Shown here: piece by piece, positions 1 through 49,279 of the stretch | Position numbering within the stretch: the stretch's first letter is position 1 | How the letters are laid out: each line of letters starts with the position of its first letter | Source of the DNA: a virus | IMG/VR virus record: IMGVR_UViG_3300020439_000010 | Location: 1 to 49,279 of that record | Reading direction: 5' to 3' (one strand) | DNA: 49,279 nt | Notes under the pieces: model-generated | What the model saw: only the letters and a program-made list of their open reading frames with translations | Databases searched by the model: none | What the model was told of the DNA's origin: nothing | Made by a program: the position numbers and the translations under genes

Positions 1-80
1 ATCATCTCAGGTGGTGGAATGCAATCATCAAGCATTGATAATTCAAGACGAATGTTCAATTTTGGTGACAGAGTTGCTGA
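1..80. repeat. Terminal direct repeat, left copy
   Basis: Bases 1-80 match 49200-49279 with a single difference (T at 5, C at 49204). The repeat lies inside the capsid gene, so it is the overlap of a circular or circularly permuted molecule opened in a coding region, not a dedicated non-coding terminal repeat. The mismatch changes Ile to Thr at capsid residue 8, which suggests population variation or a read error at the contig end. Confidence 0.95.
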
Positions 81-1413
81 ACTCGCTCCAAAGCAGTCTC
101 CTTTCTTCACATATTTGTCTAAAGTGGCAAAAAAGCCAACAGATGATCCTGTTTTTAAATTTTTAGAACAGCGTCATCAGTGGCAAAGACGAAATTTTGA
201 AGCAAGGGCTGCAAAAACAACATCAGCACATAGTGGAAGTGATGCAAACTTCAACTTAACTAACCTACAACTTGACTGTCTTTATGATAAGTACGGAAGA
301 GTTGTTTCAACTGCTACTCAACCAAACTTCTTGTTAGAGAATCAAATGATTGTTATTGATTGTGAATATGATGCTAACGGTTCAGATGCTGGTGTAGGTA
401 GCGAAACTGCAGCTAAAGCTTATTATAAAATAAACGCTGCTCCAGACTTAACAGCTAACGCTGCTTATGCTGAAGTAGATGCAACTTTTATTAAGCTTGT
501 ATATTTACCAGACGGTTCAAACTCTGGACAGATTACACCTGGATCAAGCTCGAAGATTATTATTCGTGCTGATGGAAAAGGACAAGTAATTGGTTCAGCG
601 TTTGCTGAAGGTTCAACTGATCCAGAAGGTTGGAAGGACGAGTTCTACGATAGAGAAGGATACACTCAAATTTTTAAGAATGCTATCTCTCTCTTTAGCG
701 GAACTTCACTTGCAACTCGTTATAGAGGTGTTTCAAATGAGTACCAAAGAACTTGGCAGACAAAGCTCATGGAACACAAGATGGATATAGAACATGCTAT
801 GCTATTTGGAGTAGGGGCAGATGACTCTACTGCAACTGGTCCAGTAAGAAGAACATGGGGTATTATTCCTTACACTGAGTATTATGGTAAGATTAAGACC
901 TTTACTTATGCTAATTCTAGTTACGATGACTTCATTGATGCAATGGAAGATGTATTCTCACCTGAATCAGGCAATAGCGGGCAGAAGCTTGTTATGTGTT
1001 CACGTAGAGTACTGTCGTTCTTTAATAAGTTAGGTTCAAGCTCTTTCTTAGGCAATACAATGGCACTTGGACATACTGCTACAAGTAGTGGTGGTTCAAA
1101 TGGTTACACCATGGACATTCAAAACATTCAAGGTCAGTTCGGTCACTTGGTCACTAAAGTTAATACTTTATATGGTGACTTACACTTGGTCGAGCAACCC
1201 TTGTTAAGAGGAATGTGGGAAAACTATGCTATTATGGTTGATTTAAAGAACGTAGCATATCGTCCATTAGCAGCTAATGGGGTATCTCGTGATACTCAGA
1301 TTATCACTAATGTACAGAATAATAATGTTGACGGAAGGAAAGATATCGTCATGACCGAAGCAGGTCTTGAGATACAACTACCTGAAACTCACACCTTGTT
1401 AAAGTTCTCATAA
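1..1413 (+). CDS. Major capsid protein, main part (5' end lies at 49182)
   Basis: This is the downstream 470 codons of a 476-residue protein whose true start is at 49182; the internal Met at 19 is not the start. It is placed directly after scaffold, as capsid genes are. The segment at about residues 222-275 (QIFKN, then LATRYRG, then KLMEHKMDIEHAMLFG) resembles the DUF5309/SU10-type capsid family, in which 'diE-all-G' follows a conserved helix; the assignment to an HK97-like fold is inference from that and from position. It ends with tandem TAA stops, and a strong hairpin follows, which would hold down expression of the adaptor genes relative to the capsid. The function of capsid lattice subunit is well supported by context. 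Confidence 0.85.
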   Translation: MISGGGMQSSSIDNSRRMFNFGDRVAELAPKQSPFFTYLSKVAKKPTDDPVFKFLEQRHQWQRRNFEARAAKTTSAHSGSDANFNLTNLQLDCLYDKYGRVVSTATQPNFLLENQMIVIDCEYDANGSDAGVGSETAAKAYYKINAAPDLTANAAYAEVDATFIKLVYLPDGSNSGQITPGSSSKIIIRADGKGQVIGSAFAEGSTDPEGWKDEFYDREGYTQIFKNAISLFSGTSLATRYRGVSNEYQRTWQTKLMEHKMDIEHAMLFGVGADDSTATGPVRRTWGIIPYTEYYGKIKTFTYANSSYDDFIDAMEDVFSPESGNSGQKLVMCSRRVLSFFNKLGSSSFLGNTMALGHTATSSGGSNGYTMDIQNIQGQFGHLVTKVNTLYGDLHLVEQPLLRGMWENYAIMVDLKNVAYRPLAANGVSRDTQIITNVQNNNVDGRKDIVMTEAGLEIQLPETHTLLKFS

Positions 1414-1415
1414 TA

Positions 1416-1452
1416 AAGTAATTTAGGGGGGCGTAAGCCCCCCCCTTTACTT
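1416..1452 (+). terminator. Hairpin after the capsid gene
   Basis: A perfect 7-bp G/C stem (1426-1432 with 1437-1443) closes a GTAA tetraloop, and an outer AAGTAA/TTACTT pairing (1416-1421 with 1447-1452) extends it. It follows the capsid stop by three bases. There is no long T run, so it may be a partial terminator or an mRNA 3'-end stabiliser, allowing much capsid but less adaptor. Confidence 0.7.
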
Positions 1453-1462
1453 AGGAGAAAAA

Positions 1463-1582
1463 ATGAAGATAATAACCAGCAATGATATTGGTGGACCTTG
1501 GAACTCAGGGAAAGAGCAGGTAAACAACAATAGCAGACGCAAACAAAACACCGACAAGAAAACTAAAAAAACAAAAAAATGA
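1463..1582 (+). CDS. Small basic hydrophilic protein, 39 aa
   Basis: An ORF of 39 codons begins with ATG after a clear AGGAG ribosome-binding site at 1453-1457 and ends in an ATGA overlap with the next gene (ATG at 1579, TGA 1580-1582). The product starts MKIITSNDIGGPW and its second half is almost all Lys, Asn, Gln and Arg, so it is probably disordered. Position right after capsid suggests a minor head or decoration component, but no family is recognised. The strong ribosome site and coupling to the next gene are the evidence that it is real. Confidence 0.6.
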   Translation: MKIITSNDIGGPWNSGKEQVNNNSRRKQNTDKKTKKTKK

Positions 1583-1788
1583 ATATAGTCGTTGCAAGAG
1601 TAATAGTAAGTGCTATGAAAAAAGGCAAAGTAGGTAAAGAAGTCATAGCTCATTATGCTAAAAAATTAAAGTTAACTGAAACTGCTGCTAAAAGAGAAGC
1701 AAGCAAACTAGTTAAAAAGGCACCTAAGCCAAAAGAAATGAGTCGAAGAGAAATGATGATTAGGACTAGACGAGGGCAAATAACATAA
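1579..1788 (+). CDS. Small basic head-region protein, 69 aa
   Basis: The product is strongly basic. It has a hydrophobic start (MNIVVARVIVSAM), a helical middle (HYAKKLKLTETAAKREASKL) and a Lys/Arg-rich tail. It overlaps the previous gene as ATGA and the next as TAATG, so it is translationally coupled to both. The location between capsid and adaptor suggests a structural or DNA-binding role in the head, which is inference; I do not recognise the family. Confidence 0.65.
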   Translation: MNIVVARVIVSAMKKGKVGKEVIAHYAKKLKLTETAAKREASKLVKKAPKPKEMSRREMMIRTRRGQIT

Positions 1789-3005
1789 TGGCATTTGTAG
1801 ACGAAGTAGGATATTATGCTGGCTCAACCACTAATAAGAACACAGAGATATCAAAGTTCTTAGCTAATGGTGTGCAATGGGTTATTGCTAGAATAGAAAA
1901 AACTAATCCAGATATGTTACCTTTGTTTGCATCTCTACAAACATTAAATGATTCTACACCAACACTAACGTTAAATACTAATTATAAAATTATAGATATA
2001 GTTAGAAGAAATGGCAATGCGGTTAATGGTGAAGAATTAAAATGTAGTCCAATAAATGCTGCGTTTAGAAGCAATGCTAAAAATACTGATAGTATTTATT
2101 TTGCTAGTAAAAACTCTCCAGTATATTATATTGACAATAGAGTGCTTAATGTACTCCCTGTACCAAACAATGATGAAATTGTAAAAATAAGTATAGTATT
2201 GCCTGATACATCAGTAGCACATAGTGATAGTACTATAGATAATTTTCCATCTGAAATGTATCATGCAGTAGTTTTATATGCTGCTGGTCAATTAATACAT
2301 AATAAAATGGCAACTATGAACTCATCATTGCCTACTGATCTAGATGCAGATACAACCCTATTTGATGCTATAGGTGATTTAAATACATCGTTATCAATGG
2401 GTAGTGTTACTGTTCCTGCAGCTTTTAACGATAGTAATGTTGGCGATGTACCTACCTTAGCTATTAGCACATCTCATAATTCTGAATATTTAGATGCATT
2501 AGCTAAAGCTAAACATTTAATAGATAAATCTGGAAGCATAGGAGATGATTCTACGGTAACTAGTGTGCAAGGATGGTTAGCTGATGAAGATGATGAAATG
2601 GTTGCAGCTACATTAAGCACAGCAGGGCAAGAACTACAAAGAGCATCTAGTTATCTTTCTAAGTTTCAAGCAGATATTAATAAAGAAGTTCAAGACTTTA
2701 CTTCTAGAATGCAGACCTATCAAGCTAAGGTAGCTGAAGAGTCTGCTAAATCTAATATTGATACAACAAGGTTTCAAACAGAATTAAGTTTTCAAACAGC
2801 TAGAGCTAACGAAACATTAGCTGAGTTTAACGCTAACTTGCAAAAAAAGCTTAGTCTTTATACAACTCTTATCAGTAAATTGACCACAGATTACCAATGG
2901 TTACAAGGTCAGTATGTTGCTGTAAAACAAGAACTAGCTGATTTTATGGCTCCTTATACTAGTCAAGGTATCCTAGATAGCACAGTAGAAGGAGTTAAGA
3001 AATGA
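1788..3005 (+). CDS. Probable head-tail adaptor with long coiled-coil tail, 405 aa
   Basis: The N-terminal half ends in a segment (FPSEMYHAVVLYAAGQLIHN, about residues 151-170) of the type found in phage connector/adaptor proteins, where 'FP...H..lv.yAa' precedes the final helices. The C-terminal third (about 275-385) is Gln/Lys/Glu-rich with a helical heptad-like pattern and is probably a coiled coil. It starts with TAATG coupling to the small basic gene, and its own stop overlaps the next ATG by four bases. Position between capsid and the two-part adaptor supports a neck role. It could alternatively be a tail-completion protein. Confidence 0.6.
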   Translation: MAFVDEVGYYAGSTTNKNTEISKFLANGVQWVIARIEKTNPDMLPLFASLQTLNDSTPTLTLNTNYKIIDIVRRNGNAVNGEELKCSPINAAFRSNAKNTDSIYFASKNSPVYYIDNRVLNVLPVPNNDEIVKISIVLPDTSVAHSDSTIDNFPSEMYHAVVLYAAGQLIHNKMATMNSSLPTDLDADTTLFDAIGDLNTSLSMGSVTVPAAFNDSNVGDVPTLAISTSHNSEYLDALAKAKHLIDKSGSIGDDSTVTSVQGWLADEDDEMVAATLSTAGQELQRASSYLSKFQADINKEVQDFTSRMQTYQAKVAEESAKSNIDTTRFQTELSFQTARANETLAEFNANLQKKLSLYTTLISKLTTDYQWLQGQYVAVKQELADFMAPYTSQGILDSTVEGVKK

Positions 3006-3292
3006 AGCTTAAAGAAATGGTTGAACTTGTACAACAACATCATCCTGAGCTAGGTGTAACTGAAATAGTCAAGTTATTAAATACAGCACAAGAGGAATAC
3101 AGCCAAAGAACAAGAATGCTCGAAAGAGCTACGCAGTTTGATTTAGATGGTAATAGCGGACAAAGATACTACGCATTAGATGAGTCAATTCTTGAAATAA
3201 AATCTGTTGATATGGAAGGTGCTGATGGTACTACTAACCATGTCAATATACCTAAATTAATTGGTAGACCTGTAAGAAGGGACTTGACTTAA
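3002..3292 (+). CDS. Head-tail adaptor, N-terminal half (96 aa)
   Basis: The sequence opens with a helix (LKEMVELVQQHHPELGVTEI) followed by 'LLNTAQEEYSQRTRMLERA' and 'GQRYYALDESILEIKSVDM'. This matches the pattern of the first half of phage gp4-like adaptors (start helix, 'iN.a..e....', 'g...Y.Lp.dil.i..V'). It stops at TAATG, where the next gene continues with the pattern expected of the second half. The two genes together therefore look like one adaptor split into two chains. It probably joins portal and tail hub. Confidence 0.6.
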   Translation: MKLKEMVELVQQHHPELGVTEIVKLLNTAQEEYSQRTRMLERATQFDLDGNSGQRYYALDESILEIKSVDMEGADGTTNHVNIPKLIGRPVRRDLT

Positions 3293-3705
3293 TGCCTTAC
3301 GTAGATAACTATAATAAAAGATATGCAACTCATAAATGGACATGGTGGACTGAAAGAGATGCTATTGGTATAGCTAAGTATGATCCTACTGCAGAACAAT
3401 TTTATTCACCTACTGCAGAAAATCATGGCAAGAAAATAACTTTATTTTATTATAAGAAAGCTACAAAGTTTACAGAACCTAACGATAATAACTTTTCTTG
3501 GACAGCAGAAAGTGAGTTTCCAGGACAGTTCCATGATTATTTAGTTGCAAAGGCTATTGCACTAGGATATGAAAAGAAACCTAATCAATTAGATGTAGCT
3601 ACTTATTTTCATAGTAAGTTTGAAAAAGGCGTTAGAGAAGGTAGGAACTATGCCTATAGAGCTAGAGCTGGCACTGTTAAATATATTAAACCAGTGGACT
3701 TTTAA
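3292..3705 (+). CDS. Head-tail adaptor, C-terminal half (137 aa)
   Basis: It contains a Trp-rich start (KWTWWTERDAIGIAKYDP), a strand pair (KKITLFYYKKATKFTE) and the closing helix motif FPGQFHDYLVAKAIALGYE near residues 76-94, which are typical of the second half of phage adaptor proteins. It starts at TAATG overlapping the preceding 96-aa gene, in a different frame, with AAGGGA about ten bases upstream as a possible ribosome site. It ends with TAATG into the next gene. Whether the split is biological or a frameshift in the sequence is discussed under findings. Confidence 0.6.
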   Translation: MPYVDNYNKRYATHKWTWWTERDAIGIAKYDPTAEQFYSPTAENHGKKITLFYYKKATKFTEPNDNNFSWTAESEFPGQFHDYLVAKAIALGYEKKPNQLDVATYFHSKFEKGVREGRNYAYRARAGTVKYIKPVDF

Positions 3706-4022
3706 TGAGTATTAATACTAGAGCGTTTGATTGGTCAGTTAATAACTTTGGATTAGCTGAGTGGGATGATATATCCTTTGCATTTAGTGAACTTACTGAT
3801 GGTCAATATTTTAATTCATTTACTGCTGACAACTTTACACCACAAGATGCACCTGATGATTTTAATTTTACTGCATCAACTAGACCTAGTGCTCCTACAT
3901 TAACTGGTGTAAGCAATATATCCGCACCTACTTATTCAGCAATAACTGTAGGCTCTGAAAACTTTACAGATACAAGTATTGCGTCTGTAACATTTAACGA
4001 AGTAATTATATCAGGAGAATGA
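3705..4022 (+). CDS. Unknown virion-region protein, 105 aa
   Basis: The protein is acidic and rich in Thr, Ser, Asn and Phe. It has a C-terminal segment 'RPSAPTLTGVSNISAPTYSAI' of beta-type low complexity typical of small phage tail or fibre-base proteins. It is coupled by TAATG to the adaptor and overlaps the next start by four bases. I do not recognise a family; a tail-attachment or fibre-base role is inferred from position only. Confidence 0.6.
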   Translation: MSINTRAFDWSVNNFGLAEWDDISFAFSELTDGQYFNSFTADNFTPQDAPDDFNFTASTRPSAPTLTGVSNISAPTYSAITVGSENFTDTSIASVTFNEVIISGE

Positions 4023-4315
4023 TAATGGGAGGTACTTTATCAGCTCCAAATAAAATTAAAGATGTATATACTAAGCTTGTTTTTAAAAAAGATGATGGTA
4101 ACTTATACATAGACAACGGAAGTGCAGACCAACTAATACAGAATCTGCCAATACAAGGAGTGACGACAGGTACGTCAGTTCCAACTTCTGGTGTCAGTGA
4201 AGGAGACCTTCACTATGATTCAGATGACGATGTGTTCTACGTAAGAGATGAAGATTCTTGGAACGAAGTTCTCGTTGCAGGACGTTCTACTCTTAATGGT
4301 GGAACTTTTACATAA
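4019..4315 (+). CDS. Small fibre-related protein, 98 aa
   Basis: It begins at ATG 4019, after AGGAG, with a second in-frame ATG two codons later. It carries the motif 'KDDGNLYIDNGSADQLI', common in short phage fibre domains ('klyvg..s..v'), and 'GDLHYDSDDDVFYVRDED', a typical fibre 'G.l.yd.d...fyvy.g..W' repeat. It ends in 'LNGGTFT', nearly the same tail as the next fibre ('IDGGTFSD'). It is probably part of a fibre or fibre-adaptor set. Confidence 0.65.
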   Translation: MIMGGTLSAPNKIKDVYTKLVFKKDDGNLYIDNGSADQLIQNLPIQGVTTGTSVPTSGVSEGDLHYDSDDDVFYVRDEDSWNEVLVAGRSTLNGGTFT

Positions 4316-4327
4316 TAGGAGATAAGC

Positions 4328-5269
4328 ATGGCTAATACCATTCAGATAAAACGCCATAGTAGCAATACTGATACAAGTGCACCTAGTTCTTTATTAAGTG
4401 GTGAACTTGCATTAAGTCAAGCTGGTAAAAAACTGTATGTAGGCCGACATAACAATAGCAGCGTTGAGGTATTTCATTTACCTACCTTGCAAGATATTAC
4501 CTATGGTAATGGTGTAAGCGGTACAGTAGCTTCAGGTAGTGATGATAACTCAGTAACAGTAGCAGTAGATGTAACTGATTCTAATATATTTGGCAGTACA
4601 AGTGCCAAAGGTATAGCTCAGTTTAATTCAGATAACTTTGCTGTAACCTCTGGAGTAGTTACTATAAAAGATAATGGTGTAATACTTGGCACAGAAACAA
4701 CTGGCAACTATGTAGCTAGTTTAGTTGCTGGTACTGGTATTGCATTAACAAATAATTCAGGAGAAGGTGCTACACCTACCGTTGCTATAGATTCAAGTTC
4801 TAACCCAACCGTTGCAGGTATTACTGCTGGCAATATTAAAGTTGGTGTTACTGCTGATGGAGAGATAGACACATCTAGTGGAAATCTTGTAATAGACTCT
4901 GCAGGTGGTACTGTACAAGTTGATGATAACTTGACAGTTACTGGTAACTTGACTGTTAACGGAACTACAACAACTGTAAACTCGACAACAATAACAATAG
5001 ATGATCCAATTATGACTTTGGGTGGAGACTCTGCCCCAAGTTCAGATGATAATAAAGATAGAGGTATCTTAGCACAATATTATGATGGTAGTGCAAAAAA
5101 GGTATTCTTTGGTATGGATGATAGTAATTCACATAGATTTACTTATATTCCTGTAGCATCTGAATCTACTGGTGTTATATCTGGTTCTGTTGGTGATTGT
5201 CAATTTGCAACAGGTTATTTTACAGCTATCAGTGGAGCAACTATTGATGGCGGAACATTTAGCGATTAG
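4328..5269 (+). CDS. Tail fibre protein with MANTI-type N-terminal domain, 313 aa
   Basis: The N-terminus (MANTIQIKR...SLLSGELALSQAGKKLYVG) is the common phage fibre attachment domain seen across marine phages. The middle has 'LTVTGNLTVNGTTTTVNSTT' (about 208-227), a beta-helical fibre repeat, then 'DPIMTLGGD...DDNKDRGILAQYYDG', also a fibre motif of cyanophage-like tails. The ribosome site AGGAG sits at 4317-4321. It is the first of three consecutive genes whose products begin MANT, so it is probably a paralogue of the next. Receptor-binding or fibre-shaft function is inferred. Confidence 0.75.
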   Translation: MANTIQIKRHSSNTDTSAPSSLLSGELALSQAGKKLYVGRHNNSSVEVFHLPTLQDITYGNGVSGTVASGSDDNSVTVAVDVTDSNIFGSTSAKGIAQFNSDNFAVTSGVVTIKDNGVILGTETTGNYVASLVAGTGIALTNNSGEGATPTVAIDSSSNPTVAGITAGNIKVGVTADGEIDTSSGNLVIDSAGGTVQVDDNLTVTGNLTVNGTTTTVNSTTITIDDPIMTLGGDSAPSSDDNKDRGILAQYYDGSAKKVFFGMDDSNSHRFTYIPVASESTGVISGSVGDCQFATGYFTAISGATIDGGTFSD

Positions 5270-5277
5270 GAGAAATA

Positions 5278-5511
5278 ATGGCAAATACTATCAAGCTAAA
5301 GAAGGATGGTTCTTCTGGAGGAGAGCCTACGGTAAACTCAAATGGCTCTGAGAGTAGTAATGGCTTGGCTCCAGGTGAAGTTGCTATCAATTATAGAGAT
5401 GGCAAGCTTTTTTATGCCAAGTACAATGGTTCTACTTACTCCAAAGGTCATTTCCCAGATAATGATAACGTTCAAGGAGATGCTACTGCTCTTGCAATTG
5501 CATTAGGCTAG
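5278..5511 (+). CDS. Short fibre-domain protein, 77 aa
   Basis: This is essentially the MANTI-type domain alone: MANTIKLKKDGSSGG, then LAPGEVAINYRDGKLFYAKY, the same 'L..GE.A.n...gKL(Y/F)' pattern as the N-terminus of the preceding 313-aa fibre. It ends with a short tail and no shaft. The start is preceded by AGGAG at 5268-5272. It may be a fibre-socket subunit or a gene-duplication remnant that now works as a separate chain. Confidence 0.7.
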   Translation: MANTIKLKKDGSSGGEPTVNSNGSESSNGLAPGEVAINYRDGKLFYAKYNGSTYSKGHFPDNDNVQGDATALAIALG

Positions 5512-5512
5512 T

Positions 5513-5854
5513 ATGGCAAATACTTTTAAATTAAAAACAGATGCTAATTCTTCGACAAGCTTGTCATCAGTATACACTGTACCTTCGTCTACTACAGCTA
5601 TTGTAATAGGTTGTACGCTGTCAAATACAAGTGGTAATGCTATTACAGCTGATGTTAAGATTGTAACGGATAGTTCATCTGGAGAAAATGCAGACGATGT
5701 ATATATCGTTAAAGGAGCACCTATCCCCCAAGGAGGTTCGCTTGAGGTAATGTCTGGCAATAAAATTGTCCTTGAAGCCGCAGACGCATTGCAAACACTA
5801 TCTAGTGCTAGTAATGCTTTAGACGTTGTACTCTCAATTATGGAGATTACCTAA
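5513..5854 (+). CDS. Small beta-rich virion protein, 113 aa
   Basis: The protein starts MANTFKLKTDANSS and then shows alternating hydrophobic strands (TAIVIGCTLSNTSG, ADVKIVTD, DVYIVKGAPIPQGGSLEV, KIVLEAAD, LDVVLSIMEI). This resembles small jelly-roll-like proteins found among phage fibre genes ('vlkg.piP.g.slev..g.ki.l'). It starts two bases after the previous stop and couples by TAATG to the next gene. A head-fibre or tail-fibre accessory role is inferred. Confidence 0.65.
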   Translation: MANTFKLKTDANSSTSLSSVYTVPSSTTAIVIGCTLSNTSGNAITADVKIVTDSSSGENADDVYIVKGAPIPQGGSLEVMSGNKIVLEAADALQTLSSASNALDVVLSIMEIT

Positions 5855-7497
5855 TGGGTTACATAGGTAAAGTTCCAGCAGACGTATTAATAGACCCACA
5901 CGTTGATTCCGCAGCAATAACTGACGGAACTATTATAACTGCTGATATTGCTGACGATGCAGTCACATCAGCAAAGCTTGCACAAAACTCAGTAGATAGC
6001 TCAGAACTTATAGATGGATCAGTAGATAATTCACACCTAGCTGGTTCAATAGCGGTAAATAAAACATTGCTATCTGCTGGCACAGGTTTAACATTAAGCA
6101 CAAACACTCTTAATGTGGATGCAGCACAATCTCAAATTACTTCAGTGGGCACTCTTAGTTCTCTTACAGTTACAGGAGATGCTAATTTTGACTCTAATAC
6201 TTTATTTGTTGATTCATCTGAAAGTAGGGTAGGAGTTGGTTTAAATAATCCTGCAAAGTTATTTCATGTTGAGGGTTCAACTTCTAATGATTTTTTAGCA
6301 AGAATTAAAAACACCCATTTAACTGGCGAAGGTTTGCAGATTCATAACAATAATACAAACTCTTTATTTAGAGCTTTAGATGTTAGAAATAGTAATGGTC
6401 AAATATTTCAAATTTATAATGATGGTGCTATTGTAATAAAAGGGGATGGTTCAGACCAAACTACTAAATGGCATACTGGTTCAGCTTATGTAAATGCAAA
6501 GTTAGATGTAAGACAATTAGCAATAGCATTTAGTGGTACAGATAAAGTTACGTCAGATACTAGCGGTAATTTTAATTTTACAGGCACAGTAACAGCTACT
6601 GGTAGTGACTATATGATTAAATCAGTTAGCACAAGCACTACAAATGGTGATGCAATTAGAATAAGTGCAGAATCAGGGTTAGCTCAAGGTAAAATAGAAC
6701 TAGATTGGTTTAATGATAGCTCTCAAACAGGTGGCGGTTACGGAATGATACAAGTTGGGAAAACATCTAATTCTCCTGAATTAAGAATAGGTGCATCAGC
6801 AGTTAGAATAGGTAGTCAACAAGGTGGCCATGAATTAAAAGTTAATCGTTCTAGAATGAGACATATAGATGGAGTAGCAGATGCTAATGCTGATTTTTCA
6901 CATGGAGATTTGTATGTAAATCATATTAGCACAGGCAATATTTATATGCAAAGAGCTACTTATTTTGCAAGCAATTTAAGAATGAATGCTGCTAACTCTG
7001 TAAGTTTTCAAAATGCTAGTGGAAATGAAACTGTAAGTCTTTATAATGGTGGAGCTAGTAATGAAACTGTTTTGTATTCAAGTGGTGGAATTGAATTAAC
7101 AGGAACAACTAACTCAGCAACATCAGGTAAAGGTAGAGGGCAAATAAATGCTAGTGGTCATATAGGTTTAAATGCTAGCACTACTTGGAAAACTGTTAGA
7201 ACTTTATATGGTGGTTATCAGTCAGGGATATTAGTGTTTCATGTATCAGACTCAGGTAATGCAGCTAATACTAGATGTCAAATATATGCTTTTAATGCAG
7301 ATTATTATGAAAGAGGAGTTAGCTCTATTGACAATGTAACAGCAGGTGTTGCACCAGGAGGTATTGAAGTGCAGATTGTAAGAGATGATGGTTCTACTAC
7401 AAGTGATGGGGGCGGACCATATCATGTACAAGCTAGACCTGCTAATGGCACTTCAGCTTTAACAGTTAGACTTTTAATTTTATCAGCAGGTGACTAA
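5854..7497 (+). CDS. Tail fibre, 547 aa
   Basis: The N-terminal part has the phage fibre repeats 'ADIADDAVTSAKLAQNSV' and 'DSSELIDGSVDNSHLAG' (about 27-62), then 'SQITSVGTLSSLTVTGDA' and a 'ESRVGVGLNNPAKLFHVEG' block, the well-known fibre module that precedes beta-helical repeats. The C-terminal domain (about 430-547) has no S74 chaperone and may be a receptor-binding head. It is TAATG-coupled at both ends, in a run of fibre genes. Confidence 0.8.
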   Translation: MGYIGKVPADVLIDPHVDSAAITDGTIITADIADDAVTSAKLAQNSVDSSELIDGSVDNSHLAGSIAVNKTLLSAGTGLTLSTNTLNVDAAQSQITSVGTLSSLTVTGDANFDSNTLFVDSSESRVGVGLNNPAKLFHVEGSTSNDFLARIKNTHLTGEGLQIHNNNTNSLFRALDVRNSNGQIFQIYNDGAIVIKGDGSDQTTKWHTGSAYVNAKLDVRQLAIAFSGTDKVTSDTSGNFNFTGTVTATGSDYMIKSVSTSTTNGDAIRISAESGLAQGKIELDWFNDSSQTGGGYGMIQVGKTSNSPELRIGASAVRIGSQQGGHELKVNRSRMRHIDGVADANADFSHGDLYVNHISTGNIYMQRATYFASNLRMNAANSVSFQNASGNETVSLYNGGASNETVLYSSGGIELTGTTNSATSGKGRGQINASGHIGLNASTTWKTVRTLYGGYQSGILVFHVSDSGNAANTRCQIYAFNADYYERGVSSIDNVTAGVAPGGIEVQIVRDDGSTTSDGGGPYHVQARPANGTSALTVRLLILSAGD

Positions 7498-9887
7498 TGC
7501 CATATATAGGAAGAGCAGCAACTAACGCAGGATCAGTAAATTATCTAGATGATATATCATCTGGTTTTGATGGTAACGATGTTACATTTACTTGTGCTGT
7601 TAAAGGAACAACAATTACACCAGGGCAAGAAAATGTATATATATATTTAGATGGTGTATTTCAACATCCAGGAGAATCATATACAATAAGTGGTTCTACT
7701 ATTACTTTTACAGAAGCACCTGTTAGCGGTGTAGATTTTACTGCGTATGTAGCTGGCGAAGGAGCTTATTTAGATGATGGCACTGTAAGTACAGCCAAGC
7801 TTGACGATGATGCAGTTACAGCTTCTAAGCTAGATGATGATGGAACTGGTTTTCAGGTAGGAGATTTAGGTGTAGGGGGTAGCCTTACCTCGGGAGATAA
7901 ACTAACCGTTACGGGGCGTTTACGGGCTTCTGGTGGCATTATAGGAAATGTTACAGGAGACCTTACTGGCAATGTAACAGGTAATTTAACAGGTAATGTT
8001 ACTGGCAATACTAGTGGAAGTGCGGCAACAGTTACAGGAGCAACTCAATCTGCTATAACTTCAGTAGGTACTCTTACATCTTTAAATGTTAGTGGGAATG
8101 CTGTTATATCAGGTACTTTACAAAGCGATGATTTTACATTAGATGCAGGGTCAGGAAACCCTGACTTAGTTATAAAAACCTCTGCATCTAGTAGTGCTAC
8201 AGCACAAATGTTATTTTTAACAGGTAATAAAGATTTTACATTAATAAACGATACAGATAATTTTAGATTATACAATTCTACTCCAGGCATAGGTGTAGAT
8301 GTATTTAAAGTAATAGGCTCTAGTAGTGATATATTATTTGGAGATGTAGGCAATAGTAGGCACGTATCTTTAGATTATTCTAACGGAGATTTTGTAGTAA
8401 ATAAAAGACTAGGAGTAGGTGCAGTACCTGACTCAAGTTATGCAGGTGCTACTATTTATGGAACATCAGCAATAAAAACTACACCTGGCGATGGTAGCGA
8501 ATTAAGATTTAAATTATATACAGGTGGAGCAGCAGATGCATCTATTCTACAAATGTTTAAAGCTGATGGGTCTACAATAGGTATAAATCTTAACACAGGT
8601 GGAGATACTTATTTTACAGGTGGTCGAGTATTAGTAGGGACTTCTACTGCTTACCGAACTAATGAACGTTTACAAATTGCAGGGTCAGAAGGAATAGCAT
8701 CTAAAGCAACTACAAATGGAGGAGGTGCTTTTGTAGCAGTTGAAGATAGTGGAAACACGAGTGGTAGTGCATTTGTAAATGTTGATACAGGAGGTAATGT
8801 TAATTTTAAAGTTGGTGTCGGTGGATATACCACTATTACAGGCGGAACAAGTGCTACTCCTCTAACTTTATTTAGAGGTAATTCAGGTACGGTTGCACAA
8901 TTTGGTTGTACTACTGTTTCTGACGATGCTGATATATATTTGAGAACTAACGGAATATTTAATTTTCGTACTGCTGGTTCAGGACAAATAAGATTTTCTT
9001 CAGGTGGTTCACAAGCGTTAAACCTAGATGCTAGTCAAAATGCTAATTTTAGTGGTTCTATTCAAGGTAAAACTGATGCCCATTTAAGCTATACTACAGG
9101 TCAAGCTATAGACACAGTTAGTGGGGGAGCGTTTCTTGCAGAAGGTTCTGATGTAATAGCAGGTAGGTTTTTCTTTCAAGGCTATAATGCTGATGGTGGC
9201 AAACTTGTTGGTTTCAATAATGAATCTGACCAATTAGTAATGTATAATTATGGCGACGGCAATTATATGTCAAAGATAAAATACAATGGAGACGTAGATT
9301 TTATTAGAAATTTTCATGGAGGAGCAAATCGTGTAACTAATCCTTGGGATGCATCAGGTAGTACAAATTATGGTTCTTTATATTTTCAAAAAGGTAGTGC
9401 AAGCTTAGGACAAACATTTGCAACCGCTACTAATGTAGCGGTTGGTGGGGGGTATGCTAATTGGTATTCTAATATTATAAACGCATCACTTACAAGTCAT
9501 CGCCATGTACAATGGATGAATAACGGTACTTCAGCAGGTACTATAACTTATAATTCAAGCAATTCAGTTGCTTATAATACAAGTGGCTCAGATAAATCAT
9601 TAAAGAAAAACTTTGCTAATTGGACAGAAAATGTATTAGATAGTTTTGATAAAATAAATCCACAATTATTTCATTTTAAAATTCAAGATGGAAAAGAAGA
9701 CAAGCATAAGGGTTTTATTGCTCAAGAAATGATTGACAAGTTTCCTGAAGCATATCCTTTAGTAGCTTATGGTGAAGGAGATAATCAAACTAAAAAATAT
9801 CAATTTAATCCTTCAGGTATGGTTGTTTATTTAATGAAAGCAGTAAAAGAACTTTCTGACAAAATTAAAGTTTTAGAGGCTAAATAA
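7497..9887 (+). CDS. Tail fibre/spike with C-terminal peptidase S74 chaperone, 796 aa
   Basis: The N-terminus is an attachment domain with 'DDVTFT...IYLDGVFQHPGESYTI'-type strands, then 'DDDAVTASKLDDDG', 'GNVTGDLTGNVTGNLTGN' repeats and 'AITSVGTLTSLNVSGNAV'. The last 99 residues are an intramolecular chaperone of endosialidase (peptidase S74): 'SDKSLKKNF' begins at Ser698, the expected self-cleavage site, followed by 'KGFIAQEM' and a C-terminal helix. In this family the chaperone trimerises the beta-helix and then cuts itself off. This is the best candidate for the main receptor-binding spike. Confidence 0.88.
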   Translation: MPYIGRAATNAGSVNYLDDISSGFDGNDVTFTCAVKGTTITPGQENVYIYLDGVFQHPGESYTISGSTITFTEAPVSGVDFTAYVAGEGAYLDDGTVSTAKLDDDAVTASKLDDDGTGFQVGDLGVGGSLTSGDKLTVTGRLRASGGIIGNVTGDLTGNVTGNLTGNVTGNTSGSAATVTGATQSAITSVGTLTSLNVSGNAVISGTLQSDDFTLDAGSGNPDLVIKTSASSSATAQMLFLTGNKDFTLINDTDNFRLYNSTPGIGVDVFKVIGSSSDILFGDVGNSRHVSLDYSNGDFVVNKRLGVGAVPDSSYAGATIYGTSAIKTTPGDGSELRFKLYTGGAADASILQMFKADGSTIGINLNTGGDTYFTGGRVLVGTSTAYRTNERLQIAGSEGIASKATTNGGGAFVAVEDSGNTSGSAFVNVDTGGNVNFKVGVGGYTTITGGTSATPLTLFRGNSGTVAQFGCTTVSDDADIYLRTNGIFNFRTAGSGQIRFSSGGSQALNLDASQNANFSGSIQGKTDAHLSYTTGQAIDTVSGGAFLAEGSDVIAGRFFFQGYNADGGKLVGFNNESDQLVMYNYGDGNYMSKIKYNGDVDFIRNFHGGANRVTNPWDASGSTNYGSLYFQKGSASLGQTFATATNVAVGGGYANWYSNIINASLTSHRHVQWMNNGTSAGTITYNSSNSVAYNTSGSDKSLKKNFANWTENVLDSFDKINPQLFHFKIQDGKEDKHKGFIAQEMIDKFPEAYPLVAYGEGDNQTKKYQFNPSGMVVYLMKAVKELSDKIKVLEAK
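8058..8077 (+). repeat. 20-base direct repeat in fibre gene, copy 1
   Basis: The 20 bases starting ACTTCAGTAGGTACTC are identical to 10043-10062 in the next fibre gene and similar to a stretch near 6138 in the previous one. They encode the SVGTLTSL module and could serve as a recombination point for fibre exchange. Confidence 0.85.
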
Positions 9888-11284
9888 TGGCTTTAACTAA
9901 GATTAAACTGGATTCAATGGTAACAGGTAATTTGCCTGACGCTAATATACCTAACAATATAACTATTGATACTGCTTCAGCGGCACCTGCTAGTGGCTTG
10001 ACAGGAAATACTTTAGCAAGTGGAATTACATCTAGTTCTCTTACTTCAGTAGGTACTCTTACGTCATTAACCACTTCAGGTCAATTAAGGGTAGGAGGGA
10101 CAGGTAGTGGTTCAAGTGAAAATTTATTGGTAACAAGTGCTACTTCATCTGACCATACAAGAGTTCATATTGAAAAAACTGCAAACGCAGGTTCAGCAGG
10201 TGTAAGTTTAAAATCTTACACACCAAGTTCATCTTGGACTATATATCAAGGCGATAACTCAGATGGTGATTTAATATTCCATGATGGTGGTGATAGTGTC
10301 TTAACATTAGCGACTGATAACTCAGCTACTTTTGCAGGAGATGTTACTATTTCTAAGTCTAGTGCAAAAATGACAATCTTTGCAACTAATACAGGCGACC
10401 ATGAATCATTGGTCTTTGATAGAAACACAGCTAGTAATGGAGACTCTCAAGAGATACGTTGGAAATTACAAGGTAGTAATTATCCAGGCGGATATATTTC
10501 TCATGAATATGAGGACGCTAATAACAGTACATTAGCATTTGGTGTTAGAGTTGGTGGTACACCTGCAACTACAATGTTATTAAAAAGCAATAAAGATGTT
10601 AGATTTAGTGGTGTTATAATGGCTGACCAATCTGGTACAAGTGATTATTCAAATACTGCTTTAAAAACAATAGATGGCAATGACCATAATGGAGTCAGAA
10701 TAAAACATGGCGGTGGTAATGGTCAAATAGCTATATATGGTGGCAATCAAGATAGAACAAGAATTAAACCAAATCAAATAGAAGCTAATGTAAATGGTTT
10801 AGAAATAAAAACTACTGACGCACAATCTTTAACGCTAGGTACTAACAATACAACAAGAATGCTTATTGATAGTTCTGGTAGAGCAGAATTTAAAAAACTT
10901 ATTCATAGAGTAAATACAGAACAACAACAACAAACCAATCTTATGTCTTGTTTTCACTGGGATCACCCAGGTACAGATAGCACTAGTTTTTTTGATTTTA
11001 ATCCTGTTTTAGATTTAGGATTAAGACAAGAAGGTGGAAGTTTCTTTTTAAAAATATCAGGTTGGCCGCTAGATAGATTTTTTGGTTTAATTACTTATAG
11101 AAATAACGGTGGTTCAGGAGATATAAATTCAGGGTCGCACTCAATGGATACTATTATAAATGATGGGTTTAGTGTAAGCGTATCAAGACCATCAGGTAAT
11201 TTAATTAGAATACAATTAAGTGGTCATCATAATAATAATCATGCTTGGGATATGATGGCATTTTCAGCACCATTTGTAACATAA
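9887..11284 (+). CDS. Tail fibre, 465 aa
   Basis: It opens 'MALTKIKLDSMVTGNLPDANIPNN', a common fibre anchor, then 'SLTSVGTLTSLTTSGQLRVGG' (about 51-71), the same module as in the two upstream fibres. The final 110 residues (from QQQTNLMSCFHWDHPG) form a distinct, Trp- and His-containing globular domain without an S74 chaperone, probably receptor-binding. It is coupled by TAATG to the S74 fibre. It is the last member of the contiguous fibre block. Confidence 0.8.
   Translation: MALTKIKLDSMVTGNLPDANIPNNITIDTASAAPASGLTGNTLASGITSSSLTSVGTLTSLTTSGQLRVGGTGSGSSENLLVTSATSSDHTRVHIEKTANAGSAGVSLKSYTPSSSWTIYQGDNSDGDLIFHDGGDSVLTLATDNSATFAGDVTISKSSAKMTIFATNTGDHESLVFDRNTASNGDSQEIRWKLQGSNYPGGYISHEYEDANNSTLAFGVRVGGTPATTMLLKSNKDVRFSGVIMADQSGTSDYSNTALKTIDGNDHNGVRIKHGGGNGQIAIYGGNQDRTRIKPNQIEANVNGLEIKTTDAQSLTLGTNNTTRMLIDSSGRAEFKKLIHRVNTEQQQQTNLMSCFHWDHPGTDSTSFFDFNPVLDLGLRQEGGSFFLKISGWPLDRFFGLITYRNNGGSGDINSGSHSMDTIINDGFSVSVSRPSGNLIRIQLSGHHNNNHAWDMMAFSAPFVT
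10043..10062 (+). repeat. 20-base direct repeat in fibre gene, copy 2
   Basis: Identical to 8058-8077. Same coding role (SVGTLTSL module). Confidence 0.85.
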
Positions 11285-11293
11285 GAATATATT

Positions 11294-11473
11294 ATGAAAA
11301 AAAAATTGTTAATAGGGATACTTGCTATATGTGGCTGTGCTACTACTAAACCAGACAATGGGTTGCTTATTAAAGACACAGAAGGCAATAAACATTTTTA
11401 TGAATTACAAGTTGTTGATGGTAGATATTATTGTTACGTACATCAAAGATATGAACAAGTAAAAATAAAATGA
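11294..11473 (+). CDS. Small predicted lipoprotein, 59 aa
   Basis: The product begins MKKKLLIGILAICGCATT: a basic start, a hydrophobic stretch and a lipobox-like 'ICGC' with Cys15 as the likely lipidated residue. The remainder is a short soluble domain (LLIKDTEGNKHFYEL...YCYVHQRYEQ). The gene follows the fibre block and overlaps the next gene, which encodes a membrane protein, as ATGA. A lipoprotein paired with a small membrane protein recalls outer/inner spanin pairs, but the order and the lack of a Pro-rich region argue against calling it a spanin. A superinfection-exclusion lipoprotein is another option. Confidence 0.6.
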   Translation: MKKKLLIGILAICGCATTKPDNGLLIKDTEGNKHFYELQVVDGRYYCYVHQRYEQVKIK

Positions 11474-11697
11474 ATGATAGAAAAATTATTAACAGAGTTA
11501 TTAGGTTTCCTTTTATTAGTGTTATTATTGCCTTTGTTAGTATCGTCTTTATTTCTTGTGTTGCCGATTGGTCTATTGGAAAAGATATACAACAAATTGA
11601 AGAAGAAATATATAAAGACATATTTGTGATAGATAGTTTAATAATGGAAATGAAATTAACTCTAGGTGATTCAAGTTTTGTAGAATTAAATAAATAG
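11470..11697 (+). CDS. Small one-span membrane protein with helical tail, 75 aa
   Basis: The sequence has a basic start (MNDRKIINRVIR), one hydrophobic span (about 13-34, FPFISVIIAFVSIVFISCVA) and a soluble helix rich in Glu and Ile (DIQQIEEEIYKDIFVIDSLI). It overlaps the lipoprotein gene as ATGA, implying coupled translation. This topology is compatible with an inner-membrane partner of the lipoprotein. No family is recognised. Confidence 0.6.
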   Translation: MNDRKIINRVIRFPFISVIIAFVSIVFISCVADWSIGKDIQQIEEEIYKDIFVIDSLIMEMKLTLGDSSFVELNK

Positions 11698-11732
11698 GCT
11701 TAAATTTTATTAACTAATAAAAGGAACTAATA

Positions 11733-11891
11733 ATGACATTACAAGAACTAGAAGAACAAGTGCAACAATTAACTGAGCAACAAAAACAAGCTGAAGTTAA
11801 TTATCATCAGGTAACAGGTGCACTTGCTGTTTCTCAACAACTGCTTGAAAAAGAAAAAGAAAAAACTAAGGATAGCGGTAAGAAAAAATAA
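11733..11891 (+). CDS. Small coiled-coil protein, 52 aa
   Basis: The product (MTLQELEEQVQQLTEQQKQ...) has clear heptad spacing of Leu and Val in its first 45 residues and a Lys-rich tail. AGGA sits at 11721-11724, and the stop couples by TAATG to the next small gene. Similar tiny Gln/Glu-rich coiled-coil genes follow tail fibres in many marine phages, but the function is unknown. Confidence 0.65.
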   Translation: MTLQELEEQVQQLTEQQKQAEVNYHQVTGALAVSQQLLEKEKEKTKDSGKKK

Positions 11892-12067
11892 TGAAGAATG
11901 TGTCACAACAAAATCAACTAGATATCCAGGAGATAAAGTCTGACGTAAAACATATTAAAGAACACATGGTCCCTGCTAAAGATTTTTATAGATTGCAAGG
12001 TATGGTTATTGTTGTTGGCACAATACTTCTGTCTGGATTAGGATATATTTTTAACCAATTAAATTAA
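11891..12067 (+). CDS. Small coiled-coil plus C-terminal membrane span, 58 aa (XhlA-like shape)
   Basis: An N-terminal amphipathic helix (QLDIQEIKSDVKHIKEHM) is followed by one membrane span (about 37-55, GMVIVVGTILLSGLGYIF). That is the shape of XhlA/haemolysin-type holin accessories and of small phage membrane proteins. It is TAATG-coupled to the coiled-coil gene. It could take part in lysis or in anchoring, but the main holin candidate lies next to the lysozyme at 42442. Confidence 0.65.
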   Translation: MKNVSQQNQLDIQEIKSDVKHIKEHMVPAKDFYRLQGMVIVVGTILLSGLGYIFNQLN

Positions 12068-12077
12068 AGGATATAAT

Positions 12078-12260
12078 ATGAATATTGTAAATTTAATAGC
12101 TGATCAAATGTTTAATGAAGCTACTAAAGATAAAATAATTGATGGTCTTAATAAGAACATTAATATTCCTATTATTAACGAAGAGACTGAAGAAAAAATC
12201 TTAACTGCTATATATGAAGTAGTAGAAGATGTAATGAAAGAAGTATTAGGAGCGAAGTAA
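12078..12260 (+). CDS. Small acidic helical protein, 60 aa
   Basis: It begins after AAAGGA at 12067-12072. The product is mostly helical (MNIVNLIADQMFNEATKD...TEEKILTAIYEVVEDVMKEVLG) and acidic. Its stop overlaps the start of the zinc-ribbon gene in a TAATC junction. Function is unknown; the tight packing supports it as a gene. Confidence 0.65.
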   Translation: MNIVNLIADQMFNEATKDKIIDGLNKNINIPIINEETEEKILTAIYEVVEDVMKEVLGAK

Positions 12261-12547
12261 TCGCAGTCATAACTATAACAGTTTCTAGCTTTGATTCTTT
12301 ATTAGGGTCAAAGACGTTCCCAAAAAAACCTGCGTCTTGTCCTCATTGCTACTCTAGGGATATAAAAGACATAGAAGTCTTAGGGGCCTATAATGGTCCC
12401 TTGTTTTGGGAATGCGGAACTTGTGGTGTGCAGTTGTTAAGATTTAGCAAAACAACAACAAATAAACATCTTAAAAAAGTGAAAGACCTTTTTTTTGATA
12501 TGGAAGAGGATTGGATGGATTATATATGCGAAGAGTCGCCAAATTAG
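12260..12547 (+). CDS. Zinc-ribbon protein, about 95 aa, apparent ATC start
   Basis: The frame encodes a clear zinc ribbon: CPHC, then about 24 residues, then CGTC. The upstream part is 'AVITITVSSFDSLLGSKTFP' and the tail is acidic. No ATG, GTG or TTG lies in frame before the ribbon. However TTAGGAG (12246-12252) is spaced seven bases from ATC at 12260, which sits in a TAATC junction exactly where TAATG would couple it to the previous stop. I take ATC 12260 as the start (or a G-to-C change in the read). The stop lies inside the metallophosphoesterase gene. It is possibly a partner of that enzyme. Confidence 0.65.
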   Translation: MAVITITVSSFDSLLGSKTFPKKPASCPHCYSRDIKDIEVLGAYNGPLFWECGTCGVQLLRFSKTTTNKHLKKVKDLFFDMEEDWMDYICEESPN

Positions 12548-13314
12548 AAAATAAAGTAACTAAACGTGGAATAATAACACCAGATAAACATTTTCCTTTA
12601 CATGATGAAAAAGCAATAAATTGTTTAGTAAAGGCAATACAAATAATAAAACCTGATTTCTACGTAGATTTAGGAGATGTCGGTGAGTTTGAAAGTGTAA
12701 GTCACTGGCAGTGGAAAAAAAAGAAAAGACCACCATTAGAGTACCAGTTACCTTTTGTAGAAGAAGAAGTAAAGCAAGTTAACTTAGGGCTAGATATAAT
12801 TGATGAAGCTTTAGATAAAGTTAACTGCAAAGAAAAGTATTTTACTCAAGGTAATCACGATGAATGGCTAGATAGGTTTGTAATGGAGAATCCCTATCTT
12901 ACTCATCTTAAATGCAAGAATGCATTAAAAATAGCAGAAAGAGGATACAAGTTTTATCCTGCTGGTAAGTATTTAAAAATAGGTAGAATGAATTATTATC
13001 ATGGTCATCATTTTGCTGGGGTACAACATACAAGAAACCATTTGATTAGGCTTGGTGCTAACGTAATGTACGGGCATCATCATGATCTACAGCAAAGTAG
13101 TGTGACTCATATAGACGGAGTAAAGTCAGCTTGGTCAATAGGTTGTTTAAAAGATATGACTTCTGAAAAAAATGCATGGCTAGGTGGAAGGCAACATAAT
13201 TGGGCACATGCTTTTGCAGTAGTAGATTACTTTGATAAAGGATTATTTACAGTGCATGTAATAAGTATAATAGAAGGCAAGACTTCTTTATGGGGTAACT
13301 TGATACAAGGATAA
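12526..13314 (+). CDS. Calcineurin-like metallophosphoesterase, 262 aa
   Basis: All family motifs are present in order: D-x-H (PDKHFP), GD (LGDVGEF), GNHD (QGNHDEWL), a His in 'YYHGHHF' and the closing 'GHHHD'. These ligate two metals and cut phosphoester bonds; the substrate (nucleic acid, nucleotide or protein phosphate) cannot be told. I chose the ATG at 12526 (MRRVAKLENK); a TTG at 12511 would add five residues but its AGAGGA touches the codon. It overlaps the zinc-ribbon stop by 22 bases. Such enzymes sit beside tail genes in many marine phages, though their role there is unknown. Confidence 0.85.
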   Translation: MRRVAKLENKVTKRGIITPDKHFPLHDEKAINCLVKAIQIIKPDFYVDLGDVGEFESVSHWQWKKKKRPPLEYQLPFVEEEVKQVNLGLDIIDEALDKVNCKEKYFTQGNHDEWLDRFVMENPYLTHLKCKNALKIAERGYKFYPAGKYLKIGRMNYYHGHHFAGVQHTRNHLIRLGANVMYGHHHDLQQSSVTHIDGVKSAWSIGCLKDMTSEKNAWLGGRQHNWAHAFAVVDYFDKGLFTVHVISIIEGKTSLWGNLIQG

Positions 13315-13315
13315 T

Positions 13316-16300
13316 ATGCCTAGACAATTATTAGAACTAAATAAGTTTTTAAATGGCACAGTTACAACGCCAGATACTACAGATACGCCTAATGAATCTG
13401 CTACATTTTCTTTAAATCTAGATTCGGTAAGTAAAGATGGAGCTTTGTCTGGAATAAATGTAAATAGCACAGTTAATATAAAAACAAGTGATGGTTCTGC
13501 TAATGTAGCTGTAGATGTTGACAAATGTAAAGTTATAAAAAGGATTAAAGCTGATAACACTACACAAGAAGATGTTGTAGCTTGGGAAGATGATGTTAAT
13601 AAAATACATTTAATATCTAATTTAGAATCAGCTACACCTAGATTAAACTCTGAAGATATAGTAACAAATACATCAGGAACTACATATGGTACTGTTCCTT
13701 TGGTAGATGTTGCTATGGAAACAAACAATAAAGAAGTTCATGTAGGTTTAGGTAAAGATCAAAAACCACAATGGGTAGGATATACTAATCATATAGGTTT
13801 AACTAGTGGTTCTAATAAATTTATTATAGGAGATGCTGAAGTTAAGTATCCTTCTTCTGTACCTTATTTAATTAAAACAGTTAGAGCTGGTAATGATGGT
13901 TATGTATATGGCGTAGCAGATGGAGGAACGCAAGTATTTAAAATTAATGGTATTACAGGAGCGTTAGTATCGTCATCTATACTAGGCACATTTGGCAATA
14001 CTAAATCTATTGCAGGAGACCCAGCTAATGGTAGATTATTTGTATTGGATGATTCAGGAACAGGTACTGTATTTGAGTTAAGTACAAGTGATTTAAATAC
14101 TAAAACAGCTACTTATACATTACCAACCAATTATCCTGGACCAAGCAGTAGTGGTTATACAGATATTGAATATACATCTACTAATACTTGTATATGGTTA
14201 GCAGCTAGTTATAGTAATGGTGTATATCCTAGTGTTGATACTAGTGTAGGTAAAAATCATCAGTTACTTTGGAAGTTTACTAGAAGTGGAACTACTTCAA
14301 CTGTTACTTTAACTAACATGATGCCAAGGCTTGATACTGATGGAGTTACACCTGGCAACTGGGTAGAATATAGTGACGAAGAAGATGGTGTACTTGTTTG
14401 GAATGATTATCTTCAGAAAGATACATACATAGCAGAAACATATCAAATAAGTTTAGTAAAACATCCTACTGATAATGCAGCTATATATTGGTTAGCTAGG
14501 TATCCTAATACAGGATATTCAGAAAATTCTTCTGAAGCTGACTATAAAGTAAGATGGGTACATAAAGAAATAACTAGTAATAATTTTTCTGGTTCTAATA
14601 ATTTTGACAAAGTAGCTAGTGTTACTTCTGTACGTACATTATGTTTGCATAGAATAAAAAATAATCATAATGCATCAAGCAATGAGTTTGTACCTTTATA
14701 CAACGTATATCATCCACTAGGAGCTAATAATTATATATCTGCACCTAATCAAGGCGTTGCATCTTTTAGTGCGTTAAATGTAACTAGTTGTAAGTTTGAT
14801 AATGATGGAGATGAGTTTTATTTAACTATTGGAGATAAAGTACAAAAGTGTTCTACTAATGTAGACACTAGTTGGACAGGTAGTGAAGCAAGTGGTAATT
14901 ATAATAGATATAGTTTAACAAGTGAAAATGCTGTATCCCCAACAACAGAAACATCTTATAGTGTTACTCCTGCAGGTCAAGCTACAAGAACAGGCATTAG
15001 TATAAATATGGGTTATTTACCTAGCTCGAATGCTGTAGGTTCTTCATATTCTGCAGATACTACTAATATAGTTTTGTTAAGACAAAGCGGTACTGCTGGC
15101 TTTGATAAAATAGCACAAACATTTGCAAACAATGCTACTCAAACATTTTTCTTAGATCATAGTGCTTTAAGTATAACAGTTGCAGAGATAGCAAATTCTG
15201 CTGGTGAATTGCAAAGTGGATACGCCTATTTTTATAAAACAACATTATTATTTGATGGATATCAAGAAACTCCACTATCTACAGAAACAGTTAAAGAAAC
15301 AAGAACTAATACAAAAAATAGCAATGTTACATTAACAATAAACAATTATACAGAGATACCTGACAGAGCATCTCATGTAAAAGTATATAGAGCAGAATCT
15401 ACAGCATCTGGTGATACATCTCCTGCATCTGTATATAGACTAGTTAAAAGCGTTTCGTTGTCAACTGGTTGGGCTAGTAGTGGAGATACAAGGTCACAAA
15501 CAATAGTTGACAATGGTATAAAAGGTCCGTCTTATGAAGCTGAGTCAGGATTACCAGAAACACTTACAAATACTTTACCTAATTATTCTTTATCTACACA
15601 ACTAAATAATCAACATTATATTGGCAAATGTAGTCATCCTGGTTTTATAGAGGATGCATCATCCTATGTATTTGTATCTAAAACTGGCAAGTTTGATATA
15701 TTTGATTGGCTATTAGATTTTATTAAACTACCTACAATACCTACAGCATTAATGGCTTTTGCTGGTAGGATATATGCTTTTGACGAAAACAATACATATA
15801 GATTGCGTGGTGGTACTGGATTATTTATAGAAGATATCTTCGAGGGTGTTGGCTGCCTTAACGATGATGCTGCAGTAGTTACAGATTTTGGTATGTTCTT
15901 TGCAGATAATAATAATATCTATAGACATAATGGACAATCTGCTGAACCAATTGGCGAACCAATAGTAAGGGGGGATTCTGTATACTCTTGGCAAAATAGA
16001 GATACTTCTTATCATACAAGAGCGATGTATGATGCTAAGCGTAAGAGTGTTTACTTTACATTTAAAGCTGGCAATAACTATTTAATATGGGCTTGGAATA
16101 TCGCTAGGCAAAGATGGGACATGCTTTCTTTTAATGACACTATATCTACTACTGAACCAAAAGGTTTTTATAATTTAAATAATAACACATTGAATATAAA
16201 CAATGGAGCTGGTATTGTTAATTACCTAGGTGGTACAAATAAAAGAATATGGGAATGGCATTCTAAAGATTTAACAATGGGTAAAGATACACAAGAAAAA

Positions 16301-16570
16301 AGAATAAGAGAGATATTAGTACCTAGTCAATTGCAAATTGCTTATAAAACAGATGGTACAGCACCATCTAGTTATACTAGTTTAAATGATCCTGCTGGAG
16401 ATGGTAATGCTAATACTAGTATTAAAAAAGGTACTAGAAGATTAAAAGTAGGCAGTAAAGAAACAAAAATTAGAATAGGTTTAAAACCTACACAAACTAG
16501 TGCAGCATCTAGTATTGATGAATGCACAGCACTAGGTATAATGTATAAGATAAAGAGGAGTCCAAGCTAA
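13316..16570 (+). CDS. Tail hub / packaged-DNA stabilisation-like protein, 1084 aa
   Basis: The C-terminal half shows repeated propeller-type blades: 'MAFAGRIYAFDENNTYRLRG' (about 815-834), 'DFGMFFADNNNIYRHNG' and 'YDAKRKSVYFTF...YLIWAWNIARQRWD'. This pattern occurs in the P22 gp10-type tail hubs of podoviruses ('G.iy.f..n.iy.s', 'D.k...~y~~~~~~~~~vyn~~~~~W'). The N-terminal half is Ser/Thr/Asn-rich beta structure. With the P22-type portal this points to a podovirus tail. Two bases separate it from the metallophosphoesterase, and it couples by TAATG to the next gene. Confidence 0.65.
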   Translation: MPRQLLELNKFLNGTVTTPDTTDTPNESATFSLNLDSVSKDGALSGINVNSTVNIKTSDGSANVAVDVDKCKVIKRIKADNTTQEDVVAWEDDVNKIHLISNLESATPRLNSEDIVTNTSGTTYGTVPLVDVAMETNNKEVHVGLGKDQKPQWVGYTNHIGLTSGSNKFIIGDAEVKYPSSVPYLIKTVRAGNDGYVYGVADGGTQVFKINGITGALVSSSILGTFGNTKSIAGDPANGRLFVLDDSGTGTVFELSTSDLNTKTATYTLPTNYPGPSSSGYTDIEYTSTNTCIWLAASYSNGVYPSVDTSVGKNHQLLWKFTRSGTTSTVTLTNMMPRLDTDGVTPGNWVEYSDEEDGVLVWNDYLQKDTYIAETYQISLVKHPTDNAAIYWLARYPNTGYSENSSEADYKVRWVHKEITSNNFSGSNNFDKVASVTSVRTLCLHRIKNNHNASSNEFVPLYNVYHPLGANNYISAPNQGVASFSALNVTSCKFDNDGDEFYLTIGDKVQKCSTNVDTSWTGSEASGNYNRYSLTSENAVSPTTETSYSVTPAGQATRTGISINMGYLPSSNAVGSSYSADTTNIVLLRQSGTAGFDKIAQTFANNATQTFFLDHSALSITVAEIANSAGELQSGYAYFYKTTLLFDGYQETPLSTETVKETRTNTKNSNVTLTINNYTEIPDRASHVKVYRAESTASGDTSPASVYRLVKSVSLSTGWASSGDTRSQTIVDNGIKGPSYEAESGLPETLTNTLPNYSLSTQLNNQHYIGKCSHPGFIEDASSYVFVSKTGKFDIFDWLLDFIKLPTIPTALMAFAGRIYAFDENNTYRLRGGTGLFIEDIFEGVGCLNDDAAVVTDFGMFFADNNNIYRHNGQSAEPIGEPIVRGDSVYSWQNRDTSYHTRAMYDAKRKSVYFTFKAGNNYLIWAWNIARQRWDMLSFNDTISTTEPKGFYNLNNNTLNINNGAGIVNYLGGTNKRIWEWHSKDLTMGKDTQEKRIREILVPSQLQIAYKTDGTAPSSYTSLNDPAGDGNANTSIKKGTRRLKVGSKETKIRIGLKPTQTSAASSIDECTALGIMYKIKRSPS

Positions 16571-16851
16571 TGGCTAAATCACCAGCATGGCAAAGAAAAG
16601 AAGGTAAGAATCCAAGCGGTGGTCTTAATAGAAAAGGTATAGCATCTTATAGAGCTGCTAACCCTGGTTCTAAATTAAAGATGGCAGTTACTGGTAAAGT
16701 CAAAGCAGGAAGTAAAGCTGCTGCTAGACGTAAAAGTTTTTGTGCTCGTATGTGTGGCATGAAAAAAAGATTAACTAGTGCTAAGACCGCTCGTGATCCT
16801 AACTCTAGAATAAACAAAGCATTACGTAAATGGCGTTGTAAGTGTAGCTAA
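16570..16851 (+). CDS. Basic DUF6321-like protein, 93 aa
   Basis: It matches the marine-phage family with 'PAWQRKEGKNPSGGLNRKG', then 'RRKSFCARMCGMKKRLTS', then 'DPNSRINKALRKWRC', which I recall as DUF6321. The protein is very basic, with five Cys, and might bind nucleic acid or be a small virion component; its function is not established. It is TAATG-coupled to the tail hub gene, and the next start follows two bases later. Confidence 0.8.
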   Translation: MAKSPAWQRKEGKNPSGGLNRKGIASYRAANPGSKLKMAVTGKVKAGSKAAARRKSFCARMCGMKKRLTSAKTARDPNSRINKALRKWRCKCS

Positions 16852-16853
16852 TA

Positions 16854-19124
16854 ATGGCAGAGCTTAAAATAAAAAGAGCTCCAACTACAGAAGCTAATCA
16901 AAGAGCTTGGGAACAAGTATATGACGATATTAACGATATAATAAATGCAGTTAATAAAAAGTCAGAAGTAGAAAATAGAGAAGGTTCTCAAGGAAATGAT
17001 GGCGATATACGTTTATTTAAAGACGTAGACAAAGGTAAATATTTTATAGAAGGTAAGTTTAGAGATGGCTGGGCTAAGCGTGAATTATTATTTAGTGACA
17101 ATGATGATGCTACGCAAGATGAATCAATAAACTTTTCTGCTACAGAAAGCTATGTAAAACCAGATGGTAGCGTGCCTTTTACTAGTGTACAAACAGGTGT
17201 TACTCCTACTAATACTAATCATTTGTCAACTAAAGGATATGTAGATGATAACACCTTAGCATCTGTAACAAAACTAAGTGGGACTAACAATGTTAAGTTT
17301 GGTTTTAGCGACACTTCTAATGATATTACATTTACTTCTTTTGGTTCTAATGCTTTTAATAGCACTGCTTTCTTAACAGGTAATGAAGCTATAACTATAT
17401 CAGGAGATGTATCTGGTACAGGAGCTACATCTATAACTACTACTATAGGTGCTAATAAAATTAAAGATTCAATGATAGACTTTGGCACAGGAACTAATCA
17501 AGTTAGTTCAGACGATGTGCCAGAGGGTAGCACTAATTTTTATGCTAGCAATGAAAGAATAGATGATAGAGTAAATGCACTAATTACAGATGGAACAGGC
17601 ATAGGAACTTTATATGATGATGCTGCTAATACATTAACATTAAATGTAACTTTATCAGGATTAAATACAGGAGATTTGTCAGAAGGAAGCAATTTATATC
17701 ACACTACAGCTAGAGTAAGGCAGGCTATTAGTGGACAAAATGATATTAGTTATAACAATAGCACAGGGGTAATTAGTTTTACTGATGCTGTTACTGGAGG
17801 AGCAAACACACTTAGCGATACTACAGACAAAAAAGGTGTATTTAAAAATCTATCTACTAAAAACTTAAACTTTTATATGTTAAAAGCTGGTAGCAATATC
17901 ACTTTAACAAAAAATAATGGTGGTGGACAAGCAGATACTTATATAGAAATAGCAGCAGCTTCTACAACTGTAAGTAATGCTAATTGGAGTGGAGTAAGCT
18001 TATCAATTCAAAATGGAGGGACAGGAGCAAGCAGTGCTTCTGATGCTAGAACTGCATTGGGTGTAGATGCAGCAGGTACAGATAACTCTACAAATGTCTC
18101 ATTATCAGGCAGTTACGACTACATAACAATAAGTGGTCAAACAATAACAAGAAATCAAATAAACTTGAATACAGATGTTACTGGTAGTTTATCTGATAGT
18201 TATATATCATCTGCTAGTACATGGAATGGCAAACTAGATAGTATACTAAGTCTTACTGGTGGTACAGGGACAGTATCTATAGTATCTAATGGCAATGATA
18301 ATAACGTAGGTAAAATAAGAAATATAAAAGGTACTGGTACAGTTACTACTACAGTACATAACGATGGCTACTTAGAAATAGCAGGTGGTACGGGTACAAT
18401 AAATCTAGCAAGTGGTGTTACGGGGACACTACCTGCTAGTAATGGCGGTACTGGTGTAACTAGTATTAATGCATTAAAAACAACATTAGGTCTTGGTAGT
18501 GCTGCATATACTGATTCTAGTGCATATGCTACTTCTTCACAGATTACTACAATAAATAACTCATTAGCTACCAAAGCTACTATTAGTGGTAGTACAGCAA
18601 ATGGTATTATGACATATAACTCTGGTGTACAGCTAGATGTAGAAGCTGATTTAACTTATACTGGCGGTACATTGATTGTAAATAAAACAGGTAATAGTGA
18701 TGGTAAAATTAGAATAGAAGCAGATAGTTCTAATAGTAATGAAAATCATAATCCATATTTAATTTTTTCACAAGATGGTAACGAAGATCAGTCTGCTGTA
18801 TATATGAATAGTAATCAGCTTATTATAGCTAATTCTGCTACTAGTTCAGGCGGTATAAGTGTAAGGACAACATCTAGTTCTGTAGATTATAGTGTAGCCA
18901 CGGAAAGAATATTAATAGAGTCAGATGGTGATGTATTGCCAGGCACAAATAATACACAAGAACTAGGTAGTAGTAGTAAACGATGGGAAAAAGTATATGC
19001 TACTACTTATAATGCTGCAGGAACAAATGGATTAACTGCAGTTAAAAGTTTTAGTATTGGTAGTAATAACCATACAGTAACAATAAAAGGTGGTATTATA
19101 ACATCGTGGGATATTTTCCAATAA
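16854..19124 (+). CDS. Long tail fibre, 756 aa
   Basis: The N-terminus (MAELKIKRAPTTEANQRAWEQVYDDINDIINAVNK) is a helical anchor used by many marine-phage fibres. It is followed by 'LSTKGYVDD', 'TGNEAITISGDVSGTGATSI', 'LSEGSNLYHTTARVRQAI' and 'NGGTGASSASDARTALG' modules, the classic repeats of long phage fibres. 'NNTQELGSSSKRWEKVYAT' lies near the C-terminus. It sits apart from the main fibre block, after the tail hub, so it may be the hub-attached fibre. Confidence 0.82.
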   Translation: MAELKIKRAPTTEANQRAWEQVYDDINDIINAVNKKSEVENREGSQGNDGDIRLFKDVDKGKYFIEGKFRDGWAKRELLFSDNDDATQDESINFSATESYVKPDGSVPFTSVQTGVTPTNTNHLSTKGYVDDNTLASVTKLSGTNNVKFGFSDTSNDITFTSFGSNAFNSTAFLTGNEAITISGDVSGTGATSITTTIGANKIKDSMIDFGTGTNQVSSDDVPEGSTNFYASNERIDDRVNALITDGTGIGTLYDDAANTLTLNVTLSGLNTGDLSEGSNLYHTTARVRQAISGQNDISYNNSTGVISFTDAVTGGANTLSDTTDKKGVFKNLSTKNLNFYMLKAGSNITLTKNNGGGQADTYIEIAAASTTVSNANWSGVSLSIQNGGTGASSASDARTALGVDAAGTDNSTNVSLSGSYDYITISGQTITRNQINLNTDVTGSLSDSYISSASTWNGKLDSILSLTGGTGTVSIVSNGNDNNVGKIRNIKGTGTVTTTVHNDGYLEIAGGTGTINLASGVTGTLPASNGGTGVTSINALKTTLGLGSAAYTDSSAYATSSQITTINNSLATKATISGSTANGIMTYNSGVQLDVEADLTYTGGTLIVNKTGNSDGKIRIEADSSNSNENHNPYLIFSQDGNEDQSAVYMNSNQLIIANSATSSGGISVRTTSSSVDYSVATERILIESDGDVLPGTNNTQELGSSSKRWEKVYATTYNAAGTNGLTAVKSFSIGSNNHTVTIKGGIITSWDIFQ

Positions 19125-19147
19125 AACTGTTTGTAGAGGATATAATT

Positions 19148-19192
19148 ATGTGTAAATTGCAAGGTAATAAATTTTATTCAGGAGATAACTAA
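19148..19192 (+). CDS. 14-aa mini-ORF coupled to internal virion gene
   Basis: ATG at 19148 follows AGAGGA at 19135-19140, encodes MCKLQGNKFYSGDN and ends in TAATG with the next start. The same layout occurs at many real junctions here, so it may be translated as a leader or a very small protein. It may equally be only the leader of the next gene, which has its own GGAGA at 19180-19184. Confidence 0.3.
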   Translation: MCKLQGNKFYSGDN

Positions 19193-19821
19193 TGTTAACG
19201 GGACTTCTATCGGCAGCAGCAAGTCCAATGGGGCAGCAATTTATTAGAGGTATTGGTGGATTTTTAACTGGCAGAAAAGGTGATAGACAGTTAAATCAAG
19301 CTATGCAAATGCCTTCTGAACAACAGTTAAGAAATAGATTTAGCGGAACTCAAGGTATAGTTGACCAGATGAGTTATACAAATGCTATGTCTCCTGTAAT
19401 GGATTTAGCGTCAATGCAAGGTAATCAAGCAGTACAAGATTCTATGATGATGGGAATAGGTGGAAGTCAAGGGAATGCATTAAGAGCTAGACTACAAAAC
19501 AATGCTGCTGGACAACTATATGGTGCTTATCAACAAAACTTAGGTAATCAAGCACAATTACAAATGGGTATAGATAGCAATATAGCTAATCAAATGGCAG
19601 GTAATCAAGCTGCTAGGTCACAAATGTTATTCAATAGAGGCGGTATAAATCAAGCTGCAGGAAGCCAAGCTTTAGGAGATGCACTTGGTAGTATAGGCGT
19701 ATTAGCTGCAGATGATCCTAATGCGTTAGGAGCTTTTGGTAAAAATATATTTAGAAACACAATAGGTCAAGATGGTATAGGGGGAATGTTAGGACAAGTT
19801 TTTCCATCTTTAAGAGGTTAA
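19192..19821 (+). CDS. Internal/ejected virion protein, 209 aa
   Basis: The composition is strongly Gln, Ala, Gly, Met and Asn-rich, with helices like 'QLYGAYQQNLGNQAQLQMG' and 'SNIANQMAGNQAARSQMLF' and a hydrophobic start (MLTGLLSAAASPMG). This is the usual look of small podovirus ejection proteins that lie just upstream of the giant ones. It is followed by two more virion-type genes and the 2834-aa protein. The role in genome ejection is inference from composition and position. Confidence 0.6.
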   Translation: MLTGLLSAAASPMGQQFIRGIGGFLTGRKGDRQLNQAMQMPSEQQLRNRFSGTQGIVDQMSYTNAMSPVMDLASMQGNQAVQDSMMMGIGGSQGNALRARLQNNAAGQLYGAYQQNLGNQAQLQMGIDSNIANQMAGNQAARSQMLFNRGGINQAAGSQALGDALGSIGVLAADDPNALGAFGKNIFRNTIGQDGIGGMLGQVFPSLRG

Positions 19822-19825
19822 TATT

Positions 19826-20770
19826 ATGGCACAAAATAGATTTAGATTTATAGGAAATGAAGAAATACAAGGTCCTTTTCTTCCTGAAGGAATGATGGGT
19901 ATGAGTCCATTGCAAAATGTAATGATGGATAGAGGAGTGGATGGAATGGCTACTATAAGAGGACCAATGCAAAATCCTGGCAGACCAGATGTTATGTTTC
20001 CAACTAACAATCCTATATCGCAAATGGAACCAGAAATGATAGGTGATATTCAAGGTCCTGACTATATGCCTGGAACAGAATTACCAAGTAGGTCGCAAAT
20101 GCTTTTTGATAGAGCTAAAATATTTAGTGGAGACGTTGGAAGAGCACTAGGTCCAATAGGAGCTATGTTACGTCAAAGAGGTGGTGAATTTTTAGACGAT
20201 GCAATGTTATATGGTAGAACAAAACTTTTAGAAAATGAAATTAGAAATAGACCTAATTATCCAAATATGTCTTTAAGGGGCACATCTACGCCTGAACCTA
20301 CATTTCCTTCTCCTGTAATGGCTTCAGTAGACCCATTTGCAAGACTTAGAGTTACTCCTAATGAAGTGCCATTAATGGATAGATTTAAAGCTAGTGCTAA
20401 TGAAAAAGCTATGGATGCAGCAGATACATTAGGTAGAGGTGTAAGAGCTGCAGGTAGAGGAGCTGTAAAAGGAGCTCAAGGTGCTGGTAGATTTGGTGGT
20501 AATTTATTAAATGCATTTTTATTTGGAGCTAGTAGCCCTAACTTGCTTGGTGAAAATATTAATCAAAGATTTGGTAGTGAAGGAAATATAAGACAAAGTA
20601 TATTTGGTAAAAAACAAACGCCTACTAGACCTAATATTGGACCTACTAAAGATGGTATTAAAGAATTAAAACCTAAGTCTAGTTTTAAATCTGCATTTGC
20701 AGCAGCAAGAAAAGCTGGTAAAAAAGAATTTAATTACAAAGGCAAAAGATATAACACACGTCTAAAATGA
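19826..20770 (+). CDS. Internal virion protein with C-terminal YKGKRY motif, 314 aa
   Basis: The first half is Met/Gly/Pro-rich (FLPEGMMGMSPLQNVMMDRG); 'PSRSQMLFDRAKI' resembles 'ARSQMLFNRG' in the previous protein; and Ala/Gly-rich basic helices follow. The C-terminus 'SFKSAFAAARKAGKKEFNYK' runs into 'GKRYNT', a tail motif I have seen on other marine-phage virion proteins, perhaps a packaging or assembly signal. It also has 'NIGPTKD' (20633-20653), shared with the next protein. No fold is recognised. Confidence 0.6.
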   Translation: MAQNRFRFIGNEEIQGPFLPEGMMGMSPLQNVMMDRGVDGMATIRGPMQNPGRPDVMFPTNNPISQMEPEMIGDIQGPDYMPGTELPSRSQMLFDRAKIFSGDVGRALGPIGAMLRQRGGEFLDDAMLYGRTKLLENEIRNRPNYPNMSLRGTSTPEPTFPSPVMASVDPFARLRVTPNEVPLMDRFKASANEKAMDAADTLGRGVRAAGRGAVKGAQGAGRFGGNLLNAFLFGASSPNLLGENINQRFGSEGNIRQSIFGKKQTPTRPNIGPTKDGIKELKPKSSFKSAFAAARKAGKKEFNYKGKRYNTRLK

Positions 20771-21708
20771 ACGCACTTACTTACGCATTAATATCTGGTT
20801 TACCTAACCAAGCTCAAATAAGACAACAACAACAAGATATGTCTAATGTCGCATACAATGACAATCTTATGTCTTTTATGAAACCGTTACCTAGAATGTT
20901 AGATGACGAAGGTAATCTTAGTCAAACAAATCTTGGTAATATAAAACTACCTCCAGATTTAAATACTTATTATGAAAATGTAAAAAGTATGTTTCCTGAA
21001 GGTACTCCGCTTGATTTAGAAAAAATAAACAATGATTATCAACAGATGACACAAGCGAATAGTTTACAGTTAGATCAAAACTTAGCTCAAGCTAGAATGA
21101 CTACTAGCGATAAAGATATTGCTAAAAGTTTAGAAAAAAACAATCCAGCATTGTTAGATTATTATATATCTACTCAACAATTAATGCCTGCAGGACCAGG
21201 AGGCCCTAGTTCTACAGCAGTTGGTATTGGAGCTGGTGCTGCAACATATGGCTTGTCTAGTTTGTTAAGAACCCCTAACGCATCTAGAGTTGCAGATTCT
21301 TTAGAAGATTTAGGTTTAAAATTTAAAAATAATAGATTGTCTAAAATTACTATAGACGATATAATGCCTAAAGATATGCCTAGAAATAAAAACATTGGCC
21401 CTACTAAAGATAAAGGTATTCAAGACTTAAATAAGATTGCAAGAGAAAAAGCTAAAGCTGATGCTAAAAAAACTTTATCAAAAATGACAGCTAATAGAAA
21501 AGCTTTAGGAACAATGAGGAATAAAGTAATAAACCAAGCTCTTAAAACACGTGCAGGAAATGTAGCTACTAATGCTGCAATAAGAGCTATAAGTCCAGGA
21601 TTGTTAGGTAGAGCACTAGGAGTTGCAATTGGTGGACCTTACCTTGGTACTGCATTATTAGTAGGTAGTGGTGCTTCTTATTTATATGATAAATTTAGAG
21701 GGGAATAA
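20767..21708 (+). CDS. Internal virion protein, 313 aa
   Basis: The protein starts 'MNALTYALISGLPNQAQIRQ' and has Gln/Asn-rich helices. A Gly-rich hydrophobic stretch (TAVGIGAGAATYGLSSLL) and a C-terminal 'SPGLLGRALGVAIGGPYLGTALLVGSGASYLY' could insert into membrane. It carries 'NIGPTKDKG' (21391-21417), matching the previous gene. Its ATG overlaps the previous stop by four bases. It is probably an ejection protein delivered with the DNA; this is inferred. Confidence 0.6.
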   Translation: MNALTYALISGLPNQAQIRQQQQDMSNVAYNDNLMSFMKPLPRMLDDEGNLSQTNLGNIKLPPDLNTYYENVKSMFPEGTPLDLEKINNDYQQMTQANSLQLDQNLAQARMTTSDKDIAKSLEKNNPALLDYYISTQQLMPAGPGGPSSTAVGIGAGAATYGLSSLLRTPNASRVADSLEDLGLKFKNNRLSKITIDDIMPKDMPRNKNIGPTKDKGIQDLNKIAREKAKADAKKTLSKMTANRKALGTMRNKVINQALKTRAGNVATNAAIRAISPGLLGRALGVAIGGPYLGTALLVGSGASYLYDKFRGE

Positions 21709-21711
21709 AGT

Positions 21712-24700
21712 GTGGCTGTACCTCCTGGATTCAGACCAAAGCTAACAGCTAGTCAAGTATCTAATTATAAAAGATTATATGACCAGCAACCTGATAAATT
21801 CGACGAAAATACAGTACAAGCTATAGAACAACACGCTGAGTACTACAAACTTCCATTTTCAAAATCTAATAAAACTTTTTTAAAACAAGCTCGTAGTGCT
21901 GTAGGCCAAGCAGGAGCTGGTTTCGTAGAAGGCTTTACTACGTTTGGTGGTGGTGGACCACAACCTGAAAATGATGTAGAAGCAATAGCTAGAAACCTTG
22001 GACACCTAGCTGGTTTTGTAGGTTATGTGCCTACAATAGGTATGAAAAGGCTAGGCTTAAATAGGTTAGCTGAAACTTTAAAAGCATTAAAAGGTCAGTC
22101 TCTTCCAATGCAACTTGCTACAGGGGCACAAAAAAGAGCAGCTAAAACAGTAAGACCTATTTTTGAAAAAGCTATAGAAGGAAGAGAAGCTTCTAAGAGT
22201 GCTGCACTTAGATTTTTACAAAAAGATACTACTCAAGATGTAGTTGGAGGAGCATTCCATTTAGGTGTAGCTAGTGCAGTAAGTTCTTGGAAAGGTGGAG
22301 TAGACCAAATGTTAGAAGGCCTTATCTTTGGTGCTGGTGCAGGAGGAGCATTTAGAACGCTTGGTAACGCTGTTAAAACAGGTAATGAAACAGCAGATAA
22401 AACAATTAGAGGTTTAGCAGGTTCTTTATTTCAAGGATTGCCTTCTTCTGTTAGAGGTGATACAACCCCTCAACAAGTATATAATTATGTCTTAGGTGCC
22501 TATTTTGGAGCAAATGAATCTCCTATATCTGCTAGGCAAAGTAAATTGCACATTGCAAAAATGAGACAAACTACAGACCCTGTTACGGGTAAGCTAGGAG
22601 TCTCAGACCCTGAACTAGTTCCTGGCTTTAAAAACTATAGCAAGGAAACTCAAGACTTAATTGTTAAAAAAGTTAAAGAAGAAATGTCTCCTGATGATCC
22701 TGCTTTTCAATACGAAGTAGCAGAAGCTGGACAAGTACCAGAACTTAATAGAAAACAACAAGAGATAGAAAACTTTAACATTAAAAGAAAAGCAGATATA
22801 CAAGAACTTGATGCACAAAAAGGACTAAACAGAGGTTTTGCAGGTGAAGAATTAGTAGAGATAAACAAGCTTCGTGAAGATGTTGACCCTCAGATTGTGC
22901 CTGAAAAATTAACAAGGAATGCTAAAGAGTTTGTTGATGATTTTATTACAACTAAAGATATAAATGAAAATATAAAGATAGCATCTGAAATAGATACTAA
23001 ATGGAATGAACTAGTTAATAAAAACATGGAGACTAAAGTAAATCCTGCTAATGAAATGATTGAGTTTGTTAATAGTAAATACGGTGAAAGAATAGCTGAA
23101 ACATTAGAAGGAGGAGCTGGTGAAAGGTTTTGGATAAATTTAGGTCATAGAAAATTACGTGAAATGCCTGTAAGAAGATTGTCATTAGTTAATGGTAAGA
23201 TAGAAGAACTTGCCTGGGATAAATCCATGGCAACTATGTCAAGAGCTGGCAACAGAAAACATCTTGTTCATGAACCTAAGATTATGGAAACTATATATAA
23301 TAAAGATTACCAAGGTGAAAAACCAGGTACATCTTACGCTGTTTTAGATAATGTTATATATAAGACTAGAACAGGTCTTAGAGAGCTTACAATACCTGAA
23401 TATCAAAGATACCTAGAAAGAATGTATCAAGATTTTGCTGGTATGAAATATCCAGAAGCAGTTACTAAAGCACAACAAAGGGTCACTGGTGAACTATCAA
23501 ATGCTTTAAAAGAAAGATATAAAAAAGATTTTTATTATTATAGCGGCAAAGGAGATTCTGAAAATTTATATTTTGTTAAGATGCATCCTTTGACTCCTAA
23601 AAAAACTGAAGATATAAACAACGCATTTAATAAATCACTTAGCACTATTATAAGAAGTGAAGCTGTAGAATTAAAAGATAAACGACTTTTTAGAACAAGA
23701 GTCAAAGAAGATAGAGAAGCTTTTGTAGCAAAGTATACTGACCCAGCTCTTAAAAAAGAATATAGAATGTCAAAAGAAGAAGCTATTGAAATATACAACA
23801 GAAGTTACTTGTCTAATATATTATATGATATTAGAATAAATGGATTCCAAACATCAATAGACAATAAAGGAGTTATACAAAATCTTGATAAAGTACTTGG
23901 TACAGGATATATTAACACAGCTAAAGACTTTAATAAACGTGCTCAAATATTACTCACTAACGGTTATTCTGCTGATCCTTTGCAAACTAAGAAGTTTATT
24001 GAAAAGTTTTCAAAACAAACTTTAGAAGAATTATTCGAAAAAAAGCAACCAGCAGACACTTTTTCATTTTATTTAGTTAAAGATGGTATAGGTCGAGAAT
24101 TAATTAAAGATATAGTAGTAGGTAAAACTCCTAATAGTTTAACAGTTCCATCTACTGATGGAGCTATAATAGCACCAGAATACGTTATAAAAGCCTTAAA
24201 TAGGCAAGCAGGTATACCAGAGGAAGGTGGAGTCAATAAATCATTTTTCTTGTCAAGAAACAGCACTGACGGAGGTTTATTAGGCAAGTATATGATATTC
24301 CCAGCTAGCCCTAAGCTAGAAGCTTATATGACTAGAAAAAAGATACAATTTATTGTTCCTAAATCTGCAGCAAAAGCTATGGGTGAAAGAATAAAACATA
24401 TGGGTGAGTATACATATGAAAATAATCAACCTTCTATAAAGAATGCTAAGAAATTTTATATACCTATACAGGACATAAAAGTTATTTTATCAGAAACAAC
24501 TAGTAGTAAGTTTGTAGAACCTAAAAAAATACCTAAACAATTATGGACAAACTACAGTCCTTATGCATTCTTTAATTCAAAAGACACTCCTTTTAGAGAA
24601 CAAAAACAATATCAAATAGAGATGCAAAGAATATTTGATGACATGTACAATGACTTAATTACACAGGAAGTAAACGGAAAAAAAGAATTTAATGATAAGA

Positions 24701-27700
24701 TAGATATCTTAATGAATGATCCTGTTAAAAATGAAGCACTTGTTCCTGAGCTTATAAAAAATATAGATAAGATAGGATTAAAAAATTTATTAGATGCTAT
24801 TAAAATGCCAGGGAATGAAAAGTTTGCTAATGAAGCTTACAGAAAAATACATAGACTAAACGATGATATTGTAAATGAAATGTATGCAGAGGGAGAGTTA
24901 ACGTCTAGAGATTTAGAGATACAAAGAACTAACTCAGGTGACTATAGAAGCGTCAATGAACGTATACTTAGTCTAGTTGATAATAGTTTAGCAGGGTTTT
25001 TGCATAAATATCCACGTGATTATAGAATGGCTGTTATGCGTAATTATTTTATTGATAGAATAACTAGACCAACAGTTGAAAATAGTGCTGCAGCTAGGAT
25101 GAGACCTTATGAAATAGGTATGTCTAGAGATATGATTACTAAAGACTTAGAAGTTAGAGACGATGTATTTTATTTAGGTAATCAATTCAAAGATATGAAT
25201 ATTAATATTAGTGGTATAAAAAGCATAAAGGGTAAAAATATTAGACTAGGCGATTTATGGGGTAAACATAAAGATAATCCTGAAGCAAAAGAATTATTAG
25301 AAGCATTAGTTGTTCGTGTACCTATGGACTCTATGTCTGGTGCACAAGTATTAAAATTTAAAGGGTTCACAAATACTAATGATTATGGAGTATTGTTACA
25401 CGGTAGAAGTATGGAAGCATTAGGAGGTGCAGACCTTGATGGTGATAAAGCATTTGTATTTTTTGGAGGTAAAAATCCAGATGGTTCTGGGGCTGGTTTT
25501 AAATCAGATTGGAAAAACATGTATAGATGGTCTAAAAATGAATACGTTAAAAATGGTGTTGAACAAGATGCCAAGTTAGCTATTGACCCTACTACTAAAA
25601 ACCAAACATATTCTGATCAGTTAGCTTTTACTGAGACTAGTGAAAATGGAATATACAAAGATATTATACAAGACAGAACTAAAAATCCAGGATTGCAATA
25701 TTCTCCTAATGTTAGGAGAGATATATCAGAAGCCGCAGCACAAGGACGAGCTAGACTTGGTGGAGCTGTAACGCAGAGTGCGTACTTAAGAGCAGCTTAT
25801 GCAGCAATTAGAAACTCTAATGAAGGTTACTTTGATTACACTAGGAAGGTTGGTAAAGGCACTAGGACTATAAGGATTATACCTAAAACAGATAATTTAA
25901 ATTTAGAAGCTTTTCGTGGAAGAACAAGAGCGTCTATAGGTTTATCATCTGACCCTATGAATGAAGCTGGATTAAATTGGACATCATCTAAACTATTAAA
26001 ACTGCAAGCAGATAACTTATTTACCTATCAAGTATTGAAAAAAAATAAAGACGGTAAGATGGTTGTAGATAAAAAAGCAAAAATAACTGATGCAGATAAA
26101 TTAAATTTAAATATACAAAGTCCTGTTAAAGTTGCTATGGAAGTAAATAATGCATTGTATGGTAAAAATTTTACTACTGGCAATCATCACACAATGTGGG
26201 AAATAATGGGCAAGTTAAATAGTGTTGATAGACCTAAGTCTGGTTTTTATTATTCTAATAATAGAAACACATTTTTACCTAGAATAGGATATGAACTAAG
26301 AAAGTTTGATTGGAACGATAGTGTTATAAGAAGAATATCCTATAAAAGAATACAAGAACTATATAAAGAACATAATGCTAATACCTCAGAGTTAAATATT
26401 ATAACAGAAGCATTAGGCAGAGGCAGTGCTAAAGTACCAGAAAGCGATATTGTTAAGTTTGTCTATGGTAATGAGTTGCATAATTATTCTACAGCATTAC
26501 AATTATCTAGAATAAAAAATAATAAAAAATTATTTACTAACTCTAGAATAGCTAAGAATTATCCTAATGCTGATAAAGACGATGTGTCTAGATCACTTGC
26601 AATTAAAGATGTAGTGTCTAAAGCAGAAGATTTCATTGTAAAAGATTTGTCTGACATAGCTAGTTATAAAGATATTAAAAAATATATTAAAGATATAAGC
26701 AAAAAAGATATAGAAAAAATATCTAAACTAGTAGATGAAAGAAAAAAGAACAGTTATCTTATGCAAAAACAAGACAGAACTCCAGAGATGACTAAATCTA
26801 AAATGGAAGATTTTGGAGATGTGCAAACAAAAGCTAGGACACAGTTTGAAACAGACGTTTTAATTAAACAAGATAGAGATGGATTAAGCCCTCAAGGTAA
26901 AAAACTTTACGATTCTTTATTTCTTAGTAGTATATGGAGAGGGAAAATAGACGTAGCTAAAAGATTAAAAGATAAGACTGACCCGAATATTAAGGAAACT
27001 GCAGATACGATACTTGATGCTTCTTTTAAAACAGGGCTTTCTAAACTAGGTTTCGCATCTAAAGAGATACCTGACGTTGCTGTTAAATCAAATTTAAACG
27101 AGTATCAAAAACTTTTTGATTATTCTATTGAGCGTATTGACCCTAAACAAACTAGTAAAAACATTGAAGTATCTAATAAAATAGATGAAAAAATTGGTGG
27201 TGTTTCTGCTGTAGAGGACCCTTACAAAAATGAAGCCAATGGTAAATATGTAGATGAGTTAGCTCCTTTTGAAGGTTTATACAAAGGAAAAGTTTTTGGT
27301 AAAAAAGAAAAAGCTATTGTAGAACTAAAGAATCATCTTGATCATTATCCTAATTTACTTGGTAAAAAGTTTAATGGTTTTATTAGGTCTGTTACTAACA
27401 AAGATATAAATAGACTTACATTAGAAGATGTTGAGATGGTTAATAGGTATTTAAAAGAAGCTAGAGAAGGCACTTGGTGGTCAAATATATTAGGTAAACC
27501 CAATAAAGAGATAAGAAGCTGGTACAATTTTATGTTTCCTAGAACTATTGATACCGATGTTATGCGTAGAGAAATTAAACTAGTTCAACAAAGAATGCCT
27601 GTAGAAACCAAAGAAGGTATGCGTATACGTAATGTTCAAGCTCCAGAAGGCATGATGACTAAATTGCAATCTGTTATACATGAAGCACAGCAGCAAGGTA

Positions 27701-30216
27701 CTCAAAGGTTTGAAGTTGAAAATAATAAATGGTTAGAAAAAATCAATCCTTATATAGATGGTATACCAGAAGGTAGAGATTTATTTAGGTATGCAGTAAG
27801 GAAAAGAGAACTAGGTGTAGTTCCTTATATTTCTGAACAAGTATCAAGGAAAGAGAAACCTTTTGTATATAATGAGTTTTCTAAAGAGTATATAAATAAA
27901 TTCAATGAGCTGCAAAAAGAAATAAATTGGAAAAAATTAAAAGACCAGAAGTTTACAGTGTTACTTGGAAAAGATACCGTAAGGCTTACTGGTGAGCAAG
28001 TTGTTAATAGATTGAACAATATAATTACTGACCAGTACAGACTTGTTTCAAAATGGATAAGTGGTCGTATTGACCCTGACTTAGATTTACCTAATAATAC
28101 TATATTTGAAAGAGATTATGGTCGTTTATCAGAAGGACAATCAATAAAGAAGTTTACTGAAAAATATTATAAATCTTTATTAGATGGCAAGCCTATAGAC
28201 ATGACTGTAGGATTAGATGGTTTACAATTATTATCTCATAATCAATTGTTAGGATTGTCTAGGAATCCTGAAATTAAAAAAGTATTAAGAGATCAAGCTC
28301 CTACACCAACAAGGTTTATACCTTTTGAAAGTTATTGGACTCACTTTGGAAGTCAAAACCCTAAAGAAGCTACTAAGAGATTAAATGATATTATTGAAAA
28401 GATTAGCAAAGATACTACTATTGACAAAGCTAGTAGAGAAAAAGAAATTGCTAAACAAATATATCACTTTAGACAGTTAACTAATGATTTACAAGTTACA
28501 TCAGAACTTACTACCAAGTATGCCTTGTTTGAAGAAGCTATACAAAAAATAGCTGACAAAGGTAAATTAAATAAAAATGAATTAAACAAGTTATTAAAGG
28601 CTCCTAGGATTGGCTCGCAACAAAAAAGAGATGCACATATTCCTGGATGGAGTGTTGAACCTGAGATAATGTCACAATATATGAAGAATGTTATCGATGC
28701 TTCTTATAAACAAGCTGCTCATATTATAGCTAGGTCTGATATATACAAATTTAGACAAGAGTTTTTTAAGAAAACTAAAGACGCTGATTTAACTCAAAGA
28801 TGGTCAGACTTTTACACAATGTTTGCACAGGATGCTGTAGGTTATCCACAACAAATACCAGAAAGAATATTAAATGACCCTAAAATGGGTATCAAAGGCA
28901 CACCTTATTCATGGGTGAACGATACTGCAGTCTTAAACTTTGTTAACAAGGTTCGTAAAAAATTAGGTATAAACGAAAAATACAATGTTGATGAATCTTT
29001 AAAAGATTTTGATTTTAATACTTTAAGCAAATGGAGTAACCTAGAAGCTAAGTATCAGCTTGCTACGTTACTTGCTCACCCTAAGAGTGCTGTAGCAAAC
29101 TTATATGGTGGTAGTACACAAACATTAATATCTACTGGATTTAAACATTTTAGAAATGCTAGAGACCCAAAATACCTGTCAACTTTTGTTAATGAAAAAT
29201 TTAAAAACAAAGAAGCTGTTACTGAATGGGTAAAAAGCTTAGGCGTTGTAGAGGACTTTTTATTATATGAAGCTGGTTTTAATCCTAAGTTTAGAGAAAA
29301 AAATTATAAAGATTTTTTAAGTGAATCAGTATCACTTATTAAAAAAGATTTTAATACAAGTGACCAAACTTTAAGAAGCATTGCTGCAAAATATAAAATA
29401 AGTGAAAACGCTTTTAACAAGGCTGCTTGGTTTATGCGTGTTCCTGAAAGAACACTGCGTAGAGATGCTTTTATGGCTCACTATTTACAAGCTAGAGAAA
29501 AGTTTGCAGGTGCTATACAAAAATACGATGATCCTATTTTAATTAAAATGGCTAAAGAAGGTGTTAAGTCTACACAGTTCTTATACTCTGCACCATTTAG
29601 ACCTGCATTTGCTAGGTCTGCTATGGGTAAAGCTCTTACTAGATTTCAACTATGGGCTTGGAACTCTGTTAGATTTAGAGGTGATATAATAAAAGAAGCT
29701 AGGATAAGAGGATTCAAAGAAGGTACTATGGAGTATGACAGATTTAAACGTCTTGCAGCTTTAGATTTATTAATGTTTGGACTAGCTAATACTTTTATGT
29801 ATTCTATCTTTGAAAATACTTTACCACAACCTTGGTCATGGGCACAAGATTTAGCTGATTGGTCATTTGGTAGTGAGACAGAAAGAAGTCGTGCATTCTT
29901 TGGGCAGTGGCCTCAAGGTGTTGCTCCTCTGCAAGCTATAACTCCTCCTATTGCTAGACCTTTACCAGGTTTATTTAAAGCTATTGTTGAAGATGACTAT
30001 AGTACACTAGGTGGTTATTATGCTTGGAGTATGTTGCCATTTGGTAGAGTAGGGTATGATATATTTGGTAATGTATTGCAAGGAAACAAAGGTGGATTAA
30101 TTCAGAACCCTTATAGATTTGTTGAAAAATTAACTGGTATTCCATATCAACAAATACCAAGAGAGTTAGAAAAATATAACGATGACGAAATGTTAAGACC
30201 TAGTTTTATTAAATAA
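21712..30216 (+). CDS. Giant virion protein (2834 aa) with two-barrel RNA-polymerase-like core
   Basis: It starts at GTG 21712 after GAGGGG. Residues 176-222 are Gly-rich and hydrophobic (GLIFGAGAGGAF), as in ejection proteins. A first possible double-psi barrel spans about 814-890 (STDGAIIAPEY, then GGLLGKYMIF with Lys859, then IQFIVPKSAAK). A second has VVRVP (Arg1202) and, 39 residues on, GGADLDGDKAFVFF with Asp1241, Asp1243 and Asp1245, the layout of the cellular RNA polymerase beta' active site (R-x-P...NADFDGD) and of single-chain QDE-1/YonO/crAss-phage enzymes. 'AAAQGRARLGGAVTQ' follows at about 1340. The C-terminal third has 'HPKSAVANLYGG' (near 2455) and a hydrophobic segment near 2690. 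A virion-carried RNA polymerase is my preferred reading; an ejection protein with a chance DxDGD loop is the alternative. Confidence 0.65.
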   Translation: MAVPPGFRPKLTASQVSNYKRLYDQQPDKFDENTVQAIEQHAEYYKLPFSKSNKTFLKQARSAVGQAGAGFVEGFTTFGGGGPQPENDVEAIARNLGHLAGFVGYVPTIGMKRLGLNRLAETLKALKGQSLPMQLATGAQKRAAKTVRPIFEKAIEGREASKSAALRFLQKDTTQDVVGGAFHLGVASAVSSWKGGVDQMLEGLIFGAGAGGAFRTLGNAVKTGNETADKTIRGLAGSLFQGLPSSVRGDTTPQQVYNYVLGAYFGANESPISARQSKLHIAKMRQTTDPVTGKLGVSDPELVPGFKNYSKETQDLIVKKVKEEMSPDDPAFQYEVAEAGQVPELNRKQQEIENFNIKRKADIQELDAQKGLNRGFAGEELVEINKLREDVDPQIVPEKLTRNAKEFVDDFITTKDINENIKIASEIDTKWNELVNKNMETKVNPANEMIEFVNSKYGERIAETLEGGAGERFWINLGHRKLREMPVRRLSLVNGKIEELAWDKSMATMSRAGNRKHLVHEPKIMETIYNKDYQGEKPGTSYAVLDNVIYKTRTGLRELTIPEYQRYLERMYQDFAGMKYPEAVTKAQQRVTGELSNALKERYKKDFYYYSGKGDSENLYFVKMHPLTPKKTEDINNAFNKSLSTIIRSEAVELKDKRLFRTRVKEDREAFVAKYTDPALKKEYRMSKEEAIEIYNRSYLSNILYDIRINGFQTSIDNKGVIQNLDKVLGTGYINTAKDFNKRAQILLTNGYSADPLQTKKFIEKFSKQTLEELFEKKQPADTFSFYLVKDGIGRELIKDIVVGKTPNSLTVPSTDGAIIAPEYVIKALNRQAGIPEEGGVNKSFFLSRNSTDGGLLGKYMIFPASPKLEAYMTRKKIQFIVPKSAAKAMGERIKHMGEYTYENNQPSIKNAKKFYIPIQDIKVILSETTSSKFVEPKKIPKQLWTNYSPYAFFNSKDTPFREQKQYQIEMQRIFDDMYNDLITQEVNGKKEFNDKIDILMNDPVKNEALVPELIKNIDKIGLKNLLDAIKMPGNEKFANEAYRKIHRLNDDIVNEMYAEGELTSRDLEIQRTNSGDYRSVNERILSLVDNSLAGFLHKYPRDYRMAVMRNYFIDRITRPTVENSAAARMRPYEIGMSRDMITKDLEVRDDVFYLGNQFKDMNINISGIKSIKGKNIRLGDLWGKHKDNPEAKELLEALVVRVPMDSMSGAQVLKFKGFTNTNDYGVLLHGRSMEALGGADLDGDKAFVFFGGKNPDGSGAGFKSDWKNMYRWSKNEYVKNGVEQDAKLAIDPTTKNQTYSDQLAFTETSENGIYKDIIQDRTKNPGLQYSPNVRRDISEAAAQGRARLGGAVTQSAYLRAAYAAIRNSNEGYFDYTRKVGKGTRTIRIIPKTDNLNLEAFRGRTRASIGLSSDPMNEAGLNWTSSKLLKLQADNLFTYQVLKKNKDGKMVVDKKAKITDADKLNLNIQSPVKVAMEVNNALYGKNFTTGNHHTMWEIMGKLNSVDRPKSGFYYSNNRNTFLPRIGYELRKFDWNDSVIRRISYKRIQELYKEHNANTSELNIITEALGRGSAKVPESDIVKFVYGNELHNYSTALQLSRIKNNKKLFTNSRIAKNYPNADKDDVSRSLAIKDVVSKAEDFIVKDLSDIASYKDIKKYIKDISKKDIEKISKLVDERKKNSYLMQKQDRTPEMTKSKMEDFGDVQTKARTQFETDVLIKQDRDGLSPQGKKLYDSLFLSSIWRGKIDVAKRLKDKTDPNIKETADTILDASFKTGLSKLGFASKEIPDVAVKSNLNEYQKLFDYSIERIDPKQTSKNIEVSNKIDEKIGGVSAVEDPYKNEANGKYVDELAPFEGLYKGKVFGKKEKAIVELKNHLDHYPNLLGKKFNGFIRSVTNKDINRLTLEDVEMVNRYLKEAREGTWWSNILGKPNKEIRSWYNFMFPRTIDTDVMRREIKLVQQRMPVETKEGMRIRNVQAPEGMMTKLQSVIHEAQQQGTQRFEVENNKWLEKINPYIDGIPEGRDLFRYAVRKRELGVVPYISEQVSRKEKPFVYNEFSKEYINKFNELQKEINWKKLKDQKFTVLLGKDTVRLTGEQVVNRLNNIITDQYRLVSKWISGRIDPDLDLPNNTIFERDYGRLSEGQSIKKFTEKYYKSLLDGKPIDMTVGLDGLQLLSHNQLLGLSRNPEIKKVLRDQAPTPTRFIPFESYWTHFGSQNPKEATKRLNDIIEKISKDTTIDKASREKEIAKQIYHFRQLTNDLQVTSELTTKYALFEEAIQKIADKGKLNKNELNKLLKAPRIGSQQKRDAHIPGWSVEPEIMSQYMKNVIDASYKQAAHIIARSDIYKFRQEFFKKTKDADLTQRWSDFYTMFAQDAVGYPQQIPERILNDPKMGIKGTPYSWVNDTAVLNFVNKVRKKLGINEKYNVDESLKDFDFNTLSKWSNLEAKYQLATLLAHPKSAVANLYGGSTQTLISTGFKHFRNARDPKYLSTFVNEKFKNKEAVTEWVKSLGVVEDFLLYEAGFNPKFREKNYKDFLSESVSLIKKDFNTSDQTLRSIAAKYKISENAFNKAAWFMRVPERTLRRDAFMAHYLQAREKFAGAIQKYDDPILIKMAKEGVKSTQFLYSAPFRPAFARSAMGKALTRFQLWAWNSVRFRGDIIKEARIRGFKEGTMEYDRFKRLAALDLLMFGLANTFMYSIFENTLPQPWSWAQDLADWSFGSETERSRAFFGQWPQGVAPLQAITPPIARPLPGLFKAIVEDDYSTLGGYYAWSMLPFGRVGYDIFGNVLQGNKGGLIQNPYRFVEKLTGIPYQQIPRELEKYNDDEMLRPSFIK

Positions 30217-30218
30217 GA

Positions 30219-30293
30219 AGGGGCCAAGATTGGATGCGTGTTAACCTTGACCCCTGGAGGCAGTAACTTAGGGAAAGATAATAAAACCTAAGT
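30219..30293. terminator. Bidirectional terminator region between converging operons
   Basis: Two hairpins lie between the plus-strand giant gene and the minus-strand early lobe. The first pairs 30219-30228 (AGGGGCCAAG) with 30246-30255, nine of ten positions matched. The second pairs ACTTAGG (30266-30272) with CCTAAGT (30287-30293) and overlaps the stop codon of the minus-strand gene. Position between convergent genes supports a termination role from both sides. Confidence 0.65.
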
Positions 30294-30494
30294 CACTCTA
30301 ACGAACTTTTCAAAGTACTCACAGCCTGTCTCTACTGTACATGGTTTGTTAGCTTTTTTTGAATCTATTGTTTGAAATACTGGTGCCCAGTTATTTCTTT
30401 TTAAATAATCTTTATTTATTATTATTAAACATCCTGTACAATTACCTAGATACCAGTTAGAGCATTCTAATTGTGCTTGTTTAACCTTCTTCAT
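30288..30494 (-). CDS. Small cysteine-containing protein, 68 aa
   Basis: The protein has five Cys in 'LECSNWYLGNCTGCLI' and 'KPCTVETGCEYF', spaced suitably for a metal site or disulphides, and no membrane span. It is the last gene of the minus-strand operon and overlaps the DUF3310 gene by 14 bases. The family is not recognised. It may be a small zinc-binding accessory factor. Confidence 0.6.
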   Translation of the reverse strand: MKKVKQAQLECSNWYLGNCTGCLIIINKDYLKRNNWAPVFQTIDSKKANKPCTVETGCEYFEKFVRVT

Positions 30495-30675
30495 TCTGTA
30501 TTAACAAGGTAAGATATTTTTGTGCTTTTTTCAAGTCAGTAATACCACCTTTTTCTTTGTATCTAGTTATGTATTTTATGATGTTACCTTCGCAAAAACC
30601 AAGGTCGTGACTAATTATATATTTAGTAGTCTCTATACCTCTAGTATAATACGTAGGATTTATTTGATCAGTCAT
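30481..30675 (-). CDS. DUF3310 protein, 64 aa
   Basis: The sequence 'INPTYYTRGIETTKYIISHD', then 'EGNIIKYITRYKEKGGITDLKKAQKYL', is the DUF3310 pattern (HY..gieti..i......GN.iKYi.R...k....DL.KA..YL). The family is common in phages and has been linked to nucleotide-pool or replication genes, but it has no proven reaction. I use the Met at 30675 because GAGG lies seven bases upstream and it gives the ATGACTGA overlap also seen at 40289; a Met nine codons earlier lacks this. Confidence 0.8.
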   Translation of the reverse strand: MTDQINPTYYTRGIETTKYIISHDLGFCEGNIIKYITRYKEKGGITDLKKAQKYLTLLIQNEEG

Positions 30676-30904
30676 CGCAGACCTCACAGGTACTAGGTGC
30701 ATGATTTGATAAATATGGCTCTGTTCCTTCTATTCCTGTTTCTGAGCCTACATCCACCTTATCTGATTTTACATCAACTAATGGTTGTATTTTATTTATT
30801 AACGAATCAATTTTACCTAGTTGTTTATTTTCTAAATATAATTCTGCCCTATAGTTTTGTAGTGCGGTTAGAATTATATTTCCATCTTCGTTTGTTAAGT
30901 TCAT
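30668..30904 (-). CDS. Unknown early protein, 78 aa
   Basis: The N-terminal half is helical (MNLTNEDGNIILTALQNYRAELYLENKQLGKI-type spacing, about 1-44) and the C-terminus is acidic, ending 'CEVCDD'. It is TAATG-coupled to the upstream gene and overlaps the DUF3310 start by eight bases. No family is recognised; it is accepted on packing and coupling. Confidence 0.6.
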   Translation of the reverse strand: MNLTNEDGNIILTALQNYRAELYLENKQLGKIDSLINKIQPLVDVKSDKVDVGSETGIEGTEPYLSNHAPSTCEVCDD

Positions 30905-31248
30905 TATTTCCTCCCTTTAATTTTCCAAAATTTTAACAATGGTGGAGTGTATGTTTCAGTTTCACCATTTGTGTTTTTAGGAATTTTTTTAAAATAAACC
31001 CAAGGCATTAAGATTTTATCAAAAAACTTAGCAGCCTTATTCCAAGAGAAATCATTCACATCGTCCATACCTTGACTGTATCCATGACGATATCCTCTTC
31101 TATAAGCTTGTTCTTGCCATCTTTGTCTTGCTTTATCGTCTACTCTTCTTTCGGTTTTTATTTTAAAAAACTCTTTTGTACTCATTAATCCACCTTTTAT
31201 TTCTTTAAATCCAGCAGGTGGCCAAGGATATTTTCTTCTTTCTTTCAT
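30904..31248 (-). CDS. Unknown early protein, 114 aa
   Basis: The product is basic and rich in aromatic residues. The middle has 'KARQRWQEQAYRRGYRHGYSQG', an Arg/Tyr-rich helix, followed by 'AKFFDKILMPWVYFKKIPKN'. It is coupled by TAATG to both the HNH gene upstream and the 78-aa gene downstream. No family or function is recognised. Confidence 0.6.
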   Translation of the reverse strand: MKERRKYPWPPAGFKEIKGGLMSTKEFFKIKTERRVDDKARQRWQEQAYRRGYRHGYSQGMDDVNDFSWNKAAKFFDKILMPWVYFKKIPKNTNGETETYTPPLLKFWKIKGRK

Positions 31249-31688
31249 TAGTATCTTCCTCCTTTTGCAAGTTTACGTAATACGTATTCTTGTGTTTCTT
31301 CTTTTAGTGTTTCTACCCACATTATTAATTCAATAAAATCTTTTTCATCTAGTGGGCCTTTTCTTGTGTTACAGCTTTTGCAAATCAATTGTAAATTATC
31401 TACAGTAGAGTCACCATTTTTTGCTAATGGTATTATATGGTCGCAAACCATATTTCTAATTGTAAGTTTTTTTCTACAATACTTGCAGCTTTTTCCGTAT
31501 GATTTATAAAACATCTTACGCAAATCTTCCATATCTATTTTAAATAATACGTTAGATTCTTCTGATCGTTTCTTAAGGGAGGATTTGAGACTTTGCATTT
31601 TTCTCTGTAGCTTTGTGTAAGCAATCTTCCAGTAAGTACGATGATGAGGTTCAAGTACCTCCTTGAATTTATCTTTATCATACTTCAT
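31248..31688 (-). CDS. HNH endonuclease, 146 aa
   Basis: The C-terminal part is a textbook HNH domain: CKYC (68-71), DHIIPLAKNG (Asp83-His84), DNLQ with Asn98, and CKSCNTRKG (103-111), giving the two CxxC zinc pairs and the His-Asn-Asn core of the beta-beta-alpha metal fold. The N-terminal 60 residues are basic and helical and may bind DNA. It nicks or cuts DNA; free-standing phage HNH enzymes may be homing endonucleases or take part in packaging. It sits far from terminase, within the replication operon, and an unusual hairpin abuts its start codon. Confidence 0.88.
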   Translation of the reverse strand: MKYDKDKFKEVLEPHHRTYWKIAYTKLQRKMQSLKSSLKKRSEESNVLFKIDMEDLRKMFYKSYGKSCKYCRKKLTIRNMVCDHIIPLAKNGDSTVDNLQLICKSCNTRKGPLDEKDFIELIMWVETLKEETQEYVLRKLAKGGRY

Positions 31689-31760
31689 AATTATTAGGGC
31701 TCGGCGTTGGTGTTTTTACTCACTGTCCAATTTCTTGGAACAACCGAGCCCGTAATAATT
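31689..31760 (-). promoter_or_regulatory. 16-bp stem-loop abutting the HNH start codon
   Basis: On the minus strand AATTATTA-C-GGGCTCGG (31760-31744 region) pairs with CCGAGCCC-TAATAATT (31704-31689), 16 pairs with one bulged base. The right arm ends directly at the ATG of the HNH gene. Inside the loop is a small TCCAA-GAAA-TTGGA hairpin with a GNRA loop. It fills most of the 101-base gap between the Gp157-like gene and HNH, and no ordinary ribosome site is visible just before the ATG. Confidence 0.75.
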
Positions 31761-31789
31761 TACCATCAAAATAATAATATACACAAGTG

Positions 31790-32332
31790 TTATGTGCGTT
31801 TTACTCTTTTGACTTTATTGATGTCAATACCAGGTGGCATCTCCTGTCCTGCGTTAAATGCAGCAATAGCAGCTTTTCTGGCTTTTGATTTATCTATCTT
31901 TTCAACTATCTCTACCTTTTTAAAGTCGCTATGTATTGTATGTGGATCAATGTCAACTGGACCAAACGTTTGATACAATTTGTAACGAGCTACATTAGTT
32001 TCATATACACCATCATTACCTACTTCTTCTATAACAGCAGGTAATAATTTTTTATGAAAGAAATCTTTAGTTCGTTCTAATCCTTTACGTTTGTTCTTCA
32101 ATCTGTCAATTTCATCTTTTAGTGCTTCAACTTCTGCGTCAATGATATGTTCTTTTTTATTGAGCTCTAACATGAAATGATCAACATTTTCAATCTTTGT
32201 TCTTACTTGTATTTGTAAATTGTTTTTTTGTTTTGCAAGTTCTTCAGTTCTATCTATATCTTTTTCTAACAATAATTCTTGCTCTACCTCTATCAATTCA
32301 CTAACTAGTTGAACAGTTGTTTTCTTTTGCAT
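31790..32332 (-). CDS. Gp157-family coiled-coil protein, 180 aa
   Basis: The first 100 residues are a long heptad-rich coiled coil (EIDRLKNKRKGLERTKDFFHKKL), followed by a small strand region (YKLYQTFGPVDIDP) and the close 'IDKSKARKAAIAAFNAGQEM'. This is the shape of phage Gp157 (siphovirus Gp157 family), which ends 'dK..i..al..G..vpG'. Family members lie in recombination/replication clusters and are thought to protect the phage or assist annealing, without a firm function. Its start overlaps the helicase stop by one base. Confidence 0.75.
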   Translation of the reverse strand: MQKKTTVQLVSELIEVEQELLLEKDIDRTEELAKQKNNLQIQVRTKIENVDHFMLELNKKEHIIDAEVEALKDEIDRLKNKRKGLERTKDFFHKKLLPAVIEEVGNDGVYETNVARYKLYQTFGPVDIDPHTIHSDFKKVEIVEKIDKSKARKAAIAAFNAGQEMPPGIDINKVKRVKRT

Positions 32333-34179
32333 CAGTTATCCTCCATTATTCTAAAAGTTCTACCGAGTGCTTTACTTTGTTGATATCTGATTTGTTTCTT
32401 TTTAAGTCTAAACGATGGTGTCCATTCTAAATTAACACTAAATAAATCACCGTCACTATTTTTGAATATTTCCATACGTTTACTTTTTTCATTAGATGAC
32501 CCTGTAATACCTATTACTTTCCTTGATGCATTTTCTATAGCACCGCTACCTTTAGCAGCATACAAGTCCATTATCTGACTACGTGAGTATTCTCTTGCTA
32601 CTTGAGATACTTGTATAATAATAATATCTTCGTTAACAGCTAAGTTTGATAAGTTATGACTAATGTAATTTAGTTTTTCGTATTCGCCACGTTTATTATA
32701 TGGCACTTCTACTAAATCTATATAATCTATAACTACACATTTAGGTTGCAGCTTTTGTATTTTCTCTTGGATTTGTTGTATTGTTGGGCTAATAGATTGC
32801 ATAACGATATGTTGTAGCATGTTTTCATGGTACCTGTACATATCTTTATAATTATCTACTATCTCTGTTTTAGAACAATCAGATACAATTTGTAAGTTTC
32901 TTCTGTGCATAACAAAACCTGATAACTCTAATGATAGAAATAATGTAGGTATTTGTTTATCTGTCATTATTTCATCAGTTTCTGCATTGTATGCTAATAC
33001 AATGTTTTGTGCTAGAGCTGTTTTGTTTGCACCTGTGCTACCAAAAATAGTTACAAGTTCGCCTGGATAAATAGTAGCGTCTTTATCTTGAACACCAAAC
33101 ATTTCAGCTAAATCTATTGTTCTACCTGTAAAGTCTGTTTCAAGTCTTTCTTCTAGTTCTGACTGTAAGTCTGTACTATTTTTAACATCAACTAAATAGT
33201 CTTTGCGTTTGTAATGAATACAATTTGGTTTGCAATACTTTTCCATTAGTACATCTTTACAACCAAATTTATATCCTACTTTGTATGTATCTTCTACTTT
33301 TTGATTTACAATCGCTGGTTCTAGTTGATCATTATTCCAGTGCATTAATGCAGCTTTAGTAGCCTGTGAAGGAATACCGTGTCTATTAAAATGAGATGCT
33401 ATTCGCATCAACGTATTATTCCTTGAACCTTCTTGTGGTCCAAGATTATACATTTTCTGTACACATGGTACTATATTCTTAGGCTCTACTGATGATTCTT
33501 GTAATTTAATTTTTGGCACATCTTTTATTACTTTATCTTCTAATTCACCATCACCCCATACTGATTGTCTAGTATAAGTTTTAACATTATTAAGATTCAC
33601 AGCTAGTTCTATTATTTCTTCTGCTTTCTTATTGTTTACTTGATCTAAGGTTAATGGTATTTTATAAAGACAAGATTTTTGATTAAAAGAATATGCACAT
33701 CTGTATATAGCAGTTTTGTTAAGTACGGATAAGTCTACATCACTAAGTAAATTATTAATTGTTTCTTTTACAATAAAAGGTAAGTCTGTATGTCCTTTAG
33801 GAAAATTAAAGACTTCGTTAGTTATTGTAATATGATACCCAGTGCCGCTAAAGTAAACATTATATGAATGTGACTGTACACCTAGTTCGCTTAGTTCAAA
33901 CAATACACTTCTTGTTTTATTAAGTGTATGTGCATCTGTATTTTGACCTTTATCTATGTCAATCAATATATTGTTAATATATCTTTTGCCATGAAAATTC
34001 TTAAAAGTCTTTTTTAATTGATGATATTGTTTACCTTCTTCATCATACAGATATAAGCTCTTGTATACTGCTTCATTTTTTCCGTACTTAGCTATTATGC
34101 TAGGTACATCTTCTTCAGGCACAAGGAGCCCTCTGTTACGAGGACTCCCTATAGCCATCTCATGGTAGAGACTTGCCAC
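32332..34179 (-). CDS. Primase-helicase fusion (AEP-like primase plus DnaB-type helicase), 615 aa
   Basis: The N-terminal 200 residues look like an archaeo-eukaryotic primase core: ILIDIDKG (Asp74, Asp76), SGTGYHITI (His116), then an IYRCAYSFNQKS segment. A Cys cluster (Cys307, Cys316, Cys320) may bind zinc. The C-terminal half is a RecA-fold helicase: Walker A GSTGANKTA (380-388), Walker B CVVIDYID (481-488), and the DnaB signature 'QVSQVARE...AAKGSGAIENASRKV'. It should unwind the fork and lay primers. It starts at GTG, coupled (TAGTG) to the ssDNA-binding gene. No DNA polymerase is encoded, so host polymerase would extend the primers. Confidence 0.85.
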   Translation of the reverse strand: MASLYHEMAIGSPRNRGLLVPEEDVPSIIAKYGKNEAVYKSLYLYDEEGKQYHQLKKTFKNFHGKRYINNILIDIDKGQNTDAHTLNKTRSVLFELSELGVQSHSYNVYFSGTGYHITITNEVFNFPKGHTDLPFIVKETINNLLSDVDLSVLNKTAIYRCAYSFNQKSCLYKIPLTLDQVNNKKAEEIIELAVNLNNVKTYTRQSVWGDGELEDKVIKDVPKIKLQESSVEPKNIVPCVQKMYNLGPQEGSRNNTLMRIASHFNRHGIPSQATKAALMHWNNDQLEPAIVNQKVEDTYKVGYKFGCKDVLMEKYCKPNCIHYKRKDYLVDVKNSTDLQSELEERLETDFTGRTIDLAEMFGVQDKDATIYPGELVTIFGSTGANKTALAQNIVLAYNAETDEIMTDKQIPTLFLSLELSGFVMHRRNLQIVSDCSKTEIVDNYKDMYRYHENMLQHIVMQSISPTIQQIQEKIQKLQPKCVVIDYIDLVEVPYNKRGEYEKLNYISHNLSNLAVNEDIIIIQVSQVAREYSRSQIMDLYAAKGSGAIENASRKVIGITGSSNEKSKRMEIFKNSDGDLFSVNLEWTPSFRLKKKQIRYQQSKALGRTFRIMEDN

Positions 34180-34814
34180 TAAAATACAGTATTAGCGTTT
34201 GCGGTAACGCCATTTGTTATTACTTTAGCTTGTTGAGGCTGATTTGCATCATGTTCCTTGATGTATCCATTTGCCTTCATATAGTCAATATAACTATGCA
34301 AGTCACGTTGATTATCTGGCGTGTTAACTACCATTTTAGGACAGACAGTTTGATAAGAGCGTTTAGCTTTGACGCTCCATTTGTCATAGACAAAACAATA
34401 TATACTTTTTGTTTTATCTTTATCAAAGTCCTGAGCATAGTTTTTGGTGAGGTACGATTGTATATCATCAATCGGCTCATCATCTGCTGTAACCCAGTTA
34501 CCTTGTACATCAACACCGCCATCCCATAATAATGCACTTGAAAGATAATTGATATGTTTCAGTAAGCTACTACCACCATCAATCTTACCGCTTGTATCTT
34601 TATCAAATGTACCTAACAAATTATATTTGTATGGATACTGTGATAGATCATTTTGTAAGTGCACTTCTAGAAATACATCTAAATTATCATATTTAGAATC
34701 TACTTTTCTATCTACAAAGCCAACACATGCAACTTCTTGAAAGCCTAACCAAGGTGGTGGACCCTCACTAAGTGATTGTTTGTTGTTTGTAGTTGCGTCT
34801 CCTTTATAAGGCAT
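34179..34814 (-). CDS. Probable ssDNA-binding/annealing partner, 211 aa
   Basis: It lies between the Sak4-like ATPase and the primase-helicase with TAATG/TAGTG coupling on both sides, the usual place of the ssDNA-binding partner in phages with Sak4. It has an N-terminal strand-rich region (FQEVACVGFVDRKVDSKYDN, LDVFLEVHLQN), a helical centre (SLLKHINYLSSALLWDGG) and a Gln/Asn-rich tail ending in Phe, which is reminiscent of SSB tails. The sequence does not match ordinary SSB clearly, so the function is mainly contextual. Confidence 0.5.
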   Translation of the reverse strand: MPYKGDATTNNKQSLSEGPPPWLGFQEVACVGFVDRKVDSKYDNLDVFLEVHLQNDLSQYPYKYNLLGTFDKDTSGKIDGGSSLLKHINYLSSALLWDGGVDVQGNWVTADDEPIDDIQSYLTKNYAQDFDKDKTKSIYCFVYDKWSVKAKRSYQTVCPKMVVNTPDNQRDLHSYIDYMKANGYIKEHDANQPQQAKVITNGVTANANTVF

Positions 34815-35683
34815 TATGACTCCTGTTCTTTGTATTTAAGGATTTCATTCATTACGCTATCATAATCGAACTCAAGAACTTTCTGGGCAAGTGGTTTTAA
34901 TCTGCTGCCTACAGTTCTTTCATCGTATGCTTGAAAAGAAATATAGAATTTACTATCTTCTTTATTAGCTGTAGCGTACCCAATCACATCTGCTGATGCA
35001 GTCAAGGCATATGAGAGACCACGTGGTAACTCTGGACCTAATTGACTTTTACCATCAGTTATGACTGTGCTTTTCGCATGTGATATAAGCACTAGGTTTC
35101 TGCCTAGCGATTTACATAACAATTGAAACTTTTTAATGATATCAAGATTCTTCTTTCTTGCTTGTGCCCAATCTGCACCCCATGAAGAACCTTCACCCAT
35201 TGCTGTTTGACCACGTTCATCACATACTGCAGCTTCTATCCATCTGTTAATGTGATCTATCGTGTCAATAACAATAGTATCATATGGTAATTTTTTAAGA
35301 TTTTCTTTTAAATAGAAATATACTTCTACCATACTATATACTTCCATTGGTTTACCAACTTGATCACCTGTTCTATGATAGTATTCACGTTCATCGTTAG
35401 GCACAGTTTCTATTACTGGTGTACCTTTTTCTGTTACTTGTTTTCCGTCTATCATCTTTGGTCTAGTTGGTGTGTTTAGTGATGTCACAGTTACTGTGTT
35501 TGCATTATTAACAAAGTCAGAACCTAAGTCTGTGTCTATTAATAAAACACCATCTGCTCCCTTATCACTCCATCTACTAGCTTGTGTTGTCTTACCCGTT
35601 TTGGGCTGACCGATAAAGTACCACGTCAGCCCTTTAGGTAGAGACGACCAATCTGTAGACACTTTACGTATCTTCAAATCCAT
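34814..35683 (-). CDS. Sak4-like RecA-fold recombination ATPase (AAA_24), 289 aa
   Basis: Walker A is GQPKTGKTT (25-33), and LLIDTDLGSD follows at about 47-56. Walker B is TIVIDTIDHI (135-144), then 'GEGSSWGADWAQARK' and 'NLVLISHAKS' with the sensor Ser/His. These define the phage nucleotide-binding AAA_24/Sak4 group, which promotes single-strand annealing recombination and replication restart. The start follows AAGGGA, three bases after the ThiF gene. It is directly downstream of the conjugation cassette, so it is co-transcribed with it and is a candidate target. Confidence 0.8.
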   Translation of the reverse strand: MDLKIRKVSTDWSSLPKGLTWYFIGQPKTGKTTQASRWSDKGADGVLLIDTDLGSDFVNNANTVTVTSLNTPTRPKMIDGKQVTEKGTPVIETVPNDEREYYHRTGDQVGKPMEVYSMVEVYFYLKENLKKLPYDTIVIDTIDHINRWIEAAVCDERGQTAMGEGSSWGADWAQARKKNLDIIKKFQLLCKSLGRNLVLISHAKSTVITDGKSQLGPELPRGLSYALTASADVIGYATANKEDSKFYISFQAYDERTVGSRLKPLAQKVLEFDYDSVMNEILKYKEQES

Positions 35684-35686
35684 AAG

Positions 35687-36349
35687 TTATCCCTTCGGTA
35701 TTATTTGGTTTTTTGTTCGTATTGTCAGTGGCTGTAAGCCAATCCAAATATACGAAAAATAAGGACGATTTGCAACTACATTAAACACTTGGTTAACACC
35801 TAGACCGCCTACAATACTAGCTGTAAAGATGGTGTGTTTCATAGTACATGGTGCTTCATCTACTTCATGAGTAGGAATCCATGTATCCATATAACCATTA
35901 TGTGTTTTTGTAATTGTAACTATTTCCATAGCCATAGCACCCATGCGTAAATCTACAAACCATTCACGATTTTCTTGTTCTAGCCATGTAATATATGCTG
36001 CTAGTCTAGATTCCATGTCGTCTGTGCATACGATCATACAAGGCAAAGTACCGCATGTTTCATCGTATGGTTTGTTATGAAATACCATTTTGTCTGGATG
36101 CACTGCATACATCTGAGTCATTGCTTGTGCTATCTCTGCTTTTGGTTTACCTATTGCATTTTGTGGATACAAAGTTGTACTAAGATTATGTTCTTCTAGT
36201 GTATCATAGTCCCAACCGTGTATGCTATCAAAACCCATAATAGATAAAAGAGGCACTAGCTGTGAGCCAATGCCTCCTAATCCTACAATACCTACTGTCT
36301 TTAGTTTCTCGTTAGGTATCAAGTCTTTGTTTCTGAGAAATCGTTCCAT
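35687..36349 (-). CDS. ThiF/E1-like adenylating enzyme, 220 aa
   Basis: The nucleotide-binding Rossmann loop is GLGGIGS (23-29), then WDYDTLEEHNL with Asp47 and Asn55, KPK with Lys70, and VCTDDMESR with Asp110: the conserved residues that let MoeB/ThiF/E1 enzymes adenylate the C-terminal Gly of a ubiquitin-like protein. Cys168 in 'EAPCTMKHT' sits where the thioester Cys of E1-type enzymes lies and resembles the CTLK of eukaryotic Uba1 (from memory). It is short, with no fused E2 or Rhodanese domain and no zinc CxxC pairs. ATG follows AGGAGG and touches the JAMM gene stop. It is predicted to activate the 87-aa modifier encoded upstream. Confidence 0.85.
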   Translation of the reverse strand: MERFLRNKDLIPNEKLKTVGIVGLGGIGSQLVPLLSIMGFDSIHGWDYDTLEEHNLSTTLYPQNAIGKPKAEIAQAMTQMYAVHPDKMVFHNKPYDETCGTLPCMIVCTDDMESRLAAYITWLEQENREWFVDLRMGAMAMEIVTITKTHNGYMDTWIPTHEVDEAPCTMKHTIFTASIVGGLGVNQVFNVVANRPYFSYIWIGLQPLTIRTKNQIIPKG

Positions 36350-37162
36350 TTATTTAACCTCCTGGTTTACGTTATAATAAGAATCTATATCCTCTGTTGA
36401 ATAACCTGCATCTTCTAACATTTGTGCTCCTTGATGATAATCAGAATATCTAACAGATTCTAACAAAAGCATTTTATCTGCTTTGTTACGTTTCTTTTTC
36501 TTTCGTTTCTTTTTGACATTCCTTAGTCCAAACATATTTACTTGTTTAGAATTATTATCTACTTGCCAGCCATTCAGATTTGTATATCTGCTATAGCCAG
36601 AATATGTAGGTCTAACTGGTTTATTTGCTTTCTCGATTATATCAGCTTCTTTAACCCATTCTGGGTCAACGTTATGTGATATTGGTATGCTAATATCGTC
36701 TATTTCTACTACATGTATATTTTCATACTGATCTTGATAGCCAAAACCAAATGCTAGTTCTTTACCTGGCTTTGATGAAACAACTAAGCTGCAATAGAAA
36801 CCTTCTTTTGGTGAGTTATCTTCTATGGTAGCTTTGTCAGTGCCTGATAAGAATGCACCCATGTTATGATGACTGTGTATCAAACCTATATAACATGATT
36901 TAAGTGATGGATTATCTTCATACGTTTTTCTCATTATCTTGGCAAAATCCTTTGCTTCCCATTCAGTAGAAGCGTGACCGCCTAAATCTAATGGATGGAA
37001 ATGCATGAGTTTGATTGTAGTAGGATAACCCTGTTCGTTTAGCTTTATTTTGTACCAGCCTGGACCAGACCATTCTGTATCTGGAAACCTAGTCAGTAAA
37101 TAGTTGTACTTGTCGTACACTTTCTTGGTCATGGACACTAGTGGTGTTTTGTTTTGCTGCAT
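36350..37162 (-). CDS. JAMM/JAB-domain isopeptidase, 270 aa
   Basis: The complete JAMM metal site is present: Glu30 (TEWSGPGWY), His96-Ser97-His98, then seven residues, Ser106, and Asp109 (HSHHNMGAFLSGTD), preceded by 'YIGLI'. This fold cleaves after the C-terminal Gly of ubiquitin-like proteins, either maturing the precursor or removing it from targets. A Lys/Arg run (216-228) and a short C-terminal helical domain follow. AAGGAGG nine to ten bases upstream fixes the start at 37162, although this overlaps the E2-like gene by 74 bases. There is no NlpC domain, so it is unlike lambda tail protein K. Confidence 0.9.
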   Translation of the reverse strand: MQQNKTPLVSMTKKVYDKYNYLLTRFPDTEWSGPGWYKIKLNEQGYPTTIKLMHFHPLDLGGHASTEWEAKDFAKIMRKTYEDNPSLKSCYIGLIHSHHNMGAFLSGTDKATIEDNSPKEGFYCSLVVSSKPGKELAFGFGYQDQYENIHVVEIDDISIPISHNVDPEWVKEADIIEKANKPVRPTYSGYSRYTNLNGWQVDNNSKQVNMFGLRNVKKKRKKKKRNKADKMLLLESVRYSDYHQGAQMLEDAGYSTEDIDSYYNVNQEVK

Positions 37163-38843
37163 AACTGTAATACCTCCTTATGATTTTGTTTAGTTCATTG
37201 CACACAATCTCTGATTCTATTGCTATTTTATTATTATGTGCAGTTATTGCTGTTTTCATTAGTTCGTCAAATGATGTTGGAATAGTAAACTGTCGTTTGT
37301 ATTCGTTTACACGTGCTCTGTATCTTAAATCTAAATGAGTCCAGAAGTTATCTCCTCTTATTACTAAATTAGAATCTTCAACATAAACAGGTATAAAATA
37401 CTTTTTGATCATGTCGTTTATTATTTTAACATAGTCAATTTTTTGTATCTTTTCTTCAAACTGTGTAACAAAATAATTAATATATCTTGTCATTTCAGTT
37501 CGTTTGCTCAACCTACATCTTGATATTTCACCAAATAAATGAGAGTCAATAGTTTTTAACTTACTTACTAGATCACGTCTTTTATGTGTAAACAATACAT
37601 TAAATTTGTCATTGTATTTTTCATTTACCATATTATCCAGTTGTCTAATTTCGTTATCTATAGAAACTATTTTTTTGATGTATCTTGTGATATATTTTTG
37701 ATTAGGTTTGTCTACTATATTATTAATAACATTATTTTGTTTAAACATATCTCCTATCAAAGCAAAAAGAGGTTGAAATGCTTTACATTGTCTTTTGTAT
37801 CTTTGATGTCTAGCATTATTTCTAAGTTCTCTTGCAATAATATTGTGATGTTCATTATAAATACTAGCTTTAAACTCTGATTTACCAGAACGTAGTGGTT
37901 CAATAAATCCAGGATAATAAAACTTCATATTTATTATGTTGTTCAATTCAGTTCTTCTATTTAACAAAGCTGATATATCTGCTGATGCAATTGCTATTTG
38001 TTTGACTTCTTTAGATTTCATAGCAATCATTTTTGCTCTTGATTTAATTTCTCTGATTGCTGCAAATGCATCTATTAATATATTAGCTCTGTGATTATTA
38101 TTATCAGATTGAACTACAGATGCATATGTATCAAAGAATTTTTCAGCATCATCGTATTCTTGACCTTCATAACCTCTTGCTAGAATAGCATTTCTTACAG
38201 AATGTCTTGGTATTGTATCCCATAACATTTGTACTCTATTAAGAAGCCAATACGGTGATCTTACATTCCATGTATTTACATATTGTGTAAACACATTGAA
38301 CAAACCTAATGCATCGCCTTGTGCTTTGAACCTTTGTATCCTAGTTGAATAAGCACCTAAACAAGGTTGACCAGAACGAACATGAGGATGGTCAGCAAAT
38401 ATTTTTGAACTATTATTATATCTTGGCATAGTCTCTGGGTCATCATCATCTATAAGAGAATTATAAAAATATAAGCTGCCATTGTTAACTGACAATTGAA
38501 CATAAATCTTAGCTAATTTAAATAATTTTCTAGATTTAAGTTTTGGTATACCTAGATATAATGTGAAAGATTCGTCATCTCTACCCATTACATCATTAGC
38601 ATAACCTCCAAGCTGTACTAGCTTGAACATGTGATTTTTTCTTTTACCTATTAGTGCATCATAGATCATAGGCCATTGATTTTCCATTAGTTCTTTTTTG
38701 TTATTAGAACCATCATCCCACCTAAAAAACCTTGTCATAAGTTTTTTAAAACGTTTTTCTGTTGTTGGAAGATTAAAATCAATTAGCCTGTTGTCCCAGT
38801 CTACACATTCAGGTACTAGTTGTGGTGTATACTTTACACGCAT
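37089..38843 (-). CDS. E2-like conjugating domain fused to long helical region, 584 aa
   Basis: Residues about 70-200 read as an E2 fold: strands 'AKIYVQLSV' and 'SLYFYNSLI', then the active-site segment HPHVRSGQPCLG (152-163) with Cys161, corresponding to HPNxxxxGxxCLx of ubiquitin E2s, then a helix (ALGLFNVFTQYVNTW) and 'RSPYWLL' like the E2 crossover helix and its Pro. The remaining 380 residues are basic and mostly helical, with no recognised family. They may recognise a target, DNA or the E1. The start has CAGGAG six bases upstream. The E2 role is predicted from motif and neighbours. Confidence 0.75.
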   Translation of the reverse strand: MRVKYTPQLVPECVDWDNRLIDFNLPTTEKRFKKLMTRFFRWDDGSNNKKELMENQWPMIYDALIGKRKNHMFKLVQLGGYANDVMGRDDESFTLYLGIPKLKSRKLFKLAKIYVQLSVNNGSLYFYNSLIDDDDPETMPRYNNSSKIFADHPHVRSGQPCLGAYSTRIQRFKAQGDALGLFNVFTQYVNTWNVRSPYWLLNRVQMLWDTIPRHSVRNAILARGYEGQEYDDAEKFFDTYASVVQSDNNNHRANILIDAFAAIREIKSRAKMIAMKSKEVKQIAIASADISALLNRRTELNNIINMKFYYPGFIEPLRSGKSEFKASIYNEHHNIIARELRNNARHQRYKRQCKAFQPLFALIGDMFKQNNVINNIVDKPNQKYITRYIKKIVSIDNEIRQLDNMVNEKYNDKFNVLFTHKRRDLVSKLKTIDSHLFGEISRCRLSKRTEMTRYINYFVTQFEEKIQKIDYVKIINDMIKKYFIPVYVEDSNLVIRGDNFWTHLDLRYRARVNEYKRQFTIPTSFDELMKTAITAHNNKIAIESEIVCNELNKIIRRYYSYAAKQNTTSVHDQESVRQVQLFTD

Positions 38844-38866
38844 AGTAACTCCTGTTCTTTATTATA

Positions 38867-38933
38867 AACAGAAACAAGCTGCCTAATATGCCTGCTGAAG
38901 TTATCTTAGGCCCATAGGTCAGCTTGCTCTGTT
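38867..38933. promoter_or_regulatory. Long interrupted stem-loop between modifier and E2 genes
   Basis: Three nested pairings share one axis: AACAGA (38867-38872) with TCTGTT (38928-38933), AAGCTG (38876-38881) with CAGCTT (38920-38925), and GCCTAA (38881-38886) with TTAGGC (38906-38911). It fills most of the 105-base gap between the 87-aa modifier gene and the E2-like gene. It could be a processing site or attenuator that sets a high modifier-to-enzyme ratio. Confidence 0.7.
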
Positions 38934-38948
38934 TTTTGGCAGATATGA

Positions 38949-39212
38949 TTAAATGTTACCTGAGGTAACTTTAGTTGGCATGAAAGCTACATAATCGCCT
39001 TCACGTAACTGTTGAGTAGGGCTAGCTACTTCATCATTAACTGTCACTGATGAGTTTTGCAAACTTAAGTCTATTGAGTTTGCAATGTCTGCAGGTGTGT
39101 TACCTTGTATATTCATTACTCGACCACCATTATGGTACGAAGTAACTGATACACTAGGGCCTTGCTGCACTTGTCTTTCTTGCTCTTCTTGAGCTTGTGT
39201 TGTTCTTGGCAT
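38949..39212 (-). CDS. Ubiquitin-like beta-grasp modifier (ThiS/MoaD-like), 87 aa
   Basis: After a Gln-rich 19-residue tail come a strand (VSVTSYHNGG), a second strand, a helix (TPADIANSIDLSL), then 'SSVTVNDEVASPTQQLREGD' and 'YVAFMPTKVTSGNI'. 'VNDEV...L.eGDyVafmP' is the core signature of ThiS/MoaD-type beta-grasp proteins. The C-terminus is Ser84-Gly85-Asn86-Ile87, so removal of two residues would expose a Gly. I start at 39212, because AAGGAGG lies five bases upstream; a Met fifteen codons earlier has no such site. It is the first gene of the cassette, directly upstream of E2, JAMM and E1 genes. Confidence 0.75.
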   Translation of the reverse strand: MPRTTQAQEEQERQVQQGPSVSVTSYHNGGRVMNIQGNTPADIANSIDLSLQNSSVTVNDEVASPTQQLREGDYVAFMPTKVTSGNI

Positions 39213-39240
39213 AATGCCTCCTTTGTTTAAATAAACAGAT

Positions 39241-39657
39241 TTATTTCTGTCTATCAAATGCTTTAATTAAATTTTCAATTCTTTTTATTGCTTCTTTTTC
39301 CCATTCATGAAAAGGTTTATTTAATTTATTGAAATTATCTTTAATTCCTATCCACTCATAGTCTTTATCAGAAGATTCTTCTAGTATCCAAGCTTTGTAT
39401 GCATCTAATAAAAACTGTATTGTTTTTATGTCATGAACAATATGACCTTTTGGACGATTTGATTCTTCATAATTTTTTATTTCTCTATCTTTATAATGAT
39501 CAACAATTCTACATAAAGATTTGTAATCATTATATTGAAGCCTTATTGAAACAAATTCATATGGTGAGTAGCTAAAATGTATATTATCTACTGTGCCTTG
39601 GTAATGTTTTTCGTTAAAAATATTTTCTATTTTTGTTATTTCTATATTCATTGACAT
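39241..39657 (-). CDS. Unknown early protein, 138 aa
   Basis: The sequence is mixed alpha/beta: 'MNIEITKIENIFNEKHYQGT' then 'VSIRLQYNDYKSLCRIVDHY', a helical 'IKTIQFLLDAYKAWILEESS' and 'HEWEKEAIKRIENLIKAFD'. AAGGA lies about nine bases before the ATG. It directly precedes the ubiquitin-like modifier (28 bases between stop and its start), so it may belong to the same transcript and be an accessory or target. No family is recognised. Confidence 0.6.
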   Translation of the reverse strand: MSMNIEITKIENIFNEKHYQGTVDNIHFSYSPYEFVSIRLQYNDYKSLCRIVDHYKDREIKNYEESNRPKGHIVHDIKTIQFLLDAYKAWILEESSDKDYEWIGIKDNFNKLNKPFHEWEKEAIKRIENLIKAFDRQK

Positions 39658-39678
39658 AATTATTATTCCTTATTGTTG

Positions 39679-39761
39679 TAGGGTGTAAACTGATTATTAT
39701 TGTTGTTTGTGAAATTAACTTCAATTTAAATCAATACAATTTTAGTTGTGTTTACACCCTA
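39679..39761. repeat. Perfect 12-bp inverted repeat
   Basis: TAGGGTGTAAAC at 39679-39690 pairs perfectly with GTTTACACCCTA at 39750-39761 around an AT-rich 59-base loop. It lies in the 395-base stretch 39658-40052, which otherwise holds only one 30-codon ORF and three more hairpins. Confidence 0.8.
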
Positions 39762-39765
39762 GTTA

Positions 39766-39858
39766 TTAAAATGCAGGTATCATAAACCATAAAATAAAAA
39801 TTAATATATATGGTATTAGAATACTGCTTGTTGTATAAAATGAATTTTTATAATACAT
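39766..39858 (-). CDS. Very small membrane peptide, 30 aa
   Basis: ATG at 39858 follows CATAAGGATAA, much like the leader of the gene at 41760. It encodes MYYKNSFYTTSSILIPYILI followed by FILWFMIPAF, a single hydrophobic span. The ribosome site and composition support a real membrane peptide, but the small size leaves doubt. Confidence 0.45.
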   Translation of the reverse strand: MYYKNSFYTTSSILIPYILIFILWFMIPAF

Positions 39859-39876
39859 TGTTATCCTTATGGAGAG

Positions 39877-40049
39877 GGGCAGTCAGACGCTGTGATTTTC
39901 ACTATACAGCATATAGAATGACTGCCCTGTGGATGAATCTTAGTAAGGTTAGAGCCATAACATAGGACTCTAGATTGATTACGACAACAACCTACTGGCA
40001 ATGCCTAACCTTACTCCGTAAAGCCAATGGAGAGAGTTATTGACTTTAC
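39877..40049. ncRNA. Cluster of three further hairpins in non-coding stretch
   Basis: Hairpin 1: GGGCAGTCA (39877-39885) with TGACTGCCC (39919-39927), plus inner GCTGT/ACAGC. Hairpin 2: AGTAAGGTTAG (39942-39952) with CTAACCTTACT (40005-40015), 11 perfect pairs. Hairpin 3: GTAAAG-c-CAAT (40018-40028) with ATTG-a-CTTTAC (40039-40049). No ORF with a ribosome site is visible here. It may be a structured RNA or a multi-hairpin processing region in the early transcript. Confidence 0.6.
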
Positions 40050-40052
40050 TAA

Positions 40053-40289
40053 TTATTGAGGAGACTTGGTGCCAACCACACTATCATCAGACTTTTCCAA
40101 ATTGTTAATATTAACATTTACTTCCACTTCCGTTTGTTCATTATTTATGGGTTCTTGTTTATTTAATTTGGGTATTGCCAAAATAGTTGTCTCCTCAGAT
40201 TTAATCTTCATTTTTATCTCGTGTTCTGTATTTATGTCTGCTCTCTCTTCCCAGTAGTTACATTCTTCGCAGCAATCTATATCAGTCAT
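40053..40289 (-). CDS. Small acidic protein with Cys cluster, 78 aa
   Basis: It starts MTDIDCCEECNYWEER; the CCEEC group may bind a metal. The rest is acidic and Asn/Glu-rich and probably disordered. I choose ATG 40289, preceded by AGGTGA, rather than GTG 40298; this gives an ATGACTGA overlap with the upstream stop, the same junction as at the DUF3310 gene. Function is unknown. Confidence 0.55.
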   Translation of the reverse strand: MTDIDCCEECNYWEERADINTEHEIKMKIKSEETTILAIPKLNKQEPINNEQTEVEVNVNINNLEKSDDSVVGTKSPQ

Positions 40290-40680
40290 TTTCGTCACCT
40301 GGGTCTCTATCTGAGATAAATGGTTTCATATCTGCTGCTTGTTCCATCGTTATATCTTTAGCAGATATGCTGATCATATTATCTTTTTGGTCTGCAATAT
40401 AATCAGTGTGTTTTTTTAGTATCTTCACAATGTCATCTATCTTATTGTGCATCCATTCTATTTTTATGCGATACTTGGCATCAATATTGATACAGTCCTG
40501 CTTGCTTTGTATGATATCTTCTTGCATCTTTCTGATATCTATTAGCAGGTCTTTCGGCATACTAGAACGTATTGGTCTACTGTGAAGATTTCTTATTTTA
40601 TCTATTACCCACAATGCAAATGCACCTTGGAATATCATAATAGCTAATGCTACTATAGTTATGTGTGTGTTTGGGTTCAT
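40282..40680 (-). CDS. Membrane-anchored coiled-coil protein, 132 aa
   Basis: The N-terminus has one membrane span (about 7-28, ITIVALAIMIFQGAFALWVI), followed by a basic linker and a long charged helix (PKDLLIDIRKMQEDIIQSKQ, then KIEWMHNKIDDIVKILKKH). The start overlaps the upstream stop as ATGA. It may anchor phage replication complexes to the membrane or act on the envelope; neither can be shown from sequence. Confidence 0.6.
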   Translation of the reverse strand: MNPNTHITIVALAIMIFQGAFALWVIDKIRNLHSRPIRSSMPKDLLIDIRKMQEDIIQSKQDCINIDAKYRIKIEWMHNKIDDIVKILKKHTDYIADQKDNMISISAKDITMEQAADMKPFISDRDPGDEND

Positions 40681-41006
40681 CTCAACATCTCCTCTATATT
40701 ACCTGTTGCTGCGTACATCCTCATCTTTTGAGCGAGGTCTTGACGTAGATCATATATCTTATTGTCACGCAGATACGGGTTATCTTGCTGTACCTTTCTT
40801 CTAGCTCTTGATACAGCTTTTGGATTACTTAGACTGCCTTCTTCTAGCAGTGCTAAAAATGTATTTAATGTAATGACTTGTTGTTCTGCTTTACTTAATA
40901 TTTCTGCAATATCATTTTCCCATATTATTCTAAGCAGCTTGTTATCATTACCTCTTAGTGATATGTTGTTTTCTAAAAGTTCCTTGACTCGTTCTACCAT
41001 CGTCAT
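40677..41006 (-). CDS. Helical, probably DNA-binding phage protein, 109 aa
   Basis: The sequence 'RVKELLENNISLRGNDNKLL' then 'IIWENDIAEIL' and 'SNPKAVSRARRKVQQDNPYL' resembles a widespread small phage family with 'lRd.D..L...iW' and 'i.R.RRk.Q...P.Lrg', thought to be winged-helix-like. I start at ATG 41006, where AGGAG lies nine bases upstream, not at the longer 41069 frame. It overlaps the 66-aa gene by 59 bases. It is possibly an early regulator. Confidence 0.6.
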   Translation of the reverse strand: MTMVERVKELLENNISLRGNDNKLLRIIWENDIAEILSKAEQQVITLNTFLALLEEGSLSNPKAVSRARRKVQQDNPYLRDNKIYDLRQDLAQKMRMYAATGNIEEMLR

Positions 41007-41148
41007 AAAGCCTTGCTCCTTTCTTCTCCAAGAGAGATATATACCTCTCACGTGTTGCTCGACTTGCAACTTTGTTTTTCTTTATCAATGTTGAGTACAC
41101 TGATAATACTATGTGATCTCGTTGTACTAACGGTTTCATTTTACGCAT
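40948..41148 (-). CDS. Small basic protein, 66 aa, first gene of early operon
   Basis: ATG 41148 follows CAGGAAATATA. The product is basic (MRKMKPLVQRDHIVLSVYST then KNKVASRATRERYISLLEKKGAR) and may contain a helix-turn-helix-like pair. It lies about 110 bases downstream of the strong extended -10 promoter at 41265-41273 with nothing between, so it is the first product of that transcript. It overlaps the next gene by 59 bases in another frame. The family is not recognised. Confidence 0.5.
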   Translation of the reverse strand: MRKMKPLVQRDHIVLSVYSTLIKKNKVASRATRERYISLLEKKGARLYDDGRTSQGTFRKQHITKR

Positions 41149-41264
41149 TATATTTCCTGTATTTTTGTTGTTAATTGATGTTGTTTATGAATCAATAAAA
41201 ATTAAAATAACATAAAATAATATGCAACTATTATTCTTATGGCCCATACTGGCCCATGTATACT

Positions 41265-41273
41265 ATTATAGCA
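41265..41273 (-). promoter_or_regulatory. Extended -10 promoter (TGCTATAAT) for the early operon
   Basis: Reading the minus strand, 41273-41265 is TGCTATAAT, a perfect extended -10 for host sigma-70. The -35 region (TGCAGA at 17 bases) is poor, as is usual for extended -10 promoters. It points into the early lobe and lies just after a terminator. Downstream, at 41241-41258, TGGCCCAT occurs twice in tandem, which could be an operator. Confidence 0.7.
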
Positions 41274-41311
41274 CACCCACTACTATTTCTGCACCCGATT
41301 AGACCTTTTAG

Positions 41312-41336
41312 CAAAACTGGGAGCGGAGCTCCCAGT
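41312..41336 (-). terminator. Rho-independent terminator after the 135-aa gene
   Basis: ACTGGGAGC (41316-41324) pairs perfectly with GCTCCCAGT (41328-41336) around a three-base loop, and on the minus strand TTTT follows. It ends the transcript of the 41353-41760 gene, separating it from the promoter at 41265-41273. Confidence 0.85.
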
Positions 41337-41352
41337 AATGCGTGCCTGTTGG

Positions 41353-41760
41353 TTACACCATAATGTCAGACTGTCTCATAGGTCTGTATTCACCTATGGT
41401 GCAAATCTTAACATTCATGTTAAGTTTGCCTTTATCATCTTGTTGGTGTAGATGTCTCTTACGTACCAATGAGTACGTAGCATCTTTAACCACACAAATA
41501 CCATGATCCACAGTCCATTGTTTCATGATGTCAGATGAGATAGTAGCTGGTAAAGGACGATTAACGTCTGTGTTCTTAACGTTCACAACGTTAGGGTTCC
41601 AGCCTTTCGCATCTTCCCAGACTTCACTAACTGTGCCAGTTTCACTATCTTTAACTCTCTCCTTCTTCCTATTCTTAGAGTTAAAAACTGACTGAATATT
41701 AGCACTTTGATTTGTAACAGGTGCTGGGCTGTTATTGGTTTTATCTTTATTAATGTTCAT
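41353..41760 (-). CDS. Unknown early protein with its own transcription unit, 135 aa
   Basis: The N-terminal 45 residues are Asn/Lys/Ser-rich and probably disordered. The rest is a compact domain ('VSEVWEDAKGWNPNVVNVKN', 'TISSDIMKQWTVDHGICVVK', 'TIGEYRPMRQSDI'). AAGGA lies before the ATG. It is the only gene between the divergent region and a strong terminator, so it is probably expressed first and separately from the operon, like early takeover proteins of other phages. No family is recognised. Confidence 0.65.
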   Translation of the reverse strand: MNINKDKTNNSPAPVTNQSANIQSVFNSKNRKKERVKDSETGTVSEVWEDAKGWNPNVVNVKNTDVNRPLPATISSDIMKQWTVDHGICVVKDATYSLVRKRHLHQQDDKGKLNMNVKICTIGEYRPMRQSDIMV

Positions 41761-41799
41761 AATGTTTATCCTTATGTATTATGTTTATTAAGATTACAA

Positions 41800-41910
41800 G
41801 GCTCCCAGCAAAGGGACGCCAGTCGCAAGAGGGGGTAAAGTAGCGTAAGCCAACGTTGGAATTTCAACGGAGGCAACAAGCCGAGGGTGAAAACCAACGG
41901 GGGCACGCTA
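41800..41910 (+). ncRNA. GC-rich structured RNA candidate with a three-way junction
   Basis: In an AT-rich genome this stretch is GC-rich and folds compactly. Hairpin A: GGCTCCC (41800-41806) with GGGA-c-GCC (41813-41820). Then a junction closed by TAGCGT/ACGCTA (41841-41846 with 41905-41910) holds two arms, each closed by GCC/GGC: GCC-aa-CGTTG...CAACG-ga-GGC (41849-41874) and GCC-ga-GGGT-GAAA-ACC...GGC (41880-41904). The GNRA loop suggests the plus-strand orientation, but the fold is also possible as the leader of the minus-strand gene at 41760. I recognise no known riboswitch or ribozyme. Confidence 0.55.
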
Positions 41911-41912
41911 AC

Positions 41913-41942
41913 TGTATATCACGTATTTCCAATCTAGAACAA
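41913..41942 (-). promoter_or_regulatory. Possible sigma-70 promoter for the 135-aa gene
   Basis: On the minus strand TTGTTC (41942-41937) and TATACA (41918-41913) are 18 bases apart. The start point would fall near 41906, at the edge of the structured RNA. The match is moderate only. Confidence 0.3.
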
Positions 41943-41983
41943 AATTTCTGAAAACGCCTATGCTAGGATTTATAACGCAAACT

Positions 41984-42123
41984 AAAAAAATTTTTTTATA
42001 AAATTTTTAGTATTTTGATAAGTGTTGATATATACGAACTTGCTAAAGATGATTAAGTAAAAGCTTGAATATTGATACTTAATTATAAACTATATAAATT
42101 ATAGTATTGATATTTACTTAATC
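41984..42123. repeat. AT-rich region with four TTGATA repeats and inverted repeats (origin or control region)
   Basis: TTGATA occurs at 42015, 42025, 42072 and 42107. A perfect 11-bp inverted repeat, GATTAAGTAAA (42051-42061) with TTTACTTAATC (42113-42123), encloses two of them and a near-palindromic AATTATAAACTATATAAATT core. An A7T7 palindrome lies at about 41985-41998. Together with the structured RNA this accounts for the 394 bases 41761-42154, between divergent genes. No ORF is seen. Confidence 0.65.
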
Positions 42124-42154
42124 ACTATTAACTAGTAAAACGAAAGAAAATTAA

Positions 42155-42358
42155 TTGAGTAATACATATATTCGTAAGTATATTAAAGAAGATAATTCAT
42201 TAGATTATCAAAAAATTTATAAAGAAATGGCAGATATTACAGGTTTTAATAGTGACAATCTTCGTGCATTGCACTATAACAACATTGTGAATTTGTATAA
42301 CGAATACAAAGATAACAACCTTCTGTACGATACAGAAAATGAAGATGATCCAAAGTAG
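42155..42358 (+). CDS. Small acidic protein, 67 aa, TTG start
   Basis: No ATG or GTG lies in frame upstream, so TTG at 42155 (SNTYIRKYIKEDNSLDYQ) is the likely start, with AAAGAAAA before it. The product is helical and Tyr/Asn-rich and ends acidic. It is the first gene of the plus-strand lysis/packaging lobe and is followed by a hairpin with a T-rich tail. Function is unknown; it may be a regulator of the divergent region. Confidence 0.5.
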   Translation: MSNTYIRKYIKEDNSLDYQKIYKEMADITGFNSDNLRALHYNNIVNLYNEYKDNNLLYDTENEDDPK

Positions 42359-42369
42359 AATCTGTTTTA

Positions 42370-42389
42370 GAGGGGCCCCTCAATATTTT
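42370..42389 (+). terminator. Hairpin after the 67-aa gene
   Basis: GAGGGGCCCCTC (42370-42381) is a perfect palindrome able to form a short G/C hairpin, followed by AATATTTT. It lies 12 bases after the stop at 42358. The stem is short, so termination may be partial. Confidence 0.45.
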
Positions 42390-42403
42390 CCATTCCGAGG
42401 CTG

Positions 42404-42416
42404 GGTATCAGATACC
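42404..42416. promoter_or_regulatory. Palindromic operator-like site GGTATC-A-GATACC
   Basis: A perfect six-base inverted repeat with a single central base lies 26 bases before the holin-like gene. It could bind a dimeric regulator controlling the lysis/packaging genes. Confidence 0.35.
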
Positions 42417-42441
42417 ACAAATAAGATAAAGGTAAAAGGCT

Positions 42442-42747
42442 ATGATGGAAACATATGCAGAGTATGGTGCGGTTGGAGTGATAGTATCACTGTTCATACT
42501 TATGATAATAAATTTAATGAAGAGCCAGAAAGCTCAGAATGATGACCTTGATGATATTAGGGTGCATATTGGTAAACTTGAATCTACTGTAGAGAATGTA
42601 GAGGGTATAGTTATCAAACTTATAGAGCGTTGGAATAAATCAGATGAAACTGGATTGCGTCATAGAGAGGATGTAATACGAGAACTCAATGACGTTACTG
42701 ATGCTTTAGCATATATCAAAGGCAGAATGAATGGAAAGGGAATGTGA
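42442..42747 (+). CDS. Holin-like protein (BhlA/UviB-like shape), 101 aa
   Basis: It has one membrane span near the N-terminus (about 9-27, GAVGVIVSLFILMIINLM), directly followed by a charged coiled-coil region (DDLDDIRVHIGKLESTVENV) and a helical tail. This is the topology of BhlA/UviB holin-like proteins. Its stop is followed at once by the ATG of the lysozyme gene (TGAATG), which strengthens the lysis assignment. Start: the double ATG at 42442/42445, with only a weak AAGG upstream. Confidence 0.7.
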   Translation: MMETYAEYGAVGVIVSLFILMIINLMKSQKAQNDDLDDIRVHIGKLESTVENVEGIVIKLIERWNKSDETGLRHREDVIRELNDVTDALAYIKGRMNGKGM

Positions 42748-43242
42748 ATGACATTTGAAGAAATAGTAGAAGGGGTTCTACATAGAGAAGGTGGATACGT
42801 TAATCATCCTGATGATCCAGGTGGTGAAACTAAATATGGCATAGCAAAACGTAGTCATCCAGATGAAGATATAAAGAATATGACCATGGATAGAGCTGCT
42901 AGTATTTACGAAAAAGATTATTGGAAACCTTCTAAGGCAACATCCCTACCAAAATCTATGCAAGAGTGTTATTTTGATATGGTTGTTAATATGGGACAGC
43001 GTAGAGCTGTAAAGATTTTACAAGAAGCTTGTAATTCTAAAGGATGTGGACTAGTTGTAGATGGATTAATAGGCAAAAAGACTATAGCTGCATCAAAAAA
43101 AATAGATGTAACTAGATTACAGGTGTATAGAATTTTGTATTACACTAACCTAATCAGTCGCAAACCAAAACTTTCTAGTTTTATAGTAGGATGGATACGC
43201 AGAGCTATGGAAGTTCCTTGTTGTGATTGTGATAAATGCTAG
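42748..43242 (+). CDS. GH108-family lysozyme (endolysin), 164 aa
   Basis: The N-terminal catalytic domain has LHREGGYVNHPDDPGGETKY with Glu14 as the catalytic acid and 'GIAKR', both hallmarks of glycoside hydrolase family 108, which cuts N-acetylmuramyl bonds in peptidoglycan. The C-terminal part (QEACNSKGCGLVVDGLIGKKTI) is a PG_binding_3-type module. No signal peptide is seen, so it needs the holin. The protein ends 'EVPCCDCDKC', an unusual Cys-rich tail. It is adjacent to the holin-like gene. Confidence 0.9.
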   Translation: MTFEEIVEGVLHREGGYVNHPDDPGGETKYGIAKRSHPDEDIKNMTMDRAASIYEKDYWKPSKATSLPKSMQECYFDMVVNMGQRRAVKILQEACNSKGCGLVVDGLIGKKTIAASKKIDVTRLQVYRILYYTNLISRKPKLSSFIVGWIRRAMEVPCCDCDKC

Positions 43243-43254
43243 AAGGAGTATAGT

Positions 43255-43386
43255 ATGCCAAGAGGTAAAGGAACTTATGGTTCAAAAAAGGGTCGTCCAC
43301 CTAAGAAAAAATCTGGATTAACTGCAGCACAAAGAACATTACCGCCAAAACTTAAAAAAGCGATAATGAGAAAGAAGAAAAAGTAA
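43255..43386 (+). CDS. Tiny basic protein with AT-hook-like GRPPKKK, 43 aa
   Basis: AGAAGGAG lies seven bases before the ATG. The product MPRGKGTYGSKKGRPPKKKS continues with a Lys-rich helix. The 'KKGRPPKKK' core resembles an AT-hook, so DNA binding is possible. It is the first of three consecutive Lys-rich mini-genes between lysozyme and terminase. Similar small proteins occur in marine phages, without a known role. Confidence 0.65.
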   Translation: MPRGKGTYGSKKGRPPKKKSGLTAAQRTLPPKLKKAIMRKKKK

Positions 43387-43387
43387 A

Positions 43388-43528
43388 ATGAAGGGTAAAG
43401 GTAAAAAAGTAAGTTGGCTTTTTGGTGGTAAAAGGTACTATGGTACTCTTATTAGAGAGACAAAGACCCATATTTACGCCAGAACCCATAACGGAAAAGT
43501 AAAAACAATAAGAAAAAAGGGTAAATAA
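43388..43528 (+). CDS. Tiny basic protein, 46 aa
   Basis: The product (MKGKGKKVSWLFGGKRYYGT then LIRETKTHIYARTHNGKVKT) reads as a small SH3- or Tudor-like barrel: 'vsw.fgGkryyGtlI.et..hiyart.nGkvktI'. It starts one base after the previous stop and ends with a TAATG coupling. A nucleic-acid-binding role is likely from charge and fold guess, but no family is certain. Confidence 0.6.
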   Translation: MKGKGKKVSWLFGGKRYYGTLIRETKTHIYARTHNGKVKTIRKKGK

Positions 43529-43632
43529 TGGCAAAAGCAAAGAAAACAGACAAAAAAGCTGATAAAAAAGTCGAAGTTAAGGAGAAAGCTCCCGTTGTTA
43601 CTCGTGGTGAGTACACAAAACGAGGTAAGTAA
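43528..43632 (+). CDS. Tiny Lys-rich protein, 34 aa
   Basis: MAKAKKTDKKADKKVEVKEK followed by APVVTRGEYTKRGK. It is TAATG-coupled to the previous mini-gene and is probably disordered. It lies just before the probable small terminase. The evidence for reality is the coupling and coding composition; function is unknown. Confidence 0.5.
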   Translation: MAKAKKTDKKADKKVEVKEKAPVVTRGEYTKRGK

Positions 43633-43640
43633 CTTTATCT

Positions 43641-44462
43641 GTGAGATACGAACTAGTATCTGGTAAAAAATACCCAGTTTATTCACAACAAGAAGCGGAT
43701 GAACTGGGTTTGTCATATAAACACCCTTTTGAAGTTTCTGAGGGAGAGTATGGCATATCTTCTGATAAGGAAGTAGCCATATGTTTAAAGAAATCAGAAA
43801 TGAAATCAAACAAACGTTTAACTTATAAAGTTAAATATCCTTGGGGTCCATCATTTACTAGGTCTACTAATGATAAAATTAAATCTTTAGATAGGCCTAA
43901 TAACTATGGAGCACCTCCTATCGAAAAAATTGCACAAAATATAAAAAAAAGAAATGATTGGCAAAAGATGGCACATCTTATGGCACAACCTGGCATGAAA
44001 ACTAATGAAGCAATTAAACTAGTTCATGGTAACGTAACAGATGCTAAAAGATGGAATATTAGAAAAACAATGAGAACTGAGGTATTTAAAGAAATGACTA
44101 AAGAAGAATTAGATAAGCTAGTTGCAGAATTTCCTATAGGACAACATGATACTGCTAGGGCATTAGCACAAATACTAGATAAATCTATGGATTATCAAGA
44201 TGATGAATCAGGCAATATTGATAGAACTAAACCAGGAGCCAAGTATGATGCAAAAGCAGCATTGGCTATTGCGGATAAACTAATGGATTTTAACAGTATG
44301 AAAAGTAAAAATAAAACTATTACAACTAAACAAATAGAAGCATCTACTGTTGAAAGTACATTAGCAGATATACAACAAAAGAAAAAACTATTTAAGGCAA
44401 CTCAAACGGAGGTGACTGATGGGGTATCGAAGGGATCAGAAGAAGAAAAAGAAGAAAAATAA
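43641..44462 (+). CDS. Probable small terminase subunit, 273 aa
   Basis: It starts at GTG 43641. The middle has 'DWQKMAHLMAQPGMKTNEAIKLVHGNVTDAK' (about 113-143), which looks like a helix-turn-helix ('mA.lma.pg.k.neA.k.v'), and the C-terminal third has Ala-rich helices (KYDAKAALAIADKLMDF) and a Glu/Lys tail. It lies three bases before the large terminase, the usual place of TerS, which recognises packaging sites. The N-terminal 70 residues have no recognised match. Confidence 0.6.
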   Translation: MRYELVSGKKYPVYSQQEADELGLSYKHPFEVSEGEYGISSDKEVAICLKKSEMKSNKRLTYKVKYPWGPSFTRSTNDKIKSLDRPNNYGAPPIEKIAQNIKKRNDWQKMAHLMAQPGMKTNEAIKLVHGNVTDAKRWNIRKTMRTEVFKEMTKEELDKLVAEFPIGQHDTARALAQILDKSMDYQDDESGNIDRTKPGAKYDAKAALAIADKLMDFNSMKSKNKTITTKQIEASTVESTLADIQQKKKLFKATQTEVTDGVSKGSEEEKEEK

Positions 44463-44464
44463 AT

Positions 44465-46000
44465 ATGGAAAACAATCTAAACGAAGAGATAAACGCCCAA
44501 AACGCTCATGACTATGAAGCAGCCTATGCATTACAGAAAGAAAAAGAAGGGTTTAAAAGAGACATGGGCTGGTTTGGTAAATATTGTTTTCCTAAAGCTT
44601 TGGCTAAAGATACACCAGATTTTCACAGAGACATCTACAAAGAATTAAAAAATGACAGTACTAAGAGAACTTTAATAGCAGCACCTCGTGGAACAGCAAA
44701 AAGCACTGTATGTTCTTTAATATTTCCTTTATATAAAATAGCACACAAAGGACCTGATGATGATTTGTTTATGGTTATAGTATCAGAGTCACAAGCACAA
44801 TCAATAAACTTTTTATCTCGTATAAAATATCATTTAGACCATAGTGAAAACTTTAGGGCTATCTACGGTGACTTTAGTTCGGCTACTGCAAAAAGATGGA
44901 CAGGTACAGATGTAGTATTGAAAAATGGGACTAGAATTGTCGCAGTTGGTACAGGGCAAAGAGTTCGTGGTTTTATTGAAGGAGATACTAGACCTAATGT
45001 TATTATAGTGGATGACTTTGAATCAGAGTTGAATGCGTTTACACCAGAAGGTAGAACTAAAAATAGAAAATGGATGACTGAAGCTGTAATACCATCGTTA
45101 TCTGATGAGGGTAGGATAGTTATGATTGGTACTGTTATATCAGAAGATTGTTTTTTATATTGGGCTAAAGATAGTCCTGCATGGAAAACATTATGGTATA
45201 GTATCTGGGATGAAAAAGAAAAAAGCATTTGGCCTGAAAGATTTCCAAAAGATAGAATACTACAAATCAAAAGTGAGTTTGAAAGCGTAGGTAATATAAA
45301 CGGATTTTATCAAGAGTACATGAATATAGCTCAGTCTCCTGATGATGCACCATTTAAACCAGATTATATTAAATTACATCATTATGATTACGAAAGAATT
45401 AATGGTCAACCTTGTTTGACAAGAGAGGTAGGAGATGAAAAGAAAATCGTACCAGTCGAGCTCTATAGTGGAGTTGATCCTGCATCTAGTCTTAGTTCCC
45501 GTGCTGACTTTTTTGTTATTGCTACCATTGGTATTGACGCTGACAATAACAAGTACATTGTTGATATCTTTAGGGAAAGGCTCGATCCTGCAAGACAACC
45601 TCAAAAAATTATTGACATTTATGAAAGATATCGTCCAAAAAGAATGAAGATAGAAACAGTTGCATACCAAGAAGCATTGCGTAGTGCAACTAGAGCATTG
45701 ATGTTAGAAAAGAATTTATATATACCTGGGTTAGAAAAAGGTGTAAAACCTAGGAACAGAAAGAGCGAAAGATTGTTATCATTAGTACCAGCCTTTGCTA
45801 AAGGTGAGTTTTATTTTAGAAGTCAAGACTTAACTGCACAACAAGAGTTCTTATCTTATCCTAGAGGTAAGAACGATGATATAATGGATGCAGTATGGAC
45901 AGCGTTAGAAGGTTCAAGAGCATGCAGAATAAAGCAATTAGACCCTAAAGGAAAGGTTGAAATAAAAAGGAATAAAGTCCTTGACTGGTTAACTATGTAA
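44465..46000 (+). CDS. terL: Terminase large subunit, 511 aa
   Basis: The ATPase has Walker A APRGTAKST (73-81) and Walker B NVIIVDDFE (178-186). The RNase H-like nuclease has SGVDPA (Asp338), KIETVAYQ (Glu397) and KNDDIMDAV (Asp472/Asp475). These show the DNA-packaging motor that translocates DNA into the prohead and cuts it. Length is normal. It is followed by portal, scaffold and capsid in standard order. The packaging type (headful or cohesive end) cannot be told from these motifs; the circular permutation would fit headful. Confidence 0.93.
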   Translation: MENNLNEEINAQNAHDYEAAYALQKEKEGFKRDMGWFGKYCFPKALAKDTPDFHRDIYKELKNDSTKRTLIAAPRGTAKSTVCSLIFPLYKIAHKGPDDDLFMVIVSESQAQSINFLSRIKYHLDHSENFRAIYGDFSSATAKRWTGTDVVLKNGTRIVAVGTGQRVRGFIEGDTRPNVIIVDDFESELNAFTPEGRTKNRKWMTEAVIPSLSDEGRIVMIGTVISEDCFLYWAKDSPAWKTLWYSIWDEKEKSIWPERFPKDRILQIKSEFESVGNINGFYQEYMNIAQSPDDAPFKPDYIKLHHYDYERINGQPCLTREVGDEKKIVPVELYSGVDPASSLSSRADFFVIATIGIDADNNKYIVDIFRERLDPARQPQKIIDIYERYRPKRMKIETVAYQEALRSATRALMLEKNLYIPGLEKGVKPRNRKSERLLSLVPAFAKGEFYFRSQDLTAQQEFLSYPRGKNDDIMDAVWTALEGSRACRIKQLDPKGKVEIKRNKVLDWLTM

Positions 46001-46016
46001 TTGGTAATTTTTAAAG

Positions 46017-48209
46017 ATGGCTTACTCTAACAAAAAACACTCTAATCCTAAAAAGATAGTTGAAGAAACGCAACAAGTTTTTAAAACTTATTCTTTAAAA
46101 AGACAAAACTGGGCAAGTCACGCTCAAGAAGATAGAGAGTTTAGATTAGGAAAACAATGGACTTCTGACCAAAAAAGAATATTAGAGGAGAGAGGTCAAG
46201 CTCCATTAGTAGTCAATCGTATACATCCTGCAGTAGAAGCTGCAAAAGCATTAATTACAGCAAACAAACCTCAGTTTAGAGTATCGCCAAGAGAAGATAG
46301 CGATAACAGAGTAGCTCAAGCCATGAATGGTTTATTAGAATACATATGGCAAATTTCGGAGGGCAACACTGTACTTAGAAGAATAGTTGATGATTATTAT
46401 GTAACTGGCATGGGAGCAGCACTTGTTTATGTAGACCCCATGATGGATATGGGTAAAGGAGAAGTTTGTATACATGACGTAGACCCACTAGATATTTATA
46501 TAGACCCTAATTCTAGACACCCTTTTGCTGATGATGCTGAAAATATTATTATATCTAGATTGTATACAAAAGACCAAGCAGCATCATTATACCCTATGTA
46601 TGAAAAAGCAATAATGAATGCATCTACAGAAAATTTTGTTTCTGATAGACCTCAAACCTCAAGAGAAGATAATAATGAAACTACTTTTCCAGAAACACCT
46701 GATGTACAAACTTATGTTGGGTTTGGTGAAAGTGATGAATACATAAGAGGTTATGAAAGATATTATCCATTAATGGTAGACCATTATAGAGTGTTTGAAA
46801 AAACTACTGGCAATGAAGATTTGCTTGATGAGGATGAATATGCTCAATATGTTCAACAACCAGCTTTTTTAATAGAAGGTCAAATTATACTAGACAAAGA
46901 TAAAGCTCAGTTTGCTATACAGCAACTTCAACTAGCTTATCAACAACAAGTAGAACAAGGAAGAGCTCAAGGAAGAGTTGACTTACCTCAAGAACCTAAA
47001 ATAGAACAAATAACGTTTCAAGATGCTATTGACCAAGGTGTAATAGAAGTAGTTATAGTCCCAACAAAAAGAATTAAGCAATGTGTTATTATGGGCGATA
47101 AATTACTCTACTCTCGTGTCCTCCCAATTGATAAATATCCAATAGTGTTCTTTATGAATCAGCATACTCGCACTCCTTACCCAATGTCAGATGTTCGTAT
47201 GGTCAAGGGTATGCAAGAATACATCAATAAAACGAGAAGTTTAATTATCGCCCATGCTACTACCAGTACCAATACAAAGATTTTAATACCATCAGGTTCG
47301 GTAGATATGAGGGAGTTTGAGCAGAAATGGGCTCAGCCTGGAGTAGCCATCGAGGTTGATTTTGATCAAGGGCAGCCAACCCCCGTGATGCCAACTCCCC
47401 TACCGAATGAACTTTATGCAAATGAAAATACAGCAAAGAACGATATAGACCATCAATTAGGTTTATACGAAATGACTATGGGTAATGCTGCAGTTGCACC
47501 ACATACATATAAAGCTACAGTAAGCTTAGATGAGTTTGGTCAACGTAAAATGAAAAGCAAACTAGCTGATATAGAAGCTGGGTTAAACAGAATGGGGCAA
47601 GTTGCTATACCATTAGTTCAAGAATTGTATACTAGTCAAAAGATGATAAGACTTTTGCAACCAAATAATTCATTAACTGAATATATTATAAATAAAAAAA
47701 TGGTTGATGACAAAACTGGTGAAATAAAAATTTTAAATAATATAACTATTGGCAAGTACGATGTAGTTGTAGTTACTGGTTCTACATTGCCAACTAATAG
47801 AATGGCACAACTTGAAATGTATATGGACGCATATAAAAATGGTATTATAGACAAACAAGAAGTATTGAAAAAGACAGAAGTGTTTGATATGCAAGGAGTT
47901 ATGGAAAGAACAGATTTAATTGGACAGTTGCAACAATCATTGAATCAAGCAACTGAAACCATTAAACAAATGCAAGGTGACTTGCAAACAAGAGAGCGTG
48001 AGGTATATCATGCTAAGATGAAAGCTGAGATAGAAAAAACAAAGAGCGATTTAAAAGCCACATCTAACAAAGCAAAAATGTCTGGCACTCTTTTTGAAAA
48101 GCGTTTAGATGACGCTTTGGGACAAGTAAAAAAAGAAATGGCTGATGTCATTTCAAAAAACACAGGCTCACCTTCTCCAAGTCCCAATGAGAAGCAGTCT
48201 AAAAAATAG
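46017..48209 (+). CDS. Portal protein (P22-like), 730 aa
   Basis: The N-terminal half reads as a podovirus portal: 'WASHAQEDREFRLGKQWTSD', 'ERGQAPLVVNRIHPAVEAAK', 'LITANKPQFRVSPREDSD', 'VTGMGAALVYVDP', 'VDPLDIYIDPNSR'. The C-terminal region has a long Gln/Lys-rich coiled coil (GQLQQSLNQATETIKQMQGD), as in long portals with a barrel. It forms the dodecameric DNA gate. The ribosome site is weak (TTAAAG directly before ATG). Confidence 0.88.
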   Translation: MAYSNKKHSNPKKIVEETQQVFKTYSLKRQNWASHAQEDREFRLGKQWTSDQKRILEERGQAPLVVNRIHPAVEAAKALITANKPQFRVSPREDSDNRVAQAMNGLLEYIWQISEGNTVLRRIVDDYYVTGMGAALVYVDPMMDMGKGEVCIHDVDPLDIYIDPNSRHPFADDAENIIISRLYTKDQAASLYPMYEKAIMNASTENFVSDRPQTSREDNNETTFPETPDVQTYVGFGESDEYIRGYERYYPLMVDHYRVFEKTTGNEDLLDEDEYAQYVQQPAFLIEGQIILDKDKAQFAIQQLQLAYQQQVEQGRAQGRVDLPQEPKIEQITFQDAIDQGVIEVVIVPTKRIKQCVIMGDKLLYSRVLPIDKYPIVFFMNQHTRTPYPMSDVRMVKGMQEYINKTRSLIIAHATTSTNTKILIPSGSVDMREFEQKWAQPGVAIEVDFDQGQPTPVMPTPLPNELYANENTAKNDIDHQLGLYEMTMGNAAVAPHTYKATVSLDEFGQRKMKSKLADIEAGLNRMGQVAIPLVQELYTSQKMIRLLQPNNSLTEYIINKKMVDDKTGEIKILNNITIGKYDVVVVTGSTLPTNRMAQLEMYMDAYKNGIIDKQEVLKKTEVFDMQGVMERTDLIGQLQQSLNQATETIKQMQGDLQTREREVYHAKMKAEIEKTKSDLKATSNKAKMSGTLFEKRLDDALGQVKKEMADVISKNTGSPSPSPNEKQSKK

Positions 48210-48218
48210 GAGATTACA

Positions 48219-49154
48219 ATGGCAGAAGAACAATTATTAGATACCCCTGAAGTCGAAGGAGCACAACCTGCACCTGCCGATGAGGGCTCTAAAGTTATTG
48301 ATGATGTCATACTAGGTGGTGGAATACGAGGAATGGACGATGCCTTTGGTATGAGTGAAGAACCACAACAAGAAGAGCAACAAGCTCAAGAAGTGGAACA
48401 AATTATTGAAGAACCATCGCAACAACCTCAGGACAATGATCAAGTAAGGTATCAATACTGGCAATCTGAAGCTGATAAGTTAAAGAATCAAAATGAAGTG
48501 TTAATGCAACAATTGCAGCAGCAACAACAAATGGTTCAACCTCAGCAACAAGAACAGATAGCAGAACCTGAACCTGAAATTGAAATGCCAGAACCACCTG
48601 AGAAGCCAGTACGACCATATAATTTTTCAATGGATGAAGCTTTATCTGACCCTCAATCAGAAAGTGCCAAGTTTGTTAGACAAGAACAAGCATGGCGAGA
48701 TGAAATGGATGATTACAAAAATATGCAATTTGAATATCAAATGGCTATGTTAGAGGATGAAAGAGTAAAGATGGCTGACGAAAGACAAGCTAACATTCAA
48801 AGACAGCAAGCTGAACAACAACAGGCACAACAATTACAGACAGTTAGGCAACAAGTAATGGACAACTATAAAGTTGACGCTACAACTGCTGAAGATTTTG
48901 TAAGAGTTATGTCTGACCCTAACTCGTTGAGTTTAGACAACTTGTGGAAATTATATTCAACTGATAAAGGAATTGCAACACAAACACAAGCTCCTGCTCC
49001 ATCTGCTGATTTTCAGCAGGTACAAAGAGCTCAACAGGTTCCTTCATCAATGGGAGTATTGCCATCTCAAAATAGACAAACAAAGGATTCGTTAGAAGAT
49101 AGTATTATGAATAGTATGATTGATAACTATAATAAATCTAATCCTTTTAATTAA
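48219..49154 (+). CDS. Scaffolding protein, 311 aa
   Basis: It is acidic, Gln/Glu/Pro-rich and mostly helical ('QNEVLMQQLQQQQQMVQPQQ', 'YKNMQFEYQMAMLEDERVKM'), with a compact C-terminal part (NPF end). This composition, and the position between portal and capsid, are those of phage scaffolds that guide capsid assembly and then leave. GGAGA lies before the ATG. No protease motif is seen, so it is probably scaffold only. Confidence 0.8.
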   Translation: MAEEQLLDTPEVEGAQPAPADEGSKVIDDVILGGGIRGMDDAFGMSEEPQQEEQQAQEVEQIIEEPSQQPQDNDQVRYQYWQSEADKLKNQNEVLMQQLQQQQQMVQPQQQEQIAEPEPEIEMPEPPEKPVRPYNFSMDEALSDPQSESAKFVRQEQAWRDEMDDYKNMQFEYQMAMLEDERVKMADERQANIQRQQAEQQQAQQLQTVRQQVMDNYKVDATTAEDFVRVMSDPNSLSLDNLWKLYSTDKGIATQTQAPAPSADFQQVQRAQQVPSSMGVLPSQNRQTKDSLEDSIMNSMIDNYNKSNPFN

Positions 49155-49181
49155 TTAAAATGAAACTACTAGGAGTCTAAA

Positions 49182-49279
49182 ATGGCTAATGTATTTAGTA
49201 TCACCTCAGGTGGTGGAATGCAATCATCAAGCATTGATAATTCAAGACGAATGTTCAATTTTGGTGACAGAGTTGCTGA
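49182..49279 (+). CDS. Major capsid protein, 5' part (true start)
   Basis: ATG at 49182 with AGGAG at 49171-49175 encodes MANVFSITSGGGMQSSS, and the frame runs off the window end into the same frame as base 1. This adds 12 residues before the internal Met at 19. The two parts make one 476-residue capsid protein of the circular genome. Confidence 0.95.
   Translation, partial: MANVFSITSGGGMQSSSIDNSRRMFNFGDRVA
49200..49279. repeat. Terminal direct repeat, right copy
   Basis: Matches 1-80 except at 49204 (C here, T at 5). It shows the contig closes into a circle of about 49,199 bases. Confidence 0.95.

Follow-up and report, generated by a model that had tools for sequence, protein, structure and literature searches.

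The window analysed here, a 49,279-nt stretch of viral DNA, carries four co-directional genes in the order Ubl-E2-JAB-E1, which an initial annotation had read from the letters alone as a ubiquitin-like (Ubl) conjugation set. All four open reading frames were recovered; they lie on the minus strand, to which all coordinates below refer. The first encodes the Ubl modifier (38949..39212; 87 aa), the second an E2-like protein (37089..38843; 584 aa), the third a JAB/JAMM metalloprotease, predicted to be both the processing and the de-conjugating enzyme (36350..37162; 270 aa), and the last an E1 of the ThiF/MoeB/UBA superfamily (35687..36349; 220 aa). The 3' end of the E2 gene overlaps the 5' end of the JAB gene by 74 nt (37089..37162). 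Relatives of the set fall into two diverged groups, the window's own (group 1), where this overlap spans 41-125 nt, and one from crAss-like or related phages (group 2). The residues first cited in JAB (E30, H96-S-H98, S106 and D109), E1 (GLGGIGS, K70, D110 and C168) and E2 (H152-P-H154 and C161) were all correctly placed. Gene order, active sites and the processing signature are conserved across about 150 related loci, and the description of a Ubl conjugation set beside replication genes is upheld. We consider it very probable that the operon encodes a complete, reversible cycle of Ubl modification; the catalysis and the E2 fold are inferred, and there are no biochemical data on conjugation.

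Modifier, protease and activating enzyme

The 87-aa protein had been proposed to be a beta-grasp modifier. AlphaFold2 modelled it as such (pLDDT 79), with strands at residues 20-25, 32-36, 54-58 and 74-79 and a helix at 40-46, and Foldseek agreed, the best PDB folds being a TGS domain, Mth1743, the sulfur carrier TtuB and Caldiarchaeum ubiquitin (E 5e-4 to 9e-4). The match to Pfam ThiS (4.6e-4) falls just under the curated cut-off. The protein ends in ...KVTSG-NI, where Ser84-Gly85 (codons at 38958..38963), invariant in a 28-member alignment, forms the predicted mature C-terminus and is followed by Asn-Ile. Among the 96 distinct Ubls in which the [S/A]-G was located, no residue follows it in 2, one residue in 21, 2-3 in 6, 4-30 in 4 and a longer tail in 63, the longest extensions exceeding 200 residues. 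Such variable residues beyond a conserved [S/A]-G imply that the Ubl is processed by JAB, a cleavage that has not been shown. Most Ubls carry a single glycine rather than Gly-Gly, which counts against the conjugation model.

The JAMM residues of the protease (Glu, HxH, Ser and Asp) are invariant in 32 diverse JABs from both groups, in keeping with the complete JAMM protease first described; the window JAB matches Prok-JAB at E 1e-3, under the Pfam curated cut-off. Identification of the last gene as a ThiF/E1 enzyme was borne out by a Pfam ThiF match of 4.9e-13 and by conservation of the adenylation site and candidate catalytic cysteine (K70, D110, D133, R135 and C168) in 125/125 E1s. Cys168 sits in the sequence PCTMKHT, a C-[ST]-x-K context resembling that of conjugating E1s, and the protein has PDB matches to E1 subunits of the NEDD8, SUMO and UFM1 pathways.

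The same proteins could instead serve a sulfur-carrier pathway, in which DNA, tRNA or a cofactor would be thiolated by way of a thiocarboxylate made by the E1 and a ThiS-like Ubl, and JAB would act in maturation only. JABs are able to mature sulfur carriers, the Ubl comes nearest in sequence to ThiS, MoaD and TGS, and TtuB is among its best folds. However, this pathway would have no need of the E2-like partner with its invariant HPH...C, the E1 keeps a cysteine in the conjugating context, and in the annotated loci, which were not searched systematically for such genes, we noticed neither a thiolation enzyme nor a rhodanese or cysteine desulfurase. We judge a sulfur-carrier role very unlikely.

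The E2-like protein

The E2-like protein is built from N-terminal helices, beta strands and an HPH...C core, followed by a long helical extension. H152-P153-H154 (38382..38390), the counterpart of HPN in eukaryotic E2s, the candidate catalytic Cys161 (38361..38363) and G163 are invariant in a 29-member alignment in which the window protein is 12-23% identical to the rest. In the crAss E2s of group 2 an HSH...C is conserved, likewise with the histidines before the cysteine, and Cys198 of crAss001 gp78, which corresponds to Cys161, is invariant in 32 members. HPH/HSH...C-x-G is the most conserved feature of the protein in both groups. Direct tblastn with the window E2 gave no match in the named phages, and its link to gp78 rests on synteny and on a profile match between window-group E2s and gp78-like proteins (E 2.5e-5). 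MAFFT misaligned the motif between the two sets, and the profile comparison used cores re-aligned around it.

AlphaFold2 modelled the full-length protein with a pLDDT of 82.6 and a pTM of 0.68, and the predicted order of helix, beta strand, active site and helix fits E2s. Searches of Pfam, PHROG, NCBIfam, PADLOC and PDB profiles returned no E2 family match, Foldseek with the whole-chain model returned helical proteins and no known E2 at a significant score, and comparison of the E2 profile with known E2s, represented by four UBC sequences, was not significant (hhalign E 0.1). In these respects the protein may not be a true E2 at all: the HPH...C would then be a structural or metal site, and E1, Ubl and JAB would work without the large protein. 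We regard this as decidedly unlikely, given the conservation of the motif across two diverged groups, the predicted secondary-structure order, the fixed position in the operon and the occurrence of the motif in a jumbo-phage protein as well. The E2 claim of the initial annotation is thus retained on the invariant motif, operon position and compatible predicted secondary structure, without support from a known E2 sequence or fold, and is weaker than the other assignments. Searched against a viral structure library, the model gave one significant match, to an unnamed entry.

Distribution among phages and gene neighbourhood

Related E1s were found on 297 IMG/VR contigs of group 1, 80 of which were examined, and in group 2 the order Ubl-E2-JAB-E1 is present in 72 of the 77 loci fetched. 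The same gene order, which had been put forward as something to look for in metagenomic phages, is therefore recurrent in two diverged phage groups, across IMG/VR group-1 contigs and crAss-like loci; between the groups, profile alignments reach E 5e-36 for JAB and 7e-5 for Ubl. No described lytic phage with the complete set was known to the first annotators, a statement that does not survive inspection of cultured phages: crAss001 carries it as gp79-gp76, DAC15 in the same order (as does the cr128_1 locus), and Fpv1 with the JAB gene split by an endonuclease gene. These four loci share gene order, homologous proteins and a replication neighbourhood with the window, and differ in a long C-terminal extension of the Ubl, a shorter E2, a longer JAB and, often in loci of this type, an N-terminal extension of the E1. 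In crAss001, DAC15 and Fpv1 their genes bear no labels beyond 'thiamine biosynthesis protein', 'metalloprotease domain' or hypothetical. The main texts checked for crAss001 and related loci do not recognise a Ubl system, and no earlier description of the module in crAss-like phages was found in the open-licence PMC literature, supplements excluded.

A scan of 84,980 bacterial and archaeal genomes located the module on one short crAss-like contig, and it is therefore essentially phage-borne. A Xanthomonas jumbo phage encodes a related E1, an HPH...CLG protein and a small candidate Ubl that ends exactly in SGG; no JAB was found in the stretch read.

Downstream of the E1 gene lie a Sak4-like annealing protein (34814..35683; phrog_124, 1.5e-25), which adjoins E1 in most group-1 loci, a 211-aa protein (34179..34814) conserved in group-1 loci, and a primase-helicase (32332..34179; phrog_19, 1e-28; DnaB_C, 3.4e-17; PriCT_1). 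Profile matches thus support two of the neighbours named at the outset; the third, the 211-aa protein called ssDNA-binding, has no match in Pfam, PHROG or NCBIfam. Sak4 and primase-helicase are the group-1 neighbours, group-2 loci have a DNA primase (71/72), an exonuclease (59) and UDG (53), and the jumbo-phage genes lie near a ligase and topoisomerases. Whether the Ubl system acts on replication or recombination proteins we hold to be an even question, the target being inferred, and the location among replication genes may reflect merely early expression. An attachment to, or processing with, structural or packaging proteins of the phage itself, as suggested for lambda I and K, has a precedent in lambda-like tail clusters, which hold only JAB and beta-grasp pairs among tail genes (PMC1779556). 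This is highly improbable here: the operon sits among replication genes, on the strand opposite to the structural genes, and gp76-gp79 go unmentioned in the main text of the crAss001 virion paper, its supplementary tables excluded.

Clamp-binding-like motifs, proposed mechanism and known systems

Two peptides of the operon resemble the QL[SD]LF-type motif that sliding-clamp-binding proteins carry in a flexible region, QVNMF in the JAB linker (aa 207-211; 36530..36544) and QVQLF at the E2 C-terminus (37098..37112); there are no binding data for either. JAB linkers contain the motif at 1.40 per 1000 aa and the remaining ORFs of these loci at 0.19, an enrichment of about 7-fold, and it is present in 20/88 JAB clusters versus 5.4 in shuffles; in its strict form it is absent from the remaining 68/88. 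An acidic residue often follows it in the JAB linker (QLTLFD, QATLFD, QLKMFD, QSELPFE). No enrichment was seen in E1, Ubl, primase-helicase or gp75 homologues.

The E2 tail motif falls within the stretch shared with the JAB gene, which partly dictates its sequence, and the near-perfect conservation of the C-terminal QxxLF could not be taken at face value. We therefore derived an expectation by recoding the overlapping JAB frame synonymously with the E2 frame kept open. Q-x-x-[LMI]-(x)-F is kept in 35 of 39 distinct group-1 overlap tails versus 17.3 +/- 2.5 expected, the sequences not being phylogenetically independent. C precedes the JAB Lys in 38/38 sequences versus 6.8 expected; with a T at that base the E2 frame would terminate, and the bias is therefore mainly evidence of an E2 tail kept open. 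The simulation backs the E2 tail motif more modestly, and crAss-group E2s lack a C-terminal clamp motif. No match to the DnaN N-terminal domain was found in the 13 phage records searched, and the partner would therefore be the host clamp. That Ubl enzymes dock on a clamp through these peptides is an inference we hold tentatively, at somewhat less than even chances.

With slightly better than even confidence, we propose reversible Ubl modification during phage genome replication, with the enzymes docked on the host clamp. The Ubl would be synthesised as a precursor, from which JAB would remove whatever follows the conserved [S/A]-G. The E1 would adenylate the new C-terminal glycine and load the Ubl onto Cys168, from which Cys161 of the E2 would receive it and attach it, through an amino group, to a target protein most likely in the replication or recombination machinery; JAB could then take it off again. 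The QVNMF and QVQLF peptides would probably bring JAB and E2 to host DnaN, in a manner resembling that of PCNA-linked ubiquitin and SUMO enzymes in eukaryotes. The broader notion, that crAss-like and other phages possess a viral analogue of PCNA ubiquitination and SUMOylation, a host-clamp-docked, reversible replisome modification that aids phage DNA synthesis or recombination, remains doubtful.

Counter-defence had also been offered as a function. The phage Ubl might be put on a host defence protein, or JAB might compete with or reverse host Bil/CBASS conjugation. The set could modify or titrate such systems, since bacterial Ubl conjugation works in anti-phage defence, for example in CBASS (PMC10097602), and an essentially phage-borne module would suit this role. 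Against it, the set is nearly always complete, in fixed order and beside replication genes, an inhibitor would not require a whole cascade, and JAB linkers carry clamp-like motifs. Anti-defence genes, by contrast, are usually scattered and variable. We think counter-defence unlikely: neighbours and clamp-motif candidates favour the replication link among the functions first suggested, and no positive support was found for countering Bil/CBASS.

Ubl-conjugation cassettes known from bacteria are mostly interpreted as anti-phage defences, whereas here phages own what is very probably a complete pathway. This pathway, whose E2-like family is unrecognised by public models, is standard in the replication gene block of widespread phage groups, human-gut crAss-like phages among them. 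Both phi-crAss001 and its host have been cultured, which makes the system directly testable. If the clamp link is true, this would be an independent case of clamp-coupled Ubl modification outside eukaryotes. With the eukaryotic PCNA ubiquitin/SUMO pathway the set has in common the idea of clamp-recruited Ubl enzymes, by analogy only; homology does not extend past the E1, Ubl and JAB superfamilies, and binding to a clamp is unproven for this set.

Lambda K (JAB) and I (beta-grasp) are likewise a phage-borne JAB and Ubl-like domain, but the window set lies with replication genes and has no NlpC match, and so does not qualify as a TAPK/TAPI pair. E1 chemistry, a JAB peptidase and the logic of Ubl conjugation are shared with Bil (BilABCD), E1-E2/JAB cassettes and type II CBASS Cap2/Cap3. 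The E1 matches PADLOC E1-E2/BilD models weakly, as JAB does one JAB model; among Bil models there is a single match, of the E1 to BilD (2.6e-4), too little to place the set in Bil. Cap2 is a fused E2-E1, whereas the window's E1 and E2 are separate proteins, and no CD-NTase was detected among the window proteins scanned; the set is not type II CBASS and, unlike these cassettes, does not lie in defence loci. Type 6d operons and PRTRC likewise encode a small Ubl, JAB, E1 and E2-like protein in separate genes. In type 6d E2s the classical His is missing and a His follows the Cys (Iyer 2006, PMC1779556), whereas in the window set HxH precedes the Cys and the extra helical protein of 6d is not seen, so that it falls outside this type. 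Nor is it PRTRC, the E1 scoring 19.7 bits against a PRTRC_ThiF cut-off of 144.75 and the other proteins of the set having no PRTRC NCBIfam match. What further separates the window set from both is that it is phage-borne and stands beside replication genes.

Components of the gene set

There is good support for a phage-owned, reversible ubiquitin-like (Ubl) conjugation module; what it modifies is inferred. The 49,279-base record has terminase, portal and major head genes, and its minus strand encodes, in transcription order, an 87-aa beta-grasp protein (the Ubl), a 584-aa E2-like protein, a 270-aa JAB/JAMM protein and a 220-aa ThiF/E1 protein. Downstream of the E1 lie genes for a Sak4-like protein, a 211-aa protein of unknown function, a primase-helicase, a Gam/Gp157-like protein and an HNH/endonuclease VII. 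The Sak4-like and primase-helicase genes were placed there by the initial annotation, and the residues it cited were all found in the four proteins. Its reading of the 211-aa protein (34179-34814) as ssDNA-binding gained no family match; this protein is kept alongside replication genes across the window's own phage group (group 1). Elsewhere in the record, a 2834-aa ORF (21712-30216) has no PHROG match over its initial 1329 aa.

The E1 matches Pfam ThiF at 4.9e-13 and, in the PDB, the E1 enzymes of NEDD8, SUMO and UFM1. The Pfam match of the JAB is weak; its JAMM set is complete and invariant in 32 diverse members. The Ubl has a weak ThiS/TGS match, and its AlphaFold2 model, a beta-grasp fold in agreement with the original assignment, was matched by Foldseek to TGS, TtuB and archaeal ubiquitin.

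The proposal that the 584-aa protein is an E2 held for motif and context. Across an alignment of 29 proteins, H152-P-H154 and C161-x-G163 never vary, at only 12-23% identity between the window protein and the rest, and the model runs from helices through beta strands and an active-site segment to helices, as in E2 order. Domain searches returned no family match, and a structure search with the full model, dominated by a long helical extension, gave no significant match to any known E2. The E2 identity thus has good support from motif and context, without proof from the fold.

Distribution across phages and cells

An IMG/VR scan led by the E1 alignment returned 297 relatives, the best 80 of which were fetched for group 1. 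On contigs that are long enough, the order is Ubl-E2-JAB-E1, and in most cases Sak4, the 211-aa protein and the primase-helicase come next. All four genes are present in 47/86 loci; the remainder are cut by contig ends, have diverged beyond the Ubl and E2 searches or, in the case of L006, come from the window itself in shortened form. Of the 77 loci fetched by another scan, which started from the crAss001 E1, 72 carry all four, and the gene order that the annotation proposed seeking in metagenomic phages recurs in both scans. The module is found in crAss001 (gp79-gp76), DAC15, cr128_1, cr85_1 and cr111_1 (Crassvirales, Steigviridae), and in Flavobacterium phage Fpv1. Profile comparison of group 1 with the crAss-like or related phages (group 2) gave 5e-36 for JAB, 2.5e-5 for E2 and 7e-5 for Ubl, with E1 homology from direct tblastn; by these sequence comparisons, the proteins of the two groups are homologous.

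Across 84,980 bacterial and archaeal genomes the single find was a short contig of crAss-like type within a metagenome-assembled genome. The remaining E1-profile hits in 296 genomes of that genome's phylum are far weaker, at a level to be expected of ordinary ThiF/MoeB proteins. The module is unmentioned in the main texts of the crAss001 and crAss-like phage papers checked.

The Xanthomonas jumbo phage PhiXhv-15 (L164, 2817-6696) encodes a related E1, a small candidate Ubl terminating exactly in SGG, and an 892-aa protein that contains HPH...CLG and whose Cys-rich ends are possibly zinc-binding and E3-like; the stretch inspected showed no JAB. Erwinia phage Ep032 has an E1 similar to that of PhiXhv-15.

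In Fpv1 (L004, 3719-6011) an endonuclease gene splits the JAB gene, and gaps precede the JAB ORF in L088, L101, L110, L115, L140 and L141, which suggests introns or homing endonucleases in this gene.

The modifier tail

The Ubl closes with a conserved sequence of the K-x-x-[S/A]-G type. Among 96 distinct Ubls with a located [S/A]-G site, no residue follows it in 2, one in 21, two or three in 6 and up to thirty in 4, while 63 have longer extensions. Judged from sequence, this is the pattern of a precursor modifier trimmed by the accompanying JAB, cleavage being inferred. The crAss extensions (L091:6256-6930, L107:6492-7229 and other group-2 genes) have in common a GKNFTQCxTxxL-like segment and an acidic tail resembling SPYSxxEIxxMFxxL; the precursor at L092:6283-7218 carries a ribosomal L7/L12 C-terminal domain behind its Ubl part (Pfam E 3e-10).

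Replication neighbours and a clamp-like motif

Group 1 neighbours are Sak4, the 211-aa protein and the primase-helicase; those of group 2 are DNA primase (71/72 loci), exonuclease (59), UDG (53) and resolvase (41); those of the Xanthomonas phage are DNA ligase and topoisomerases. Recurring in unlike genomes, such neighbours point to a role in replication or recombination. In many crAss-group loci the E1 is immediately followed by a conserved gene with no known function (gp75 of locus L002, 6654-7466; 55 group-2 hits), which could be a fifth component.

The bacterial sliding-clamp-binding peptide is QL[SD]LF. Similar sequences sit after the JAB domain: QVNMF in the window, QSNLF, QTRLF, QLTLFD, QATLFD and QLKMFD elsewhere, and QGELPFE in crAss001. 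Motif density is 1.40 per 1000 aa in the JAB linker versus 0.19 elsewhere among the ORFs of these loci, and 20 of 88 JAB clusters (70% identity) have it, where shuffles gave 5.4 and, in 500 of them, never more than 12. No enrichment was seen in E1, Ubl, primase-helicase or gp75 homologues. Group-1 E2 proteins end in QVQLF, QVHLSF, QVPLFF, QAELF or QSELF, a stretch overlapping the JAB reading frame, and we therefore tested it by synonymous recoding of that frame. The E2 tail is open in 39/39 distinct overlaps, against an expectation of 1.8; once openness is taken as given, 35/39 retain the motif (expected 17.3 +/- 2.5). As related sequences are not independent, this is suggestive and falls short of proof. 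No DnaN N-terminal domain was matched in 13 of these phage records, some partial; the partner would be the host clamp, for which there are no binding data.

We favour action at the replication fork via the host clamp, with counter-defence, in which the module would act against host defences, as the main rival. Although by the tests made the module is not a member of PRTRC, Bil, CBASS or the lambda tail system, it works like their general kind.
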